From Streptomyces sp. JB150 (GTDB lineage: Bacteria > Actinomycetota > Actinomycetes > Streptomycetales > Streptomycetaceae), in the NCBI RefSeq assembly GCF_011193355.1, contig NZ_CP049780.1, forward strand, positions 7,036,634 through 7,100,633: a stretch of DNA of 64,000 bases, written 5' to 3'. Positions 1 through 64,000 of this stretch are shown here, piece by piece. A model generated the notes under the pieces. That model saw only the letters and a program-made list of their open reading frames with translations, was not told where the DNA came from and did no database searches. Numbering within the stretch: position 1 is the stretch's first letter; every line of letters starts with the position of its first letter. The translations under genes were made by a program, and so were the position numbers.

Positions 1-145
1 GCGCGCCCGGATCGCGCCAGCCCAGGAAGTCGAGGTCGTCCCAGGGACGTTCGGCGAGATCCCGGGGGAGCGGGAGGCGGCTCGCCTCGCCCTTGGAACA
101 GTTGACGAAGGAGCCGCGGATGTCCTTGTCGGTCAGCGGGCGCAC
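1..145 (-). CDS. FBP-domain (EF-G-binding-like) protein, N-terminal fragment
   Basis: Only the first 48 codons lie in the window; the gene runs off the left edge. The start is GTG at 145 with AGGAGGC five bases upstream. The visible residues contain a DKDIRGSFVNCSKGEA stretch followed by PRDLAERPW and DLDFLGWRDPGA, which I recognise as the N-terminus of the actinobacterial FBP-domain family. Those proteins end in a treble-clef zinc finger like that of the fusidic-acid resistance/EF-G-binding proteins; that part is outside the window, so zinc binding and any ribosome role are inferred. A palindrome at 188-210 sits just upstream. Confidence 0.72.
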   Translation of the reverse strand, partial: MRPLTDKDIRGSFVNCSKGEASRLPLPRDLAERPWDDLDFLGWRDPGA

Positions 146-187
146 GGGGTGCCTCCTGAGAGATGTGTGCGAGGGGTCGGTGGCAGG

Positions 188-210
188 GAAACCTAGGAGG
201 TCTAGGTTTC
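188..210. promoter_or_regulatory. Perfect palindrome upstream of the FBP gene, candidate operator
   Basis: GAAACCTAG and CTAGGTTTC form perfect 9-base arms around GAGGT. The element lies 43-65 bases upstream of the FBP start, where a core promoter would be expected. It is much richer in A+T than its surroundings. Short arms without a U tract fit a dimeric repressor site (TetR, PadR or MarR type) better than a terminator. The cognate regulator is unknown. Confidence 0.55.
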
Positions 211-260
211 CGTCCGGTCAGGGTAGACAGCCGATGGATGGAGGTGCCATCGATTTATCG

Positions 261-300
261 CCTGGCCGCCTGGCCGCCTGGCCGCCTGGCCGCCTGGCCG
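261..300. repeat. 8-bp tandem repeat, five exact copies
   Basis: The unit cctggccg is repeated five times without variation. It lies between the stop of the PAS/LuxR gene at 316 and the promoter region of the FBP gene. Exact short repeats of this kind can change copy number by slippage. No coding role is apparent. Confidence 0.9.
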
Positions 301-315
301 CACCGCCCCCCCGGC

Positions 316-963
316 TCATACCGGTGCGGGCGGCCACACCCCCGCCGCCAGCACCCCGAGGGCGTACGCCCGCGCCACCAGTTCCGTACGGTTCGCCGCG
401 CCCCAGCGGGCCGACAGGCGCCGCAGGTGATAGGTGACGCCGTCGGTGCTGAGGCCGGTCTCGCGGGCGGCGCGGGCCGTGGTGGCGCCGCCCGCGAGGA
501 GGGCCAGGATCCGGGCCTCGACCGGCGTGACCCGCGCCTCCCGCGCATTCCTCGCCTCCTCGGCCGCCCGCACGGGCCTGCGTTCGCCCAGTACCCGCAG
601 CATCACCAGCAGCGTCGGCGTGTCCTCGATGGTGTCGCTGACCGGGTCGGCGGTCAGCTCCCCGTACCGCTGCGCGCCGCCGGGCGCCCGCCAGCGCACG
701 GACACCTGGTAGCGCGACCGGTGCCGCAGCCGCAGCGCCTGGGCGATCCGCTCCACCTGGGTCGCCTCCTGCGGCCGGAACAGCTCCAGCACGTCCCGGC
801 CGCGCAGCCCGCCCGGTGTGGTCCCGCACTCGGCCGCCATCGCCGGATTCGCCAGCAGCACCGCGCCGTACACATCGCACACGGCCACCGGGAGCGAGAC
901 CCGGTCGAAGAGCGTCAGCGCGCGATTGCGCCACAGCACGGCCTCCCGCCGCTCCGGATCCAC
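316..963 (-). CDS. PAS-LuxR type transcriptional regulator
   Basis: The protein has 215 residues. An N-terminal PAS-like sensor region carries VAVCDVYGAVLLANPAM and later RDVLELFRP. After a linker comes a C-terminal LuxR/GerE helix-turn-helix reading TPVEARILALLAGGATTARA and then STDGVTYHLRRLSARWGAANR. This resembles the PAS-LuxR regulators of Streptomyces, which act as DNA-binding activators or repressors. I chose GTG at 963, which GGGAGG precedes by five bases; the upstream GTG at 969 would overlap that ribosome site. The gene is divergent from the P450-reductase fusion and is a natural candidate to control it. The ligand is unknown. Confidence 0.82.
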   Translation of the reverse strand: MDPERREAVLWRNRALTLFDRVSLPVAVCDVYGAVLLANPAMAAECGTTPGGLRGRDVLELFRPQEATQVERIAQALRLRHRSRYQVSVRWRAPGGAQRYGELTADPVSDTIEDTPTLLVMLRVLGERRPVRAAEEARNAREARVTPVEARILALLAGGATTARAARETGLSTDGVTYHLRRLSARWGAANRTELVARAYALGVLAAGVWPPAPV

Positions 964-1177
964 CGGCACCTCCCGCCACTGCTCGACCGCCTCTCACGAT
1001 AAAGAGGCAGGCCGACGGCCGTGCCCGCGGGGCGGAGGGCGGGGGAGCGGCGGTGCGCAAGGAGGGACGCGCCCTTTCCGCTGCACGATCGTGTAGTCCC
1101 ACGGGCCGGGCGCGGCAGGTCGGGCGCACAGGCTGGGAGGGCAGGACTTCCGTACCGCGAAAGGCAGTTGTCGCGTC

Positions 1178-4100
1178 ATGCCCCCCACCGCGCCGCACCC
1201 CCCCACCGCACCGCATCCTCAGGCCACGCCGCATCCCCGCACCGCGCCGTCCGCCCGGATCGCGCCGTCCGCCCGGATCGCGCCGTCCGCCCGGTCCGCG
1301 TCGGACCCGGTGACCGCGCCGCACCCCCGCAGCCCGGCCGGACTGCCCGGCGTCCCCCTCGTCGACATCTCCGCGACCGGCCCAGGCCGCGCCCCCCTTC
1401 AGCAGGTCATGGGCCTGATGCGGGAGCACGGGCCGGTCCTGGTGCGGCGCCTGCACGGGCGGGACACGCTGTTCGTCAGCGATCTCGACCTCGTCACCGA
1501 CCTCGCCGACGAGCGGCGGTTCGCCAAGCACATCGGGCCCGCCCTGGAGAACGTCCGCGAGTTCACCGCCGACGGCCTGTTCACCGCGTACGACGACGAA
1601 CCCAACTGGGCCAAGGCGCACGACATCCTCATGCCCGCCTTCGCGCTCGGCTCGATGCGCACCTACCACCCCGTGATGCTGGAGGTGGCCCGCAGGCTCA
1701 TCGAGTCCTGGGACCGCGCCGCCGCCGACGGCCGCCCGGTGAACGTCCCCGACGACATGACCCGGATGACCCTGGACACCATCGGCCTCGCCGGATTCGG
1801 CTACGACTTCGGCTCCTTCGCACGCGCCGAGCCCCACCCCTTCGTCGAGGCGATGGTCCGCTGCCTGGAGTGGAGCATGACCCGCCTCGGCCGCGTCCCG
1901 GGCGAGGACCACGCGGCCACCGACGCGGCGATTCGCGCCGACGCCGACTACCTCGCCGCCGTCGTCGACGAGGTCATCGCCGCCCGCACCGGCACCGCCC
2001 CGGCCGGCGCCGGCGACCTCCTCGGCCTGATGCTCACCGCCGCGCACCCCGCCGACGGCACCACCCTCGACCCGGCCAACATCCGCAACCAGGTCATCAC
2101 CTTCCTGATCGCGGGCCACGAGACCACCTCCGGCGCCATGTCGTTCGCGCTGTACTACCTGGCCAAGCACCCCACCGCGCTCCAGCTGGTGCGCCGCGAG
2201 GCCGACGCGCTGTGGGGCGACCGGGCCGACCCCGAACCGGCGTACGACGACATCGGCCGCCTCGCCTACACCCGCCAGGTCCTCAACGAGGCGCTGCGGC
2301 TGTGGCCCACCGCCGCCGCCTTCAGCCGGCACGCGCGGGAGGACACCCTGCTCGGCGGGCGCGTCCCGCTGCGCGCCGGGCAGGCCGTCACCGTCGTCAC
2401 GCCGATGCTGCACCGGCAGCCCGCCTGGGGCGACAACCCCGAGCTGTTCGACCCGTCCCGGTTCGCCCCCGAGGCCGAGTCGGCCCGCCCCGTGCACGCC
2501 TTCAAGCCGTTCGGCACCGGGGAACGCGCCTGCATCGGCCGCCAGTTCGCGCTGCACGAGGCGACCATGCTGCTGGCGATGCTCGTCCACCGCTACCGGC
2601 TGCACGACCACGCGGACTACCGCCTCACCGTCAAGGAGACCCTCACCCTCAAGCCCGACGGGTTCACGCTCACCCTCACCCCGCGCACCCCTGCCGACCG
2701 GGTCCACCCCCCGCTGCCGGGAGCGCCCGCCGCGCTCGCGCCGCGGCGGACGGGCGAGACGGTCGCCCTTCCGGCCCGCGTCCGCCCCGGCACCCGCGCC
2801 CTCTTCCTGCACGGCAGCAACTACGGCACCTGCCGCGACGTCGCCGCCCGGCTCGCCGACGAGGCCGCCGAGCTGGGCTGCGCCACCGAGGTCGCCGCCC
2901 TCGACGCGTACGCCGGCGCGCTGCCCGCCGACCGGCCGGTGATCATCACGGCCGCCTCGTACAACGGCCGCCCCACCGACGACGCCACCGCCTTCGCAGC
3001 CTGGCTGGAGGGCACCCCCGACCTGACCGGCGTCCACTACGCCGTGCTCGGCGTCGGCGACCGCAACTGGGCCGCCACCTACCAGCACGTCCCCACCCGG
3101 ATCGACGCCCGCCTGGCCGGACTCGGCGCCACCCGGCTCACCGACCGCGCCGCGGCCGACGCCTCCGGCGATCTCGGCGGCGCCGTCCGCGCGTTCACCG
3201 CCCGGATGCGCACCGTGCTGCTGGAACGGTACGGCGATCCCGAGGCCGCCGCCAGTGCCGACGGGGCCGCCGGTGCCGCCGGTGCCGAGCCGGACACCGG
3301 CTACCAGGTCCGCACCCTCACCGGCGGCCCGCTCGACGCCCTCGCCGAACGGCACGGACTCGTCGCGGCCACCGTCACCGAGGCCCGCGACCTCACCGCC
3401 CCCGGCCATCCGCGCCGCAAGCGGTTCGTCCGCGTCGCCCTGCCCGACGGCGTCACCTACCGCACCGCCGACCACCTCACGGTGCTGCCCGCCAACCCGC
3501 CGGGCCTCGTCTCCCGCGCCGCCGCCGCGTTCGGCGTCGACCTCGACACCGTCCTCGACATCCGCACCGCCCGGCCCCGCCGCCACGGCCTCGCCGCCGA
3601 CCGGCCCCTGACGGTCCGTCACCTGCTGACGCACCACGTGGAACTCCAGGACCGTCCCGGCGCCGACCGGCTCACCGCGCTCGCCGCCGCCGACCCCTGC
3701 CCGCCGGAACGCGCCGCCCTGGCCGCCCTCACCGACGACCCGCGCACCCTGGTCGAACTGTTCGAGGACTTCCCCGCCCTGCGCGGCGCCCTCGACTGGC
3801 CGCGCCTGCTCGGCCTGCTCACCCCCATGCGCCCCCGCCCCTACTCGATCTCCTCCTCACCCGTCGCCGACCCCGGCCACGCCGACCTGATGGTCTCCCT
3901 GCTGGAAGTGCCCGCCCGGTCCGGCAAGGGCGTGTACCGCGGCACCGGTTCCGGTCATCTCGCCTCCGTCCGGCCCGGCGACACCCTGTACGTCCGTGTC
4001 CAGCCGTGCCGGGAGGTGTTCCGGATCGACGGCTCCGCACCCGTGGTGATGATCGCCGCGGGCACCGGGCTCGCCCCCTTCCGCGGCGCCGTCGCCGACC

Positions 4101-4504
4101 GCGTGGCCGCCCTCGCCGACGGCGCCGAACTCCCGCCCGCGCTGCTGTACTTCGGCTGCGACGCCCCCGACGCCGACTTCCTGCACGCCGAGGAGCTGCG
4201 CGCCGCCGAGGCCGCCGGAGCGGTCCGGCTGCGCCCCGTCTTCAGCGCGGCGCCCGAGCGCGGGATGGCCTTCGTCCAGCACCGCGTCGCCGCCGAGGCC
4301 GACGAGGTGGGCGCCCTGCTCGACGCCGGGGCCACGGTGTACGTCTGCGGGGACGGCACCCGGATGGCGCCGGGCGTACGGGAGGCGTTCCGTACCCTGT
4401 ACCGCGAGCGCACCCCGGACGCCGATGAGGCGGCCGCCGCCGCATGGCTCGTCGCGCTGATCGCCGACGGCCGCTATGTGGAGGACGTGTACGCGGCGAA
4501 CTGA
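1178..4504 (+). CDS. Self-sufficient cytochrome P450 / NADPH-P450 reductase fusion (CYP102, BM3-like)
   Basis: The protein has 1108 residues, close to P450 BM3 plus an N-terminal extension. The haem domain carries the oxygen-activation motif AGHETT near residues 312-317, NEALRLWPTA (ExxR) and FGTGERACIG with haem ligand Cys452. DGLFTAYDDEPNWAKAH aligns with the BM3 region that includes active-site Phe87. A flavodoxin-like FMN domain begins around residue 544 (LFLHGSNYGT), and FAD/NADPH domains follow with RPYSISSSP near 886 and YFGCDAPDADFLHAEEL. Family members hydroxylate fatty acids or related chains using NADPH without partner proteins. The first 45 residues are Pro/Ala-rich low complexity and include an 18-bp triplicate repeat, so the true start could be later. 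The ribosome site before 1178 is weak. Confidence 0.95.
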   Translation: MPPTAPHPPTAPHPQATPHPRTAPSARIAPSARIAPSARSASDPVTAPHPRSPAGLPGVPLVDISATGPGRAPLQQVMGLMREHGPVLVRRLHGRDTLFVSDLDLVTDLADERRFAKHIGPALENVREFTADGLFTAYDDEPNWAKAHDILMPAFALGSMRTYHPVMLEVARRLIESWDRAAADGRPVNVPDDMTRMTLDTIGLAGFGYDFGSFARAEPHPFVEAMVRCLEWSMTRLGRVPGEDHAATDAAIRADADYLAAVVDEVIAARTGTAPAGAGDLLGLMLTAAHPADGTTLDPANIRNQVITFLIAGHETTSGAMSFALYYLAKHPTALQLVRREADALWGDRADPEPAYDDIGRLAYTRQVLNEALRLWPTAAAFSRHAREDTLLGGRVPLRAGQAVTVVTPMLHRQPAWGDNPELFDPSRFAPEAESARPVHAFKPFGTGERACIGRQFALHEATMLLAMLVHRYRLHDHADYRLTVKETLTLKPDGFTLTLTPRTPADRVHPPLPGAPAALAPRRTGETVALPARVRPGTRALFLHGSNYGTCRDVAARLADEAAELGCATEVAALDAYAGALPADRPVIITAASYNGRPTDDATAFAAWLEGTPDLTGVHYAVLGVGDRNWAATYQHVPTRIDARLAGLGATRLTDRAAADASGDLGGAVRAFTARMRTVLLERYGDPEAAASADGAAGAAGAEPDTGYQVRTLTGGPLDALAERHGLVAATVTEARDLTAPGHPRRKRFVRVALPDGVTYRTADHLTVLPANPPGLVSRAAAAFGVDLDTVLDIRTARPRRHGLAADRPLTVRHLLTHHVELQDRPGADRLTALAAADPCPPERAALAALTDDPRTLVELFEDFPALRGALDWPRLLGLLTPMRPRPYSISSSPVADPGHADLMVSLLEVPARSGKGVYRGTGSGHLASVRPGDTLYVRVQPCREVFRIDGSAPVVMIAAGTGLAPFRGAVADRVAALADGAELPPALLYFGCDAPDADFLHAEELRAAEAAGAVRLRPVFSAAPERGMAFVQHRVAAEADEVGALLDAGATVYVCGDGTRMAPGVREAFRTLYRERTPDADEAAAAAWLVALIADGRYVEDVYAAN
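1244..1297 (+). repeat. 18-bp in-frame tandem repeat, three copies
   Basis: Three consecutive 18-base units start at 1244, 1262 and 1280; the first two are identical and the third differs at its end. They encode APSARI, APSARI and APSARS in the N-terminal extension of the P450 fusion. The extension has no counterpart in BM3 and is probably disordered. Confidence 0.85.
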
Positions 4505-4526
4505 GCCGTCACGAAGGTTCGCCCCG

Positions 4527-4565
4527 CTTAGCTCATCCCATTAATTAAGTGGTTGAGTAATATCG
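4527..4565. promoter_or_regulatory. AT-rich promoter/operator region of the ROK regulator
   Basis: This short island has unusually high A+T and contains the perfect palindrome ttaattaa at 4541-4548. The outer CTTA and TAAG at 4527-4549 frame a pseudo-palindrome. ROK repressors commonly bind AT-rich inverted repeats at their own promoters, so autoregulation is the simplest reading. The leading nine bases, CTTAGCTCA, recur in the GH16 promoter near 13116-13124. Confidence 0.5.
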
Positions 4566-4593
4566 GGGACAGGGACGGGCGGGGAGGAGTCAC

Positions 4594-5883
4594 ATGGCGG
4601 AGCGCAACGGGCGCACGGTACGCGACCTGAGACGGGCCAACCGGGCGGCGGTGCTGCAACGGCTGTACTTCGACGGGCCGCTCAGCCGGTTCGAGCTGGG
4701 CCCCGCCACCGGGCTCAGCTCCGGCTCCGTCAGCAACGTGGTCGCCGACCTGGTCGCCGACGGCCTGGTCGAGGAGGCCGGCAGCGTCGACTCGGACGGC
4801 GGCCGCCCCCGCACCCTGCTGCGGGTCGCGCCCGGCAGCGGCCACATGATCGGCGTCGACGTCGGCGAGACCCGGGTGCGGATCGAGCTGTTCGACCTCA
4901 CCCTCACCGAACTCGCCCGCGCCGAACGCCCGCTGGGCCAGCGGCGCTACGACGTCGACGTCATCGCCGGCCACATCCGCGACGGCGTCGCCGAGGTCAC
5001 CGACAGCGCCGGGATCGACCCCGCGCGGCTGCTCGGCGTGGGGATCGGGGTCCCCGGCATCGTCGAGCACACCCCGCAGCGCGGGGCCGTGGTGCACGGC
5101 CAGACCATCGGCTGGGACGCCGTCCCGCTGGAGGAACTGCTCCGGGCGGGCTCCCCGCTCCCCGACACCGTGCGGTACTTCATCGACAACGGTGCCCGCA
5201 CCCTCGGCCAGGCCGAGATGTGGTTCGGCGGCGGCCGGGGCGCCCGCAACGCGGTCGTCGTCCTCTTCGGCTCCGGCGTCGGCGCCTGCCTGGTCACCCC
5301 CGAGGTGGAACACGGGCGGGCCGTCGAGTGGGGGCATCTGACGGTACGGGTCCGGGGGCGCCGGTGCCGCTGCGGCGCACTCGGCTGCCTGGAGGCGTAC
5401 GCGGGTGCCGAGTCGCTGCTGGAGCGCTGGCGCGAGGAGGGCGGCCGGCCGCCCGAGGACGCCGACGAGGAGACCGCGCTGACCGCGATGCTCGCCGCCG
5501 CCTATCCGGCCGGCGGCGGGACCGCCGATCCCGCCGCGCTCGCCGTGCTGGAGGAGACCGCCGAGTATCTGGGCGCGGGCCTGTCCGACCTGATCAACCT
5601 CTTCCAGCCGGAGCGGATCCTGATCGGCGGCTGGGCGGGGCTCCAGCTCGGCTCCGGGTTCCTGCCCGCCGTACGCGAGCACGCGGCGGCGTACGCCCTG
5701 CGGCACCCGGCCGAGCAGGTCACCATCGATCTCGGACGCCTCGGGCCCGACGCGGTGACCGTCGGCGCGGCGATCCTGCCCCTGGCCGACTTCTTCGCCC
5801 GCGGCGGCCGCCGCCCCGAGACCACCCCCGAGGGCCCCGCACCGGCCTGGCGCACGGTCCTGGAGGAGCGAGCGGGCCGCTGA
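4594..5883 (+). CDS. ROK-family transcriptional repressor (NagC/XylR type)
   Basis: The protein has 429 residues. A winged-helix DNA-binding domain occupies about residues 12-70 (RANRAAVLQRLYFDGPLSR, then LSSGSVSNVVADL). The ROK sugar-kinase-like fold follows with VDVGETRVRIELF near 88-100, EWGHLTVRV near 245-253 and the zinc cluster CRCGALGCLE with Cys258, Cys260 and Cys265. The usual catalytic NDA motif reads NGA (IDNGARTLG), so the kinase base appears lost, as expected for a pure sensor. These proteins sense sugars or sugar phosphates. ATG at 4594 follows GGGGAGGAG. Targets are unknown, but the GH16 glucanase is a candidate through the shared motif. Confidence 0.92.
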   Translation: MAERNGRTVRDLRRANRAAVLQRLYFDGPLSRFELGPATGLSSGSVSNVVADLVADGLVEEAGSVDSDGGRPRTLLRVAPGSGHMIGVDVGETRVRIELFDLTLTELARAERPLGQRRYDVDVIAGHIRDGVAEVTDSAGIDPARLLGVGIGVPGIVEHTPQRGAVVHGQTIGWDAVPLEELLRAGSPLPDTVRYFIDNGARTLGQAEMWFGGGRGARNAVVVLFGSGVGACLVTPEVEHGRAVEWGHLTVRVRGRRCRCGALGCLEAYAGAESLLERWREEGGRPPEDADEETALTAMLAAAYPAGGGTADPAALAVLEETAEYLGAGLSDLINLFQPERILIGGWAGLQLGSGFLPAVREHAAAYALRHPAEQVTIDLGRLGPDAVTVGAAILPLADFFARGGRRPETTPEGPAPAWRTVLEERAGR

Positions 5884-6112
5884 GCGGCACCGCCTTTGGG
5901 GAGGGCCGGGACGAGGGCGCCGAGGCGGGTGGTGAGCCACGGTCCCGGCCGGGCGTGCGGTGCGCAGGCCGTGGCCGTCCCGTCCGAGCCCTCCGGGTCG
6001 GACCGAGGCGCCCGCGCACGATCCCGACTGAGCGTGCGCCCGCCACGGTGCGTTCCGGCGGCCGGGGTGGGACTCGGCCCGCTCGCCAGCCGGGGGTCGT
6101 GGGCTCGTCCGG

Positions 6113-6400
6113 TCAGCCTGTCGACTCCTCGGGTGCCGGCTCCTCCTCCACGCCGGGCCCCTCGCCCGTACCACCGGAGCGGGGCGCGTCCCGGCGAGCG
6201 GTGCCCGCCTCGTCGGTGTCCGGGACGTCGGTGCTCTCATCGGCGTCCTCGTCCGGCGCGGCGTGCTGCGGCTCGCCGGGGCCCGAGGGCCCGGTGGGCA
6301 CGTCCCAGGGGTCCTCGCCCTCGCGGACCTGCTGGTCCGGCAGGTCGCGCGGTACGGGGTCGGCGTTACGGCCGGGTTCGGCGTCCCGGTGTTCGTCCAC
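6113..6400 (-). CDS. Small acidic hypothetical protein
   Basis: The product has 95 residues and is very rich in Asp, Glu, Pro and Gly, with no predicted membrane segment and no motif I recognise. GTG at 6400 is preceded by AAGGAG with a good spacer, which argues that it is translated. It follows the epimerase gene on the same strand at a distance of 59 bases and may share its transcript. It is probably intrinsically disordered. No function can be assigned. Confidence 0.55.
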   Translation of the reverse strand: MDEHRDAEPGRNADPVPRDLPDQQVREGEDPWDVPTGPSGPGEPQHAAPDEDADESTDVPDTDEAGTARRDAPRSGGTGEGPGVEEEPAPEESTG

Positions 6401-6459
6401 GATGTGCTCCTTCTCGGTGTCGTTGCCGTGCTGCCGGCGGGGGTGTCACACGCCGGCGG

Positions 6460-7488
6460 TCAGCCGACCTTGCGTCCCCGCAGCGGTGCCGTGTCCGTCC
6501 CGGCCCCCTGCTGCAGGCCCTCCAGGAACTCCTCCAGGACCTCGGTCGCCGTCCGGGTGGGCCGCCAGCGCAGTTCCTCGTGGGCGCGGGAGCAGTCCAG
6601 CAGCGGCAGCCGCAGGACCGCGTCGAACAGGTGCGGAGAGGCCGGCAGCAGCCGCAGCCCCCACGCCGCCGCGATCGCCGACCGGGCCGCGGTGCGCGGC
6701 ATCCGCACCGGCCGGGTGTTCAGCATCCCGCCCAGCAGCTGCGCGTCCACCGGCGGATCGGCGGCCAGGTTGAAGGCCCCCCGCACGTCCGTGCGCAGCG
6801 CGAGCCGGTAGGCCTCGGCCGCGTCGTCGGTGTGCAGCGCCTGCACGCGCAGGCCCGGGATGTCCGGCAGGAACGGCAGCAGCTCGGGGCGTGCCAGGGG
6901 GCCGGGCAGGAACCGGCCGCCGAAGATTCGCCGCTGCTCGCTCGCCGACTCCCGCTTGAACAGGAACGCCGGCCGCATCCGCACCACGCGGATCTCGGGG
7001 TGCTCGCGCTCGAAGGTGTCCAGGGTGCGCTCCAGGTAGGCCTTCTCGCGGCAGTAGGCGGCGTCCGGCCAGCCGTGCGTCGGCCAGGACTCGTCCACCA
7101 TGCGGTCCTTCGGCCCCGGTGAGTACGCCCCCACCGAGGAGGCGTGCACCAGCGTCCCCACCCCGGCCGCGGCCGCCGCGTCGAACACCCGGATGCTGCC
7201 GAGCACGTTCGTCCGCCAGGTGCGCGCGGGATCGTGCGTCGGCTGGAACGCCCACGCCAGATGGATCACCGCGTCCGCGCCCCGGAACGAGCTCGTCAGG
7301 TCCGTCCGGTCCGACGCCAGGTCGACCGCGGACCACTCCGTCTTCGGCGGTGCCCAGTCGGGGATGCGACGGGCCAGCCCCAGCACGGAGCCGGTCTGCG
7401 GATCCTCCGCCAACAGGCGCACCACGCTGGTGCCGACGTTGCCGGTGGCGCCCGTCACCACGACCCTGCTGCCCGCTGTGCTGCTCAC
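6460..7488 (-). CDS. NAD-dependent epimerase/dehydratase family protein
   Basis: The protein has 342 residues and belongs to the extended SDR superfamily. The N-terminal VVVTGATGNVGTSVVRLL is the GxxGxxG dinucleotide-binding motif. VIHLAWAF, ASSVGAYS and YCREK supply the catalytic serine, tyrosine and lysine of the SDR active site. Substrates of such proteins include nucleotide sugars and varied carbonyl compounds, and the sequence does not decide between them. The last roughly 60 residues are typical of actinobacterial members. It is transcribed toward the small acidic gene. Confidence 0.88.
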   Translation of the reverse strand: MSSTAGSRVVVTGATGNVGTSVVRLLAEDPQTGSVLGLARRIPDWAPPKTEWSAVDLASDRTDLTSSFRGADAVIHLAWAFQPTHDPARTWRTNVLGSIRVFDAAAAAGVGTLVHASSVGAYSPGPKDRMVDESWPTHGWPDAAYCREKAYLERTLDTFEREHPEIRVVRMRPAFLFKRESASEQRRIFGGRFLPGPLARPELLPFLPDIPGLRVQALHTDDAAEAYRLALRTDVRGAFNLAADPPVDAQLLGGMLNTRPVRMPRTAARSAIAAAWGLRLLPASPHLFDAVLRLPLLDCSRAHEELRWRPTRTATEVLEEFLEGLQQGAGTDTAPLRGRKVG

Positions 7489-7552
7489 TGTCGGCTCCTC
7501 TCCGCCGTACGCTCCGCGGGCGGGCCGAGTACCCCCGCCTGGGCAGGAGAAA

Positions 7553-7585
7553 GCCCCGACCGGACGGGGGAATCACGGTCGGGGC
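7553..7585. terminator. 10-bp hairpin with an ACGGGGGAA loop
   Basis: gccccgaccg and cggtcggggc pair perfectly around a 13-base loop, gacgggggaatca. It lies about 190 bases past the HAD stop and 65 bases before the epimerase start on the minus strand. It could end the HAD transcript or fold in the epimerase leader. A second hairpin at 26627-26657 has a different stem but the same loop core. Confidence 0.55.
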
Positions 7586-7771
7586 GGCTCGGGGTGGGCG
7601 CGGATGGCGGTCGCCTCTCGGCGAAAGGCTCCACAAGGCTTCAGCCGAACGATCGTCCCTGTGGGCAAAAGGTGAGGCCCGGGGACACTGTCCCATCCGC
7701 ACCCACGGACGGTTCAACGGTCAACCACGTGCGGATGTTCCGCCGTCGGGCCGCCCGCGCGGTGATCCGCG

Positions 7772-8437
7772 TCACGTCCGCGGCGCCAGCGGACTGTCCG
7801 CCAGCGAGGCCAGCAGACCGGCGGGATCGTCGTACACGGCCTGCGCCCCGGCCTCCTCCAGGTCCGCGCGCGGAATGCCGCCGCACAGCAGGCCCACACA
7901 GCGCACCCCGGCCCTGCTGCCCGCCCGCATGTCCCACACGGTGTCCCCGACGAACACGGCCCGCTCGGCCGGCACCCCGGCGAGTTCCAGCGCGTGCCGG
8001 ACGGGTTCGGGGGAGGGCTTGCCCGACTCGACGTCCTCCGCGCTCGCGGTGGCGGTGATCGCCTCGTCGGCGTCGAGGGCGCGCCGCAGCGCGGACAGCT
8101 CCGCGCCGCTCGCCGAGGTGGCCAGGACGACCTTCCAGCCGTCCTCGTGCAGCCGCCGCAGCAGCCGCCCGGCGTCCGGCAGCGCGGGCAGCCGGTCGAA
8201 GAACTGCCCGTACAGCGCCTTGTGCGCGGCGCTCAGCTCGCCGTCCCGCTCCGTGTCGCGCCCCTCGCCGAGCAGCCGGGCGATCAGATCACCGGAGGGC
8301 AGCCCCACCGACCGGTGCACGGCGTGCATCGGCACCCGGTACCCCGCCTGCCGGAACGCCTCCCACCAGGCCGTCACATGCAGGTGGTTGGTGTCGACGA
8401 GCGTGCCGTCGACATCGAACACCGCCGCACGTTCCAT
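7772..8437 (-). CDS. HAD-family hydrolase (phosphatase, beta-phosphoglucomutase-like)
   Basis: The product has 221 residues. DVDGTLVDT at the N-terminus is HAD motif I, with the nucleophile and acid/base aspartates. LATSASGAEL is motif II, the lysine of ESGKPSPEP is motif III and FVGDTVWDM is motif IV. A helical cap of about 70 residues follows motif I, as in subfamily IA enzymes such as phosphoglycolate phosphatase. I chose ATG at 8437 because GGAAGGG lies nine bases upstream; the ATG at 8446 would touch the ribosome site. The exact phosphate ester is unknown. Confidence 0.87.
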   Translation of the reverse strand: MERAAVFDVDGTLVDTNHLHVTAWWEAFRQAGYRVPMHAVHRSVGLPSGDLIARLLGEGRDTERDGELSAAHKALYGQFFDRLPALPDAGRLLRRLHEDGWKVVLATSASGAELSALRRALDADEAITATASAEDVESGKPSPEPVRHALELAGVPAERAVFVGDTVWDMRAGSRAGVRCVGLLCGGIPRADLEEAGAQAVYDDPAGLLASLADSPLAPRT

Positions 8438-8502
8438 GATCCACATCCCTTCCGCGTCCGGTGTGCGAGCCTCTCGTCAGGACGTCCGTCGGCACGCCCC
8501 CC

Positions 8503-9543
8503 TCACGACGCCGTCCCGCCCGCCGGTACCCGCCCCTCGCGCGTCCACGCCAGCAGCTCCTTCGCCGACCACGTGGTCACCACCCGCTCGGGCGGCACCC
8601 CGCACTCCTGGGCGCGGGCGCACCCGTTGATCTGCCAGTCCAGCTGGCCCGGCGCGTGCGCGTCGGTGTCGACCGCGAACAGCACGCCCGCCTCGACGGC
8701 CCGGCGCAGCAGCCGGCGGGGCGGGTCCAGGCGCTCCGGACGGCTGTTGATCTCCACCGCCGTGCCCGCCTCGGCGCACGCCGCGAACACCGCGTCCGCG
8801 TCGAACTCCGACTCCGGCCGCCCCCGCCCGGTCACCAGCCGCCCGGTGCAGTGCCCGAGGATGTCCGCGTGCGGATCGCGCACCGCGGCCACCATCCGGC
8901 GGGTCATCGACCGGGCGTCCATGCGCAGCTTGGAGTGCACCGACACCACCACCACGTCCAGCCGCTCCAGCAGCTCCGGCTCCTGGTCCAGCGAACCGTC
9001 CTCGAGGATGTCGCACTCGATGCCGGTGAGCAGCCGGAACGGCGCCCAGGTCGCATTGAGCGCGGCCACCACGTCCAGCTGCTCGCGCAGCCGCTCGGCG
9101 GACAGGCCGCGGGCCACCGTCAGCCGCGGCGAGTGGTCGGTGAGGGCCACCCACTCGTGGCCCAGCCGGATCGCGGCCCGCCCCATCTCCTCGATCGGGC
9201 TGCCGCCGTCCGACCAGTCCGAGTGCACATGGCAGTCCCCGCGCAGCAGGGCGCGCAGCGCCTCGCCGCCGCGGCGCGGCGCCGGGGCCATGGCCTCGCT
9301 CTCCAGCTGCTCCAGGTATCCCGGCACCCGCCCGGCCAGTGCCTCCCGCACCACCTGGGCGGTCTTCGGCCCGATGCCCTTCAGCGACTCCAGCGACCCG
9401 TCGTCGGCGCGCCGCCGCACCTCGTCCCCGGGCAGCTCCCGCAGTACCCGGGCCGCCGTGCGGAAGGCGCGCACGCGGTACGTCGGCGCCAGGGACCGCT
9501 CCAGCAGGAACGCGATCCGCTCCAGGGCCTCGACGGGATCCAT
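8503..9543 (-). CDS. PHP-domain hydrolase with N-terminal helix-hairpin-helix region
   Basis: The protein has 346 residues. Residues 1-75 resemble the DNA polymerase X / HhH region (EALERIAFLLE, then SLKGIGPKTAQVVREAL). A PHP phosphoesterase domain follows with DCHVHSDWSDGGS, ALTDHSPRL, GIECDIL, VVSVHSKLRM, ILGHCTGRL and DTDAHAPGQLD, which supply its metal-binding His, Asp and Glu residues. It resembles the C-terminal half of bacterial PolX proteins without an obvious polymerase palm. A DNA-end or nucleotide phosphoesterase role is inferred. ATG at 9543 has GAGGAGGT upstream. Confidence 0.88.
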   Translation of the reverse strand: MDPVEALERIAFLLERSLAPTYRVRAFRTAARVLRELPGDEVRRRADDGSLESLKGIGPKTAQVVREALAGRVPGYLEQLESEAMAPAPRRGGEALRALLRGDCHVHSDWSDGGSPIEEMGRAAIRLGHEWVALTDHSPRLTVARGLSAERLREQLDVVAALNATWAPFRLLTGIECDILEDGSLDQEPELLERLDVVVVSVHSKLRMDARSMTRRMVAAVRDPHADILGHCTGRLVTGRGRPESEFDADAVFAACAEAGTAVEINSRPERLDPPRRLLRRAVEAGVLFAVDTDAHAPGQLDWQINGCARAQECGVPPERVVTTWSAKELLAWTREGRVPAGGTAS

Positions 9544-9682
9544 CGCCACCTCCTCGTCCAGGCCTCCAGGGTTCCCCAGCACCGAGGGCCCCGCACGACG
9601 GGCCGCGCGGTTTGCCCGCCCCCGCGCCGGGTACTGGCGAGATCCGCAGGGCGCCGACGTCCCCGCACCCGAGGAGGCCGCG

Positions 9683-10492
9683 ATGTCCGTCCCCACCGCC
9701 CAGCACCCCAGGGCCGCCGTGATCACCGGCGCCGACTCCGGCATCGGCCGGGCCACCGCCGTACGGCTGGCCCGGGCGGGCATGGACATCGGCATCACCT
9801 GGCACGGCGATGCGAAGGGCGCCGAGGAGACCGCCGAGGAGGTCCGCGCCCACGGGCGGCGGGCCGAGGTGGCGCACATGGACCTCACCCGGCTGCCCGA
9901 GGCCGCCGACACCATCGACGAGCTCGCCGACCGGCTCGGCCGCCTCGACGTGCTGGTGAACAACGCCGGCACGGGCACCGCCACCCCGTTCCTCGACCTG
10001 ACCCTCTCCGACGTCCGCCAGGTCCTCGACATCGACCTGGTGGGGCCCTTCCTGTGCGGTCAGCGGGCGGCCCGGCACATGATCCGGCAGGGGGACGGCG
10101 GCCGTATCGTCAACGTGACCTCGGTGCACGAGCACCAGCCGCGGGTGGGCGCCGCCCCGTACTGCGCGGCCAAGGGCGGACTCGGACTGCTCACCCAGGT
10201 CATGGCGCTGGAACTGGCCGAGCACGGCATCACCGTCAACGCCGTCGCGCCCGGCGAGATCGCCACGCCGATGACCGGCCAGGAGGACATCGACGTCACC
10301 ACCGAGCGCCGCCCCGGCGTCCCGCTCGGCCGGCCCGGCGACGCCCGCGAGGTCGCCGCCGTCATCGCCTTCCTCGCCGGACCCGACGCCTCGTACGTCA
10401 CCGGCGCCTCGTGGTCCGTCGACGGCGGCATGCTCCGCATGGGCCCGCACGCCGGATCGCATCTGACCGCCGACGACTGGCGTCGGCCCTGA
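9683..10492 (+). CDS. SDR-family oxidoreductase
   Basis: The protein has 269 residues and is a classical short-chain dehydrogenase. TGADSGIGRA is the cofactor glycine motif, LVNNAGTG is the structural motif, and the catalytic triad is Ser in NVTSVHEH plus Tyr and Lys in YCAAKGG. The C-terminal SYVTGASWSVDGGM is typical of glucose 1-dehydrogenase and 3-oxoacyl-reductase-like members. ATG at 9683 follows GAGGAGG. It is divergent from the PHP gene and only four bases from the topoisomerase start, so the two are probably cotranscribed. The substrate is unknown. Confidence 0.9.
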   Translation: MSVPTAQHPRAAVITGADSGIGRATAVRLARAGMDIGITWHGDAKGAEETAEEVRAHGRRAEVAHMDLTRLPEAADTIDELADRLGRLDVLVNNAGTGTATPFLDLTLSDVRQVLDIDLVGPFLCGQRAARHMIRQGDGGRIVNVTSVHEHQPRVGAAPYCAAKGGLGLLTQVMALELAEHGITVNAVAPGEIATPMTGQEDIDVTTERRPGVPLGRPGDAREVAAVIAFLAGPDASYVTGASWSVDGGMLRMGPHAGSHLTADDWRRP

Positions 10493-10496
10493 GACC

Positions 10497-11516
10497 GTGC
10501 GACTGCGTACCAGCTCCTGCGAACGGCCCGGGTTCACCCGGGTCCGGCACGGCCGCGGCTTCCGCTACCTCGACAGCCGCGGCAAGCCGCTCACGGACCC
10601 CCGGCACCTGGCCCGGATCCGCGCCCTGACCATCCCGCCGGCCTGGCGGGACGTGTGGATCTGCCCCTGGCCCAACGGCCACCTCCAGGCCGTCGGCACC
10701 GACGACGCGGGCCGCCGCCAGTACCTGTACCACGAGGAGTTCCGCGCCCAGCAGGAGCAGGCCAAGCACGAGCACGTACGGCAGGTCGCCGCCGCGCTGC
10801 CCGAGCTGCGCGCGCAGGTCACCGCGGACCTGTCCGGCCGGGGCCTGAGCCGGGCCCGCGTCACCGCCTGCGCGGTGCGCCTGCTCGACCTCGGGTTCTT
10901 CCGCATCGGCAGCGACCGGCACACCCGGCAGAGCGAGACCTACGGCCTGACCACGATGCTCCGCGAGCATGTCCGCTGCGGGAGCGGCGAGATCGCCTTC
11001 TGCTTCCCCGCCAAGGGTGGCGTCGAGATGGTGCGGGCCCTGGTGGACGACCAGGCGCACACCGTGGTGCGCGCCCTTCTGCGCCGCCCCCGGCGCGGCG
11101 GTGAACGGCTGCTCGCCTACTGGGAGGGCCGGGCCTGGCACGATCTGCGCGGCAGCGACCTGAACGAGGCGCTGCGCCGGCTGTCCGGCACGGAGATCAC
11201 CGCCAAGGACTTCCGCACCTGGCACGCCACCGTGCTGGCCGCCGTCGCGGTCGCCGTCACCGCCCGCGGCGGCCGCGCCACCGCGGCCTCCCGGCGCCGG
11301 CAGATCGCGCGGGCCGTCCGCGAGGTCAGCCACTACCTGGGCAACACCCCGGCCGTCTGCCGGGCCTCGTACATCGACCCCAAGGTCTTCGAACGGTTCG
11401 AGGAGGGCCACACCATCGCCCCCACGCTCAGCCGGCTCGGCGAGCACGGCGACTTCGGCCGGCCCGCCACCCAGGGAGCGGTCGAGGCGGCGGTCCTCGA
11501 CCTGCTCACCGGGTGA
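10497..11516 (+). CDS. DNA topoisomerase IB (poxvirus-like)
   Basis: The protein has 339 residues, the usual size of bacterial type IB enzymes. An N-terminal beta region (GFRYLDSRGKPLTDPRHLARI, IPPAWRDVWICP) precedes the catalytic domain. Candidate active-site residues are Arg in RHTRQSETYGLTT, Lys in FPAKGG, Arg and His in KDFRTWHAT, and the nucleophile Tyr in ASYIDPKVF. Such enzymes nick one strand and relax supercoils through a 3'-phosphotyrosyl link without ATP. GTG at 10497 is four bases after the SDR stop, suggesting translational coupling. The chromosome will have other topoisomerases, so this one is probably accessory. Confidence 0.93.
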   Translation: MRLRTSSCERPGFTRVRHGRGFRYLDSRGKPLTDPRHLARIRALTIPPAWRDVWICPWPNGHLQAVGTDDAGRRQYLYHEEFRAQQEQAKHEHVRQVAAALPELRAQVTADLSGRGLSRARVTACAVRLLDLGFFRIGSDRHTRQSETYGLTTMLREHVRCGSGEIAFCFPAKGGVEMVRALVDDQAHTVVRALLRRPRRGGERLLAYWEGRAWHDLRGSDLNEALRRLSGTEITAKDFRTWHATVLAAVAVAVTARGGRATAASRRRQIARAVREVSHYLGNTPAVCRASYIDPKVFERFEEGHTIAPTLSRLGEHGDFGRPATQGAVEAAVLDLLTG

Positions 11517-11547
11517 CGTGTCCGGATGCCGATGGCGTGAACCGTCC

Positions 11548-11559
11548 TACCCTTTAGGC
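11548..11559 (+). promoter_or_regulatory. Probable leaderless promoter -10 element
   Basis: TACCCT at 11548-11553 matches the TANNNT consensus and lies six bases before the ATG at 11560. There is no Shine-Dalgarno sequence between them. That spacing is typical of leaderless Streptomyces transcripts. Confidence 0.45.
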
Positions 11560-11796
11560 ATGACCGAGATCGCGAGTCCCCATATATCCCATCCGCGGAT
11601 CATGGTGCTCGGGGTGCAGCCGGGCAGGCCGCCGTTCCGCATCGTGGAGATCGACGGGCAGGTCGTCGGTGAGGCCCGGACCGTCACCGACGTCCTGGAG
11701 ACCGCCGCCGCCTTCGGCATCACGGTGCACGACCTGGACGACCCGGACGTGGTGCGCTGGGTGGGCGGCGACAAGTTCACCTGGACCACCAGGTAG
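11560..11796 (+). CDS. Small conserved-looking hypothetical protein
   Basis: The product has 78 residues and I do not recognise the family. It reads as a compact alternating strand and helix protein: RIMVLGVQPGRPPFRIVEID, GQVVGEARTVTDVLETAAAF and VVRWVGGDKFTW. There is no signal peptide or membrane segment. I prefer ATG at 11560 over the upstream start because a TACCCT box sits directly before it. It ends nine bases from the stop of the convergent GH16 gene. Confidence 0.65.
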   Translation: MTEIASPHISHPRIMVLGVQPGRPPFRIVEIDGQVVGEARTVTDVLETAAAFGITVHDLDDPDVVRWVGGDKFTWTTR

Positions 11797-11805
11797 CGCC
11801 GCCGG

Positions 11806-13065
11806 TCAGCCGACCGTCCACTTCTGGTTGGCGCCCCCGGTGCACGTCCAGATCTGCAGCCGGGTGCCGTTGGCCGAGTTGTTGCCGGTGACGTCCAGGC
11901 ACTTGTCCGCCTGCGGGTTCACGATGTCCCGGGCGGCGGTGACGACCCACCGCTGGGCCGCGGTGCCGTTGCAGTCCCACAGCTGGACCGGCGTGCCGTC
12001 GGCGGTGCCGCCCGAGGCGACGTCGAGGCACTTGCCGAGGGCGCGGAGGGTGCCGTCCGCGCCGACCGTCCACCGCTGGGCGGCGGTGCCGTTGCAGTCG
12101 TAGAGCTGGACGGGGGTGCCGTTGGCGGTGTTCGCGCCGGCGACGTCCACGCACTTGCCGGCCAGTCCGCGTATGGCCGCCCCGGTCGGCGAGTCGCTCG
12201 TCGTCACCGACACGTGGTCCACCACCAGGCTCTGCGGGAAGACGGTGGAACCGTCCGGGTCGCCGGGCCAGTAGCCGCCCACGGCCAGGTTCAGGATCAG
12301 GAAGAACGGCTTGTTGAACACCCACTGGCGGCCGCCGAGATCGGCCGGGGTGCGCCGCTGGTAGACCTGCCCGTCGACGGACCAGGTGATCGAGTCGGGC
12401 GCCCAGTCCACGGCGAAGGTGTGGAAGCCGTCCGCGAAGGCCTGGCCGTTCGGCAGGGTATAGGCGGCGCCGATGCCGCCGGAGCCGGAGTAGCCGGGGC
12501 CGTGGATCGTGCCGTGGACCGTGGACGGCTCGAAGCCGACGTTCTCCATGACGTCGATCTCGCCCGAGTTCGGCCAGCCGACCTGCCCGAGGTCGGTGCC
12601 GAGCATCCAGAACGCCGGCCACATGCCCTGCCCGCGCGGGATCTTCATCCGCGCCTCGACGTGCCCGTACTGGGCGGCGAACTTGCCCGAGGTGTTCAGC
12701 CGGGCCGAGGTGTACTGACAGCTGCCGTACCAGCACTGGTAGCCCGCCGGGTTCTCGCGGCGGGCGGTGATCACCAGGTGGCCCTGACCGTCCAGGGCGG
12801 CGTTGCGGGTGCCGGCCGTGTAGTACTGCCGCTCGTGGTTGTTGACGTTGTCACCGGTCTCGGTCTGCCACTTGGAGCCGTCGACCGCCGCGCCCGCGGG
12901 TCCGTCGAACGTGTCCAGGAACGTCACCGCCTGGGCTCCGGTCCCGGCGGCGGGTTCCGCCCGGCCGGCGGGTTCCGCCTGGGCGGGGGTGACCGCGGCG
13001 GAGGCGACCAGCAGCGCGGAGAGCGCGCCCAGCAGGCATCTGCGGAGCAGACGTGGGGTGGCCAT
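11806..13065 (-). CDS. Secreted GH16 beta-glucanase with C-terminal ricin-type lectin domain
   Basis: The protein has 419 residues. A Sec signal peptide covers about residues 1-30, ending PAQA. The GH16 catalytic domain spans about 45-285, with active-site GEIDVMENVG: nucleophile Glu169, Asp171 and acid/base Glu174. This arrangement is typical of laminarinase-like endo-beta-1,3-glucanases. Residues from about 298 form a ricin B-type trefoil (CBM13) with three repeats, CVDVAGANTANGTPVQLYDC, CLDVASGGTADG and CLDVTGNNSANG, each followed by a QxW-type motif. It probably attacks fungal or plant beta-glucan outside the cell. ATG at 13065 follows GAAGGGA. An A+T-rich motif upstream is shared with the ROK promoter. 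Confidence 0.94.
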   Translation of the reverse strand: MATPRLLRRCLLGALSALLVASAAVTPAQAEPAGRAEPAAGTGAQAVTFLDTFDGPAGAAVDGSKWQTETGDNVNNHERQYYTAGTRNAALDGQGHLVITARRENPAGYQCWYGSCQYTSARLNTSGKFAAQYGHVEARMKIPRGQGMWPAFWMLGTDLGQVGWPNSGEIDVMENVGFEPSTVHGTIHGPGYSGSGGIGAAYTLPNGQAFADGFHTFAVDWAPDSITWSVDGQVYQRRTPADLGGRQWVFNKPFFLILNLAVGGYWPGDPDGSTVFPQSLVVDHVSVTTSDSPTGAAIRGLAGKCVDVAGANTANGTPVQLYDCNGTAAQRWTVGADGTLRALGKCLDVASGGTADGTPVQLWDCNGTAAQRWVVTAARDIVNPQADKCLDVTGNNSANGTRLQIWTCTGGANQKWTVG

Positions 13066-13101
13066 GGGGGTCCCTTCGATGTGGGGGAAAGGGCATCCCC
13101 T

Positions 13102-13124
13102 TGATTTAAGAGCTGAGCTAAGTC
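13102..13124. promoter_or_regulatory. AT-rich candidate operator of the GH16 gene
   Basis: On the minus strand this reads CTTAGCTCAGCTCTTAAAT, about 40-60 bases upstream of the GH16 start. The nine bases CTTAGCTCA followed closely by TTAA also occur at 4527-4544 before the ROK repressor. A+T-rich stretches are rare here, so the match is notable, but it is only one pair of sites. Confidence 0.4.
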
Positions 13125-13177
13125 CCCGTCAATGCATTGGTACAGACCGGAAGTCGGACCCGCGGGCCGGGCGGCCC

Positions 13178-13819
13178 TCAGCGGCGGGCGTGCACCGCGC
13201 GGCCCAGCCGCCGCCCGAGCAGCAGATACCCCACCAGCGCGCCCGTCGTGTTGAGGATGACGTCGTCGATGTCGAACGCGCGGCCCGTGACCACCGCGCC
13301 CTGCGCCAGCTCCACCATCAGCATGACCAGCGCGGTCAGCAGCAGCACCCGCACGATGCCGCGCGCCCGCGGCGCCAGCACCGGTACCAGCACGCCGAAC
13401 GGCACGCCGAGCAGCAGGTTCCCGCCGACCTGCCGGACGGCGTCGCGCGGCGTGGACTCGTTGAAGTACGCGCGCAGCGAGTCACCCGGACGCAGATTGC
13501 TGTGGGTCAGCGCCTCGGAGGCGGGGGAGGGCTCCAGCGTGAGCCGGGCCAGCACCACCGAGAACGCCACCATGAGCACGAACGCGCACGCCATCGCCAA
13601 CGCCCGGCCCAGCGCGGGAAGAAGCCGCCGCCGGGGCCGCTCCGGCCGGGTCTCCGGTCGCGCCTCCGGCCCGGTCTCCGGTCGCGCCTCCGGCCCCGTC
13701 CCGGGCCGGGTCTCCGTCCGGATCCGCGCCGCGGTCTTCGCACGGGAGCGCGTTCGCCACGGGCGCGGGGAGTCCGACGGAAGAAACGACCTCAGGGAAC
13801 GCAAATCTGCCCAAGCCAT
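13178..13819 (-). CDS. VanZ-family membrane protein
   Basis: The protein has 213 residues. The first 70 are basic and repetitive (PEARPETG-type repeats) and probably cytoplasmic. Hydrophobic segments follow near residues 73-90, 132-150 and 155-172, with the VanZ signature DIDDVILNTTGALVGYLLL at the last helix. VanZ itself gives low-level teicoplanin resistance; the role of most actinobacterial members is unknown. The start is ATG at 13819 with GGAGGG upstream. It lies downstream of DUF4230 on the same strand. Confidence 0.85.
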   Translation of the reverse strand: MAWADLRSLRSFLPSDSPRPWRTRSRAKTAARIRTETRPGTGPEARPETGPEARPETRPERPRRRLLPALGRALAMACAFVLMVAFSVVLARLTLEPSPASEALTHSNLRPGDSLRAYFNESTPRDAVRQVGGNLLLGVPFGVLVPVLAPRARGIVRVLLLTALVMLMVELAQGAVVTGRAFDIDDVILNTTGALVGYLLLGRRLGRAVHARR

Positions 13820-13891
13820 CCGGCCCTCCGGTCCTCGACGTCTGTCGACAGCTGTTGTCCTGGAGATGGGGAAGGGACGCGTACCCGCGGG

Positions 13892-14542
13892 TCAGTCGCC
13901 GTAGACGACACGGACCCGCTCGAACCCCAGGGACCCGAGGAGCCCTTGGAGCATGTCGGTGGTGTTCTTCTCGGCCCGCGCGGTCAGCCCGCTCTCCTCG
14001 GCCGCCTCGCCGATGTGCCGCACCGCCAGCCGCTGCACGGCCTGTTCGCCGTTGGGGTTGTCCGAGAACAGGTCGCCGAGCCGGTCCAGCAGTCCGCGCT
14101 GCTTGGAGACCGCGTAGGAGCGTTCCGGGTCGAGGGCCGGCTTGCCGAGTGCCGCGTGCGGCAGCCGCAGCGTGGCCGCCGTACGGTCCTCGTTCACCGT
14201 CACGTCGTCCTCGCCCGCCTTGCCGAGGTCCACGTAGGCGTCGACGGTGCCCGCGCCCACGTAGAGCGTGCGGGTGCCGCGCACCGCGTCCGGCAGGTAC
14301 TTGGCGTCCTTCTCCAGGTCCACCACGACCTGGAAGTTCCCCGAGGCCGCCTCGTACCGGCTGATGTCCCGGATCGACTCCAGCAGCGCCGGGCCCGAGC
14401 GGTCCCGCGTCTCCGTGCCGAACAGGTCCTTCAGGCCCGGCAGCACGCTCAGCCGCAGTCCGGCCAGCAGCAGTACGAGCACCAGCGCGACGGCCGCCAG
14501 GGCCTTCGCCCAGCCCGGCACCCGCCCGAGGGAAACCACCAC
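13892..14542 (-). CDS. DUF4230-domain membrane-anchored protein
   Basis: The protein has 216 residues. One N-terminal membrane segment (about residues 12-34, AKALAAVALVLVLLLAGL) is followed by an extracytoplasmic region with ESIRDISRYEAASGNFQVVV, the recognisable start of DUF4230. VGAGTVDAYVDLG and RLAVRHIGEAAEESGL continue the family pattern. The function of DUF4230 is not known. GTG at 14542 has GGAGGG upstream with an eight-base spacer. Confidence 0.82.
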   Translation of the reverse strand: MVVSLGRVPGWAKALAAVALVLVLLLAGLRLSVLPGLKDLFGTETRDRSGPALLESIRDISRYEAASGNFQVVVDLEKDAKYLPDAVRGTRTLYVGAGTVDAYVDLGKAGEDDVTVNEDRTAATLRLPHAALGKPALDPERSYAVSKQRGLLDRLGDLFSDNPNGEQAVQRLAVRHIGEAAEESGLTARAEKNTTDMLQGLLGSLGFERVRVVYGD

Positions 14543-14636
14543 GACGACGGCCCTCCTTCTTCGGCCCTGCCCTTCCTCCCCTTCCGACTGCCCGTCACGT
14601 CCTTTCTCAGACCGCCGAGTTGATGATCTACGTCCC

Positions 14637-15035
14637 TTACAGGGGCGGCGGCGACTGCGGCTGGGCGGGGTGGAAGGGGGAGACGTCGAGCGCCGCCTGG
14701 AGGGTCGGCAGCGGGGGCAGCAGCCGGGTCAGGCCCGTGACGCGCAGCACCCGTAACGTCGGCGGGTGCGCACAGACCAGCGACAGCCGGCCGTCGCGGG
14801 CGAGCACCCGGCTGCGCGCCCGGTACAGCAGCCTCAGCCCGGAGGCGTCGAAGAACTCCACCGGGCTGAGGTCGATCACGATCCGCGGGGCGGGCGGGGC
14901 CGTGGCCTCGTCCAGACGCGGGGCGATCTCCTCGGCCGCGACGATGTCGATCTCCCCGCGGAACTCCAGGACCGTGTGGCCACGGTCCTGGCGCACCCGC
15001 AGGTACCGGGAGAGCGGTGCAGGCTCCTGCTGCAC
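14637..15035 (-). CDS. STAS-domain anti-anti-sigma factor (SpoIIAA-like)
   Basis: The protein has 132 residues from GTG at 15035, chosen because GGAGG lies ten bases upstream; an in-frame TTG at 15074 is the alternative. The STAS fold carries LEFRGEIDIVAAEEI and then VIDLSPVEFFDASGLRLLYR. The serine of DASG is the conserved site phosphorylated by anti-sigma kinases. Such proteins release sigma factors by binding a serine kinase when unphosphorylated. The window also encodes three PP2C phosphatases that could act on proteins of this class. The last 20 residues are Pro-rich. Confidence 0.87.
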   Translation of the reverse strand: MQQEPAPLSRYLRVRQDRGHTVLEFRGEIDIVAAEEIAPRLDEATAPPAPRIVIDLSPVEFFDASGLRLLYRARSRVLARDGRLSLVCAHPPTLRVLRVTGLTRLLPPLPTLQAALDVSPFHPAQPQSPPPL

Positions 15036-15108
15036 GACGACATCGCCTCCAACCAGCCCCGAGTCAGCGCACAACTGCGCGCTCTGCCCTGCAAGTTACC
15101 CTCGCGGA

Positions 15109-15140
15109 CTGAATTTCAGCATGTTCGATTGACATATGTC
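15109..15140. promoter_or_regulatory. Two short AT-rich palindromes upstream of the STAS gene
   Basis: CTGAATTTCAG at 15109-15119 and the perfect 10-base palindrome GACATATGTC at 15131-15140 lie 74-105 bases upstream of the STAS start. They fall in an A+T-rich stretch between the STAS and quinone-oxidoreductase genes. They could be operators of the STAS promoter; no regulator can be named. Confidence 0.35.
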
Positions 15141-15193
15141 TGTGAATTGCGACCGAGTTTTTTCGTGTCTTGAACGAAGGGGGTCGCGCGGCC

Positions 15194-16144
15194 TCAGTCG
15201 ACGACCAGCACCAGCTTCCCGGCGGTCCGCCCGGTCTCGCCCCGCCGGTGCGCCTCGGCGGCCTCGGCCAGCGGGAACGTGTCCGCGATCGCCGGCCGCA
15301 GCGCCCCCTCCTCGACCAGGCGCGCGATCTCCAGCATGCCGGCGCGGTCGGCGTCGACCAGCATCCGCACCGCCCGCACCCCGAGCCGGTCGGCCTCCTC
15401 GTACAGCTCGTCCGAGCCCACCGGCAGGATCGACACCACCAGTCCGCCCTTGCGCAGCACGCGCAGCGAGCGCACGGAGTGGTCGCCGCCGATCGTGTCC
15501 AGCACCACGTCGACGTCCTCGACCGCCTCGGCGAAGTCCGTCTCCCGGTAGTCGATCACCTCGTCCACGCCCAGCTCCCGCAGGAAACCGTGCTTGCCCG
15601 CGCTCGCCGTGCCGATCACGTACGCCCCGCGCGCCTTGGCGATCTGCACCGCCACATGGCCGACCCCGCCGGCCGCCGCGTGGATCAGCACCCGCTGCCC
15701 GGCCCGCAGCCCCGCCGTCTCCACCAGCGCCTGCCACGCGGTCAGTGACACCAGCGGCAGCGCGCCCGCCCGCACATGGTCGATCGCCGCCGGCTTCGGC
15801 GCCAGGGCCCGTGCCGGGACGGTGACGTACTCGGCGTGCGAGCCGTGGCCGAAGGGATACGGCAGCATGCCGAAAACCTCGTCGCCGGGCCGGAAGGCGG
15901 CGACCCCGATCCCGGTCGCCTCGACCACGCCGGAGACGTCCCACCCGAGGACGAACGGCGGCTTGCCGAGGAAGCCCCCGTTGGCCCGGTGCTTCCAGTC
16001 CGTCGGGTTGACCCCCGCGGCGCGCACCCGCACCAGCACCTCGTTCGGCCGCGGGGCCGGCCGCCTTGTCTCGACGACCTTCAGGACCTCGGGACCGCCG
16101 AGGTCGTCCTGGCTCACGGCACGCATCGTGTTCACATCGCTCAT
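15194..16144 (-). CDS. NADP-dependent quinone-oxidoreductase-like MDR enzyme
   Basis: The protein has 316 residues and belongs to the medium-chain dehydrogenase superfamily. GVNPTDWKHRANG and VLGWDVSGVV are typical of zinc-independent quinone oxidoreductases, and no zinc-binding Cys cluster is visible. HAAAGGVGHVAVQIAKARGA is the AxxGGVG NADPH motif. Members reduce quinones or alpha,beta-unsaturated carbonyls. The start ATG is at 16144. The gene is divergent from the GlxA-type regulator, with an 84-base region holding a perfect inverted repeat at 16182-16195. That arrangement suggests a regulator and target pair, possibly for electrophile detoxification. Confidence 0.9.
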   Translation of the reverse strand: MSDVNTMRAVSQDDLGGPEVLKVVETRRPAPRPNEVLVRVRAAGVNPTDWKHRANGGFLGKPPFVLGWDVSGVVEATGIGVAAFRPGDEVFGMLPYPFGHGSHAEYVTVPARALAPKPAAIDHVRAGALPLVSLTAWQALVETAGLRAGQRVLIHAAAGGVGHVAVQIAKARGAYVIGTASAGKHGFLRELGVDEVIDYRETDFAEAVEDVDVVLDTIGGDHSVRSLRVLRKGGLVVSILPVGSDELYEEADRLGVRAVRMLVDADRAGMLEIARLVEEGALRPAIADTFPLAEAAEAHRRGETGRTAGKLVLVVD

Positions 16145-16181
16145 GGTCAACCAGCCTGCCGGGCCCCTCACCGCCCGGCAA

Positions 16182-16195
16182 TGGCAAGATTGCCA
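16182..16195. promoter_or_regulatory. Inverted repeat between the MDR gene and its GlxA-type regulator
   Basis: TGGCAAGATTGCCA is a perfect inverted repeat of 6-base arms with a 2-base centre. Each half-site matches nine of ten positions of the TGGCSNGWWY consensus reported for AdpA, which is itself a DJ-1/AraC protein like the adjacent regulator. The site lies 34-47 bases before the regulator start and 38-51 bases before the MDR start. Confidence 0.65.
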
Positions 16196-16202
16196 CCCTT
16201 CG

Positions 16203-16228
16203 ATAGGATCGTGCCATAGGATCGTGTC
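16203..16228 (+). repeat. 13-bp tandem direct repeat abutting the regulator start
   Basis: ATAGGATCGTGCC is followed immediately by ATAGGATCGTGTC, and the ATG comes next. Each copy contains TAGGAT, a TANNNT -10 match; the second copy is six bases from the ATG and would give a leaderless message. No Shine-Dalgarno sequence is present. Confidence 0.7.
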
Positions 16229-17188
16229 ATGCGTGATGAACGGCGGCGGCCCGAACGCGTCGTGGTCCTGGCCCTCGACGGCGTCTACCCCTTCGAACTG
16301 GGCATCCCGAGCCGCATCCTCGGCGCGGCCGACGGCCGGTACGAGGTGCTGACCTGCTCCGCCGACGGCGGTCCGGTGCGCACGAACGCCGACTACACCA
16401 TCGGTGTCCAGCACGGCCCCGACGCCCTGGACGCAGCGGACACGGTCGTCATCGCCCCCGTCTCACCGTCCGAGCTGACCCCCGACCTCCCCGACGCGGT
16501 ACGGGCGGCCCTGGCCCGCATCCGCCCAGGCACCCGCACGGTCTCCATCTGCACCGGCGCCTTCGTGCTCGCCGCCGCCGGACTCCTCGACGGCCACCGG
16601 GCCACCACCCACTGGCAGCTCGCGGACCACTTCCGCCGCCGGTACCCGCACATCGAACTCGACCCCGACGTGCTCTTCGTCGACGACCACCCGGTCCTCA
16701 CCTCGGCCGGCGCCGCCTCGGGCGTCGACGTCTGTCTGCACCTGATCCGCAAGGACCACGGCAGCCACCTCGCCAACACCGTCGCCCGGCGCTGTGTGGT
16801 GCCGCCGTTCCGCGACGGCGGCCAGGCCCAGTACATCGAGCAGCCGGTCCCCGAGGCCGGTGCCGCGAGCACCGCCGCCACCCGCGCCTGGGCCCTGGAA
16901 CGCCTCGGCGACCCGCTGACCCTCTCCGACCTCGCCGCGCACGCCCGGATGAGCCTGCGCACCTTCGCCCGCCGCTTCCACGACGAGGTCGGCGTCAGCC
17001 CCGGCCGCTGGATCGTCCAGCAGCGCGTCGCCCGCGCCCGGCAGCTGCTGGAGGCCAGCGACCTCACCGTCGACCAGATCGCCGGACGCGTCGGCTTCGC
17101 CACCGGCGCGTCCCTGCGCCAGCACCTCCACGCGGCCATCGGCGTCTCGCCCCAGGCCTACCGGAGGACCTTCCAGCGGACCCGCTGA
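16229..17188 (+). CDS. GlxA/AdpA-type AraC-family regulator with DJ-1/PfpI domain
   Basis: The protein has 319 residues. Residues 10-185 form the DJ-1/PfpI-like domain (VVVLALDGVYPFELG, SICTGAF with Cys108, TSAGAASGVDVCLHLI). Residues from about 220 form two AraC helix-turn-helix units: LSDLAAHARMSLRTFARRFH and VDQIAGRVGFATGASLRQHL. The family senses unknown small molecules and includes AdpA, but this protein is a paralogue class common in Streptomyces. It probably regulates the divergent MDR oxidoreductase and itself. Confidence 0.93.
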   Translation: MRDERRRPERVVVLALDGVYPFELGIPSRILGAADGRYEVLTCSADGGPVRTNADYTIGVQHGPDALDAADTVVIAPVSPSELTPDLPDAVRAALARIRPGTRTVSICTGAFVLAAAGLLDGHRATTHWQLADHFRRRYPHIELDPDVLFVDDHPVLTSAGAASGVDVCLHLIRKDHGSHLANTVARRCVVPPFRDGGQAQYIEQPVPEAGAASTAATRAWALERLGDPLTLSDLAAHARMSLRTFARRFHDEVGVSPGRWIVQQRVARARQLLEASDLTVDQIAGRVGFATGASLRQHLHAAIGVSPQAYRRTFQRTR

Positions 17189-17454
17189 CCCCCGCCGCGC
17201 CGGCGCCCGCGGCGGCAACCCCGCAGGTGGGCAAGGGCACTTGTCGACGTGAACAGACATGGCGGAGAGTGACGGAACCCTCACCTCCGCGGCGCCCGTG
17301 AGGTTGATCCTTTCGCGTTGAAACCAGATAAGCTCCCGTCCGGCGCTGCGAGTTGACGCGAATCGCGACGGGTCGGCTTCGCGGTGCGTACTCATGAGTG
17401 CGGTCCCCCATGCACACCCCCCCCTGTTCGATCGTGTTGCTTCGAAGGATGCAG

Positions 17455-19311
17455 ATGGAACTTGCCACTCCGCCGCCGGCGGCGCGGCCCCCTGTCGCCT
17501 GGTACAGCTGGTGGCTGATGCCACTGGCCTTAGGAGGCGGGACGGTTGCCGCCACGTTCATGAGCTCCGAGCGCATAACCGCGGCCGCCGCCGGTGCCGC
17601 GGCGACGGCGGCGAGCTCGGTCTGCGTACGCCTGCTGCTGCGCACCCAGACCCGGCTGCGCAGCGCCGAGGGCGCGTTCCGCACCGCTCAGGCCGAGCAC
17701 TCCCAGCAGTGGCAGCAGCACGTGGCCGGCCTGGAGCGCCAGCACGCCGCCGAACGCTCCGCCCACGAGGCCCGGCTCGCCGAGCAGTCCCAGACCTACG
17801 AGGCCCGCCTCGCCGATCAGGCCGAGGGCTACGAGGCCCGGCTCGCCGAGCAGTCGGAGGGCTACGAGGCCCGGCTCGCCGAGCAGTCGGAGGGCTACGA
17901 GGCCCGCCTCGCCGAACAGGCCGAGACCTACGAGACCCGGCTCGCGGAACAGGCCGAGAGCCACGAGACCCGGCTCGCCGAGCAGAACGACCTCTGGCAG
18001 GAGCGACTCGCCCACCAGCGGCAAGCCGTGGCCCGACTCGCCGACGAGCAGCTGCCCGACGCGCTGAGGCGGCTGCGCGCCGGCGACGCCATCGACGACC
18101 TGCTGCCCTCGGTGAACCAGTGCGCCGAGGTCGCTCCGGAACTCCAGGCCGACCTCCGCAAGGTCCTGCGCACCGCGCTGATCGGCGTCGAGGAGGAGTT
18201 CAACCGCTCCACCGCCGCCGAACAGGCCGTCGTCGGCATCGGCAACCGCATCCACGTCCTCACCAGCAAGCTGCGCGGCCGGCTGCACGAGATGCAGGGC
18301 GAGCACGGCCGACTCCCGGCCGTCGCACGCGGCCTGATGGAGCTGGACCAGGCGATCGGCCCCGCCGACTGCCTCGCCGCCAGCATCGGCGTGCTCGGCG
18401 GCTCCGACCGCCCGGGACGCCAGTGGCAGGAGCCGCAGCGCCTGCTCAGCGTGGTCCGCGGCGGCATCGGCCGGATCAAGGAGTTCCACCGCGTCGACGT
18501 ACGCCATCTGCCCGAACTCGGCGTCGACGGCGGGCTGGTGGACCACCTCACCCTGATTTTCGCCCACCTCCTGGACAACGCCACCCGCTACTCGCCGCCC
18601 ACCGAGCCGGTCATCGTCTCCGGCAAGGAGGTCCCGAACGGTGTCGGCATCGAGATCCAGGACTCCGGCAAGGGCCTGAGCGAGGAGAAGAAGCGCGAGG
18701 CCGCGGACGCCCTCGCCGGCACCGCCGCCGGACCCGGCCTCGGCGGCATCACCGAGGACGCCAACATCGGCCTGCGGGTCGTCGGCATCCTCGCCCGCCG
18801 CTATGGCATCCGGGTGACCTTCGCCGACTCGCCGTGGCTGGGTACCTCGGTGGTCGTCGTGGTCCCGCACAAGTACTTCAGCCCGCTGCCGGCGGCCACC
18901 CCCGCCGCCCCCGCGGCCGCCACGGCCACGGTCACGGGCACGGCCACGGGCACCGTCACGGCCCCGGCCCCGGTCATCGCGCCCCTCGCGGGCCCCGCCG
19001 CCGACGCCGTCGACACCACCCCCGGCGGGCTTCCCCGCCGCCGCAGCAGGCGCGGCGAGAGCGCCCGTCACCAGCCGGCCGAACGCCTCGAGCCGGCCCA
19101 GGACACGGCCGTCACCGCCGTCCCGCCGGACGCGTCCTTCGCCGGCCTCGCCGCCTTCGCCACGGCCGGCCGCACGCCCGGCACGGAGGAAGGCCGCACG
19201 CCCGGCACCAACGAAGGCCGCATGTCCGGCACCGACGAAGGCCCGGCCGCCGACGGCGTCCCCACCGCCGGACGCGACTTCGCAGAGCACCGCACTGAAG
19301 AGAGCGACTAG
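17455..19311 (+). CDS. cvnA: Conservon component A: membrane sensor with histidine-kinase-type ATPase domain
   Basis: The product has 618 residues from ATG at 17455, with GAAGG seven bases upstream; ATG at 17449 and GTG at 17398 are alternatives. Two N-terminal hydrophobic segments (WYSWWLMPLALGGGTVAATF and a following Ala-rich stretch) precede a coiled coil of seven 11-residue repeats. The ATPase domain contains HLLDNATRYSPP (N box), DSGKGL and NIGLRVVGILARRYG. I see no phospho-acceptor H box, as in other CvnA proteins. CvnA is thought to act as a membrane receptor for the CvnB-CvnC-CvnD complex. The C-terminal 130 residues are Ala/Pro/Thr-rich and include a TPGTEEGR-type triplicate repeat. 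Confidence 0.9.
   Translation: MELATPPPAARPPVAWYSWWLMPLALGGGTVAATFMSSERITAAAAGAAATAASSVCVRLLLRTQTRLRSAEGAFRTAQAEHSQQWQQHVAGLERQHAAERSAHEARLAEQSQTYEARLADQAEGYEARLAEQSEGYEARLAEQSEGYEARLAEQAETYETRLAEQAESHETRLAEQNDLWQERLAHQRQAVARLADEQLPDALRRLRAGDAIDDLLPSVNQCAEVAPELQADLRKVLRTALIGVEEEFNRSTAAEQAVVGIGNRIHVLTSKLRGRLHEMQGEHGRLPAVARGLMELDQAIGPADCLAASIGVLGGSDRPGRQWQEPQRLLSVVRGGIGRIKEFHRVDVRHLPELGVDGGLVDHLTLIFAHLLDNATRYSPPTEPVIVSGKEVPNGVGIEIQDSGKGLSEEKKREAADALAGTAAGPGLGGITEDANIGLRVVGILARRYGIRVTFADSPWLGTSVVVVVPHKYFSPLPAATPAAPAAATATVTGTATGTVTAPAPVIAPLAGPAADAVDTTPGGLPRRRSRRGESARHQPAERLEPAQDTAVTAVPPDASFAGLAAFATAGRTPGTEEGRTPGTNEGRMSGTDEGPAADGVPTAGRDFAEHRTEESD
17764..17994 (+). repeat. 33-bp (11-residue) coiled-coil repeat, seven copies in cvnA
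   Basis: Seven consecutive 33-base units encode variants of YEARLAEQSEG. Units 3 and 4 (17830-17862 and 17863-17895) are identical in DNA, suggesting recent duplication. An 11-residue period fits a hendecad coiled coil between the membrane segments and the catalytic part of CvnA. Confidence 0.9.
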
Positions 19312-19316
19312 TCCAC

Positions 19317-19727
19317 ATGACGCAACAGGGAACCGACGTGAGCTGGGCGCTCCGCGATCTGGTGGAGAGCATCCAGGAGATCCGTTTCGCCCTCGTGGCC
19401 TCCAGCGACGGCAAGGCCATCACCTCCTACGGCGCCGAAGACCCCGACGACGTGGACCGTTTCGCGGCCGTGGTCGCCGGCCTCCAGGCCCTCGCCCAGC
19501 CGGTCGCCGAGCAGTTCCCCACGTACGCGGGGAACCTGCGCCTGGCGATGATCGAGGTCGACGGCGGCCACCTCTTCGTGGTCCGCGCGGGCGTGGAGAC
19601 GTACCTCGGCGTGCTCGCCCGCGAAGGCCTCGACCAGGGGCTGCTCGGGCACCAGATGAGGGACCTGGCCCGCAGAATGGGTGAACTCCTCGGCACCACT
19701 CCGCGCCTGGAGGAGCACTCTGGATGA
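19317..19727 (+). CDS. cvnB: Conservon component B: roadblock/LC7 protein
   Basis: The protein has 136 residues with a roadblock/LC7 fold: SWALRDLVESIQEIRFALVASSDGKAI and later LRLAMIEVDGGHLFVVRAG. In conservons this protein joins CvnA, CvnC and the GTPase CvnD in a membrane-associated complex likened to eukaryotic G-protein signalling. It starts five bases after cvnA and ends with an ATGA overlap with cvnC, so the genes are translationally coupled. Confidence 0.94.
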   Translation: MTQQGTDVSWALRDLVESIQEIRFALVASSDGKAITSYGAEDPDDVDRFAAVVAGLQALAQPVAEQFPTYAGNLRLAMIEVDGGHLFVVRAGVETYLGVLAREGLDQGLLGHQMRDLARRMGELLGTTPRLEEHSG

Positions 19728-20134
19728 GTGGACCCCGCCGGCCGGCCGATCCTCCCCCAAGCTCACCGCTTCGCTCGAACAGGAAGGACCCCCAAGGTCT
19801 CGAGCGCTATTACGTCCTCACCAAGGGACGCAGCGGACCGGGCGGTTCGGCGTCGAGCCTCGACGTGGCGACCCTCATCGTCTCCCGCGCCGCCCCCGCC
19901 CCGGGCATGCAGCACGAGTACGCCGACATCCTGCGGCGCTGCCGCGAACCGCTGTCGGTGGCCGAGCTCGGGGCCCATCTGGGGCTGCCCTTCAACATTC
20001 TCGCGGTGCTGCTGGCGGACCTGCTGCAGGCAGGCCATGTCGACGCCCGTGACCCCATCCCGGCGCACGACGCCGGTCGCGGGCCCGACCTCGCGCTCCT
20101 GGAGGAGGTACTCAGTGGACTTGAAAGGCTTTGA
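19724..20134 (+). CDS. cvnC: Conservon component C: DUF742 protein
   Basis: The protein has 136 residues and the DUF742 pattern: RYYVLTKGRS, SLDVATLIVS, CREPLSVAELGAHLGLPFNI and LLADLLQAGHV. The helix-turn-helix-like segment around residues 75-105 is typical. CvnC is an accessory subunit of the conservon complex. Its ATG overlaps the cvnB stop by four bases, and its 3' end overlaps the GTG of cvnD by 20 bases. Confidence 0.93.
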   Translation: MSGPRRPADPPPSSPLRSNRKDPQGLERYYVLTKGRSGPGGSASSLDVATLIVSRAAPAPGMQHEYADILRRCREPLSVAELGAHLGLPFNILAVLLADLLQAGHVDARDPIPAHDAGRGPDLALLEEVLSGLERL

Positions 20135-20720
20135 CCGGCCCGGCGACCCGGCGACCGGGGGCACCCGCTCGGTGAAGGTGATGATCGCCGGCGGGTTCGG
20201 CACCGGGAAGACCACCCTGGTCCGCTCGGTCAGCGACATCAAGCCGCTCACCACCGAGGAGACGCTGACCCAGGCCAGCGCCGGCGACGACCACCTCATC
20301 GGCGTCACCGAGAAGACGGAGACCACCGTCAGCCTGGACTTCGGCAAGATCAGCCTCAACGACAGCCTGATGCTGTACCTGTTCGGCACGCCCGGACAGG
20401 AACGGTTCTGGTTCCTGTGGAACGGGCTGTTCAAGGGAGCTCTCGGCGCGGTCGTCCTGGTGGACACCCGCCGGCTCGCCTCCAGCTTCCGGGCGATCGA
20501 GGAGATGGAGCGGCAGAACGTGCCCTTCGTCGTCGCTTTGAACATCTTCCCCGACTCCCGGGAGTACCCCCTGGAGGAGATCAGGGACGCCCTCGACATC
20601 CCCCCGCACATCCCGATCGTGGCCTGCGACGCCCGCGACCGGGCCTCCAGCCGTGACGTGCTGGTCGCCCTCATACGTCACCTGAAAGAACGCTCCGCCG
20701 TCGCACTGGAGTCCCGATGA
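20115..20720 (+). CDS. cvnD: Conservon component D: small GTP-binding protein
   Basis: The protein has 201 residues from GTG at 20115, which has GGAGGAGGT five bases upstream inside cvnC. The P-loop GGFGTGKTT is at residues 26-34, the G3 motif GTPGQERF at 91-98 and VVALNIF stands where an NKxD motif would be in Ras. CvnD proteins hydrolyse GTP and act as the switch of the conservon. The gene ends in an ATGA overlap with the P450. Confidence 0.93.
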   Translation: MDLKGFDRPGDPATGGTRSVKVMIAGGFGTGKTTLVRSVSDIKPLTTEETLTQASAGDDHLIGVTEKTETTVSLDFGKISLNDSLMLYLFGTPGQERFWFLWNGLFKGALGAVVLVDTRRLASSFRAIEEMERQNVPFVVALNIFPDSREYPLEEIRDALDIPPHIPIVACDARDRASSRDVLVALIRHLKERSAVALESR

Positions 20721-21967
20721 ACGACCAGACGTTAAGCGATACCGAGACCCCGCGCGGCTGCCCCGTCGGCCACGGCGGGGGCGACCTCACCCGGCTGTAC
20801 GGGCCGGAGGCCGCGACGGACCCGGTCGGGATCTACGAACGCCTGCGCGAGGAGCACGGCCCGGTCGCGCCGGTCCTGCTGGAGGGGGACGTCCCCGCCT
20901 GGCTGGTGCTGGGCTACCGCGACAACCGGCGGGTGCTGGACACCCCTTGGCAGTTCAGCCGGGACGCGCGGATCTGGCGGGACTGGCGGGAGGGCCGGGT
21001 CGAGGAGACCTCGCCGCTGGTGCCGATGCTCGCCTGGCGGCCCGACTGTGTCTCCCAGGACGGCGAACCGCACCGCCGGCTGCGCGGCGCCGTGACGGAC
21101 GGCCTCCAGGCCGCCGCCGCGCGCGGCATCCGCCGCCACGCCACGCACTTCGCCAACAAGCTGGTCGACGCGTTCGCCGACGCCGGGCGCGCCGACCTGG
21201 TGGCGGACTACGCCGAGTACCTGCCGATGCTCGTGCTGACCCGGATCCTCGGGCTGGCCGAGCGGGAGGGGCGGCGGCTGGTGGAATCCTGCGCGCAGGT
21301 GCTCAAGGGCGGCGAGGAAGCCGTCGCGCACAACGACCGGATCATGGAGATCCTCGGCGAACTCGCCGAACGCAAGCGGGCCGAGCCCGGCTCCGACTTC
21401 ACCACCGCGCTCCTGGAGCACCCGGCCGGCCTGGACACCGACGAGGTGATCAGCCATCTGCGTCTGGTCCTGATCGCCGCGCACACGACCACCAGCAACC
21501 TGCTGGCCCGGGTGCTGCAGCTGATCCTCACCGACGTCTCCCGGCTCTCCGGCCTGACCAGCGGTCAGCTGAACATCTCGGCGGTGGTCGAGGAGGTCAT
21601 GTGGAACTCGCCGCCGCTCGCGGTCATGCCGGGGCGTTTCGCCGCCGCCGACCTGGAGCTGGGCGGTCACCACATCCAGGAGGGCGACCTGCTGGTCCTC
21701 GGCCTCGCGGCCGGCAACCTGGACCCGGAGATCCGCCCGGACGCCGGCGTCTCCGTCCAGGGCAACCAGTCCCATCTGGCGTTCAGCTCCGGCCCCCACG
21801 AATGCCCCGGCCAGAACATCGGCCAGGCCATCATCGAGACCGCCGTCGACACCCTGCTCCACCGCCTGCCCGGCCTGCGCCTGTCCGTCCCGCCGGAGGA
21901 ACTGACCTCCACGGCGTCGACCTGGGAGTCCCGCCTGGACAGCCTGCCGGTGGAGTTCGCCGCGTGA
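20717..21967 (+). CDS. cvnE: Conservon-linked cytochrome P450 lacking the ExxR arginine (CYP157-like)
   Basis: The protein has 416 residues. The I helix reads LIAAHTTTS (residues 252-260), and the haem-binding loop FSSGPHECPGQNIG places the ligand at Cys363. The K-helix position reads EEVMW at 292-296, so the normally invariant Arg is absent. The same E-x-x-x-W pattern (EQSLW) is known from CYP157C1 of S. coelicolor, another conservon-associated P450. A direct catalytic role is therefore uncertain; a sensory or structural haem role is possible. It overlaps cvnD by four bases and converges on a terpene synthase whose product it might oxidise. Confidence 0.93.
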   Translation: MNDQTLSDTETPRGCPVGHGGGDLTRLYGPEAATDPVGIYERLREEHGPVAPVLLEGDVPAWLVLGYRDNRRVLDTPWQFSRDARIWRDWREGRVEETSPLVPMLAWRPDCVSQDGEPHRRLRGAVTDGLQAAAARGIRRHATHFANKLVDAFADAGRADLVADYAEYLPMLVLTRILGLAEREGRRLVESCAQVLKGGEEAVAHNDRIMEILGELAERKRAEPGSDFTTALLEHPAGLDTDEVISHLRLVLIAAHTTTSNLLARVLQLILTDVSRLSGLTSGQLNISAVVEEVMWNSPPLAVMPGRFAAADLELGGHHIQEGDLLVLGLAAGNLDPEIRPDAGVSVQGNQSHLAFSSGPHECPGQNIGQAIIETAVDTLLHRLPGLRLSVPPEELTSTASTWESRLDSLPVEFAA

Positions 21968-22157
21968 TTCGCCGCGTGACGACCGGTGCCCGGCGGACCG
22001 CCGGGCCGGTGGTCGACTAGTTGGCTGTCGGGCCCATGGCCGACCGGACGGCCGCCGGTCCGGTGATGGGCAGGACGGCCGCCGGTCCGGTGAGGGACCG
22101 GACGGCCGCCGCGCCCGTGACGGCAGTACGGGCCGTCCGCCCGGTACGGCCGGCCGA

Positions 22158-22183
22158 GGGGTGTGCCCCGCCGGGCACACCCC
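22158..22183. terminator. Bidirectional terminator between the conservon and the terpene synthase
   Basis: An 11-base perfect stem (GGGGTGTGCCC) closes on a CGCC tetraloop. It begins five bases beyond the terpene synthase stop and lies 190 bases past the P450 stop. No U tract follows, which is common in Streptomyces. Confidence 0.8.
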
Positions 22184-22188
22184 GGCGG

Positions 22189-23220
22189 TCAGACGGTCAG
22201 CAGGTCGTCCACCGAGCCCCGGCCGGACAGTTCCGCCGCGGCGACGGGACCCTCCTTGGCCGCCGCGTAGCGGCCGGTGGTCAGGGCCCACTCGTAGTTG
22301 CCGTTGATCCAGTGCTGGATGGCCTCGACGCCCATCCGCACCCGGGCGCGCTCGTCGGCGTCGAGGCCGAGTTCGTCGCACATCGCGGGGACGCGGGCCT
22401 CCAGCTCCAGGTACTCGGCCAGGCAGGCGCTGGTCATGCGGTACGCCTCGGCGGCGGCCGCCTCCCAGGAGCAGGCCCGCTCGCGGTGCAGGACGGCTAT
22501 GAGGTTGTGACCGTCGCCGCGCCGGCGCTCGCGCTCGAAGGAGTGGATGTCGTTCATGAACCCGATGGTGTCGGCGGCGAGGTCCCGCATCCGTTCCATC
22601 AGCGGATGAGCCATCACCTGCGGGGGCACCTCGAAGCGCCGGCTTCGCTCACCGGCGTCGATGCTGTGGTGGATGCCGACGGTACGGCGCCGGAACGCGG
22701 CGTACTCGGGCAGGCACAGGCTGCCCGCGAGGCCCTGCGCGGCCAGGTCGACCTCCTCGCAGTGGGCGACCAGGAACCGCCCCCATGAGGCGGCGAACCG
22801 CGACTGCCATGTCAGGGACATGCCATCCGAGAGGTGTTCCCACACCTCCGCCCACGCCACGGTGATCGGGCACACCACCCGCGGCCGGGTGCCCGCCGGA
22901 CGCAGCGGCGTCACGATCAGCTCCCGCGCCACCTCCGCGACCCGGTCGGCCCGGTCCGGCTGCGCCGCGTCGAACTGGTCGTCGAAGAGGAAGGCCAGCG
23001 AGAACCAGTTCATCAGCATGACGAGGTCGTCCGCCGAGGCGTACGGATAGGTGCGGGCCGCGGCCTGCGCCAGATCCCACGACGCGTACTCCTCGAACCC
23101 CGCCTGGCTGCGCACCAGCCCCGTCTCGCGCACCCAGCGCAGATGGCGCTCGCGGGCGTACTCCAGATGCGGGCTGACCGGGGTGGTGAAGGGCAGATCG
23201 AACCGGACGTCCTGAGGCAT
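22189..23220 (-). CDS. Class I terpene synthase (sesquiterpene-cyclase-like)
   Basis: The protein has 343 residues, the usual length of bacterial class I cyclases. The aspartate-rich motif DDQFD is at residues 80-84. The NSE triad is Asn223, Ser227 and Glu231 in NDIHSFERE. The C-terminal GNYEWALTTGRY carries the Arg-Tyr pair that contacts diphosphate. These features support Mg-dependent ionisation of a prenyl diphosphate, most likely farnesyl diphosphate by length and motif type; the product cannot be predicted. ATG at 23220 has AAAGGAAG upstream. The only P450 nearby is the convergent conservon member. Confidence 0.93.
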   Translation of the reverse strand: MPQDVRFDLPFTTPVSPHLEYARERHLRWVRETGLVRSQAGFEEYASWDLAQAAARTYPYASADDLVMLMNWFSLAFLFDDQFDAAQPDRADRVAEVARELIVTPLRPAGTRPRVVCPITVAWAEVWEHLSDGMSLTWQSRFAASWGRFLVAHCEEVDLAAQGLAGSLCLPEYAAFRRRTVGIHHSIDAGERSRRFEVPPQVMAHPLMERMRDLAADTIGFMNDIHSFERERRRGDGHNLIAVLHRERACSWEAAAAEAYRMTSACLAEYLELEARVPAMCDELGLDADERARVRMGVEAIQHWINGNYEWALTTGRYAAAKEGPVAAAELSGRGSVDDLLTV

Positions 23221-23546
23221 GTGCTTCCTTTCGGGAGACGGAGTACGGAGCCCCCCACCCCATGCGAACGGGTGGCCGCGCCGCCGCCCGTGCACTCGAA
23301 CGAGGTTTCCCGGTCCGAAAGTTGAACCGAGAAGCGGTCTGAGGCTGCCCCGACCGTAAATGATCTACACCGGGCGCGTCCGTGATCTCCGTTACTGATC
23401 AAGCCCGTTGAGCTGCGTATACTCGCGCGCCCATCCCGGCCCTCCGCCCGCCCGGCCGCGGGCCGACTGAATCCCCGCCGGCGGGATAACCGCAAGGAAA
23501 AGGGGCGCGGGGCGGACCGCTCCGCCCCGGACCCTGCGGAGGAGAC
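23221..23546. other. 326-base divergent intergenic region
   Basis: No gene is apparent between the divergent terpene synthase and VOC genes. TGATC occurs three times within 40 bases (23361, 23383 and 23396), and the first lies in GTAAATGATCTAC, an imperfect palindrome. TATACT at 23418-23423 is a good -10 match on the plus strand. Promoters for both genes probably lie here. Confidence 0.5.
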
Positions 23547-23939
23547 ATGCCACTGGTGAAGGCGGGCGTCGTGGTGCTCGACTGTGCCGAGCCCGAAAAA
23601 CTCGCCACGTTCTACAAGGAGTTGCTGGAAGCGGAGGAGACCGAGGCCACCGCCAACCGGGTCGAGATCCGCAGCCCCGACGGCACCCGGCTGGCGTTCC
23701 GCCGTGACATGAACGCCACCCCGCCGAGCTGGCCGCGCCCGGAGAACTCCCTCCAGGCCCATCTGGAGTTCGTGGTCGACGACCTGGACGCGGCCGAACG
23801 CCGCGTCGTCTCCCTCGGCGGCCGGCCGACCGACGCCAAGGACCCGTCCGGTTCCTTCGAGTCCCGTGGCTACGCCGATCCCGCGGGACACTCGTTCACC
23901 CTGCGCGGCGCCACCCCCTCGGCGCCCAAGCAGGGCTGA
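23547..23939 (+). CDS. VOC-family (glyoxalase/bleomycin-resistance fold) protein
   Basis: The protein has 130 residues with the paired beta-alpha-beta modules of the vicinal oxygen chelate fold: AGVVVLDCAEPEKLATFYKE at the N-terminus and LEFVVDDLDAAERRVVSLGG in the second half. YADPAGHSFTLRG closes the domain. Metal ligands are not clear by eye, and the substrate is unknown. GGAGGAG precedes ATG at 23547. Confidence 0.88.
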   Translation: MPLVKAGVVVLDCAEPEKLATFYKELLEAEETEATANRVEIRSPDGTRLAFRRDMNATPPSWPRPENSLQAHLEFVVDDLDAAERRVVSLGGRPTDAKDPSGSFESRGYADPAGHSFTLRGATPSAPKQG

Positions 23940-23963
23940 GACGCACAGGACGCCACAGGACTG

Positions 23964-24004
23964 ACGAGGGTACCCGGGCCGGCTGCCGGCCCGGGTACCC
24001 TCGT
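23964..24004. terminator. Very strong bidirectional terminator hairpin
   Basis: Twenty-base perfect arms meet around a single central base at 23984; the inner pairs would open into a small loop. The element lies between the VOC stop and the end of the convergent DUF4235 gene. It is among the longest perfect inverted repeats in the window. Confidence 0.9.
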
Positions 24005-24020
24005 GTGCGCGCCGCCCGGT

Positions 24021-24323
24021 TCAGTCCCGGCCGCCCGGGCCCGCCGCCGGCCACACTCCCGTCTTGCGCTCGATGGCCTTCGCCCCGGCGCGGTCGACCG
24101 CGCTGCGCACGACCGCGAAGATGGCGCCCTGCACCGCGGCGGCGAGCAGGATCTCGCCCCAGCCGCGGTCCGGGTCCAGCGCGTCCGGCGCGTCCTCCTC
24201 GTCCCGGATCGCCATCCACACCTTGCGGAAGGCCAGGCCCGCCAACGCACCGCCCGACCAGCCCAGCAGCCAGCCCACCGGCTGGTAGGCGGCGGGCAGT
24301 TTCCGCTTCTTGCTCTTGGCCAC
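24021..24323 (-). CDS. DUF4235 membrane protein
   Basis: The product has 100 residues. GWLLGWSGGALAGLAFRKVW near the N-terminus and LLAAAVQGAIFAVVRSAVDR near residue 65 are two hydrophobic segments separated by an acidic linker, the DUF4235 pattern. The N-terminus is strongly basic. GTG at 24323 follows GAGGAG. The function is unknown. It lies 24 bases downstream of the glutathionyl-hydroquinone-reductase-like gene. Confidence 0.87.
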   Translation of the reverse strand: MAKSKKRKLPAAYQPVGWLLGWSGGALAGLAFRKVWMAIRDEEDAPDALDPDRGWGEILLAAAVQGAIFAVVRSAVDRAGAKAIERKTGVWPAAGPGGRD

Positions 24324-24347
24324 GTACGTCTCCTCGCTCTCGTTGCA

Positions 24348-25367
24348 TCAGGGCCGGCCGGCGGCCGGCACCTCCTCGCCGGCCCGCACCGGGCCGGGCG
24401 GCACCCCGTTACCGAACGGCCGCCCGCCCAGCTCCTCGCGGTGATGAGCCGTCAGCCAGCCGGACAGATCGGGCCCCAGAGGCACGATCCGGGTCGGGTT
24501 GATCCCGGTGTGCACCTGGTAGTAGTGCCGCTTGATGTGGTCGAAGTCGACCGTGTCCCCGAATCCGGGCGTCTGGAACAGATCGCGGGCATAAGCCCAC
24601 AGCACCGGGTTCTCCGACAGCTTCCAGCGGTTGCACTTGAAGTGACCGTGGTAGACCGCGTCGAACCGCACCAGGGTGGTGAACAGCCGGATGTCCGCCT
24701 CGGTGATCGTGTCGCCGACGAGGTACCGCTGCCGCGCCAGCCGCTCGGCCAGCGACTCCAGCCGCCGGAACACGGCGGAGCAGGCGGCCTCGTACTCCGC
24801 CTGCCGGGTCGCGAAACCCGCCCGGTACACACCGTTGTTGACGTCCTCGTAGACGTCCGTCATCACCTCGTCGATCTCGTCCCGCGAACGCTCCGGATAC
24901 AGTTGCGGTGCGCCTTCCCGGTGCAGGGCCGTCCACTCGGTGGCGAAGTCGAGGGTGATCCGCTCGTAGTCGTTGGTGACGAGCTTCCCGGTCGGGATGT
25001 CGACGATCGCCGGGACGCTGACACCGCCCGGGTAACCGGTCTCCCGCCGGTCGTAGGCCTCGCTGAGGTAGCGGATGCCGAGCACCGGATCGCGGCCGTC
25101 CGGGTCCAGCGAGAACCGCCAGCTGCGGTCGTCCTGGACCGGGTCCGTGATCGCCAGCGACACCGACGCCTCCAGGCCCAGCAGCCGGCGCGCGATCACC
25201 GCCCGGCTCGCCCACGGACAGGCGCGGCTGACCACCAGCCGGTAACGGCCGGCCGCCACCGGCCAGCCGTCCCGGCCGTCCGCGGTGATCCGGTCGGTGA
25301 AATGGGCCTTCGACCGCTCGAACGACCGCCGGCCGTAGGCACTGTTGCCGTCATCCGCGCCGCTCAT
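24348..25367 (-). CDS. Xi-class glutathione S-transferase / glutathionyl-hydroquinone reductase-like protein
   Basis: The protein has 339 residues. CPWASRAVIARRLLGLE contains the catalytic Cys of the CPWA motif. YEDVNNGVYRAGFATRQAEY and LVGDTITEADIRLFTTLVRFD are hallmarks of the family. Characterised members remove glutathione from glutathionyl-hydroquinones. Streptomyces use mycothiol instead, so the physiological thiol may differ. ATG at 25367 has GGGAG upstream. It is divergent from a cation transporter. Confidence 0.92.
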   Translation of the reverse strand: MSGADDGNSAYGRRSFERSKAHFTDRITADGRDGWPVAAGRYRLVVSRACPWASRAVIARRLLGLEASVSLAITDPVQDDRSWRFSLDPDGRDPVLGIRYLSEAYDRRETGYPGGVSVPAIVDIPTGKLVTNDYERITLDFATEWTALHREGAPQLYPERSRDEIDEVMTDVYEDVNNGVYRAGFATRQAEYEAACSAVFRRLESLAERLARQRYLVGDTITEADIRLFTTLVRFDAVYHGHFKCNRWKLSENPVLWAYARDLFQTPGFGDTVDFDHIKRHYYQVHTGINPTRIVPLGPDLSGWLTAHHREELGGRPFGNGVPPGPVRAGEEVPAAGRP

Positions 25368-25563
25368 CCGCCTGCGCTCCCTTCCACGCGCGGTTCACTC
25401 CCGACGCGTCCCCGAGTTCCCCCGATCCGGCCGTCCGCACGGTGTGATCCGCGCCGCCCCGGGCATCCGCCGAAAGGTGAGCGGGACATCCTCGAACGCG
25501 GACGTGAAGCGAAGGACGAAACACAGCGACCAGGGCTCGCTGGGGGAGGGGAGGCGGCCGGCC

Positions 25564-26661
25564 GTGCAGGAGACACCGGAGCCGGCGCGCGACGAGCGGG
25601 AGCCGGCGCGCGAGGAGCGGGAGGCGGCACGCCGGCGGGGGCGGAGGCAGAAGGAGCAGCAGGAGGAGGACCGCAAGACCCGCGTCACCGTGCTGGTGGC
25701 GCTCGCGGCCAACCTGGTGATCGCGCTCGCCAAGACCGTCGGCGGTCTGATCGCGAACTCGCCGGCCCTGCTCTCCGAGGCCGCGCACTCGGTCGCCGAC
25801 AGCATGAACGAGGTCTTCCTCCTGGCCGCGCTGCGCCGCAGCCGCCGCCCCGCCGACCGGCGCCACCCCTTCGGCTACGGCAAGGAACGGTTCTTCTGGT
25901 CGCTGCTCGCCGCCGTCGGAATCTTCGTCATGGGCGGCTGCTTCTCCTTCTACCAGGGCATCGAAGCGCTGACCCGGGACACCCAGGAGAGCTTCGGCGG
26001 CTACATCGCCGGCCTGGTCGTCCTCGGGGTGTCCCTGCTCGCCGAGGGCGGCTCCCTGCTGCGGGCGCTGCACCAGCTGCGCCGGCAGGGCGTCTCCGAG
26101 GGACTGCGCGACCCGGCGCTGCGCACGGTCGTCGCCGAGGACGGCACCGCGGTCGTCGGTGTCTGTCTCGCCCTCGCCGGGATGGCGCTGCACATGGCCA
26201 CCGGCCAGGTGGTGTGGGAGGCGTCCGCCTCGCTCGCCATCGGCGCCCTGCTGGTCTACGTCGCCTACCGGCTGGGCCGCGAGGCCCGCGACCAGCTGAT
26301 CGGGGAGGCCGCCGACCCGGAGGCCGGCGGCCGCATCCGCGCCCTGCTGCGGGCCCAGCCGGAGATAGACAGCGTGGAGGCGCTGTTCACCATGAAGACG
26401 GGCATCGACTCGCTGCTGGTCGCCGCGCGCGTCGACCTGGTGCCCGGACTGGACAGCGAACGGGTGGAGGAGGTCGCGGTGCGCATCAAGCGGTCGATCG
26501 CCCGTACCGTCCCCGAGGCGGAGCAGATCTTCCTCGACGTGACCGACCGGCTGGCCCACGAGAACGTGATCGACCGGCCGGCGCACGAGAACGTGACCGG
26601 CCGGCCGGCCGACGAGGCACGGGAAAGCCCCGCCGCGACGGGGGAACGCGGCGGGGCCTGA
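25564..26661 (+). CDS. Cation diffusion facilitator (CDF) family transporter
   Basis: The protein has 365 residues from GTG at 25564, preceded by GGGGAGG; an upstream in-frame extension lacks a ribosome site. A charged N-terminal region (EEREAARRRGRRQKEQQEEDR) precedes about six hydrophobic segments. The second contains SEAAHSVADSMNE, the usual HxxxD metal site. The fifth reads VVAEDGTAVVG rather than HxxxD, so metal selectivity may differ from zinc exporters such as YiiP. A cytoplasmic C-terminal domain follows, then a repetitive DRPAHEN tail. The substrate metal is not predictable. Confidence 0.9.
   Translation: MQETPEPARDEREPAREEREAARRRGRRQKEQQEEDRKTRVTVLVALAANLVIALAKTVGGLIANSPALLSEAAHSVADSMNEVFLLAALRRSRRPADRRHPFGYGKERFFWSLLAAVGIFVMGGCFSFYQGIEALTRDTQESFGGYIAGLVVLGVSLLAEGGSLLRALHQLRRQGVSEGLRDPALRTVVAEDGTAVVGVCLALAGMALHMATGQVVWEASASLAIGALLVYVAYRLGREARDQLIGEAADPEAGGRIRALLRAQPEIDSVEALFTMKTGIDSLLVAARVDLVPGLDSERVEEVAVRIKRSIARTVPEAEQIFLDVTDRLAHENVIDRPAHENVTGRPADEARESPAATGERGGA
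26627..26657. terminator. 11-bp hairpin with an ACGGGGGAA loop at the end of the CDF gene
   Basis: gccccgccgcg and cgcggcggggc pair perfectly around the nine-base loop acgggggaa. It overlaps the last codons of the CDF gene. Loop and flanks match the hairpin at 7553-7585, although the stem bases differ in a pairing-preserving way. Confidence 0.7.
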
Positions 26662-26667
26662 GACGCG

Positions 26668-26705
26668 GGTGCCCGGTCCGTGCCGCTTCATGCGTGCCGG
26701 GCACC
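26668..26705. terminator. Hairpin between convergent CDF and DDN-like genes
   Basis: GGTGCCCGG and CCGGGCACC form a 9-bp stem around a 20-base loop in the 76-base gap between the two convergent stops. With the preceding hairpin it could end transcription from both sides. Confidence 0.5.
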
Positions 26706-26737
26706 GGGAGTTTCCGGGCGCTGCCGGAGCGGTCCGC

Positions 26738-27181
26738 TCAGCCGGCCGGCTCCAGGACGAACACCGGGATCTCGCGGTCGGTCTTGCGCTGGTAGTCGGC
26801 GTACGGCGGGTACGCCGCGACCGCCCGCTCCCACCACTCGGCCTTCTCGGCGCCGGTGACCTCGCGGGCCGTCATGTCCTGCGTGACCGGCCCGTCCCGC
26901 AGCTCCACGTGCGGGTCGGCCTTGAGGTTGTGGTACCAGTACGGGTGCTTGGGCGCGCCGCCCTGGGAGGCGACGACGGCGTAGCGTCCCTCGTGCTCGA
27001 CGCGCATCAGCGGAACCTTGCGGATCTTGCCGCTCTTGGCGCCCCGCGTGATCAGCAGCACGACGGGCATCCCGGTGTCCTGGAGGGTCGTGCCGCGGGT
27101 GCCGCCGGAGCTCTCGTACAGCTCCACCTGCTCGCGTACCCACTGCGTCGGGCTGGGTTCGTACTCGCCCTCGAGAGGCAT
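26738..27181 (-). CDS. F420-dependent nitroreductase (DDN) family protein
   Basis: The protein has 147 residues and the split-beta-barrel DDN pattern: [24 protein letters not shown], then [24 protein letters not shown]. The [13 protein letters not shown] segment binds the deazaflavin phosphate in characterised homologues. Members use reduced F420 to reduce quinones or nitro compounds. The start is ATG at 27181. It lies downstream of, and on the same strand as, the TetR gene. Confidence 0.9.
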
Positions 27182-27315
27182 GTCATCCGTCCCATCGTCG
27201 AGTTGCCCGGCCGCCCGCTCGGCGGCCGGTTCGGTTTACATCGCCTGCAACACCGCCGCCGTCCCGGATCATCCGGCTCATCACCCGAATGGCTGATCAC
27301 CGGCCGGCCGCGGGG

Positions 27316-27885
27316 TCACGGCCCTTCAGACGCCGGGGCGGTGTCGAGGAGCAGCCGTGCCGCCTCCCGCGCCTCGGCGGCCGGGGCGGTGGTCGCGGTG
27401 ATGCCCGCCGTGACCATGGCGCCCTCGGCGAGCAGGAACAGCGGCGCGGTGAGGGCGGCGGGCAGCCCCGCGTCCGCGACCAGCCGGGCGAGGTCCTCCC
27501 GGAACGCCTCCTTGTGCGCCCGCACCCGCTGCGCCACCCCCTCCGAGGTCGCCCCCAGCTCGCCGTGGGCGTTGATCCACGCGCAGCCGCGGAAGCCGGG
27601 CTCGGCGAACCACTCCTCCAGCCAGTCGAACACCGCGAGGATCCGCCGCCGCGGGTCCTCGTGGTCCGCGACCCGCGCGGCCAGCCGCCCGCGCCAGTGG
27701 GCGTCACGCCGCTCCAGATACGCCTCGACCAGCTGTTCCTTGGCCGGGAACAGCTGGTACAGCCGCTTGAGCGAGAGCCCCGAGGCGCTGCGGATCTCGT
27801 CCATGCCGACCGACCGCACGCCCCGCCCGTAGAAGAGGCGCTCCGCCGCGTCCAAGGCCCGCTCCCGGGCGACCGCGCTGTCCAT
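27316..27885 (-). CDS. TetR-family transcriptional repressor
   Basis: The protein has 189 residues. The N-terminal helix-turn-helix reads ALDAAERLFYGRGVRSVGMDEIRSASGLSLKRLYQLFPAKEQLV in separate recognisable pieces: the ERLFYGRG turn and the recognition helix SLKRLYQLF. The ligand-binding part has WINAHGELGATSEGV. Start ATG at 27885 has a weak site. The gene is divergent from a DUF1348 gene, and two copies of one palindrome lie between them, which this protein most likely binds. Confidence 0.93.
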   Translation of the reverse strand: MDSAVARERALDAAERLFYGRGVRSVGMDEIRSASGLSLKRLYQLFPAKEQLVEAYLERRDAHWRGRLAARVADHEDPRRRILAVFDWLEEWFAEPGFRGCAWINAHGELGATSEGVAQRVRAHKEAFREDLARLVADAGLPAALTAPLFLLAEGAMVTAGITATTAPAAEAREAARLLLDTAPASEGP

Positions 27886-27916
27886 CAACTGCCGTCCGTC
27901 TCCCTGTCCTTGACGT

Positions 27917-27932
27917 GAGAACGAGCGTTCTC
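27917..27932. promoter_or_regulatory. TetR operator, copy 1
   Basis: GAGAACGAGCGTTCTC is a perfect inverted repeat with 7-base arms and a 2-base centre, 32-47 bases upstream of the TetR start. Confidence 0.85.
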
Positions 27933-27951
27933 CTACGGTAGCAGCCCGGCG

Positions 27952-27967
27952 GAGAATGATCGTTCTC
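27952..27967. promoter_or_regulatory. TetR operator, copy 2
   Basis: GAGAATGATCGTTCTC differs from copy 1 at two positions and keeps the GAGAAYGADCGTTCTC pattern. It is extended by one G-C pair on each side. It starts exactly 35 bases after copy 1 and 54 bases before the DUF1348 start, so each divergent promoter has its own site. Confidence 0.85.
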
Positions 27968-28005
27968 CGCCCCGTCCGCCCGTCTGCCGCTCCCCAGGAG
28001 GAAGC

Positions 28006-28464
28006 ATGACCGCGCGCCCGCCCCTGCCGCCCTTCACCCGCGAGACCGCGGCCCGGAAGGTGCAGGCCGCCGAGGACGCCTGGAACACCCGGGATCCGCA
28101 CCGGGTGGCACTCGCCTACTCCGAGGACTCGGAGTGGCGCAACCGCGACACCTTCCTCACCGGCCGCGCCGCGATCGTCGCGTTCCTGACCGCCAAGTGG
28201 GCACGGGAGCGGGACTACGCGCTGCGCAAGGACCTGTGGGCGTACGACGGCAACCGCATCGCGGTCCGCTTCCAGTACGAGTGCCGGGACGCCGACGGCC
28301 GGTGGTGGCGGTCGTACGGCAACGAACTGTGGGAGTTCGACGAGCGCGGCCTGATGACCCGGCGCGAGGCGAGCATCGACGACGTGCCCATCGAGGAGGA
28401 ACAGCGGCGCATCACCGGACCCCGCCCGGAGGCCGAACGCGGACTGACCATCCCCCTGCGATGA
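28006..28464 (+). CDS. DUF1348 / NTF2-like (SnoaL-like) protein
   Basis: The protein has 152 residues. [20 protein letters not shown] and [13 protein letters not shown] followed by [20 protein letters not shown] are typical of DUF1348, a family with the NTF2-like cone fold. Its role is unknown; NTF2-like folds serve as small-molecule enzymes or binding proteins. GGAGGAA precedes ATG at 28006. It is the likely target of the divergent TetR repressor. Confidence 0.9.
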
Positions 28465-28500
28465 GGTGCCCGCACGGCTCTTCAGTAAGGTGCCCGGGTG

Positions 28501-29031
28501 ATGCCACAGGCCGGGACACCCTTCCTCTACGTCGTCGTCTGCGCGGCCGGTGTCGCCGCGGACGTCGGCACACTGATCACCGCCGCCCGTGAGCGCGGCT
28601 GGGAGGTGGGCGCCATCGCCACCCCCGTCGCGATGAACGGCTTCTTCGACAGCGCCGCCGTCGAAACCCTCACGGGCCGCCCCGTCCGCTCCGCCTGGCG
28701 CACCCCGGGCGAGCCCCGGCCCTTCCCGCCGCCGGACGCGGTGGTGGCCGCCCCGGCCACCTTCAACACGCTCAACAAGTGGGCGGCGGGACTGGCCGAC
28801 ACCCTCGCCGTGGCCACCCTCTGCGAGGCCTCGGGGCTCGGCGTCCCCGTCGCCGCCCTGCCCTGCGTCGCCGACGCCCTGGCCGCCCACCCCGCCTACC
28901 GGGACAGCCTCGCCCGGCTGCGCGCCATGGGCGTCCGCTTCGGCGAGCCGTACTCCGGCGAGGACCCGGCCGCCTTCCCCTGGGAGCAGGCCCTGGACCT
29001 CGTCACCGCCCGGCGTCGTACGCTCCCCTGA
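28501..29031 (+). CDS. Flavoprotein of the HFCD (phosphopantothenoylcysteine decarboxylase-like) family
   Basis: The product has 176 residues. LYVVVCAAGVAADVGTLI is the FMN-binding N-terminus, and AAPATFNTLNKWAAGLADTL is the family's substrate and flavin segment. LPCVADALAAHPAYRDSLARL completes the fold. Members decarboxylate peptidyl or pantothenoyl cysteine; this lone copy lacks the synthetase half of Dfp, so it is probably not the CoA enzyme. GTG at 28498 directly before ATG at 28501 is an alternative start; TAAGGT seven bases upstream could be a leaderless -10 box. Confidence 0.85.
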   Translation: MPQAGTPFLYVVVCAAGVAADVGTLITAARERGWEVGAIATPVAMNGFFDSAAVETLTGRPVRSAWRTPGEPRPFPPPDAVVAAPATFNTLNKWAAGLADTLAVATLCEASGLGVPVAALPCVADALAAHPAYRDSLARLRAMGVRFGEPYSGEDPAAFPWEQALDLVTARRRTLP

Positions 29032-29060
29032 AACCCCTACCGACGGCGGGAGCAGTGACG

Positions 29061-30029
29061 ATGCAGTATGTGAAGCTCGGTTCGACCGGCCTCGACGTGT
29101 CGCGGATCTGTCTGGGCTGCATGACGTACGGCCTTCCCGACCGCGGGGTGCACGAGTGGACCCTGGACGAGGGCGCCTCCCGGCCGCTCATCCGGCAGGC
29201 GCTGGAAGCCGGCATCACCTTCTTCGACACCGCCAACGTGTACTCCGACGGCACCAGCGAGGAGATCGTCGGCCGGGCGCTGCGCGACTTCGCCCGCCGT
29301 GACGAGATCGTGCTGGCCACCAAGGTGCACGGCCGGATGCGGCCCGGTCCCAACGGCGCCGGCCTGTCCCGCAAGGCGATCATGACGGAGATCGACCACA
29401 GCCTGCGCCGCCTCGGCACCGACTACGTCGACCTCTACCAGATCCACCGCTTCGACCCGGACACTCCCGTCGAGGAGACGATGGAGGCGCTGCACGACCT
29501 CGTGAAGGCCGGCAAGGTCCGCTATCTCGGGGCCAGTTCGATGTACGCCTGGCAGTTCTCGAAGATGCAGTACACGGCCGAGAAGCACGGCTGGACCCGG
29601 TTCGTGTCCATGCAGAACCACTACAACCTCCTCTACCGCGAGGAGGAGCGCGAGATGCTGCCGCTCTGCGCGGACCAGGGCGTCGGCGTCCTGCCCTGGA
29701 GCCCGCTCGCCCGCGGCCGTCTGACCCGCGACTGGGGCACGGTCACCGAGCGCAGCGCGCGTGACGACTTCGGCAGCACCCTCTACCAGGAGGGTGACCA
29801 CGCCATCGTGGACGCCGTCTCCCGGATCGCCGCCGAACGCGGCGTCCCGCGCGCTCAGGTGGCGCTCGCCTGGCTGCTGCACCAGGACACCGTGGCGGCG
29901 CCGGTCATCGGCGCTTCCAAACCGCACCACATCGAGGACGCCGTGGCCGCGGTCGAACTGGAGCTGACCGACAAGGAGATCGAGGAACTGGAGCGCCCCT
30001 ACACCCCGCACCCGGTCTCCGGACACTGA
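29061..30029 (+). CDS. Aldo/keto reductase
   Basis: The protein has 322 residues from ATG at 29061, with GGGAG upstream. The tetrad is visible: Asp and Tyr in FFDTANVYSDG, Lys in VLATKVHG and His in YQIHRFD. GKVRYLGASSMYAWQF and PVIGASKPHHIEDAV supply the NADPH-binding region. It resembles the AKR11/13-like general stress and aldehyde reductases. It converges with the lipoprotein gene at a seven-base gap. Confidence 0.93.
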   Translation: MQYVKLGSTGLDVSRICLGCMTYGLPDRGVHEWTLDEGASRPLIRQALEAGITFFDTANVYSDGTSEEIVGRALRDFARRDEIVLATKVHGRMRPGPNGAGLSRKAIMTEIDHSLRRLGTDYVDLYQIHRFDPDTPVEETMEALHDLVKAGKVRYLGASSMYAWQFSKMQYTAEKHGWTRFVSMQNHYNLLYREEEREMLPLCADQGVGVLPWSPLARGRLTRDWGTVTERSARDDFGSTLYQEGDHAIVDAVSRIAAERGVPRAQVALAWLLHQDTVAAPVIGASKPHHIEDAVAAVELELTDKEIEELERPYTPHPVSGH

Positions 30030-30036
30030 CGCACCC

Positions 30037-30627
30037 TCAGGTCACGTCCCCCGCCCGCAGCACCGTCACGGTCACCGCCGACTCGCTCCCGCCCACCGGC
30101 ACCTCGCCCGCGCTCCACGGCACCCGCAGCGGCCGCCGCTCGCCGGGCGGCGTGACCAGCAGGACCGCGGGGAGGGCCGTACGGGCCCCGCTGACCCGGG
30201 GATCGGCGTACGACAGTCCGGCCCAGGCGCTGCCGCCCGGCGCCAGGCGGAGCCGGGCCAAAGACTCGGGCCGGCGCCGCGGGTCGGGGCCCAGCTGCCG
30301 GCCGGAGGCGTCGGCGAAGGCGGCGCCCGGGTAGCCGTGGAGCGTGCAGGTGCGCGACGACGTGTTGGTCAGGAGGATCGGGTGGTTCTCCTGGCCCGCG
30401 CCGGGGTCGTCACGGCCGATGGAGGCGCGCACGTCGGGGGTGCGGCAGCGGCCGGCGGCGGGGGAGGAGGCGGTGGCCGGCGAAGGGCTCGCGGAAGCGG
30501 CCGGTGCTCGGGCCGCCGCGCCGGCCGCGCCCGCCGTACCGCCGTCGCCACAGGCGGTCAGCAGACCGAGCGCGCAGACGGTGACGACGAACGCCGGGGG
30601 ACGGGAGGGCGAGGGGAGCAAGACCAT
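30037..30627 (-). CDS. DUF4232 lipoprotein
   Basis: The protein has 196 residues. A hydrophobic signal ends in the lipobox LLTAC, so Cys26 is probably lipidated. An Ala/Pro/Ser linker leads to DUF4232 with CRTPDVRASIGRDDPGAGQ, NTSSRTCTLHGYPGAAF and GGSAWAGLSYADP. Two Cys in the domain could form a disulfide. The function is unknown, but the family is abundant on the Streptomyces surface. ATG at 30627 has no strong ribosome site. Confidence 0.88.
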   Translation of the reverse strand: MVLLPSPSRPPAFVVTVCALGLLTACGDGGTAGAAGAAARAPAASASPSPATASSPAAGRCRTPDVRASIGRDDPGAGQENHPILLTNTSSRTCTLHGYPGAAFADASGRQLGPDPRRRPESLARLRLAPGGSAWAGLSYADPRVSGARTALPAVLLVTPPGERRPLRVPWSAGEVPVGGSESAVTVTVLRAGDVT

Positions 30628-30721
30628 GGACAGCTGGTGCCCCGTCCCGTACCGGGGATGCCCGGCCCGCCTCGGCCCTCGACCCCGGCCCGCCTCGCCC
30701 CTCGGCTCGCCCGCCTCCGCG

Positions 30722-33109
30722 TCACTCCTCCTCGACGAGCGCCATCTCCGCCCAGATCGTCTTGCCCTCGGGGGTGTGCCGGCTGCCCCAGCGCTGGGTG
30801 AGCTGGGCGACGAGGAGCAGTCCCCGGCCGCCCTCGTCCCAGGTCTTGGCGCGGCGCAGATGCGGCGCGGTGTGGCTGGTGTCGGAGACCTCGCAGATCA
30901 GCGTGTCCGCGTCGTGGATCAGCCGGAGCCGGATCGGGTGCGAGCCGTACCGGATCGCGTTGGTGACCAGCTCGCTCACCACCAGCTCGGTGGTGAAGGA
31001 GGCGTCCGTGAGCCCCCAGGTGCTCAGCTGCTCGACGACCTGCTTGCGGATCGGCGCGACCAGGGCCGGATCGGCGGGGATGTCCCAGGTGGCCACCTGG
31101 GAGGCGGGCAGCCCGTGGGTACGGGCCAGCAGCAGCGCCACGTCGTCGCTGGAGCCCCCGGCCGGCAGCAGGGCGCGCAGGATCCGGTCGCACGTCTCGT
31201 CCAGCGAGTCCGGCCCGGCCGGGCCGGCACTCGCGGCCAGCGCCTCGCGCAGCAGCCGGTGGCCGATCCCCACGTCCCGTTCCGGGCTCTCGACCAGGCC
31301 GTTGGTGAAGAAGGACAGCAGCGTGCCCTCGTGCAGATACAGCTCCGCCGCCTCGAAGGGCAGTCCGCCCAGCCCCAGCGCCGGACCGGCGGGGACCTCC
31401 AGCTCCCGGGGCACACCGCCCGGCGGCACCACGATCGGCGCCGGATGCCCGGCCCGCGCGATGCTGCAGCGCCGGGACACCGGGTCGTACACGGCGTACA
31501 GACAGGTGGCGCCCAGCTCACCAGGGCTGCCGCCCTCGCCGCCGGACTCCTGCGACAGCCGCACCACCAGGTCGTCGAGGTGGGTGAGGAGTTCGTCGGG
31601 GGCGAGATCGATGTCGGCGAGGGTGCGCACGGCGGTGCGCAGCCGGCCCATGGTGGCCGAGGCCTGGATGCCGTGGCCGACGACGTCCCCGACGACCATG
31701 GCGACCCGCATCCCGGACAGCGGGATCACGTCGAACCAGTCGCCGCCCACCCCGGCCCGGGCGGCCGGCAGATAGCGCGACGACGCTTCCAGGGCTGCCG
31801 TGCTCGGCAGGGAGCGGGGGAGCAGGCTGCGCTGGAGGGCGAGGGCGGTCTCGCGTTCGCGGGAGTAGCGGCGGGCGTTGTCGACGCAGACCGCGGCGCG
31901 GGCGGTGATCTCCTCGGCCAGCAGCACGTCGTCCGCGGTGAACGTGTCCGCCCGCCGCCGCGCGCGGCTGAGGACGGCGACGCCGAGCGTGGTGCCCCGG
32001 GCCTGCATCGGCACCACCATCACGGAGTGGATGCCGTGCTGCCGGACCCGTTCGCGGCGCGTGCGGTCCTGGTCGAGCCAGTCCTCCAGATCGCCCGCGG
32101 CCACCGACACGACCACGGCACGGCCCGCCAGCAGCGAGGCCGCCTGCGGGGAGGCGGCCGGATAGAACTCGACGTCACCCTGCCCGACCACCGCCTGCGG
32201 ACCGCCCGGGGTGACCGACTGGTGGGCGACGCGGCGCAGCGCGACCGGTGCGGCGACCGCCGCCGGGGGCTCGCCGCCGTGCTCGGGCGGGTCGAGCAGA
32301 TCGACGCTGACGAAGTCGGCGAGCGCGGGCACGCAGACGTCGGCCAGCTCCTGCGCCGTACGGGTGACGTCGAGGGTGGTGCCGATGCGCACACTGGCCT
32401 CGTTCACCAGATGCAGCCGCTGCCGGGCCTGGTAGTTCTCGGTGATGTCGTGCGCCGCCATGCACACGCCCCGCACCCGCCCCTCGGCGTCGGTGACGGG
32501 CGCCATCCGGGCCAGCCAGGCGTGCGCCCGGTCCTCGCCGCCGGCCCGCAGATACGTCTGCACGTCCTGCGGCCGTCCGGTGGTGAGCACCTGGAGGAGA
32601 TGCCGTTCCAGTTCCTCGTTCTGCGGCTTGCCGCCGATCTCGGAGTGTCTGAGACCCCGGATGCGCTCCTCGGGCAGGCCGACCACCCGCGCCATCGCCT
32701 CGTTCTGGGTGTGCAGCCGCAGCCGGTCGTCGTAGAGGGCGACGGCACACGGGGACTGGGTGAGTGCCGCCGCGTCCAGCGGATTCCCGGGGGCGCGGGA
32801 GTGCTCCAGCGGCGTGACCACCAGCCAGTCGCCGGGACCGTCCCCGGACGGCCGGCGATGGTGGGCGAGCAGCCATACCGTCACCGTGTGCCCGTCCCGG
32901 TGACACAGGGCCACCGTGCCGTGCCAGCGGGGGGCGCTCACCTCGGGGACGGGGCCGGCGAGGAGCCGGGCGCCGGGCCGGCCCACGACCTCGTCGGCCG
33001 CCCAGCCGAGCAGCCGGCGCGCACCCTCGCTCCACTCGGTCAGCGTGCCGGCGGCGTCGATGGCAGCCCGGGCCGTCGCGGCCTCGTCGAACGGGTAATC
33101 CGGGCTCAT
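30722..33109 (-). CDS. SpoIIE-type PP2C phosphatase with PAS, GAF and histidine-kinase-like ATPase domains
   Basis: The protein has 795 residues from ATG at 33109, with GGAG eight bases upstream. Two PAS-like domains occupy about 15-110 and 130-245 (VCMAAHDITENYQARQRL ends the second). A GAF domain lies at about 260-425 and PP2C at about 440-640, with GVGGDWFDVIPL, VGDVVGHGIQASATM and SFFTNGLVESP. A C-terminal anti-sigma-kinase-like ATPase follows with ELVVSELVTNAIRYG and DEGGRGLLLVAQL. It combines both opposing activities of partner switching, a serine kinase and a phosphatase for STAS proteins. No membrane segment is seen. Confidence 0.94.
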   Translation of the reverse strand: MSPDYPFDEAATARAAIDAAGTLTEWSEGARRLLGWAADEVVGRPGARLLAGPVPEVSAPRWHGTVALCHRDGHTVTVWLLAHHRRPSGDGPGDWLVVTPLEHSRAPGNPLDAAALTQSPCAVALYDDRLRLHTQNEAMARVVGLPEERIRGLRHSEIGGKPQNEELERHLLQVLTTGRPQDVQTYLRAGGEDRAHAWLARMAPVTDAEGRVRGVCMAAHDITENYQARQRLHLVNEASVRIGTTLDVTRTAQELADVCVPALADFVSVDLLDPPEHGGEPPAAVAAPVALRRVAHQSVTPGGPQAVVGQGDVEFYPAASPQAASLLAGRAVVVSVAAGDLEDWLDQDRTRRERVRQHGIHSVMVVPMQARGTTLGVAVLSRARRRADTFTADDVLLAEEITARAAVCVDNARRYSRERETALALQRSLLPRSLPSTAALEASSRYLPAARAGVGGDWFDVIPLSGMRVAMVVGDVVGHGIQASATMGRLRTAVRTLADIDLAPDELLTHLDDLVVRLSQESGGEGGSPGELGATCLYAVYDPVSRRCSIARAGHPAPIVVPPGGVPRELEVPAGPALGLGGLPFEAAELYLHEGTLLSFFTNGLVESPERDVGIGHRLLREALAASAGPAGPDSLDETCDRILRALLPAGGSSDDVALLLARTHGLPASQVATWDIPADPALVAPIRKQVVEQLSTWGLTDASFTTELVVSELVTNAIRYGSHPIRLRLIHDADTLICEVSDTSHTAPHLRRAKTWDEGGRGLLLVAQLTQRWGSRHTPEGKTIWAEMALVEEE

Positions 33110-33439
33110 CGTCGCCACTCCATCGCGCACACTCACTGTCAACAAGCGCGTCAGTTCCGTTCCAGCCTAGTGCGTCGGGCTTGCGGAGGGACGGGGAACG
33201 CACCTGGCGCGACGGCGCCGGCGGGGCCGCCGCGGTGACCGGTCACCCGTGACGGACCGGCCCGCCGGCGCGGAACGCGCACCTCCGGACTGCCTCATAC
33301 CGGCCCCCGGGGGAGAGGCGTGTGGATGTGTGGGGGAGACTTTGTGCATGCCGGCAGCACTGTTAGCCTGCGACGTATTTCGCGTCGCGCAGTTCGAAAA
33401 TTCGTCGGCGATGCCCCTGGGAGGGGAACGAGGGTGCGC

Positions 33440-37441
<4,002 letters not shown>

Positions 37442-37521
37442 CCCCGCCCGACCCGCACACCCCGCCGGACCGACACCACCATCCGCACCTCAGGGACGTC
37501 CCGCGCAGGAGCAACCCCACC

Positions 37522-40263
37522 GTGAGCCCCACCGACCACCCCGAGCACCCCGACCACGCACGGCACGGGGGCGGTTCGGCGACCCCGGACGGTACGGCGC
37601 CCACACCGTCCGCGACCGGCGCCGAGCCCTCGCCGTCCTCGCCGGCGCACCCCGCCGACGAGACCGCGGCCGGCGGCCCCGACGGCCCCCGGACGGAGGA
37701 CGGGACGCCGGCGACGGACCTCGCCCGCGCCGAGACCGAGACGTCGGCGGCGGACCTCGTCCGGGTCGAGGGCGAGGCGTCGATGACGGATCTCGTCCAG
37801 TCCGGGACCGAGGCGGCGGTGACGGATCTCGTCCAGGCCGACGCCGAGGCGGCCGCGGTGTTCGCTCACACCGGTCACGACCCGTCGGCCGTCGCCCGCC
37901 CCGTCGTCGGCGATCTCGCCGGTGTGTCCGCGACCTCCCCCGTCGGGCGGCTGGCCGCCACCGTGGAGCGGTTGCGGCGGGAGGTGCGGGCGGCGCAGGC
38001 CGAGGCCGAGGGCCGGGCGCTGATCGAGCTGGCCAAGGGCATCCTGGTCGAACGGCTCGGCTGCGGCCCCGCGCAGGCGGCCAAGCAGCTCGCGGAGCTG
38101 ACCGAGCAGGCCCGGATGACCCCGCTGGAGTTCGCCGTCGAGGTCATCAACCAGGCGGCCCGCGACCGGGTCGCGGAGGCCACGGACGCGTTCCTCGCCA
38201 ACGCCGTGGGCGCCCGCTCCGGAAAGCTCGACCAGGCCGCCGTACGCCTGCGCGCCGCCGAGAGCGGAGCGCTCGCCGCGCCGGACGCGCAGGCGGTCGT
38301 CGACTCGCTGCTGGAGCACGCGCTGCGCCCGCTGGGCGCGGTGGCCGTGGCCCTGTGGGCGGCGGGCCCCGACGGCTCGCTCACCCTGGCGGGCAGCGCC
38401 GGCTTCGCCCCGGCCGAGGCCTCCCGGTGGCGCTATGTGCCACCGGACGTGGCGACGGTCGCGCGCCGCGCGCTCACCGAGCGCGGCGGCCAGTGGATCT
38501 CGTCCCTGGCGGACACCGGGCTGCCCACGGTCGGCCGTCACTCCTTCCCGGACGGCGGCCGGGTCGCCGAGCCCGCCGGTACCGGGGGCCGTATCCACGG
38601 GGTGCTGGAGATCGCCTGGCCGGCGCCGCTGGAGCCGCAGCCGCCCCAGGTCGTCCGCCAGGTCGAGGCGCTGGCCGAGCTGTGCGCGCACACCCTGGAG
38701 ACGTACCCGCCACGCCCCGAGGCGGCCCACGAGCCGCGGGTCATGCCGGACACCGCGGAGCTGATGGACCTCGCCGACGGGCTGCACGACCCGGCCCTGG
38801 TGCTGGAGCCGTATCTCGACGACTCCGGGCGGCTGGCGGACTTCCGCATCCAGCACGTCAACACCCGCTTCCTGGACCCGGCCGGCCGGCCCCGCGCGGT
38901 GGTGAGCGGCGCGCTGCTGCTGGAGGCGTACCCGATGACGGCCGGGGGCAGCGAGCTGTTCCAGCGCATCGAGCGGGTGTACGCCACGGGCGAGCCGTTC
39001 CGGGCGCGGCGGATGCACCTGACCGCGCTGGTGGACCAGGTGCCGCTGTCGGCGGTCGCCGACATCAGCATCAGCCGCCACGGCAACAGCCTGCTGCTGA
39101 TCTGGCGCATCGAGGACGAGACGGCCCGGCTGGCGAGCCTGCTCCAGCACGCCCAGCGGCTCGGCCGGGTCGGCGGCTTCGAGGAGAACCTGCTGACCGG
39201 CGGGATCACCTGGAACAGCCAGATGTTCGACCTGTACGGCCGTTCCCCCGGCAGCCCGCCGGTGCCGCTGGAGGACCTGCCCGCCCACGCGCACCCGGAC
39301 GACGCCGTGGCCATCGGCCGCTTCCTGCGCACTCTGATGCACCACCGGCGGCCCGCCTCCGCGGCCTTCCGGCTGCAGCGGCCCGACGGCGTCACCCGCC
39401 ATATCCGGGTCGTCGCCGAGCCCGTGCTGGACACCGACGGCCGGCTGTTCGTCGTCCGCGGCGCCTGCCAGGACATCTCGGCCCAGCACTGGACGGAGGT
39501 CGCCCTCGCGGCCACCCGCGACCAGCTCGCGCACACCGAGCAGCAGGCCGCCGAGCGCAACCGGCTGGCGCTGCAGCTCCAGCACGCCATCATGCCGCCG
39601 GCGCAGGCCCCGGTGCAGACGCCCGGCATGCAGGTGGCGGTGCGGTACCGGCCCGCGGAGACCGAGAACCTGGTGGGCGGCGACTGGTACGACGCCGTGG
39701 TGCTGCCGTCGCGGCGGGTGCTGCTGTGCGTGGGCGACGTGGCGGGCCACGGCATAGAGGCCGCGACCAGCATGGTCGTGCTGCGCAACGCGCTGCGCGG
39801 GCTCGCGGTCACCGGCGCCGGACCGGGCCAGCTGCTGTCGTGGCTGAACGTCGTGGCGCACCATCTCACCGGTGCCGTCACCGCCACGGCCGTCTGCGGC
39901 CTGTACGACCCCGAGGAGCGCACCCTGCGCTGGGCCAGGGCGGGGCATCTGCCGCCGGTGCTGGTCCGGGGCGAGGAGGCCGAGCCGCTGCCGCTGGTCA
40001 AGGGCCTGCTGCTGGGGGCCGTACCGGAGGCGGTGTACGAGGAGGACGAGATCCGGCTGGCGCCGGGGGACACCCTGCTGATGTACACCGACGGGCTGGT
40101 GGAGCGGCACGACCGCTCCGTGGAGGAGTCGCTGTCCCATCTGCTGGCCACGGCCTCCCGGACCGCGCCGACCGCCCTGGACCAGCAGCTGGACCGGCTG
40201 CTGACGTACAGCCGCTCGGACACGGACGACGACACCTGCCTCGTCGGGATCCGCGTGGCCTGA
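37522..40263 (+). CDS. ANTAR-GAF-PAS-PP2C phosphatase
   Basis: The protein has 913 residues from GTG at 37522, with AGGAG ten bases upstream. Residues 1-135 are low complexity with a 12-residue repeat at 64-111. An ANTAR-like three-helix region follows at about 150-215 (GRALIELAKGILVERLGCG, AAKQLAELTEQARMTPLE). A GAF-like domain, two PAS-like domains and a C-terminal SpoIIE PP2C come next, the last with VGGDWYDAVVLPS, VGDVAGHGIEAATSM and LMYTDGLVERHD. ANTAR domains normally bind RNA antiterminator hairpins, so their union with a phosphatase is notable. The gene starts 80 bases after the poly-HAMP kinase and is probably its operon partner. Confidence 0.92.
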   Translation: MSPTDHPEHPDHARHGGGSATPDGTAPTPSATGAEPSPSSPAHPADETAAGGPDGPRTEDGTPATDLARAETETSAADLVRVEGEASMTDLVQSGTEAAVTDLVQADAEAAAVFAHTGHDPSAVARPVVGDLAGVSATSPVGRLAATVERLRREVRAAQAEAEGRALIELAKGILVERLGCGPAQAAKQLAELTEQARMTPLEFAVEVINQAARDRVAEATDAFLANAVGARSGKLDQAAVRLRAAESGALAAPDAQAVVDSLLEHALRPLGAVAVALWAAGPDGSLTLAGSAGFAPAEASRWRYVPPDVATVARRALTERGGQWISSLADTGLPTVGRHSFPDGGRVAEPAGTGGRIHGVLEIAWPAPLEPQPPQVVRQVEALAELCAHTLETYPPRPEAAHEPRVMPDTAELMDLADGLHDPALVLEPYLDDSGRLADFRIQHVNTRFLDPAGRPRAVVSGALLLEAYPMTAGGSELFQRIERVYATGEPFRARRMHLTALVDQVPLSAVADISISRHGNSLLLIWRIEDETARLASLLQHAQRLGRVGGFEENLLTGGITWNSQMFDLYGRSPGSPPVPLEDLPAHAHPDDAVAIGRFLRTLMHHRRPASAAFRLQRPDGVTRHIRVVAEPVLDTDGRLFVVRGACQDISAQHWTEVALAATRDQLAHTEQQAAERNRLALQLQHAIMPPAQAPVQTPGMQVAVRYRPAETENLVGGDWYDAVVLPSRRVLLCVGDVAGHGIEAATSMVVLRNALRGLAVTGAGPGQLLSWLNVVAHHLTGAVTATAVCGLYDPEERTLRWARAGHLPPVLVRGEEAEPLPLVKGLLLGAVPEAVYEEDEIRLAPGDTLLMYTDGLVERHDRSVEESLSHLLATASRTAPTALDQQLDRLLTYSRSDTDDDTCLVGIRVA
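37711..37854 (+). repeat. 36-bp (12-residue) repeat, four copies
   Basis: Four units encode ATDLARAETETS, AADLVRVEGEAS, MTDLVQSGTEAA and VTDLVQADAEAA near the N-terminus of the ANTAR-PP2C protein. Units 3 and 4 are the most alike in DNA. The pattern TDLVxxxxEAx suggests amphipathic helix repeats. Confidence 0.85.
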
Positions 40264-40330
40264 TAACGAGTCGCCTCCGCACCGTTGACGCCGCGTCGTC
40301 CCTGCCACAACGATGGCCGCGTCCCTTTTT

Positions 40331-40344
40331 TGGGAGCGCTCCCA
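40331..40344. promoter_or_regulatory. CebR box upstream of the GH9 cellulase
   Basis: TGGGAGCGCTCCCA is an exact 14-base palindrome identical to the operator described for CebR, the LacI-family cellobiose repressor of Streptomyces. It lies 53-66 bases before the GTG of the cellulase. Cello-oligosaccharides would be expected to relieve repression. Confidence 0.95.
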
Positions 40345-40396
40345 TAGCGTGCGAGGCGCGTGCGGGAGCCACCCGTATCTCCCGAGGAGCCCCGAC

Positions 40397-42631
40397 GTGA
40401 GAAGACGCAGAACCGCCCTGCTGTCCCTGACGGCACTCGTAGGCGCGGCGCTCACCACGGTCCCGGCGCAGGCCGACGAGGTCGAGCAGGTCAGGAACGG
40501 CACCTTCGACAGCACCACCGACCCCTGGTGGGCGTCGAGCAACGTCACCGCTGGCCTGTCCGACGGCCGGCTGTGCGCGGACGTGCCGGGCGGCACGACC
40601 AACCGCTGGGACGCCGCGGTCGGGCAGAACGACATCACCCTGGTGAAGGGGGAGTCCTACCGCTTCTCCTTCCACGCCGACGGCACTCCCGCCGATCACG
40701 TGGTCCGGGCGATCGTGGGTCTGTCGGTGGCCCCGTACGACACCTGGTTCGAGGTGAGCCCGCAGCTCAGCGTCTCCGGCAACACCTACTCGTACACGTT
40801 CACCTCGCCCGTCGACACCACCCAGGCGCAGGTCGGCTTCCAGGTCGGCGGCAGCGCCGAGCCCTGGCGGTTCTGCATGGACGACGTCTCGCTGCTCGGC
40901 GGGGTGGCGCCCGAGCCGTACGAGCCGGACACCGGGCCCCGGGTCCGCGTCAACCAGGTCGCCTATCTGCCCGCCGGGCCGAAGAACGCCACCCTCGTCA
41001 CCGACGCGACCGAGCGGCTGCCCTGGCAGCTGAAGAACGCCGGCGGCGCCGTGGTCGCCCGCGGCTGGACGGTGCCGCGCGGCACCGACGCCTCGTCCGG
41101 GCAGAACGTCCACTCGCTGGACTTCAGCGGGTACAAGACCCGCGGCCAGGGCTTCACGCTCGTCGCCGACGGGGAGACCAGCCGTCCCTTCGACATCGGC
41201 ACCCGCGTCTACGACCGGCTCGCCACCGACGCGGCGAAGTTCTACTACACCCAGCGCAGCGGCCTCGCGATCCGCGACGACCTGCGCCCCGGCTACGGCC
41301 GTCCGGCCGGCCACGTCGGCGTCGCGCCCAACCAGGGCGACACCGACGTGCCGTGCCAGCCGGGTGTGTGCGACTACCGGCTCGACGTCTCCGGCGGCTG
41401 GTACGACGCGGGCGACCACGGCAAGTACGTCGTCAACGGCGGCATCTCGGTGTGGGAGCTGCTGAGCACCTACGAGCGCGCGCTGCACGCCCGCACCGGC
41501 GAGGTGGAGCGGTTCCGGGACGGCACGCTCGCCATCCCGGAGAGCGGCAACAAGGTGCCCGACCTGCTCGACGAGGTCCGCTGGGAGCTGGACTTCCTGC
41601 TGAAGATGCAGGTGCCGGACGGGCAGCCGCTGGCGGGCATGGCCCACCACAAGATCCACGACGAGAACTGGACCGGGCTGCCGCTGCTGCCCAGCGACGA
41701 CCCGCAGAAGCGCGAGCTGCACCCGCCGACCACCGCCGCGACCCTGAATCTGGCGGCCGCCGCCGCGCAGGCGGCCCGCCTGTACAAGCCGTACGACCCC
41801 GAGTTCGCGGCGCGGGCGCTCGCCGCCGCGCGCAAGGCCTGGGCGGCGGCGCAGGCGCACCCCGACGTGTACGCGGACGAGAACGACGGCATCGGCGGGG
41901 GCGCCTACCCCGACCGCGCCGTCGACGACGAGTTCTACTGGGCGGCCGCGGAGCTGTACCTCACCACCGGTGAGCAGCGCTTCGCGGACCATGTGCTGGC
42001 CTCCCCGGTCCACACCGCCGACATCTTCGGCCCGACCGGCTTCGACTGGGCGCGCACCGCCGCGGCGGCCCGCCTGGACCTGGCCACCGTGCCGAACCGG
42101 CTGCCCGGCCGGGACAAGGTCCGCCAGTCCGTCGTCAAGGGCGCGGACCGCTATCTGGCCACCCTGAAGGCCCACCCCTACGGCCTGCCGTACGCCCCCG
42201 CGGACAACAAGTACGACTGGGGCTCCACCCACCAGGTCCTCAACAACGCCGTCGTGCTGGCCACCGCCTACGACCTCACCGGCTCCGCCAAGTACCGGGA
42301 CGGCGCCGTGCAGACCATGGACTACGTCCTCGGCCGCAACGCGCTGAACATCTCCTACGTCACCGGCTACGGCGAGGTCAGCGCGCAGAACCAGCACAGC
42401 CGCTGGTACGCGCGTCAGCTCGACCCGCGGCTGCCCAACCCGCCGGCCGGCTCGCTGTCGGGCGGTCCGAACTCGAGCATCCAGGACCCGCTGGCGCAGA
42501 GCAAACTCCAGGGCTGCGTCGGTCAGTTCTGCTACATCGACGACATCCAGTCCTGGTCGACCAACGAGATCACGATCAACTGGAACGCGGCGCTGGCCCG
42601 GGTGGCGGCGTTCGTGGCGGACCAGGGCTGA
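40397..42631 (+). CDS. Secreted GH9 cellulase with CBM4/9 and Ig-like modules
   Basis: The protein has 744 residues from GTG at 40397, with GAGGAG seven bases upstream. A signal peptide ([18 protein letters not shown], ending AQADE) comes first. A CBM4/9-like module follows at about 30-170 ([16 protein letters not shown] ... [11 protein letters not shown]), then a CelD-type Ig domain at about 180-275 ([19 protein letters not shown]). The GH9 barrel carries [12 protein letters not shown] with Asp337 and Asp340, the [15 protein letters not shown] motif and [11 protein letters not shown] with proton donor Glu724. It should act as an endo- or processive endoglucanase on cellulose. The CebR box indicates cellobiose-responsive control. 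Confidence 0.96.
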
Positions 42632-42642
42632 GGCGGGCCCGT

Positions 42643-42674
42643 ACCAGGTGCCGGCCTCCGTGCCGGCGCCTGGT
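42643..42674. terminator. Terminator of the cellulase gene
   Basis: ACCAGGTGCCGGC and GCCGGCGCCTGGT form a 13-bp stem with one mismatch around a six-base loop, 12 bases after the stop. Confidence 0.75.
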
Positions 42675-42699
42675 GTCGGCCTGTGTGCCGGCACCGTGT

Positions 42700-42758
42700 C
42701 CGAGGGGTTCGAAAGTGATGCGTATCTCATCGAATCTGACCGCTTTCGATCCCCTCGG
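42700..42758. repeat. Long interrupted inverted repeat upstream of the RHH/Doc-like pair
   Basis: CCGAGGGGTTCGAAAG at 42700-42715 is complementary to 42743-42758 at 15 of 16 positions. The 27-base spacer contains a smaller GATG/CATC inverted repeat. The element lies 68-126 bases before the first gene and outside the core promoter. It could be an upstream operator or a cruciform. Confidence 0.7.
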
Positions 42759-42790
42759 TACCGTCATGTCCCCTATCTGACCTGGGGATA

Positions 42791-42819
42791 TTTACGAGTA
42801 AGTACCCGCGAGGTACCGT
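42791..42819 (+). promoter_or_regulatory. Promoter of the RHH/Doc-like pair, leaderless
   Basis: TTTACG at 42791-42796 and TACCGT at 42814-42819 are separated by 17 bases and fit -35 and -10 elements. The ATG follows six bases later without a ribosome site, which fits a leaderless transcript. Confidence 0.6.
42802..42816. promoter_or_regulatory. Candidate antitoxin operator
   Basis: GTACCCGCGAGGTAC is a perfect 5-5-5 inverted repeat overlapping the -10 box. RHH antitoxins typically bind such sites at their own promoter. Confidence 0.6.
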
Positions 42820-42825
42820 GGCTCC

Positions 42826-43071
42826 ATGCCAGCCCTCAACGTGGAGTTCAGCGAACGCGAGCTGGAGGACCTGCGGCAGATCGCCAAGGAGCGCGGGACG
42901 TCGATGAAGGCCCTCGTCCGGGAGGCGGCCGCGGCCGACATCGCGCGGCACCGGGCGCTGCAGGAGGGAGCCGAGGCCTTCCGCCGGTTCTTCTCCGCCC
43001 ACGCCGACGAGTTCGCGGCCGCCTTCCCCGACGACGAGCCGCCCGCCGGTGGCGAGGGGCGGGTCGCCTGA
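42826..43071 (+). CDS. Ribbon-helix-helix antitoxin-like protein
   Basis: The protein has 81 residues. LNVEFSERELEDLRQIAKER followed by GTSMKALVREAAAADIARHR matches the beta-strand and two helices of RHH/CopG-type DNA-binding domains. The C-terminal half (EAFRRFFSAHADEFAAAFPD) is acidic and could bind the partner protein. It stops one base before the next GTG, so the pair is coupled. The inverted repeat over its promoter fits autoregulation. Confidence 0.82.
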   Translation: MPALNVEFSERELEDLRQIAKERGTSMKALVREAAAADIARHRALQEGAEAFRRFFSAHADEFAAAFPDDEPPAGGEGRVA

Positions 43072-43072
43072 C

Positions 43073-43450
43073 GTGGCACCCGTCCTCCACATCGACGTCC
43101 CCTGGCTGCTCCAGCGCCACGAGGAAGTCCTGCCGGACCAGCCGACCATCAACGACTTCTCCGCGCTCGTCGCCGCCGTGGCCCGGCACCGCGTCGACCC
43201 GCCCCGGCTCGGCGTCGACTCCGACCCGGCCTGGCGGGCCGCCGCGCTGCTGCACACCCTCGCCCTGCTGCGCCCGCTGCCGTCGGCGAACGCCCGCTTC
43301 GCCTGCGCGACGGCCGTGGCCTACATGTTCGTCAGCGGCGTCGGCATCGACCCGCCCTACGGCGCCCTCGTCGACCTCGCCCGCGACTTGATGGACGGCA
43401 GGACCGACGTCTACGGCGCGGCGGACCGGCTGCGCTCCTGGCAGATCTGA
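43073..43450 (+). CDS. Doc/Fic-fold toxin-like protein with degenerate active site
   Basis: The product has 125 residues. The helix-loop-helix LLRPLPSANARFACATAVAYMF aligns in phase with the HxFxDANKR loop of phage P1 Doc: the ANxR part is kept, but the catalytic His position is Arg and the Lys is Ala. The sequence around VSGVGIDPPYGALVDLARDL also fits the small Doc fold. Doc phosphorylates EF-Tu in E. coli. With the His and Lys changed, activity may be lost or altered. GTG at 43073 is one base after the antitoxin stop. Confidence 0.75.
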   Translation: MAPVLHIDVPWLLQRHEEVLPDQPTINDFSALVAAVARHRVDPPRLGVDSDPAWRAAALLHTLALLRPLPSANARFACATAVAYMFVSGVGIDPPYGALVDLARDLMDGRTDVYGAADRLRSWQI

Positions 43451-43520
43451 CGCCGCCCGGACCCGTGCCTCGCCCGCTGCCCTGTCGTGCTCCGTGTCCC
43501 GCCCGCCGCCCGGCGCCGTG

Positions 43521-43580
43521 TCCCGCCTCCGCCCGGCGCCGGTGCGCCGCTCCCGCCTCCGCCCGGCGCCGGTGCGCCGC
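43521..43580. repeat. Exact 30-bp tandem duplication
   Basis: Positions 43521-43550 and 43551-43580 are identical; a partial third copy begins at 43581 and a diverged copy precedes. It lies 70 bases past the Doc-like gene. Confidence 0.92.
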
Positions 43581-43618
43581 TCCCGCCCTCGGGGGAGGCC
43601 GCCGGCCGAGGGCGGGAG
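43580..43618. terminator. 13-bp hairpin downstream of the RHH/Doc-like pair
   Basis: CTCCCGCCCTCGG and CCGAGGGCGGGAG pair perfectly around a 13-base loop. It lies 130 bases after the toxin-like gene and probably ends its transcript. Confidence 0.65.
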
Positions 43619-43967
43619 GAACACGGCCGGCGGCCGTGCCGCGCGGGAGTGCCGATGCCTCGCGCGGGGCCTGGCGACGAGGCCGACTCCAGTGCACCGC
43701 AGCGCGCCCGCGGGCGGGAGCGTGCGCTTCGCCCCCGGCGCGGGCACGGGTTTCCCACGGGGTGCGGGATAAAGCGAAGGGCGGGGCGGACGGCGCGAGT
43801 TGCGGCGGAATCTGACTCTGTTTCAGTGGTGCTGATGTTGCCCAAGCGCCTTGTTGTGCGTGACCCGGTTGTGCAAGGGTGATCCACCGGCAATTTCTGC
43901 TCCCATCCCCGCCCATAAAGGTACGCACCAAGTCAGGCTTCCTTTCGGCGAACAGAACTCCCGGCTG

Positions 43968-43983
43968 TCCCATATACGTGGGA
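43968..43983. promoter_or_regulatory. Palindrome overlapping the leader of the sigma-like fusion gene
   Basis: TCCCA and TGGGA flank TATACG, 15-30 bases before GTG at 43998. It could be an operator or a -10 region; it also touches the GGAAGGAA ribosome site. Confidence 0.4.
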
Positions 43984-43997
43984 AGGAACCCCGCTCA

Positions 43998-45581
43998 GTG
44001 CTCACCCCCCACCCCGCTCCACCGCCGTCCCCGGACGGCGTCCCCGGCCCGTCCGACGAAGCGCTGGCCGCCCGGCTCAGCGGCGTCCCGGACGCCGAGG
44101 TCTCCCAGGCCGCCGCCTTGTTGCTGGCCCGCCACTGGCCCTCCGCGTACGCCTACGCGAGCATCTGCCTCGCCTCGTCCGCGCAGGTCGCCGGCATGGT
44201 CACCACCGCGGCCTGCCACCAGGTACTGGACCGGCTCACCCTCGGCGACAACGGTGTCGCGCTGCGCCCGCGGCTGCTCGTCGCCGTGCGGGACACCGTG
44301 CGGCTCTGGGCCGCCGAGGACCGGATATCCGGCGTGCTGCCGGAGTTGCGCAAACCGGCCGGCGGACGCGGTATGCGCGCGGCCAAGTCCATGACTCCGG
44401 AAAACCGCAGGCTGGCAGAACGCGCTTTCCAGGAGCTGCCGGGACCGGCCCGCTGCCTGCTCTGGCACACCGAGGTCGAGGCCGAGCCGCTGGACATCCC
44501 CGCCGCGCTGCTCGGCATGGACACCGACACCGCGGCGGTCACCCTGGAACAGGCGCGGGAGAAATTCCGGGAAGGCTGCGTCCGCGCCCACCGGCAGCTC
44601 GCCCCGAGCCCCGACTGCCGCTTCTACAACCGTCTCCTGGACGTGCCGATCCGGCGCGGTGGCGCGCTCCTCCCTGACGTCCAGGACCACCTGGCGCAGT
44701 GCCGGCACTGCCGGGACGCCGCGGAGCAGCTGGGCCAGGTCGAGACCGGGCTCGGCGCGCTGCTCGCCGAGGCGGTGCTCGGCTGGGGCGCCCGCCGCTA
44801 CTACGACTCACGGCCCGGCCGCAACCAGCACCGCCGCCCCCGGGGCCGGGGCGCCCGGCGCGCGGGCCGCCGTCCCCGCGTGCTGCCCAGGTTCCCCGGC
44901 GTGGGGGCCCGTTCCACCCGAGCGCTGCGCACCGGCGTCGGCATCGCCTCCGCCGGGCTGCTCGCGACCGCCCTCGTCACCAGCCTGTCGTACGACGGCG
45001 ACGCCGACCCCACGGCGTCCGCCGGCGCGACCGATCGCGGCGGCACCGACCGCGGCGACGCCGCCACCCCCGGGCCGGCCACCACTCCCCAGGACGCCGC
45101 CCAGCTCCCCAGCCCGCCGCGCGAGACGCGGTTCCGCAACGCGGCCACCGGCCTGTGCCTCGACATCCAGGGCGAGCCCAGGGCGGGCGCGGAGGCCGGG
45201 CTGGCGGCGTGCTCCGCGGAGTGGACGCAGCAGTGGTCGTACGAGGACGACGGCCTGCTGCGCAGCGTCGCGGACCCCGGACTGTGCCTCGACGCGCACG
45301 CCGACGCGGGCGTCGTGATCCTCGGCACCTGCGCCGAGGCGGGTGACGCGCGTGGCGGCGATGTGCGCTACGACCTCACGCTGCGGGGAGAGTTCGTGCC
45401 CCGCTGGGACGAACGGCTCGCCCTCGCCCCCGCCACCGGCGACCCGGGCGCCGACATCGTCGTCAAGGTCCGTGACGGTTCCCCCACCCAGCGGTGGAGC
45501 GCCGATCTGTCGGCCGCGGAGGGCGACCCCCTGTCCACCGACGACAGGGCCCGCCAGGCGGGACTGCCGGAAACGCGCTGA
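43998..45581 (+). CDS. Sigma-factor-like / zinc-finger / TM / ricin-domain fusion protein
   Basis: The protein has 527 residues from GTG at 43998, with GGAAGGAA nine bases upstream. Residues 20-110 resemble a degenerate sigma region 2 (AAALLLARHWPSAYAYASICL). Residues about 135-200 resemble ECF region 4 (RRLAERAFQELPGPARCLLW, LDIPAALLGMDTDTAAVTLE). A zf-HC2-like HLAQCRHCRDAAEQL lies near 229-243. One membrane helix at about 312-333 is preceded by a basic stretch, and an outer ricin-type trefoil starts near 375 (NAATGLCLDIQGEPRAG, LCLDAHADAG). The order suggests a receptor that binds a glycan outside and holds a sigma-like domain inside. Whether it contacts RNA polymerase is unknown. Confidence 0.8.
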   Translation: MLTPHPAPPPSPDGVPGPSDEALAARLSGVPDAEVSQAAALLLARHWPSAYAYASICLASSAQVAGMVTTAACHQVLDRLTLGDNGVALRPRLLVAVRDTVRLWAAEDRISGVLPELRKPAGGRGMRAAKSMTPENRRLAERAFQELPGPARCLLWHTEVEAEPLDIPAALLGMDTDTAAVTLEQAREKFREGCVRAHRQLAPSPDCRFYNRLLDVPIRRGGALLPDVQDHLAQCRHCRDAAEQLGQVETGLGALLAEAVLGWGARRYYDSRPGRNQHRRPRGRGARRAGRRPRVLPRFPGVGARSTRALRTGVGIASAGLLATALVTSLSYDGDADPTASAGATDRGGTDRGDAATPGPATTPQDAAQLPSPPRETRFRNAATGLCLDIQGEPRAGAEAGLAACSAEWTQQWSYEDDGLLRSVADPGLCLDAHADAGVVILGTCAEAGDARGGDVRYDLTLRGEFVPRWDERLALAPATGDPGADIVVKVRDGSPTQRWSADLSAAEGDPLSTDDRARQAGLPETR

Positions 45582-45594
45582 CCGCCCCGGCCCT

Positions 45595-45616
45595 CGCCCC
45601 GGCCCGTTCCGGGGCG
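45595..45616. terminator. Hairpin between convergent genes
   Basis: CGCCCCGG and CCGGGGCG form an 8-bp stem with a six-base loop, 13 bases after the fusion-gene stop and 37 bases from the end of the oxidase gene. Confidence 0.55.
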
Positions 45617-45652
45617 GGGGCGGAGGCCGCTCGTCCGCGTGCGCGGGGCTGG

Positions 45653-46822
45653 TCAGCCGGCCTCCTCCACCAGATCGGCGGCCGTCACGGTGGCGGGGGA
45701 GGCGTGGCCCGACAGGGCGAGGGTGAGGTCGAGTTCGGCGAGCAGGCAGCGGATGACGTGCTCGACGCCCGCCTGTCCGTCGAGGCCCAGACCGTACGCG
45801 TACGGCCGTCCGACGAGCACCGCGCGGGCCCCGAGGGCGAGCGCCTTGACGATGTCGTCGCCGGTGCGCACGCCGCTGTCGAACAGCACGGCCAGCCGGT
45901 CGCCGACCGCCTCGGCGATCCGGGGGAGCGCGTCGGCCGCCGCCACCGAGCCGGCCACCTGACGGCCGCCGTGGTTGGACACCACCACCCCGTCCATCCC
46001 CGCCTGGGCGGCGCGCCGGGCGTCGTCCGGGTGCAGGACGCCCTTGAGGACGATCGGGCCGTCCCAGTTCTCCCGCAGGAACGCGAGGTCGGGCCAGGTC
46101 TTGGCGGGGTCGGCGAACATGCCCGTGAAGTGCATGACGGCCGCGTTCGGATCCTCGTGGACCGGCCTGGCGAGGCCCGCCAGGAACGCGGGGTCGGTGA
46201 AGTAGTTGGCGGTGCCGACGCCGTGCAGGAAGGGCAGATACGCCTGGTCGAGGTCGCGCGGCCGCCAGGCGAGCAGCGGTGTGTCCAGCGTGACGACCAG
46301 CACGCTGAAGCCGGACGCCTTCGCGCGGCCCAGGAAGCTGCGCGTCACCTCGCGGTCCTTCGCCCAGTACAGCTGGAACCAGCGCTCGGCGTCGCCCATC
46401 GCCTCGGCGACCTGCTCCATGGGCGTGCTGGACGCCGACGACAGGATGTACGGCACGCCCTGCGCCGCGGCGGCCCGGGCGGCGGCCGGCTCGGCGTCGG
46501 GGTGCAGGATCGACAGCACCCCGACGGGGGCCAGCGCCAGCGGGGCGGGCAGCGCGCGCCCCAGCAGCTCCACCGACAGGTCCCGCTCGTGGACGTCCCG
46601 CAGCATCCGCGGCACGATCCGGCGCCGCCGCAGGGCCGCCCGGTTCGCGCGGACGGTGTCGCCGTCGCCCGCCCCGCCCGCGACATAGCCGACCGGGCCG
46701 GGCCCGAGCCGCCGCTCGGCCATCTCCTCCAGCCGCGTCAGGTCCGTGGGCAGCCGCGGCACCGCGCCGGTCATCCCGTTCAGGTAGATCTCGTACTGGA
46801 AGTCCGCCCAGTGCCTGCCCAT
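45653..46822 (-). CDS. FMN-dependent alpha-hydroxy-acid oxidizing protein (lactate monooxygenase-like)
   Basis: The protein has 389 residues from ATG at 46822, with GGGAGGGG upstream. The FMN barrel carries GYVAGGAGDGDTVRANR, ALAPVGVLSILHPD, RWFQLYWAKDREV, VLKGVLHPDDARRA and the catalytic His and Arg in SNHGGRQ. FDSGVRTGDDIVKALALGA binds phosphate. The family oxidises lactate, glycolate, mandelate and similar acids to keto acids. GGAGDGDT near the N-terminus is typical of the lactate 2-monooxygenase branch, but the substrate is not certain. Confidence 0.92.
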   Translation of the reverse strand: MGRHWADFQYEIYLNGMTGAVPRLPTDLTRLEEMAERRLGPGPVGYVAGGAGDGDTVRANRAALRRRRIVPRMLRDVHERDLSVELLGRALPAPLALAPVGVLSILHPDAEPAAARAAAAQGVPYILSSASSTPMEQVAEAMGDAERWFQLYWAKDREVTRSFLGRAKASGFSVLVVTLDTPLLAWRPRDLDQAYLPFLHGVGTANYFTDPAFLAGLARPVHEDPNAAVMHFTGMFADPAKTWPDLAFLRENWDGPIVLKGVLHPDDARRAAQAGMDGVVVSNHGGRQVAGSVAAADALPRIAEAVGDRLAVLFDSGVRTGDDIVKALALGARAVLVGRPYAYGLGLDGQAGVEHVIRCLLAELDLTLALSGHASPATVTAADLVEEAG

Positions 46823-47314
46823 CCCGTCCCCTCCCACCACAGAACCCGATCCTGCGCCGCCGCCGACCATACCGGCCGGTAGGGGAGTGCGGGATCAGAC
46901 CGCCGAAGGCGAGCGGACCTGCCGATGGGAAGCGCGGCGAGGGACGCCAGGGGCCGGGAGCGGAGGACGGTTCGTCCAGCCTGTGGGTGTGGAGTGGATG
47001 ATTCGACCACCTCGCGCTGAACGCCGGGCGTCCGGTGGGGGGCGGGGCCGGTCGGATTCGGAATGTTTCCGGCCGATTAACGAGGATGGTGAAACCAGCC
47101 ATTCGGCCAACTAAAACGATCAAGAACCGCGCAGATTGGCGATTGGAACGTTCGAATCCCGTGACTTCGCGCCACTGATTCAATACGCAAGGTTACTGAA
47201 ACCGATGGGGTCGATGTGAGTTTCGGCGCCGGACTCGGCAGACTCGCGCTCGCCGGCCGGCACTCACAGCGTGCGGTCCGGTACTCAACGCAATCGAGCG
47301 GAAGGAAGCACACA
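46823..47314. other. 492-base divergent intergenic region
   Basis: No gene is evident. The half from about 47055 to 47220 is clearly richer in A+T than the surroundings and probably contains the SSI-family promoter. An 18-base near-palindrome lies at 47141-47158. The other half borders the oxidase start and shows no distinct motif. Confidence 0.6.
47141..47158. promoter_or_regulatory. Near-perfect 18-base palindrome upstream of the SSI-family gene
   Basis: GATTGGAACGTTCGAATC is symmetric at 16 of 18 positions with a GAACGTTC core. It lies 157-174 bases before the inhibitor start, and the regulator is unknown. It lacks the four-base spacer of an actinobacterial LexA box. Confidence 0.45.
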
Positions 47315-47737
47315 ATGCGGAACTTCGCGCGCCGGGCAGCGACCCTCGCCCTCGCGGCCACCGCGCTCGCCGCACCCCTGAGCGGGACCGCCCAGGCGGC
47401 GCCCGCCACGCTCTACGCCCCCTCCGCCCTGGTCTTCACCGTGGGCCACGGCGAGACCGCCGCCCAGGCCGTCCCGGAGCGTGCGGTCACCCTGAACTGC
47501 GCACCGAAGCCGTCCGGCACGCACCCGGACCCGGCCTCGGCCTGCGCGGAACTCAGCCGTGTGGACGGCGACTTCGCCGCCCTGGAGAGCGAGAGCGGCG
47601 TTCTGTGTACCCGGGAGTACGACCCCGTGGTCGTCACGGTCGACGGCGTCTGGCAGGGCGAACGCGTCTCCTACGAGCGCGTCTTCGCCAACGAATGCGT
47701 GAAGAACTCGTCCGTGGCGAGCGTCTTCGCGTTCTGA
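47315..47737 (+). CDS. SSI-family secreted protease inhibitor with P1 arginine
   Basis: The protein has 140 residues from ATG at 47315, with GAAGGAAG upstream. A signal peptide ([20 protein letters not shown], ending AQA) precedes the mature inhibitor. [45 protein letters not shown] and [10 protein letters not shown] identify the family, and four Cys give the two usual disulfides. The reactive-site loop reads VLCTREYDP where SSI has VMCPMVYDP. Arg therefore occupies P1 and Glu P1', which predicts trypsin-like rather than subtilisin targets. Such inhibitors are exported in quantity and may control extracellular proteases during differentiation. Confidence 0.95.
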
Positions 47738-47903
47738 GACCGGGATCGCGGCCGGTTCCGTGAAGGCAGCAGGAGTTCCGCAGGTGGGGAGTGCGGATTC
47801 CTGTCACGGACCGCGGCGGTCTCGTGACAGGGGCCGGCGGGCGGAGTGGGGCCGCCTGCCGGCCTCTCGATCATTCAAGCGTTCCGGCGTTCGGGCGCGC
47901 CGC

Positions 47904-48110
47904 TCACCGCTCCCGAGTCCGGGCGCGGTGGCTGGTGTCGCACCAGGGAAACGTGCGGCTGCGACGGCAGGTGCACAGGGCGACCCGGAACCGGTCGGAG
48001 GACACGGTCGTGCCGTCCTCCAGCTCCACCTCCACCGGGCCTTCGACCAGCAGGGGCCCCTCGCGCCGCATCCTGATGCGGCGGGGACCGTCAGTCGGGG
48101 AGTTCGGCAC
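47904..48110 (-). CDS. CDGSH iron-sulfur domain protein
   Basis: The protein has 68 residues. RFRVALCTCRRSRTFPWCD followed by TSH gives the C-x-C-x(2)-S-x(3)-P-x-C-D-x(2)-H pattern that binds a [2Fe-2S] cluster with three Cys and one His. ATG at 48110 lies inside the end of the methyltransferase gene, a 20-base overlap, so translation is coupled. In this operon it probably supplies or relays electrons, perhaps to the iron enzyme encoded two genes upstream. That role is inferred. Confidence 0.93.
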   Translation of the reverse strand: MPNSPTDGPRRIRMRREGPLLVEGPVEVELEDGTTVSSDRFRVALCTCRRSRTFPWCDTSHRARTRER

Positions 48111-48744
48111 GGACGACCACCAGCTCTTCCTTCTCCTCCGAGGGCCCGAGCAGCCCCCGGTGTCTCAGCCATTCGGCCCGGGCGCTGAGCACCGGACCGA
48201 AGGCGATGCGGCTGCTCCGGGTCACGGCCGCCTTCAGGCCCGCCGCACGCAGCTGCGCCAGCGTCCGGTCCGGGTCGTTGAGCGCCGAGTGCACCATCAG
48301 CAGCACCCCTCCGGGCCGTAGCAGACGCGGCGCCTCCCGGCAGATGCGGTCCACCACGAGGCGTCCGTCGTGGCCCCCGTCCCAGTTCCGGGCCCGCCCG
48401 CGCGGGACGCCCCGCCCGTCCGGGGCCGGCACGTACGGCGGGTTGGCCAGGATCAGGTCGAACCGCTGGCCGCGCACGGGGGCGAACAGATCGCCGCGCC
48501 GGACGCGCACCGGCAGCCGGGAGCGCCGGGCGTTGACCCACACGGCGCACACCGCCCGCCAGGAGACGTCCACGGCGGTCACCTCGGCACCGCGCCGCGC
48601 CGCCTCCAGGGCGAGCGCGCCGCTGCCGGTGCCGACGTCGAGCACCCTCGCGTCCGGGGGCAGCGGCTCCTCGGACAGGGCCGCTGCCAGCAGGGAGGTG
48701 TCTTCCTGGGGCGGATACACGCCGGGTGGGATCAAGGGATTCAC
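48091..48744 (-). CDS. HemK2/MTQ2-type SAM-dependent methyltransferase
   Basis: The protein has 217 residues. VLDVGTGSGALALEAARRG is SAM motif I, and LILANPPYVPAP contains the NPPY motif of N5-glutamine and N6-adenine methyltransferases. GVYPPQEDTSLLAAAL at the N-terminus is a hallmark of the HemK2 branch. Release factor methylation is the known role of HemK and eukaryotic HemK2; the second bacterial copy found here in an iron-enzyme operon may have another substrate. GTG at 48744 has GGGAG upstream. Confidence 0.92.
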   Translation of the reverse strand: MNPLIPPGVYPPQEDTSLLAAALSEEPLPPDARVLDVGTGSGALALEAARRGAEVTAVDVSWRAVCAVWVNARRSRLPVRVRRGDLFAPVRGQRFDLILANPPYVPAPDGRGVPRGRARNWDGGHDGRLVVDRICREAPRLLRPGGVLLMVHSALNDPDRTLAQLRAAGLKAAVTRSSRIAFGPVLSARAEWLRHRGLLGPSEEKEELVVVRAELPD

Positions 48745-48765
48745 GCTCTCCCAGTACCCGGATGT

Positions 48766-49773
48766 TCAGGATGTATGGGATGGTGCCGATGTGACGGCGG
48801 AGCGGAGCGAGGACCTGCCCGCCGTCCAGTCCTCGAGCAGCCGCCGCGCGAACCGGTCCTCGACCAGACCGGTGGCGTCGATCCCGAAGACCACGTCGGG
48901 GGCCAGCTGCGGCTCCTCCTCCAGCAGGCCGCCGATGACGTCGTGGCGCACCACCTGCTCGTGCACCGCGTCCGCCTCCACGTGCTCGTCGTAGAAGTGC
49001 TCGGCCGCGGGACCCGCCCCGGTGCGCCGCATCGCCTCCGCCAGCCGTCGCGAACCGGGCGACGAGGTGACCTCCACGGCGGCGAAGTGACCGACGAGGG
49101 CGCCCCTGAGCGCCCGGTGCAGGCCGAACAGCGACATCAGGTTCACCGTGGCCAGGGCCTCCGCGGACGCCGCGTCGAGATAGCGGCCGTAGGTGGTGTC
49201 CAGGCCGAGGTCCGTCATCAGGTCGGCGAACAGCCGGGCGTGGACCCGGTCCGCGCGCCCGCCGCCGAACTCGTCGAACTCCACCGCGGCCATCGCCGCC
49301 TTCGCCCGGCCCCACAGCCGCGGCAGCACCCAGGCGTGCGGGTCCGCCTCCTTCAGGTGGTACAGGGACCGGTGGGCCGCGTACTCCCGCAGCATCCACA
49401 GCTCGCCCTTGTCCCGCAGATAGTGCGTGACGCCGGTGCCGTCGACCGGTTCGACCAGCAGCTCGGCGAGCGCGTCTCCGACGCTGTCGTGCACCGGGGT
49501 GTCCGTCCGCAGCGCCGCGAGGAACCGCCGCTCCAGCGCCGCCCGGGCGCGCAGCAGCTCAGGGTCCCACTCGCGCTCCGGGTCCACGCCGGCGAAGCCG
49601 CGGTAGTGCAGCTCGTAACAGAGGTAGAGGGCGAGCTGGAGGTCGTCGCCGTACGGGTCCGCCGCCGCGGCCTCCTCGGGGCCCGGCGGGGGGCCGGCCG
49701 CGCGCAGGCAGTCCTCGACGGCGGCCGAGAGCGGGCCGCGGGGCGGGGGCAGGGGCTGTCCTTCGTGTTCCAT
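48766..49773 (-). CDS. Iron-containing redox enzyme family protein (haem-oxygenase-like diiron fold)
   Basis: The protein has 335 residues. The helical core carries REYAAHRSLYHLKEADPHAW, VEFDEFGGGRADRVHARLF and HFYDEHVEADAVHEQVVRHD. Its clustered His, Glu and Asp residues match the metal ligands of haem-oxygenase-like di-iron oxidases and the iron-containing redox enzyme family. Reactions in this family include oxidative cleavage, decarboxylation and N-oxygenation, so the substrate is open. ATG at 49773 has no strong ribosome site, and an in-frame start at 49821 is possible. The methyltransferase and CDGSH genes follow. Confidence 0.88.
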   Translation of the reverse strand: MEHEGQPLPPPRGPLSAAVEDCLRAAGPPPGPEEAAAADPYGDDLQLALYLCYELHYRGFAGVDPEREWDPELLRARAALERRFLAALRTDTPVHDSVGDALAELLVEPVDGTGVTHYLRDKGELWMLREYAAHRSLYHLKEADPHAWVLPRLWGRAKAAMAAVEFDEFGGGRADRVHARLFADLMTDLGLDTTYGRYLDAASAEALATVNLMSLFGLHRALRGALVGHFAAVEVTSSPGSRRLAEAMRRTGAGPAAEHFYDEHVEADAVHEQVVRHDVIGGLLEEEPQLAPDVVFGIDATGLVEDRFARRLLEDWTAGRSSLRSAVTSAPSHTS

Positions 49774-49863
49774 GCGCAACGGGTACCCCGGAAACCCCGG
49801 AACGGGCCGCCGGCACCGCACACCACGCGTCCGGAGCAGGCGACCGGCCCCTCGCCCGGCCCC

Positions 49864-50049
49864 TCACTCGCCCTCGGACTGCTCCTGCGCCCGGGTGTTC
49901 GGCGTGATCGCCTCCCCGGCCTCGCCGTCCTGGCGCCGCTGCTCCTCGGTGTCGCGGACGCGGCGCTCCTCGTCCAGTATTTCCCGCAGGACCTCCTCGA
50001 AGGCGGTCTCCGGCTGCTCTTCCTCGCGGTGCTTGTCGTTGGCCGACAC
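49864..50049 (-). CDS. Small highly charged hypothetical protein
   Basis: The product has 61 residues, about half of them charged (EEVLREILDEERRVRDTEEQ), and is probably one helix plus disordered tails. GTG at 50049 has a strong AAGGAG site, which supports translation. It follows ppx by 25 bases on the same strand. I do not recognise a function. Confidence 0.62.
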   Translation of the reverse strand: MSANDKHREEEQPETAFEEVLREILDEERRVRDTEEQRRQDGEAGEAITPNTRAQEQSEGE

Positions 50050-50074
50050 GGTGACCGCTCCTTCCGGTCCAGGG

Positions 50075-51082
50075 TCAGGATGGGGTGCTCGCGATGCGCA
50101 GCGGCACCGGGTCCGCGGCCGCTCCGCCCTCGTCGAGCCGGCTGACCTCCGCCCACCAGGACGGGCCGTCCTCGATGTGGCGCAGCAGCACGCCCTCGCG
50201 GATCGCCCACGGACAGACCGTGAGCGTCCTGAGGCCGGTCAGCTTCATCGCGGTGTGCGCGACCAGCGCGCCGGCCAGGCTCTGCGCGGCGCGCGGCGCG
50301 GAGATACCGGGCAGCAGGGCCCGCTCGGCGGCGGACAGCGCGGCCAGCCGGTCCACTGCCGCCCGCAGGTCCGCGCGGCGCAACTGCCGCTCCGCGAACG
50401 GCCCCTGGCGGCCCGGTGCCGCGCCGCACAGCCGTCCGAGCTGCTGGAAGGTGCGGGAGGTGGCCACCGCGGTCCGCGGTCCCTCCCAGCGGATCCGCGC
50501 ACTGGCGTCCCGCAGCTGATGGCGGACCTTGCGGCGCAGCGCCCGCACCTGCTCCGGGGTCGGCGGGTCCTGGTCCGTGAAGAACTCGTGGGTCAGCCGG
50601 CCCGCGCCGAGCGGCAGCGACGCCACGAAGTCGGGCAGCCGGCCACGGCCGAAGGCCACCTCCAGCGATCCGCCGCCGATGTCGAGCAGCGCGAGCGGGC
50701 CCGACCGCCAGCCCATCCAGCGCCGGGCGGCGAGGAACGTCAGCTCCGCCTCGACCTCGCCGGGCAGGGTGCACAGCTCCACGCCCGTGCGCGAACGCAC
50801 GGCATGCAGCACCTCGCGGCGGTTCGGGGCGGCCCGCACGACGGCGGTCGCGAAGGCGAGCGGCCCGGCCGCGCCCCACTTGTCCGCGGTGAGGTCGGCC
50901 TCGGCGACGGCCTCGGCGAGGCGGTCGACGGCGGTCTGCGGGATCGGCTCGCCGGGCCGCACCTCGTCGGCGAGACGCAGCCGCCACTTCGCGGTGTGCA
51001 CGGGCAGCGGCACCCCGCCCTCCGCGTCCGCCACCACGAGCCGCACCGTCTTGGAGCCCACGTCCACCACGCTGATCCGCAT
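50075..51082 (-). CDS. ppx: Exopolyphosphatase / pppGpp phosphatase (Ppx/GppA family)
   Basis: The protein has 335 residues. VVDVGSKTVRLVVADAEGG is the actin-like phosphate 1 motif, LPGEVEAELTFLAARRWMG carries the catalytic Glu of GEVEA, and LLDIGGGSLEVAFG is phosphate 2. It is the short, two-domain form lacking the C-terminal HD region of E. coli Ppx, as is usual in actinobacteria, which often have two such paralogues. It would degrade polyphosphate or pppGpp. Confidence 0.92.
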   Translation of the reverse strand: MRISVVDVGSKTVRLVVADAEGGVPLPVHTAKWRLRLADEVRPGEPIPQTAVDRLAEAVAEADLTADKWGAAGPLAFATAVVRAAPNRREVLHAVRSRTGVELCTLPGEVEAELTFLAARRWMGWRSGPLALLDIGGGSLEVAFGRGRLPDFVASLPLGAGRLTHEFFTDQDPPTPEQVRALRRKVRHQLRDASARIRWEGPRTAVATSRTFQQLGRLCGAAPGRQGPFAERQLRRADLRAAVDRLAALSAAERALLPGISAPRAAQSLAGALVAHTAMKLTGLRTLTVCPWAIREGVLLRHIEDGPSWWAEVSRLDEGGAAADPVPLRIASTPS

Positions 51083-51441
51083 GTCAGCCGGGTACCCGAA
51101 AAGCCGTACGCCCAGTCTTCGGGCGGATGATCACGCCACGGCGCCAAGAAGCACACGCCCGGCCGCGAGGCGGCGGCGCGCCGCCCGAGAGCCGCCCGCA
51201 CCGCACGAGGACCGGCAGCGTTCACGCCAGGACCGGCACCCGACCTCGGCTCGCGGCCTGCCGAGGCACCGCCCGGGCCCACGGCCCACCCCGGCACCGC
51301 CCCGGTCCACCGGGCACCGCCGCCCCGCTCCGGTCACTGCGCACCGCCGCCCCGCTCCGGTCACTGCGCACCGCCGCCCCGCTCCGGTCACTGCGCACCG
51401 CCGCCCCGCCCCGGTCACTGCGCACCGCCGCGCCACCCGGT
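51083..51441. other. 359-base intergenic region with tandem repeats
   Basis: The region lies upstream of ppx and downstream of the NHLP transporter. Four 27-bp repeats and a partial fifth fill its transporter-proximal end. No reading frame has a ribosome site or recognisable protein; the long frames across it follow from the 27-base period. Confidence 0.7.
51315..51422. repeat. 27-bp tandem repeat, four copies
   Basis: Units start at 51315, 51342, 51369 and 51396. The first three are identical and the fourth has one change; a degenerate fifth follows up to the transporter stop. They have no spacers, so this is not CRISPR. Each unit contains CCGGTCACTGCG. Confidence 0.93.
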
Positions 51442-54270
51442 TCACGCCAGCTGCCGCCGCACCAGCTCGTGCAGGCGGCCGCCGGTGTCCGCGAGGAGCT
51501 GGGCGGGCGGGCCCTGCTGGGCGATCCGGCCGTTGTCCATCACGATGACCCGGTCGGCGTCCAGCACCGTCGACAGCCGGTGGGCGATCACGACGCGGGT
51601 CGCGTCGAGGGCCTTGGTGCTCTCGATGACCCGCCGCTGCGTCTCGTTGTCCAGCGCGCTGGTCGCCTCGTCGAAGAAGAGGATGCGCGGGCGGCGGATC
51701 AGCGCCTGCGCGATCATCAGCCGCTGCCGCTGGCCGCCCGAGATCGCCCCGTTGCCGGCGACGATGGTGTGCAGGCCCATCGGCATGCGCTTGATGTCCT
51801 CGGCGAGCCCCGCCATCTCCGCCGCCGCCATCGCCTCCTCCGGCGTGTACGGCTCGGTGCCGCAGATGACGTCCAGGATCGACCCGGTGAACGGCTGCGC
51901 GTGCTGCAGCACCACCCCGCACTGCCGCCGTACCGCCGACTGGTCGAGCGCGGCCAGGTCCTGGCCGTCGTAGAGGACACTGCCCGAGGTCGGGCGGTCG
52001 AAGCCGATCAGCAGCCGCAGCAGCGTGGACTTGCCGCAGCCGCTCGGGCCGACGATCGCCACGAACTCGCCGGGCCGCACGGCGAAGGAGACGTCGTCGA
52101 GGACGAGCGGACCGTCCTCGGAGTAGCGGAAGGACAGCCGCCGTGCCTCGATCGCGCCGGACAGCCGCCCCGGCCGGGTGCTGGCCGTGCGCACCTCGGG
52201 CAGCTCCCGCAGCACCGGCTTGATCTGCTCGTACAGCGGCAGTGCCGCCACCAGCGACACGAACGCGCCGGTCAGCTGGGTGACCGAGGTCAGCAGCATG
52301 GTCACCGACGTGTGGAACGCCAGGAACTCGGCCGCCGACATCGAACCCCGCGCCGGCCCCGCCAGCAGCATGAACATCAGCAGCGAGCACAGCGGCAGAT
52401 ACACCGCCCCGAGCACCGTGGAGAGGTTCTTGATCCGCCCGAGCCGCTGCTGGAGCTCCCGGCTGCGCGCGAACTCCTCCGCCCACGCCGCGTACGCGTA
52501 GTTCTCGGCCGCCGCCACCCGCAGCTTCGGCAGGCCCCGCAGCGTCTGGAACGCCTGGTTGTTCAGCTTGTTGGTGAGCACCGTCAGCCGCCGCTGCCAG
52601 CGCACCTGCCACAGCCCCAGCCCGAGGAACACGGCCGAGACGACGACCAGCATGGCCACCGCCGCCAGCGCCATCGGCACGCTGTACCACAGCAGCAGCC
52701 CCAGGTTCACCGCCCCGACCGTCACCGACTGGGCGACCGTCGGGCCGACCCCCGCGAGCAGCCGGCGGATCGCGCTGATGCCCATCGCCGCACTGGCCAG
52801 CTCACCCGTGGACCGCCCGGTGAAGAACCTCGTCGGCAGTCGCAGCAGCCTGTCCCACACGGCCGGCTGCAGCGTCGCCTCGATCCGGCCCTCCAGCCGC
52901 AGGAGCGTCAGGTTCTGCAGCAGCATGAACGCCGCCGCCACCACACTGCAGGCGATGACCGCCGCGCACACCTGCGCGATCAGCCCGCTCTGCGCCTTCG
53001 GCACGTACTCGCCGAGCACCTTGCCGGTGGCGATCGGCACCAGCGCGCCGATCGCCACCGTCACCAGCCCGCTCAGCAGCAGCGCGGTCACATCGCCGCG
53101 CGTGCCGCGCAGACAGAACCGCAGCAGCCCGAGCGGACCCAGCGGGCGGTCCGGCAGCGGCCGGTAGAACATCACCGCGCGCGGCTCGAACTCGCCCGCG
53201 TTGGCCTTCTCGACCGGCGTCTCACGCCCGGTCGCCGGATGAACGGCCACATAGCCGCCGCGCCGCCACAGCAGCGCGACCGGCGCCCCGGACAGCGCCC
53301 GCCGCCCGACCAGCGGTCCGGCGTTCTCCCGCCACCAGGCGCCGTCGAGCCGCACCGCGCGGGTGCGCACCCGCGAGGCGAGCGCGATCCGCTCCACCGG
53401 GTCGAGGCGGTCGCTCTCCGTGCCCCCGTGGCCCGGATCGGCCAGCGCGATCCCGGCCGCGCGGGCCACCAGCCGGCACGCCGCGTAGGTGGCGTCCGCG
53501 TCGGCGGCCGTCGTCCGCCGCTCCGAGGAGCGGCCGATGGCCGCCAGCAGTGTCCGGTCGGCCCGCGCACGCACCTGCTCACCGGCCTTGATGCCGGCCG
53601 CGGCACGCGTCTCGTGGCTGCGCTCCAGCTGCTCGATCCACCGGTCCAGCGTGGTCAGCAGGCGGTACTGCTGGTCCACCAGGCTCTGCCACAGCGCCGG
53701 GTCCATCAGCAGATCGGCGGCGGCCTCCGCGCCGTACAGCGAGCCGTACTGGACACTGCCCGGCGGCACCTGCATCCAGAACACGTCGTCGTCGGTGACC
53801 GCCCCGGCCCCCTCGACGGCGCCCTCCGACGCCATCGGCGCCTGGAAGAGCACCGACAGGCCGCGGCCCACGCCCAGCGCGAGGGCGTACTCCAGCGGGC
53901 TCGTCGTCGGCGGCACGTACTGCGGATTGCCGTACTCGTCGTACGACCAGGTCTGCGTGGCCGCCGGCTGGTACAGCTCGCGCAGGCCGATGCGGTGCAC
54001 CACACAGCCCCGCACCGGACGCGCCACCAGCGTGTGCTGCGGGCCCGCCACCGGGCCGAGCAGCAGCGTGCCCGCCTCCAGCCGGCCCAGGTGGTGCCAG
54101 TGCCCCTGCCGCGCCGCGTCCACCGCGAACAGGTCGAGCGCGCCCGCCGCGACCAGCCACAGCACCTGCGGACCCTCCAGGTCGAGCCGGGTCAGGGCCG
54201 ACCCGTCGATCGGCGTGCCCAGCGAGGACAGGGCGCCCAGGACCAGGTCGCCCTCGTCGACGGCTGTCAT
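51442..54270 (-). CDS. NHLP-type bacteriocin export ABC transporter, permease/ATPase without peptidase
   Basis: The protein has 942 residues. About 380 N-terminal residues form the unusual non-peptidase region of this subfamily (LDLEGPQVLWLVAAGALDLF, FWMQVPPGSVQYGSLYG). An ABC membrane domain follows, then an ATPase with IVGPSGCGKSTLLRLL, ISGGQRQRLMIAQAL and LFFDEATSALDNE. It pairs with the C39-containing protein, probably as a heterodimeric exporter. Its ATG is one base after the C39 gene stop, so the genes are coupled. The expected cargo is the GG-leader peptide encoded at 57406. Confidence 0.93.
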   Translation of the reverse strand: MTAVDEGDLVLGALSSLGTPIDGSALTRLDLEGPQVLWLVAAGALDLFAVDAARQGHWHHLGRLEAGTLLLGPVAGPQHTLVARPVRGCVVHRIGLRELYQPAATQTWSYDEYGNPQYVPPTTSPLEYALALGVGRGLSVLFQAPMASEGAVEGAGAVTDDDVFWMQVPPGSVQYGSLYGAEAAADLLMDPALWQSLVDQQYRLLTTLDRWIEQLERSHETRAAAGIKAGEQVRARADRTLLAAIGRSSERRTTAADADATYAACRLVARAAGIALADPGHGGTESDRLDPVERIALASRVRTRAVRLDGAWWRENAGPLVGRRALSGAPVALLWRRGGYVAVHPATGRETPVEKANAGEFEPRAVMFYRPLPDRPLGPLGLLRFCLRGTRGDVTALLLSGLVTVAIGALVPIATGKVLGEYVPKAQSGLIAQVCAAVIACSVVAAAFMLLQNLTLLRLEGRIEATLQPAVWDRLLRLPTRFFTGRSTGELASAAMGISAIRRLLAGVGPTVAQSVTVGAVNLGLLLWYSVPMALAAVAMLVVVSAVFLGLGLWQVRWQRRLTVLTNKLNNQAFQTLRGLPKLRVAAAENYAYAAWAEEFARSRELQQRLGRIKNLSTVLGAVYLPLCSLLMFMLLAGPARGSMSAAEFLAFHTSVTMLLTSVTQLTGAFVSLVAALPLYEQIKPVLRELPEVRTASTRPGRLSGAIEARRLSFRYSEDGPLVLDDVSFAVRPGEFVAIVGPSGCGKSTLLRLLIGFDRPTSGSVLYDGQDLAALDQSAVRRQCGVVLQHAQPFTGSILDVICGTEPYTPEEAMAAAEMAGLAEDIKRMPMGLHTIVAGNGAISGGQRQRLMIAQALIRRPRILFFDEATSALDNETQRRVIESTKALDATRVVIAHRLSTVLDADRVIVMDNGRIAQQGPPAQLLADTGGRLHELVRRQLA

Positions 54271-54271
54271 C

Positions 54272-56506
54272 TCATCGCTCCCTGACCAGTGCCGCGTACG
54301 CTCCGCCGCGTGCCACCAGCTCCGCGTGCCGCCCGCGCTCGACGACCGTGCCGTGCTGGAGGACCACGATCTCGTCGCTGTCCCGCACGGTGGACAGCCG
54401 GTGCGCGATCACCACACAGGCGCAGCCGCGCCGCCGCAGGTTGTCCATCACCACCAGTTCCGTCTGCGCGTCGAGCGCGCTGGTCACCTCGTCCAGCACC
54501 AGGACGCTCGGCCGGCGCACCAGCGCCCGCGCGATCTCCAGCCGCTGGCGCTGCCCGCCGGAGAAGTTCCGCCCGTCCTGCTCGACCCGGCTGTGGATGC
54601 CGCCCGGACGGCGCATCACCACGTCGTACAGGGCCGCGTCCCGCAGCGCCTCGATCACCGCGTCGTCCGGGATCGACGGGTCCCACAGCGCCACGTTGTC
54701 GCGGATCGTGCCCTCGAAGAGGAACACGTCCTGGTCGACGAAGGAGACGGAGGCCGCGAGCGCGCCGCGCGGAATGTCCTCCAGACGCTGCCCGTCGATG
54801 CGGATGACGCCCTCCCATGGCGTGTACAGACCCGCGATCAGCCGCGACACGGTCGACTTGCCGCTACCGGACCCGCCGACCAGCGCCACCTGCTGCCCCG
54901 GCCCGACGGTCAGGTCGAAACCGGTCAGCAGCGGCTTGTCCAGCGGGCTGTAGCCGAAGGTGACGTTCTCCAGCTCGACGTGCCCGTGCAGCCGCCGCGT
55001 GGACTCCCCGCCCGTACGGCTGTACAGCGGGTCCGCGCGGAAGTTCTCCACGTCCTTCAGCCGCGCCACGTCCGCCGCGAAGTCCTGGATGCGGCCCGCG
55101 ACCCCGTTGAGCCGGGTCAGCGGCGCCGTGAACCGGGTGACCAGCGCCTGGAAGGCGACCAGCAGACCCACCGAGATATGACCCTCGACGGCCCGCAGCC
55201 CGCCGATCCACAGGATCAGCGCGCTGTTCAGCGTGGCCAGCGTAGGCGCCACCACACCCAGCCAGGCGCTCGGCACCCCGAGCCGCTGCTGCTCCTCCAG
55301 GGTGGTCGCGTGCTGCCCCGCCCACTTGCGGAAGTAGCCGTCCTCGCCGCCGGTCGCCTTCATCGTCTCGATGAGCTGCAGACCGGAGTACGCCGTCGTG
55401 GTCAGCCGGGCGTTGTCCGCGCGCAGCTTCGCCGTACGGGTCGCGCGCAGCCGGATCACCACGCGCATGGCGACGAGGTTCAGCAGCGCCACGCCGATGC
55501 CGACGAACGTCAGCTGCGGGTCGTACGTGTAGAGCAGCACCGCGTAGAGCACGACGACCACCGCGTCCACGCCCGCGGCCGCGAGGTCGCGGGCCAGGGT
55601 CTCGGCGACCGCGTCGTTGGACTGGAGGCGCTGCACCAGGTCGGCCGGGCTGCGCTGGGAGAAGAAGGTGACCGGCAGCCGCAGCAGATGGCGCAGGAAG
55701 CGGGCGCTGGACAGGGTCGAGGAGATGATCCGGCCGTGGTGCAGGTTCGCCTGCTGCAGCCAGGTCAGCACCAGCGTGAGCAGCACGCACGCGCCCATGG
55801 ACGTGAACAGCACGTCCAGCAGCGAGGTCTGCCCGCCGATGAGGAACATGTCGATGTACGTCCGGCTGAGCGCCGGCACCGCCGCGCCGACCAGCACCAG
55901 CAGCAGGCTCGCCAGGACGGCGGCGGGCAGCGTGCCCGCCGTGCCGCGCAGCCGGGCGGGCAGCGCGCCGAGCACACCGGGCCGGCGCCCGCCCCTGGTG
56001 AAGTCCGCGCCGGGCTCCATCACCAGCACCACACCGGTGAAGCTGCCGTCGAAGTCCTCCATCGGCACGAACCGGCGGCCCTTGCCGGGGTCGTTGACCC
56101 ACACGCCGCGGCGGCCGAAGCGGCGGCCCATGCCGTCGTAGACGACGTAGTGGTTGAACTCCCAGAACAGGATGGCCGGTGCCTGCACCTCGGCGAGCGC
56201 GGCCAGGTCCATCTGCATGCCCTTGGCCGTCAGGCCGTAACCGCGGGCCGCCTTCAGCAGGTTGCTGGCGCGCGAGCCGTCGCGCGAGACACCGCAGGCG
56301 ATGCGCAGCTCCTCCAGCGGGACGTGCCGGCCGTAGTGGCCGAGCACCATCGCCAGGGAGGCGGCGCCGCACTCGACGGCCTCCATCTGGAGCACGGTGG
56401 GGGTGCGCACGGTACGGCGGCGGGCCTTGGGGACCGTGCGCCGCGGCGGGGCGGCCCGGCGCCGGCCCCGGGTTTCCCCGGCGGTGGTGGTCACGGCAGC
56501 AGCCAA
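54272..56506 (-). CDS. NHLP-type C39 peptidase / permease / ATPase exporter (PCAT)
   Basis: The protein has 744 residues. An N-terminal C39 protease has LQMEAVECGAASLAMVLGHY with catalytic Cys46, NHYVVYDG with His119 and NDPGKGRR with Asp139. Such domains cut leader peptides after double glycine during export. A six-helix permease and an ATPase follow, with LVGGSGSGKSTVSRL, FSGGQRQRLEIARAL and LVLDEVTSALDAQ. The catalytic residues all look intact, so both processing and transport are predicted. It overlaps the HlyD gene by 16 bases. Confidence 0.95.
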   Translation of the reverse strand: MAAAVTTTAGETRGRRRAAPPRRTVPKARRRTVRTPTVLQMEAVECGAASLAMVLGHYGRHVPLEELRIACGVSRDGSRASNLLKAARGYGLTAKGMQMDLAALAEVQAPAILFWEFNHYVVYDGMGRRFGRRGVWVNDPGKGRRFVPMEDFDGSFTGVVLVMEPGADFTRGGRRPGVLGALPARLRGTAGTLPAAVLASLLLVLVGAAVPALSRTYIDMFLIGGQTSLLDVLFTSMGACVLLTLVLTWLQQANLHHGRIISSTLSSARFLRHLLRLPVTFFSQRSPADLVQRLQSNDAVAETLARDLAAAGVDAVVVVLYAVLLYTYDPQLTFVGIGVALLNLVAMRVVIRLRATRTAKLRADNARLTTTAYSGLQLIETMKATGGEDGYFRKWAGQHATTLEEQQRLGVPSAWLGVVAPTLATLNSALILWIGGLRAVEGHISVGLLVAFQALVTRFTAPLTRLNGVAGRIQDFAADVARLKDVENFRADPLYSRTGGESTRRLHGHVELENVTFGYSPLDKPLLTGFDLTVGPGQQVALVGGSGSGKSTVSRLIAGLYTPWEGVIRIDGQRLEDIPRGALAASVSFVDQDVFLFEGTIRDNVALWDPSIPDDAVIEALRDAALYDVVMRRPGGIHSRVEQDGRNFSGGQRQRLEIARALVRRPSVLVLDEVTSALDAQTELVVMDNLRRRGCACVVIAHRLSTVRDSDEIVVLQHGTVVERGRHAELVARGGAYAALVRER

Positions 56507-57297
56507 TCGACGGGACGCTGATCGGCCAGCCGGATCGAGCCGGTGGCCAGGGTCATGGAGGTGAGGCGGTGCGGCGGGCCGTCCGTGGTCGACCAGGCGT
56601 AACCGCTTCTCGTGGACGCCGACTTGTCGAGGCGGACGAGCACGGCGACGGGACGGCCGTCCTCGGTGAACTGCTCGCCGAGCCGGCCGTCACCGAGAAA
56701 CGCGCCGATGCGCTGGGCGGTCTGCGGCGAACGGTCCACGGACTGCACATGGCCGCGCAGCACGCCGTACTCCTGGGTGGGCACCGTCTGCACGGTGAGG
56801 TCCACGGGCGCGTCGGCGGGGATCGCGGAGGCGTTCTCGGCGGGGACGTACACCGTCGCGTACAGCGGGGCGTCCTTCGCCGTCACCTTCTCCACGGCGG
56901 CGACGTCCGCGCCGGTGGAGACGATCTGCCCGATCGTCGCGGCGAGCGCGGTCAGCCGGCCCGCGGCGAGGGTGCGGACCACGGTCTCGCCCCCGGCCGT
57001 ACGGACCTTCAGGACGGGGGAGTGGGCGGGCAGCCGCTCGCCCTCCTCGGCCAGAATCTCGGTGACCTGGCCGGCGACGGGGCTCTGCAGGACGTAACTG
57101 CCCTGACCGTGGGTGAGGATGGCGGGCGCGCTCACCGTGGACGACACGCTGCCCGTCACCGCCCACACCGACGCGGCGGCCATCGCGACGACCGTCACGG
57201 ACAGCACGAGCCAGCCCTGCGGGCGGGCGAGGCGCACGGGGAGGTCCAGCTCCTCGGACGACTGGAGCCGGGCGAGGGCCTGTTGGCGGAACTGCAC
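56491..57297 (-). CDS. HlyD-like NHLP export adaptor protein
   Basis: The protein has 268 residues from GTG at 57297. A short cytoplasmic start is followed by one membrane helix (residues about 28-48, GWLVLSVTVVAMAAASVWAV). The external part has the biotinyl-lipoyl-like hairpin LQSPVAGQVTEILAEEGERL and a second half, AGRLTALAATIGQIVSTGADV. Such adaptors link ABC exporters to the cell envelope; in a Gram-positive cell it probably acts as a periplasm-like extension or chaperone. It is the first gene after the peptide hairpin. Confidence 0.9.
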   Translation of the reverse strand: MQFRQQALARLQSSEELDLPVRLARPQGWLVLSVTVVAMAAASVWAVTGSVSSTVSAPAILTHGQGSYVLQSPVAGQVTEILAEEGERLPAHSPVLKVRTAGGETVVRTLAAGRLTALAATIGQIVSTGADVAAVEKVTAKDAPLYATVYVPAENASAIPADAPVDLTVQTVPTQEYGVLRGHVQSVDRSPQTAQRIGAFLGDGRLGEQFTEDGRPVAVLVRLDKSASTRSGYAWSTTDGPPHRLTSMTLATGSIRLADQRPVDWLLP

Positions 57298-57347
57298 GGG
57301 GACTCTTCCCTCACCGGGTGAACTGCGGGGACGTGCGTGGTGGCATC

Positions 57348-57388
57348 CGAAGAGTCCCGGAGCCGCACGGCGGCTCCGGGACTCTTCG
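57348..57388. terminator. Perfect 18-bp hairpin between the peptide and exporter genes
   Basis: Arms 57348-57365 and 57371-57388 pair at every position around a five-base loop. It starts 18 bases after the peptide stop and ends 51 bases before the HlyD GTG. It probably works as a partial terminator that keeps peptide mRNA above exporter mRNA, as in many bacteriocin operons. Confidence 0.88.
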
Positions 57389-57405
57389 TCCACCCTGAGG
57401 TGCGA

Positions 57406-57621
57406 TCAGAGACCGGCGACCAGGGCGGTGACCGGGGCGGTGTTCAGGCCGGTGACACCCTCGACGGTGCCGACGGCCGTGTCGACCAGGCCGGAGACCG
57501 GGGCGACGCCGTCCACCAGGCCGGTGACGGTGCCCAGCGAGTTCACGTGCAGGCCGCCGGAGACGTTGTCGAGCTCGGCGTCGGAGATCTCGGCGGTCTC
57601 AACCTGGGGGGTGGAGTTCAT
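57406..57621 (-). CDS. Cys-free double-glycine-leader peptide, likely cargo of the C39 exporter
   Basis: The product has 71 residues from ATG at 57621, with AAGGGAAG seven bases upstream. The leader ends in EISDAELDNVSGG (Gly22-Gly23), a classic C39 cleavage motif. The predicted mature part of 48 residues has no Cys, Lys, Arg, Trp, Phe or Tyr, one His and a net negative charge. It repeats GLVDG and GLVDT and is built of Gly, Val, Thr, Leu and Ala. No lanthionine can form without Cys, so an annotation as a lantipeptide would be wrong for this sequence. Secreted signal, surface-active peptide and unusual bacteriocin are all possible. Confidence 0.85.
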   Translation of the reverse strand: MNSTPQVETAEISDAELDNVSGGLHVNSLGTVTGLVDGVAPVSGLVDTAVGTVEGVTGLNTAPVTALVAGL

Positions 57622-58081
57622 GATGGAACTTCCCTTCATATGGATATCTCTCAAGGGGGGAGCGGCCCCCTCTGGGGACAGACGGACGGCCGCGCACCGC
57701 GGGCCCGGCGCTGTGCGCCCCGTGCAGGGCGTCCCTCGCGGCCCCCGCGGTGCGATGGATCAAAGCACGCGGCGACGTTCGTCCTCCACTCAACAAGCCC
57801 CCTCACCAGGGCATTTGAACCCTCGACGTGCCCAGCCGTGCAGGTGCGCGCACGGCTTGTCGGCGACTTCTTCACATGCCGCACGGCATCGGCGCACACC
57901 ATCGCTTGCCGCCCGTTCGGCGAATCCGGCACACCCGCCCCAATGGCGCGTCCGGCAGCGTCGGCCGGGGCGGCCCGTCCGTGTCCGGTGAGCCGGTTGG
58001 GCAGTCGCTGTGCAGATTTCCTGAAGCCCTCGTTCCGCTACGCGGCCGGGACGGAACGTGGCCGGTCGATCGCGGAACGTG
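57622..58081. other. 460-base region upstream of the GG-leader peptide
   Basis: No gene is supported on either strand. The peptide promoter should lie here; no clear -35/-10 pair stands out. The stretch also holds the downstream end of the thioesterase transcript. Composition is slightly less GC-rich near 57770-57900. Confidence 0.5.
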
Positions 58082-58495
58082 TCAGCCCAGAAGGGCGTAG
58101 ACCGTGCTCGCGTGGGCCGCGAGGTCCCCGTTCGGCTCCGCCGTCATCGTGACGTCGGCGAACGCCATCCGGCGGCCCAGCTTGGTGAGCACCGCCGTGA
58201 CCAGGACGTCCGAGCCGGTCACCGCGCGCTGGAACGACGTCGACTGCTGCACGGTCGTCATCGGCACGAAGGCGCCGCGCGCCGCCGAGACGGCGATCAC
58301 CGTCGCCGTGTCCGCCGCGGCCATCAGCGCCTGCCCCGACAGCGCGCCGCCCTCCCGGGCCAGCCGGTCCGACCAGGGCAGCCGCAGGGTCGCCCGGTCG
58401 CCGCCCAACGACTCCACGGCGAGGCCGAGTTCCCGCACCCAGGGGGCGAAGTTCGCGGACAGGATCTTCTCGGCCTCGGCCGGGGTCATCGTCAT
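58082..58495 (-). CDS. PaaI-family hotdog thioesterase
   Basis: The protein has 137 residues from ATG at 58495. EGGALSGQALMAAADTATVIAV is the hotdog central helix, with the active-site region of PaaI-type thioesterases. VPMTTVQQSTSFQRAVTGSDV and GRRMAFADVTMTAEPNGDLA form the following strands. Such enzymes hydrolyse acyl-CoA thioesters; the acyl group is not predictable. It lies upstream of the peptide locus on the same strand but 460 bases away. Confidence 0.87.
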   Translation of the reverse strand: MTMTPAEAEKILSANFAPWVRELGLAVESLGGDRATLRLPWSDRLAREGGALSGQALMAAADTATVIAVSAARGAFVPMTTVQQSTSFQRAVTGSDVLVTAVLTKLGRRMAFADVTMTAEPNGDLAAHASTVYALLG

Positions 58496-58706
58496 GCAGG
58501 GACTTTTCCCCGGCGGGCCGTTCGGTATCACCCTTCTGCGTGTCTTGTATCGCCCGTCCGGGTGACCGGTTTCTCGCCAACGCGGTCCGGTTTCGCACAC
58601 ACGGTTGAACGCCTCGCGCGTGCGCTGCGTACCAGTGGCCATCCAGGCGCCCCCAACCGCCGCCGCAGGGCGGCCCGCACCCGGTCCCCCAGGAGGTCGA
58701 GAAGTC

Positions 58707-60158
58707 TTGAGTCACAAGCGCATTTCGAAGCGCAAGGCCGTGCTGGCCGCGGGCGGCGTGGCGGCGCTCGGAGCGGCGGCGCTCCTGCTGCCCCACGCCA
58801 ACGCGTCCCAGGACGGCGCGGCGCAGACCCAGGCCGCACCCCGTGCCCTGAAGGCCGCGGACGCCTCGGACTTCGCCGGCCGGCTCGCCGGACTGCTCGG
58901 CGACGCCTTCGCCGGGTCCTACTACGACGCCGGCCGGCAGCAGCTCGTCGTCAACGTGGTCGGCGACGACAACCAACTCGTGGTCCAGGCCAAGAAGGCG
59001 GGCGCGGCGGTCCGCCAGGTCGACAACAGCACCGCCGAACTGCGGGCCGCCGCGCGGACCTTGAAGAGCGAGGCGACCATCCCCGGCACCGCCTGGGCCG
59101 TCGACCCCCGGACCAACAAGGTCGTCGTCACCGCCGACTCCACCGTCACCGGCGCCGCATGGGACACGCTGGAGTCCGCCGTGCGGAGCCTCGGCCAGGA
59201 GAAGGCGACCCTGCGCAAGTCCTCCGGCACGTTCAGGACCTTCGCCTCGGGTGGTGACGCCATCTTCGGCGGCGGCGCCCGCTGTTCCCTCGGTTTCAAC
59301 GTGACCGCGGGCGACGGCACCGCGGCGTTCCTGACCGCCGGCCACTGCGGCGTCGCGGCGGCCGAGTGGTCCGACGCCCAGGGCGGCGCGCCGATCGGCA
59401 CCGTCGACCAGGCGGTCTTCCCCGGTGAGGGCGACTTCGCGCTGGTGAAGTACGACGACCCCGCCATCCAGGCGCTCAGCGAGGTCAACGCCGAGGGGCA
59501 GGCCGTGCCGATCCTCCAGGCGGCGGAGGCCACCGTCGGTCAGGAGGTGTTCCGCATGGGCAGCACCACGGGCCTCGCCGACGGCACGGTCACCGGCCTC
59601 GACGCCACCGTCAACTACCCGGAGGGCACCGTCACCGGGCTCATCCAGACGAACGTCTGCGCCGAACCCGGCGACAGCGGCGGCTCGATGTTCACCCAGG
59701 ACGGCCTCGCCCTCGGCCTCACCTCCGGCGGCAGCGGTGACTGCACGGCCGGCGGGGAGACGTTCTTCCAGCCCGTCACCACCGCGCTGGAGGCGGTGGG
59801 CGCGACGCTCGGCGAGGGCGGCGCGGCGGGAGCCGGCGGCGCGGACGAGGGAGCCGGCGGGGACCAGGGTGCCGGCGGCGAAGAAGGCGTCGGCGGTGAC
59901 GAAGGCGTCGGCGGTGACGAAGGCGTCGGCGGCGACGCACAGGACGCCGGCAACGGCGGGCACGACGCCGGAAACGAGCAGCAAGGCGCCGGGAGCGGTC
60001 AGGAAGGGGCCGCTCCCGGTCAGGAAGGCGCCGCCCCCGGTCAGCAGGCGGGCGGCGACCACCAGGGCACCGGCGACGGGCAGGACACCGGAGCCGGTGA
60101 GCAGCCCGGCGGCGAGGACGACGGCGCCGGCGAGTCCGGGCCGACCCAGCCTCACTGA
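58707..60158 (+). CDS. Secreted S1-family serine protease with acidic Gly-rich tail
   Basis: The protein has 483 residues and starts with TTG at 58707, nine bases after a perfect AGGAGGT. A basic signal peptide (SHKRISKRKAVLAAGGVAAL) precedes an alpha-lytic-type prodomain. The protease has His213 in LTAGHCG, Asp243 in EGDFALVKYDD and Ser324 in EPGDSGGSMF. Pairs of Cys around His213 and Ser324 match streptogrisins. The last 115 residues are Gly-, Asp-, Glu- and Gln-rich with an 18-bp triplicate repeat and no known fold. It should be secreted and self-activated. Confidence 0.92.
   Translation: MSHKRISKRKAVLAAGGVAALGAAALLLPHANASQDGAAQTQAAPRALKAADASDFAGRLAGLLGDAFAGSYYDAGRQQLVVNVVGDDNQLVVQAKKAGAAVRQVDNSTAELRAAARTLKSEATIPGTAWAVDPRTNKVVVTADSTVTGAAWDTLESAVRSLGQEKATLRKSSGTFRTFASGGDAIFGGGARCSLGFNVTAGDGTAAFLTAGHCGVAAAEWSDAQGGAPIGTVDQAVFPGEGDFALVKYDDPAIQALSEVNAEGQAVPILQAAEATVGQEVFRMGSTTGLADGTVTGLDATVNYPEGTVTGLIQTNVCAEPGDSGGSMFTQDGLALGLTSGGSGDCTAGGETFFQPVTTALEAVGATLGEGGAAGAGGADEGAGGDQGAGGEEGVGGDEGVGGDEGVGGDAQDAGNGGHDAGNEQQGAGSGQEGAAPGQEGAAPGQQAGGDHQGTGDGQDTGAGEQPGGEDDGAGESGPTQPH
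59884..59937 (+). repeat. 18-bp repeat, three copies, in the protease tail
   Basis: Units at 59884, 59902 and 59920 encode EGVGGD three times; the third has one silent change. It lies in the acidic Gly-rich C-terminal region. Confidence 0.88.
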
Positions 60159-60182
60159 CCTCCGCCGATGGGTCGGTGAGAC

Positions 60183-60214
60183 CGGCCGGGCCCCTCGGCG
60201 GAGGGGCCCGGCCG
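60183..60214. terminator. 14-bp bidirectional terminator
   Basis: CGGCCGGGCCCCTC pairs perfectly with its complement across a GGCG loop, followed by CTTTCC. It separates the convergent protease and phosphatase genes. Confidence 0.88.
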
Positions 60215-60223
60215 CTTTCCGTC

Positions 60224-62359
60224 TCACGCCCGCGACCGCAGCAGCAGCAACGCGACGTCGTCCGCCCGCTCCTCCGCCCCCGCCCCCTGCCCGATCAGCA
60301 CGTCGGCCAGCTCGTCCAGCGGCAGTTCCCCGGCCTCGCACAGCCGCTGCCCGAGGAGGGCGAGCGCCTCCTCGATGTCGACGCCGGGGGACTCGATCAG
60401 CCCGTCGGTGTAGAGCAGGAGCACCGAGCCGGGCGCCAGCTCCACCTCCGTCGTCGGATACCCGGCCGACGCGTCGATGCCCAGCAGCGGGCCGCCCGCC
60501 AGATCGAGCACCCGCACCCGCCCGTCCGGCCGGCGCAGCAACGGCGGCGGATGCCCGGCCCGTGCCATCACGGCCCGCCCGCCCGCCGGATCGAGCCGCA
60601 GATACAGACAGCTCGCGAACAGATCGACGCCGAGGTCGATCAGCAGCCGGTTGGTGCTGCGCATCACCTCCTGCGGCGACTGGCCGACGGTGGTGTACGC
60701 CCGTACGGCCGTCCGGATCTGTCCCATCAGGCCCGCCGCGGTCACGTTGTGCCCCTGCACGTCCCCGATCACGGCCGCCGCGCCGCCCGGCACGGGCACC
60801 ACGTCGTAGAAGTCACCGCCGATGTCCATGCCCCGGGTGCTCGGCAGATAGCGGGCCGCCGCCTCGACGCCGGGCAGCGGCGGCAGCGAGGGCGGCAGCA
60901 GCGCCGCCTGGAGGCCGTGCGCCAGCTGGTGTTTCACGTCGTACAGCAGCGCCCGCTCCAGGGCGAGCGCGACCAGCCCGGCCACACTGCTCAGCACCGC
61001 CCGCTCGTCGGTGGAGAAGGGATGCGGCTCGGCGTAGGCGAGTACGCACGTGCCGACCGGGCGTCCCGAGGCGATCAGCGGCAGATACGCCCAGGCGGCG
61101 AACCCGTCCGGAGTCGCGGACCGCGCCGGATACAGACGCTCCAGCTCCTCCCGTGACTCGAAGAACGCGGGCACCCCGGTGCTCAGGGCGTGCGCGCCCG
61201 GGGTCCGCGCGCCCAGCGGCGTGCCGTCGAACCGCTCCACCACGCGCGGGTCCCGGTAGCCGCGATGGCCCAGCACCCGCAGCCGGCCCGCCCGGGTGCC
61301 GAGCACCACCAGGGCCTGGCTGCCGACCGCGGGGGCGAGTTCGTCGGCGACCAGCTGCACCACGTCCTGCACGCCCACCGCCTCGGTCAGCGCGCTCGCG
61401 AGCGTCAGCACCTGCGAGATGGTGACCAGCCGGCTCGGACCGTCGGCGGCACGCGGCCCGGCCCGGCCCGGCCCGGTCATCGCCCCGGTCCGGGTGATGC
61501 GCACGCTCAGTCCCGACGTGCTCGGATACAGCCGGAACGACAGCCAGTCGCCCGGCGGGCGCAGCGCCACGAACGACGTGGGGTGCTGGCTGAACAGGGC
61601 GGCCCGGTACCGGTCCTCGTACACCGGGTCGTTCAGCCACGGCACGGTCGCCCACAGATGGTGGCCCACCAGCCGGCGCACCGGCTGGCCGATCAGCTCG
61701 GCCGCCGCCGGGTTGGCGTAGGCCACCCGGCCGTGCAGATCGAGCGCGCACAGCCCGTACGGCAGCCGGGACACCAGCCGGACCGCCTCGATCGCGCCGA
61801 TCGTGCCGGTCACGCCGCCCACCGTGGACGCCGCGAGCAGATCCGGTTCCGGCAGCACCGGACGGCCGTCCCGCGCGGCCCGTTCCAGCCGCACCGCCAG
61901 CCGCGCGCAAGCGGACGTCAGATGCTCCCGCTCCCAGTCGGACAGCACCGGCGTGCGCACACCGGGCCAGGTGACGAAGACCCCGCCGTACACCGTGTCA
62001 CCGGCCGCCACCGGCAGCGCGGCCAGCGCGAAGGGGTACGGCAGCACCACGGCCACCCGCGGATAGCGGCGCGCCATCTCCTCCTCGTCGCCGATCCAGA
62101 CCAGCCGGCGTTCGCGCACCGCCTCCGACAACGGCAGCGGGGCGCTCGTCGACACCCGTTCCCAGGGCGCGGCGAAGGCGCGGGGCAGCCCCGCCATCAC
62201 GGCCATCTCCAGCACCTGCTCGTCGGGGGAGAGCAGGTACACCGCACCGGAGTGGGCGTGGACCCCGTCGATCATCGCGGCAAGCGCCAGGGACAGCAGC
62301 GGACCGCCGACCGGATGCCGGCCGGCCGCCGGTGCCTGCCCGGGCTGCCCGTCGGACAC
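60224..62359 (-). CDS. GAF-PAS-GAF SpoIIE-type PP2C phosphatase
   Basis: The protein has 711 residues from GTG at 62359, with AGGAGGT upstream. A GAF-like region spans about 15-165 (GAVYLLSPDEQVLEMAVMAG) and a PAS domain about 190-300 (LCALDLHGRVAYANPAAAEL). A second GAF lies at about 330-470, and PP2C at about 490-710 has DIGGDFYDVVPVPG, IGDVQGHNVTAAGLMG and LLYTDGLIESPG. No kinase-like ATPase domain is present, unlike the protein at 30722. It probably dephosphorylates STAS proteins in response to a ligand or redox cue. Confidence 0.94.
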   Translation of the reverse strand: MSDGQPGQAPAAGRHPVGGPLLSLALAAMIDGVHAHSGAVYLLSPDEQVLEMAVMAGLPRAFAAPWERVSTSAPLPLSEAVRERRLVWIGDEEEMARRYPRVAVVLPYPFALAALPVAAGDTVYGGVFVTWPGVRTPVLSDWEREHLTSACARLAVRLERAARDGRPVLPEPDLLAASTVGGVTGTIGAIEAVRLVSRLPYGLCALDLHGRVAYANPAAAELIGQPVRRLVGHHLWATVPWLNDPVYEDRYRAALFSQHPTSFVALRPPGDWLSFRLYPSTSGLSVRITRTGAMTGPGRAGPRAADGPSRLVTISQVLTLASALTEAVGVQDVVQLVADELAPAVGSQALVVLGTRAGRLRVLGHRGYRDPRVVERFDGTPLGARTPGAHALSTGVPAFFESREELERLYPARSATPDGFAAWAYLPLIASGRPVGTCVLAYAEPHPFSTDERAVLSSVAGLVALALERALLYDVKHQLAHGLQAALLPPSLPPLPGVEAAARYLPSTRGMDIGGDFYDVVPVPGGAAAVIGDVQGHNVTAAGLMGQIRTAVRAYTTVGQSPQEVMRSTNRLLIDLGVDLFASCLYLRLDPAGGRAVMARAGHPPPLLRRPDGRVRVLDLAGGPLLGIDASAGYPTTEVELAPGSVLLLYTDGLIESPGVDIEEALALLGQRLCEAGELPLDELADVLIGQGAGAEERADDVALLLLRSRA

Positions 62360-62682
62360 GCCGACCACCTCCTCGCGGCGCCGCGAGCGCGTTTCCAGGC
62401 AACAAATCTCTCGCGTCCCGGCCGCCCCCGCACGGTGAACGGCCCCCACGCCGCACGCCGAGCACGCCCGTTCACCGCGCCATCCCAGCCGAAACTCACC
62501 CTCGTACCCCCGCTGCCGCACCTCACGCCCCCTGGATGGAAGCGTGCCCCGGTGCACGGGCGCGGGGTGCGCGCCCCCGCGCATCCCGTTGGCCGGTTCT
62601 GCTCGGCCGGACGGGCGCGGGGCCGCCAAGAATGGGCAGGCGCTCATCACCTTGAACCGGCGACGGCAGTCTGAGAGGGGCA
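62360..62682. other. 323-base divergent intergenic region
   Basis: No gene is supported between the phosphatase and the response regulator. The regulator start has GAGAGGGG just upstream. I see no clear palindrome or promoter pair. Confidence 0.5.
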
Positions 62683-63291
62683 GTGTTGATCCGGGTGCTG
62701 CTGGTGCACGACGCGTGTCTGGTGCGATCGGTCCTGGCGGACTGGCTGCGCCGGGAACCCGACCTGGGGGTCTACGACTCCCCTTGGCGGGCCGCCCCGG
62801 GGCGGGTCCGTTCCTTACGGCCGGACGTCTGCGCCGCGGACCTCGAGTACACGGGCCGCTACGGCATCCCGCCGCTGAACGAGCTGTCGGGGCGCGGCGG
62901 CGACAGACCCCCGCGTCTGCTGGTGCTGGCCGGCGCGGACCGGCCGGGGCTGCTCAGACGCGCCGCCGAGGCGGGCGCGCTCGGCTACGTCGACAAGGCG
63001 GGCCCGCCCGAGCGCCTGGTGCACGGAATCCGCCAGGTCGCCGCGGGGGAACGTTTCGTCGACGACTCTCTCGGCTTCGGCTTCCTCAAGGCGGCCCAGA
63101 TGCCGCTGACCGGCCGCGAGCTGAGCGTGCTCAGCCTCGCCGCCCAGGGCGCGTCCATCGACGAGATAGCCGGCAGCCTGCATCTCTCGCGCGGCACCGT
63201 GCGCAACTACCTCGCGGCCATCACCCGCAAGACCGGCGCCCGCAACCGCATCGACGCGATACGGATCTCGCAGGGCGAGGGCTGGCTGTAG
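62683..63291 (+). CDS. RamR/AmfR-like LuxR-family response regulator
   Basis: The protein has 202 residues from GTG at 62683. The receiver has LLVHDACLVR in place of the usual DD pair, a phospho-acceptor Asp in DVCAADLEYTG, Ala where a Thr or Ser switch residue is expected (LLVLAGAD) and Lys in YVDKAG. The LuxR helix-turn-helix reads LTGRELSVLSLAAQGASIDE, then LHLSRGTVRNYLAAITRKTG. RamR and AmfR activate class III lanthipeptide operons, and this gene converges on a RamS-like precursor. The atypical receiver suggests it may not need phosphorylation. Confidence 0.88.
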   Translation: MLIRVLLVHDACLVRSVLADWLRREPDLGVYDSPWRAAPGRVRSLRPDVCAADLEYTGRYGIPPLNELSGRGGDRPPRLLVLAGADRPGLLRRAAEAGALGYVDKAGPPERLVHGIRQVAAGERFVDDSLGFGFLKAAQMPLTGRELSVLSLAAQGASIDEIAGSLHLSRGTVRNYLAAITRKTGARNRIDAIRISQGEGWL

Positions 63292-63303
63292 CGCTCGCGG
63301 GAA

Positions 63304-63348
63304 GGCCCCGGGCGGTGCCTCCCTCGCGGGAGACGGCCGCCCGGGGCC
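63304..63348. terminator. Bidirectional terminator between the regulator and the lanthipeptide gene
   Basis: GGCCCCGGGCGG pairs perfectly with 63337-63348, with further partial pairing inside (CTCCC/GGGAG) and a TCGC apex. It starts 13 bases after the regulator stop and ends 17 bases from the precursor stop. Confidence 0.85.
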
Positions 63349-63364
63349 GGTGATGCGCTGCCGG

Positions 63365-63481
63365 TCAGAGACAGAGCAGGACGCTCGCGGCGCTGATGCA
63401 GGAGAGCAGGCTCACCGTGCTGGCGCCGCCGCCACCGGTGTGCTCGTCGGCTTCCATCGTCTGCAGGTCGAGAAGAGCCAT
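63365..63481 (-). CDS. Class III lanthipeptide precursor (RamS/AmfS-like)
   Basis: The precursor has 38 residues, too short for routine gene calling. ATG at 63481 has AAAGGAA upstream. The leader starts with LLDLQTME, the conserved recognition motif of class III leaders, and has a GGGG stretch before the core. The core contains STVSLLSC and SAASVLLC, two S-x2-S-x3-C motifs that can form labionin or lanthionine rings separated by a single Ile. It resembles SapB/AmfS-type morphogens and the avermipeptin/erythreapeptin group. The synthetase gene precedes it on the same strand, as ramC precedes ramS. Confidence 0.95.
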   Translation of the reverse strand: MALLDLQTMEADEHTGGGGASTVSLLSCISAASVLLCL

Positions 63482-63593
63482 CTTCTGTTCCTTTCCGTGA
63501 TCATCATGGTTGCCCTGATGGGTGTTGCGCGTGCATCCCGTGGGGACGGGTGCGGTTCACGACTCCTCCGGTCCGGCGGACCGGGGAACCGCG

Positions 63594-64000
63594 TCATGAG
63601 GGCCGCCCGGCGGGCGGCGGGAGGAACGGCAGGGCGGCGGGCGCGTCGCCGAGGGCGGCGCCGAGCGCCAGCAGGCAGCCGGCCGTTCCGGTGGCCAGGT
63701 CCATGGAGAGCCGCATCATCTGGTGCCCGGGGAACGCGAGCCGCCCCTGGTACGGCATCGCTAGCCAGCCGAGCCCGGCGATCTGCTCGGCCAGCCGGTC
63801 ACGGAGACCGGTGCCGGGCGCGGTGGTGCGGCTGAGGTGCAGGATCATTCCGGCGCGGCCCTGGAACAATCCGGGCTGCGCGTAGAAGCGGCAGGTCGCG
63901 GCGGTGAGCACGCCCGCGCGGGCCCGCTCGAACTCACCCGTGTCGTCGGCCGCGTGGGCGAGGTAGTCGTCGAGGACCATGCCCAGCCCGGCGCTGCCGT
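63594..64000 (-). CDS. Class III lanthipeptide synthetase LanKC, C-terminal fragment
   Basis: The last 135 residues of a protein running off the right edge are visible. GSAGLGMVLDDYLAHA, YAQPGLFQGRAGMILHL, AFPGHQMMRLSMDLATGTAG and ALPFLPP match the LanC-like cyclase end of RamC-type LanKC enzymes. The lyase and kinase domains lie outside. The enzyme would phosphorylate, dehydrate and cyclise the adjacent precursor. The stop is 113 bases before the precursor ATG. Confidence 0.92.
   Translation of the reverse strand, partial: GSAGLGMVLDDYLAHAADDTGEFERARAGVLTAATCRFYAQPGLFQGRAGMILHLSRTTAPGTGLRDRLAEQIAGLGWLAMPYQGRLAFPGHQMMRLSMDLATGTAGCLLALGAALGDAPAALPFLPPPAGRPS

Follow-up and report, generated by a model that had tools for sequence, protein, structure and literature searches.

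In class II bacteriocins and microcins, a double-glycine (GG) leader, a C39 ABC transporter and a HlyD-type adaptor accompany an unmodified, Gly-rich core, and hydrophobic residues at positions -4, -7 and -12 matter in double-glycine leaders. SapB is a class III lanthipeptide that is made by RamC and has neither a GG leader nor a C39 exporter. In Synechococcus elongatus, the small GG-motif proteins EbfG1-4 depend on the C39 peptidase transporter PteB for efficient secretion; they function in biofilm formation, and amyloid is formed by EbfG1-3 (PMC4997328, PMC9981879). The NHLP/Nif11 leader peptides, as described in PMC2887384, combine a conserved leader with many hypervariable cores and are associated with exporters of the TIGR03794, TIGR03796 and TIGR03797 families.

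The Streptomyces locus analysed here lies in a stretch of 64,000 nucleotides from Streptomyces sp. JB150 (hereafter, the window) and partly resembles each of these systems. Like EbfG/PteB, it pairs a set of small GG-motif proteins with a C39 peptidase transporter, but it belongs to a different phylum, and the Streptomyces paralogues, for which a matrix role would be putative, lie at scattered genomic positions. The exporter families and the scheme of one leader with variable cores are those described for the NHLP/Nif11 systems, but the Streptomyces leader matches neither TIGR03793 nor TIGR03798 at E<=1, and neither a TOMM nor a LanM enzyme is seen in the locus. With class II bacteriocins and microcins, the locus shares the GG leader, the C39 ABC protein, the HlyD-type adaptor and a Gly-rich core, but the peptide is acidic, free of Lys and Arg, and conserved, and there is no immunity gene between the peptide and the exporter. 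Finally, the peptide is small, hydrophobic and predicted to be secreted, as is SapB/RamS, and a RamR-like gene flanks 26 of 80 related loci, but SapB lacks the GG leader and the C39 exporter that are present here.

The precursor gene, delineated from the open reading frame, its homologues and their alignments, occupies positions 57406..57621 of the reverse strand (71 codons plus stop) and starts with an ATG at 57619-57621. It is preceded by the ribosome-binding-site-like sequence GAAGGGAAG (57629..57637, reverse strand), which recurs with minor variation across 18 aligned loci, the window's own included. Database searching at E<=1e-3 gives 632 homologues of the peptide, a conservation that rules out a chance open reading frame; a profile that includes other core types found 1291 proteins among the 7991 candidates scored. 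Thus, the gene, its start, its ribosome-binding site and the GG end of its leader, all proposed in the first-pass annotation, are real and conserved features. For close comparison, we used 81 orthologous sequences (72 distinct), namely, the window's own and those of 80 named loci, 79 from Streptomyces and one from Kitasatospora aureofaciens, which are close to the window's locus because they are the best 80 of 326 confirmed relatives; accordingly chosen for similarity, the 80 loci show 85-94% whole-peptide identity. The locus is also found in S. violaceoruber (L160), and a search of 39 genomes from other genera (G061-G099) did not find the peptide.

The leader comprises residues 1-23 (57553..57621, reverse strand) and reads MNSTPQVETAEISDAELDNVSGG. 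The hydrophobic residues Val20, Leu17 and Ile12, at positions -4, -7 and -12 with respect to the cleavage site, and both Gly22 and Gly23 are each invariant in all 81 orthologous sequences. The same pattern recurs in 100 precursor readings across the leader genes, although this check is not independent because most of the readings were gathered with a pattern that demanded such residues. The predicted mature core (57409..57552, reverse strand) consists of 48 residues with a charge of -3 and contains no Cys, no aromatic residues, and no Lys or Arg; it is hydrophobic (GRAVY 1.0) and includes GxxxG spacing. Cys is absent throughout the 81 orthologous sequences, as are aromatic residues from their cores, and only two sequences contain Lys, Arg or His beyond residue 24. 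The proposal that the core lacks basic residues holds for Lys and Arg only because there is one His (His25), and of the proposed GLVD repeats, two copies are indeed present in the window's peptide but the repeat is not conserved, with Asp at residue 47 in 32 of the 81 sequences. The median dN/dS is 0.15 for the leader and 0.52 for the core (NG86 method in high-GC genes, with 533 and 599 usable pairs, respectively, of 600 drawn), so that, by this comparison of orthologous sequences, the leader is under stronger constraint than the core. The structure model of the peptide is helical and poor (mean pLDDT 60.5) and lends no support to a fibre; hydrophobic periodicity in the core reaches z 3.3 at 110 degrees, uncorrected for the nine angles tried. 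Taken at the sequence level, these features support the reading of the gene as one for a GG-leader peptide.

Immediately downstream, on the same strand, are the genes for a HlyD-like adaptor (56491..57303, taking the GTG start at 57303), a C39 peptidase-permease-ATPase (ABC1; 54272..56506) and a second NHLP-type ABC permease-ATPase (ABC2; 51442..54270), the order and type of genes anticipated in the first-pass annotation and borne out by profile searches. ABC1 and ABC2 exceed the NCBIfam cut-offs for NHLP exporters (TIGR03796, 1022.6 bits against 853.3; TIGR03797, 887 bits against 709.4). The adaptor matches PF13437 with 42.8 bits and TIGR03794 with 142.1 bits, under the 156.2 cut-off of the latter, its best stretch being residues 106-270 aligned with the C-terminal part of the model. 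In the C39 domain of ABC1, Gln40, Cys46, His119 and Asp139, which we take to be the catalytic residues, are invariant throughout the 121 aligned matches, of which some come from the same genome. Among solved structures, this domain best matches 6mpz, a double-glycine protease domain (E 4.6e-42).

The pairing of the leader gene with the NHLP-type C39 exporter appears strict across the genomes compared. A GG-leader gene precedes the HlyD and C39-ABC genes in every one of the 80 named loci, which are the nearest found, at a distance of 13-240 bp (median 84) from the HlyD match; the second ABC gene comes next in 79, the remaining locus (L118) being a 4-kb contig. Among 61 Streptomyces genomes (the window's own and 60 relatives), 40 encode a C39-ABC protein that is at least 80% identical, and all 40, a sample that partly overlaps the 80 loci, have a GG-leader gene before HlyD, including one (G002) in which the HlyD and ABC genes are split over separate contigs. 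For 10 of these 40, the genome search with the peptide gave a weak hit or none at the linked gene; the cores differ and are Cys-free. Thus, the adjacency that the first-pass annotation expected holds in both samples, and loss of the peptide gene from relatives that keep the exporter, which it had named as contrary evidence, occurs in 0 of 40. The Cys-free, acidic nature of the core fared equally well: Cys is absent from all 38 distinct exporter-linked cores, with charges from -3 to -1, and from four further cores.

Between the stop codon of the peptide gene and the HlyD start, there is a strong hairpin (57347..57389, reverse strand; 19 pairs with at most one mismatch), and of the 81 orthologous gaps, 77 have a folding z-score below -2 relative to mononucleotide shuffles. 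The hairpin is a candidate attenuator or partial terminator that would likely keep the peptide mRNA above the exporter mRNA, fitting a bulk product. A search of positions 57300-58100 for known RNA families gave four matches to unrelated families, all far under the gathering scores. Divergently from the peptide gene, there is a gene that by eye encodes an S1-type protease with a long C-terminal tail rich in Gly, Asp, Glu and Gln (58605-60158, forward strand), and a homologue is present in 77 of the 80 named loci.

The leader is not confined to the exporter locus. Fourteen loci without an exporter have genes whose leader is almost identical but whose cores are unrelated; the leader was read in 13 of them, the leader pattern having missed one (L032). 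A 26-column leader profile, scoring at most 28 candidates per genome, gives 341 matches in 218 of 295 Streptomyces genomes; 99 of the 295 have from two to five matches (two in 79, three in 17, four in 2 and five in 1), a count of profile matches in which the second match of most two-copy genomes is known by profile alone. Recounting 30 genomes with every candidate scored yielded the same counts, with one match (G102) at E 0.0099. Another 40 stretches, chosen from 26 multi-copy genomes, yielded 41 leader genes on reading, and an exporter lies beside the leader gene in only three (L217, L234 and L241). The unlinked cores are rich in Gly, Ala and Val and differ from the linked core; 13 of 52 distinct ones contain Cys, in a survey that took readings of up to 78 residues from the initial unlinked set. 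Inspection by eye of the neighbours of unlinked leader genes in nine stretches gave no lead. Several individual loci are worth recording. In L204, the unlinked leader gene (6213-6440, forward strand) adjoins genes for a small protein and for a 1522-residue protein that by eye resembles a polymorphic toxin; in L216, two tandem leader genes on the reverse strand start about 640 bases apart, with no exporter in the 12.5-kb stretch; and the core of the unlinked peptide of L218 (5988-6221, forward strand) contains HHGHHGHHGHHG and, judging from this motif, might bind metal.

A C39 domain is present in 221 of the same 295 genomes, and 217 have both the leader and the exporter. Only one genome (G001, 79% complete) has the leader without the exporter, and four (G028, G038, G159 and G227) have only a divergent exporter (Fisher p 4e-63, a value that ignores shared ancestry). 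Because the leader is shared and because leader and exporter co-occur, we infer that one exporter probably serves all leader genes of a genome in many relatives. This arrangement is invisible in the window's own genome because only one leader gene was found there, two other matches having E 0.8 and 2.5. The first-pass annotation assigned the peptide its own export system, and whereas the strict linkage stands, the exporter is probably common to the unlinked paralogues.

A second feature that many of the leader genes share is the element CGTGCTTTGATCC. In the window, it is located at 57757..57769 of the reverse strand, the sole exact copy in the genome, and is one of several conserved blocks in the alignment of 18 linked upstream regions; exact or near-exact copies lie upstream of several unlinked leader genes. 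In 38 Streptomyces genomes, there are 23 occurrences and none of the reversed control. Over the 295 genomes, the element is present in 153, only three of which have no leader match, with 172 copies in the summed table (150 listed and checked, and 22 more). Of the listed sites, 121 have a leader match in the same orientation 41-160 bp downstream, and when the other 29 were fetched and read, 21 proved to precede a leader gene, so that 142 of 150 are before a leader gene and eight are elsewhere; the reversed-pattern control gave 0. The exact element is absent from several leader families and from each of the ten genomes whose linked peptides diverge most. It is also present in one other genus, in eight of ten genomes, where the peptide search found none; in all eight of these loci (L174-L181), it stands 224-237 bp upstream of a similar long membrane-like open reading frame, which spans at least 338-427 codons and extends beyond the sequence examined, and one genome (G073) has a second copy at a different place. 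The element is a candidate promoter or operator.

We propose that ABC1, the adjacent exporter protein, would recognize the 23-residue leader through its C39 domain and cut after Gly-Gly, that the 48-residue core would then exit via ABC1, ABC2 and HlyD, probably unmodified, and that the hairpin after the peptide gene may hold the peptide mRNA above that of the exporter. In many Streptomyces, the same exporter would also serve between one and four unlinked paralogues that share this leader, many of them under the shared upstream element and with differing, Gly/Ala/Val-rich cores, and the resulting hydrophobic low-complexity peptides may be deposited on the surface of hyphae or within the matrix in an EbfG-like manner. 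As a whole, this reading is held with moderate confidence, its processing and export part being much firmer than the surface or matrix role, which is suggested by analogy: we favour this role because the EbfG set is the closest working analogue and because the NHLP systems set a precedent for one leader with many cores. Against a surface role, the ram (SapB) cluster is the sole neighbour that points to it, and its regulator is present in the flanks of only 26 of 80 loci.

That the peptide is instead an unmodified class II bacteriocin or a microcin-like toxin, a Gly-rich hydrophobic peptide that enters the membranes of competitors, would agree with the GG leader, the C39 exporter and the HlyD protein, which are typical of bacteriocins, and with the GxxxG spacing and the helices predicted at low confidence. 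The Pfam bacteriocin models PF10439 and PF04369 are weakly matched, mainly over the leader, but both scores are under the cut-offs (12.5 bits against 27.1 and 12.5 against 23.1, respectively). Furthermore, the core is acidic with no Lys or Arg, the linked peptide is conserved in the 80 loci, themselves chosen for similarity, and an immunity gene cannot fit into the 13-240 bp between the peptide and HlyD. Given this conservation and the lack of an evident immunity gene in that gap, we consider a bacteriocin unlikely, if the strongest of the rival readings. A signalling peptide detected by the producing strain or its neighbours in the manner of GG pheromones would likewise be small and exported, as predicted here, and could account for the conserved upstream region and for the RamR-like regulator in the flank of 26 of 80 loci; but by eye, no kinase-receptor pair was noticed among the neighbouring open reading frames of the window, and the gene neighbourhood varies between clades, so that we regard signalling as quite unlikely.

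The possibility that the peptide is a RiPP modified by an unlinked enzyme ahead of export draws on the Thr-, Gly- and Val-rich core, on three matches to YcaO (PF02624) in the window's genome and on a gene about 6 kb away, adjoining a RamS-like gene, that presumably encodes a RamC-like class III synthetase. NHLP-type exporters, moreover, are described in PMC2887384 as frequently carrying modified peptides. But LanM (PF13575) has no match in the window's genome and is found in 7 of 28 exporter-bearing compared to 3 of 10 other Streptomyces (G000-G037), YcaO is absent from 9 of the 28 and both from 5, and the RamC-like gene lies in the flank of only 18 of 80 loci (flanks of at most 10 kb, some shorter). 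The first-pass annotation correctly saw no modification enzyme within the operon, and no obligate unlinked enzyme emerges among LanM and YcaO, the classes profiled beyond the locus, in the 28 exporter-bearing genomes; hence modification is improbable, and the core is likely exported as encoded. The weakest alternative is the database name itself, 'type A2 lantipeptide', carried by most of the named homologues among the 120 matches listed, repeated in PMC13047742 and in line with a weak PF04604 match over the leader (12.7 bits, under the 21.7 cut-off), but thioether rings need Cys, which is missing in 81 of 81 orthologous sequences, and together with the lack of LanM this bears out the difference from lanthipeptides seen at first pass and makes the name almost certainly wrong.

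The ram genes of the window deserve a separate remark. The RamS-like gene (63365-63481, reverse strand) and the RamR-like gene (62683-63291, forward strand) are separated by about 74 bp (63291-63365), and this SapB-type cluster is without the ABC genes, presumably ramA and ramB, that are found between ramS/ramC and ramR in relatives (for example, L066).

The proposed GG-peptide export reading brings together components of which the leader class and the exporter class were already known, and the family is in the databases, as a lantipeptide; what is new is that the exporter is probably not private and that further genes combining this leader with different cores are found elsewhere in the genome. 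The first-pass statement that no product like this had been described holds in that no function for the peptide family was found in the open-access literature, and fails in that the family itself had been catalogued. Nor did that literature yield a single exporter in Streptomyces with scattered, Cys-poor, apparently unmodified cargo under a common element. More tentatively, and with the odds in our judgement somewhat against it in full, this could be a genus-wide secretome in which a single exporter handles multiple GG-peptide cargoes, with an anchor peptide from the exporter operon and scattered paralogues that share its leader, carry hypervariable, unmodified cores and have a promoter element of their own, all contributing to an unrecognized extracellular or hyphal-surface protein layer.

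About three quarters of the sampled Streptomyces carry the leader (218 of 295) and the exporter (221 of 295), and the peptide is misnamed in the databases as a lantipeptide, a class that its own sequence excludes. The element CGTGCTTTGATCC provides a direct way to ask when the system is active. If the cargo is secreted unmodified and in bulk, it would constitute an overlooked part of the extracellular proteome in a major antibiotic-producing genus, and the natural leader and exporter would be available for peptide secretion.
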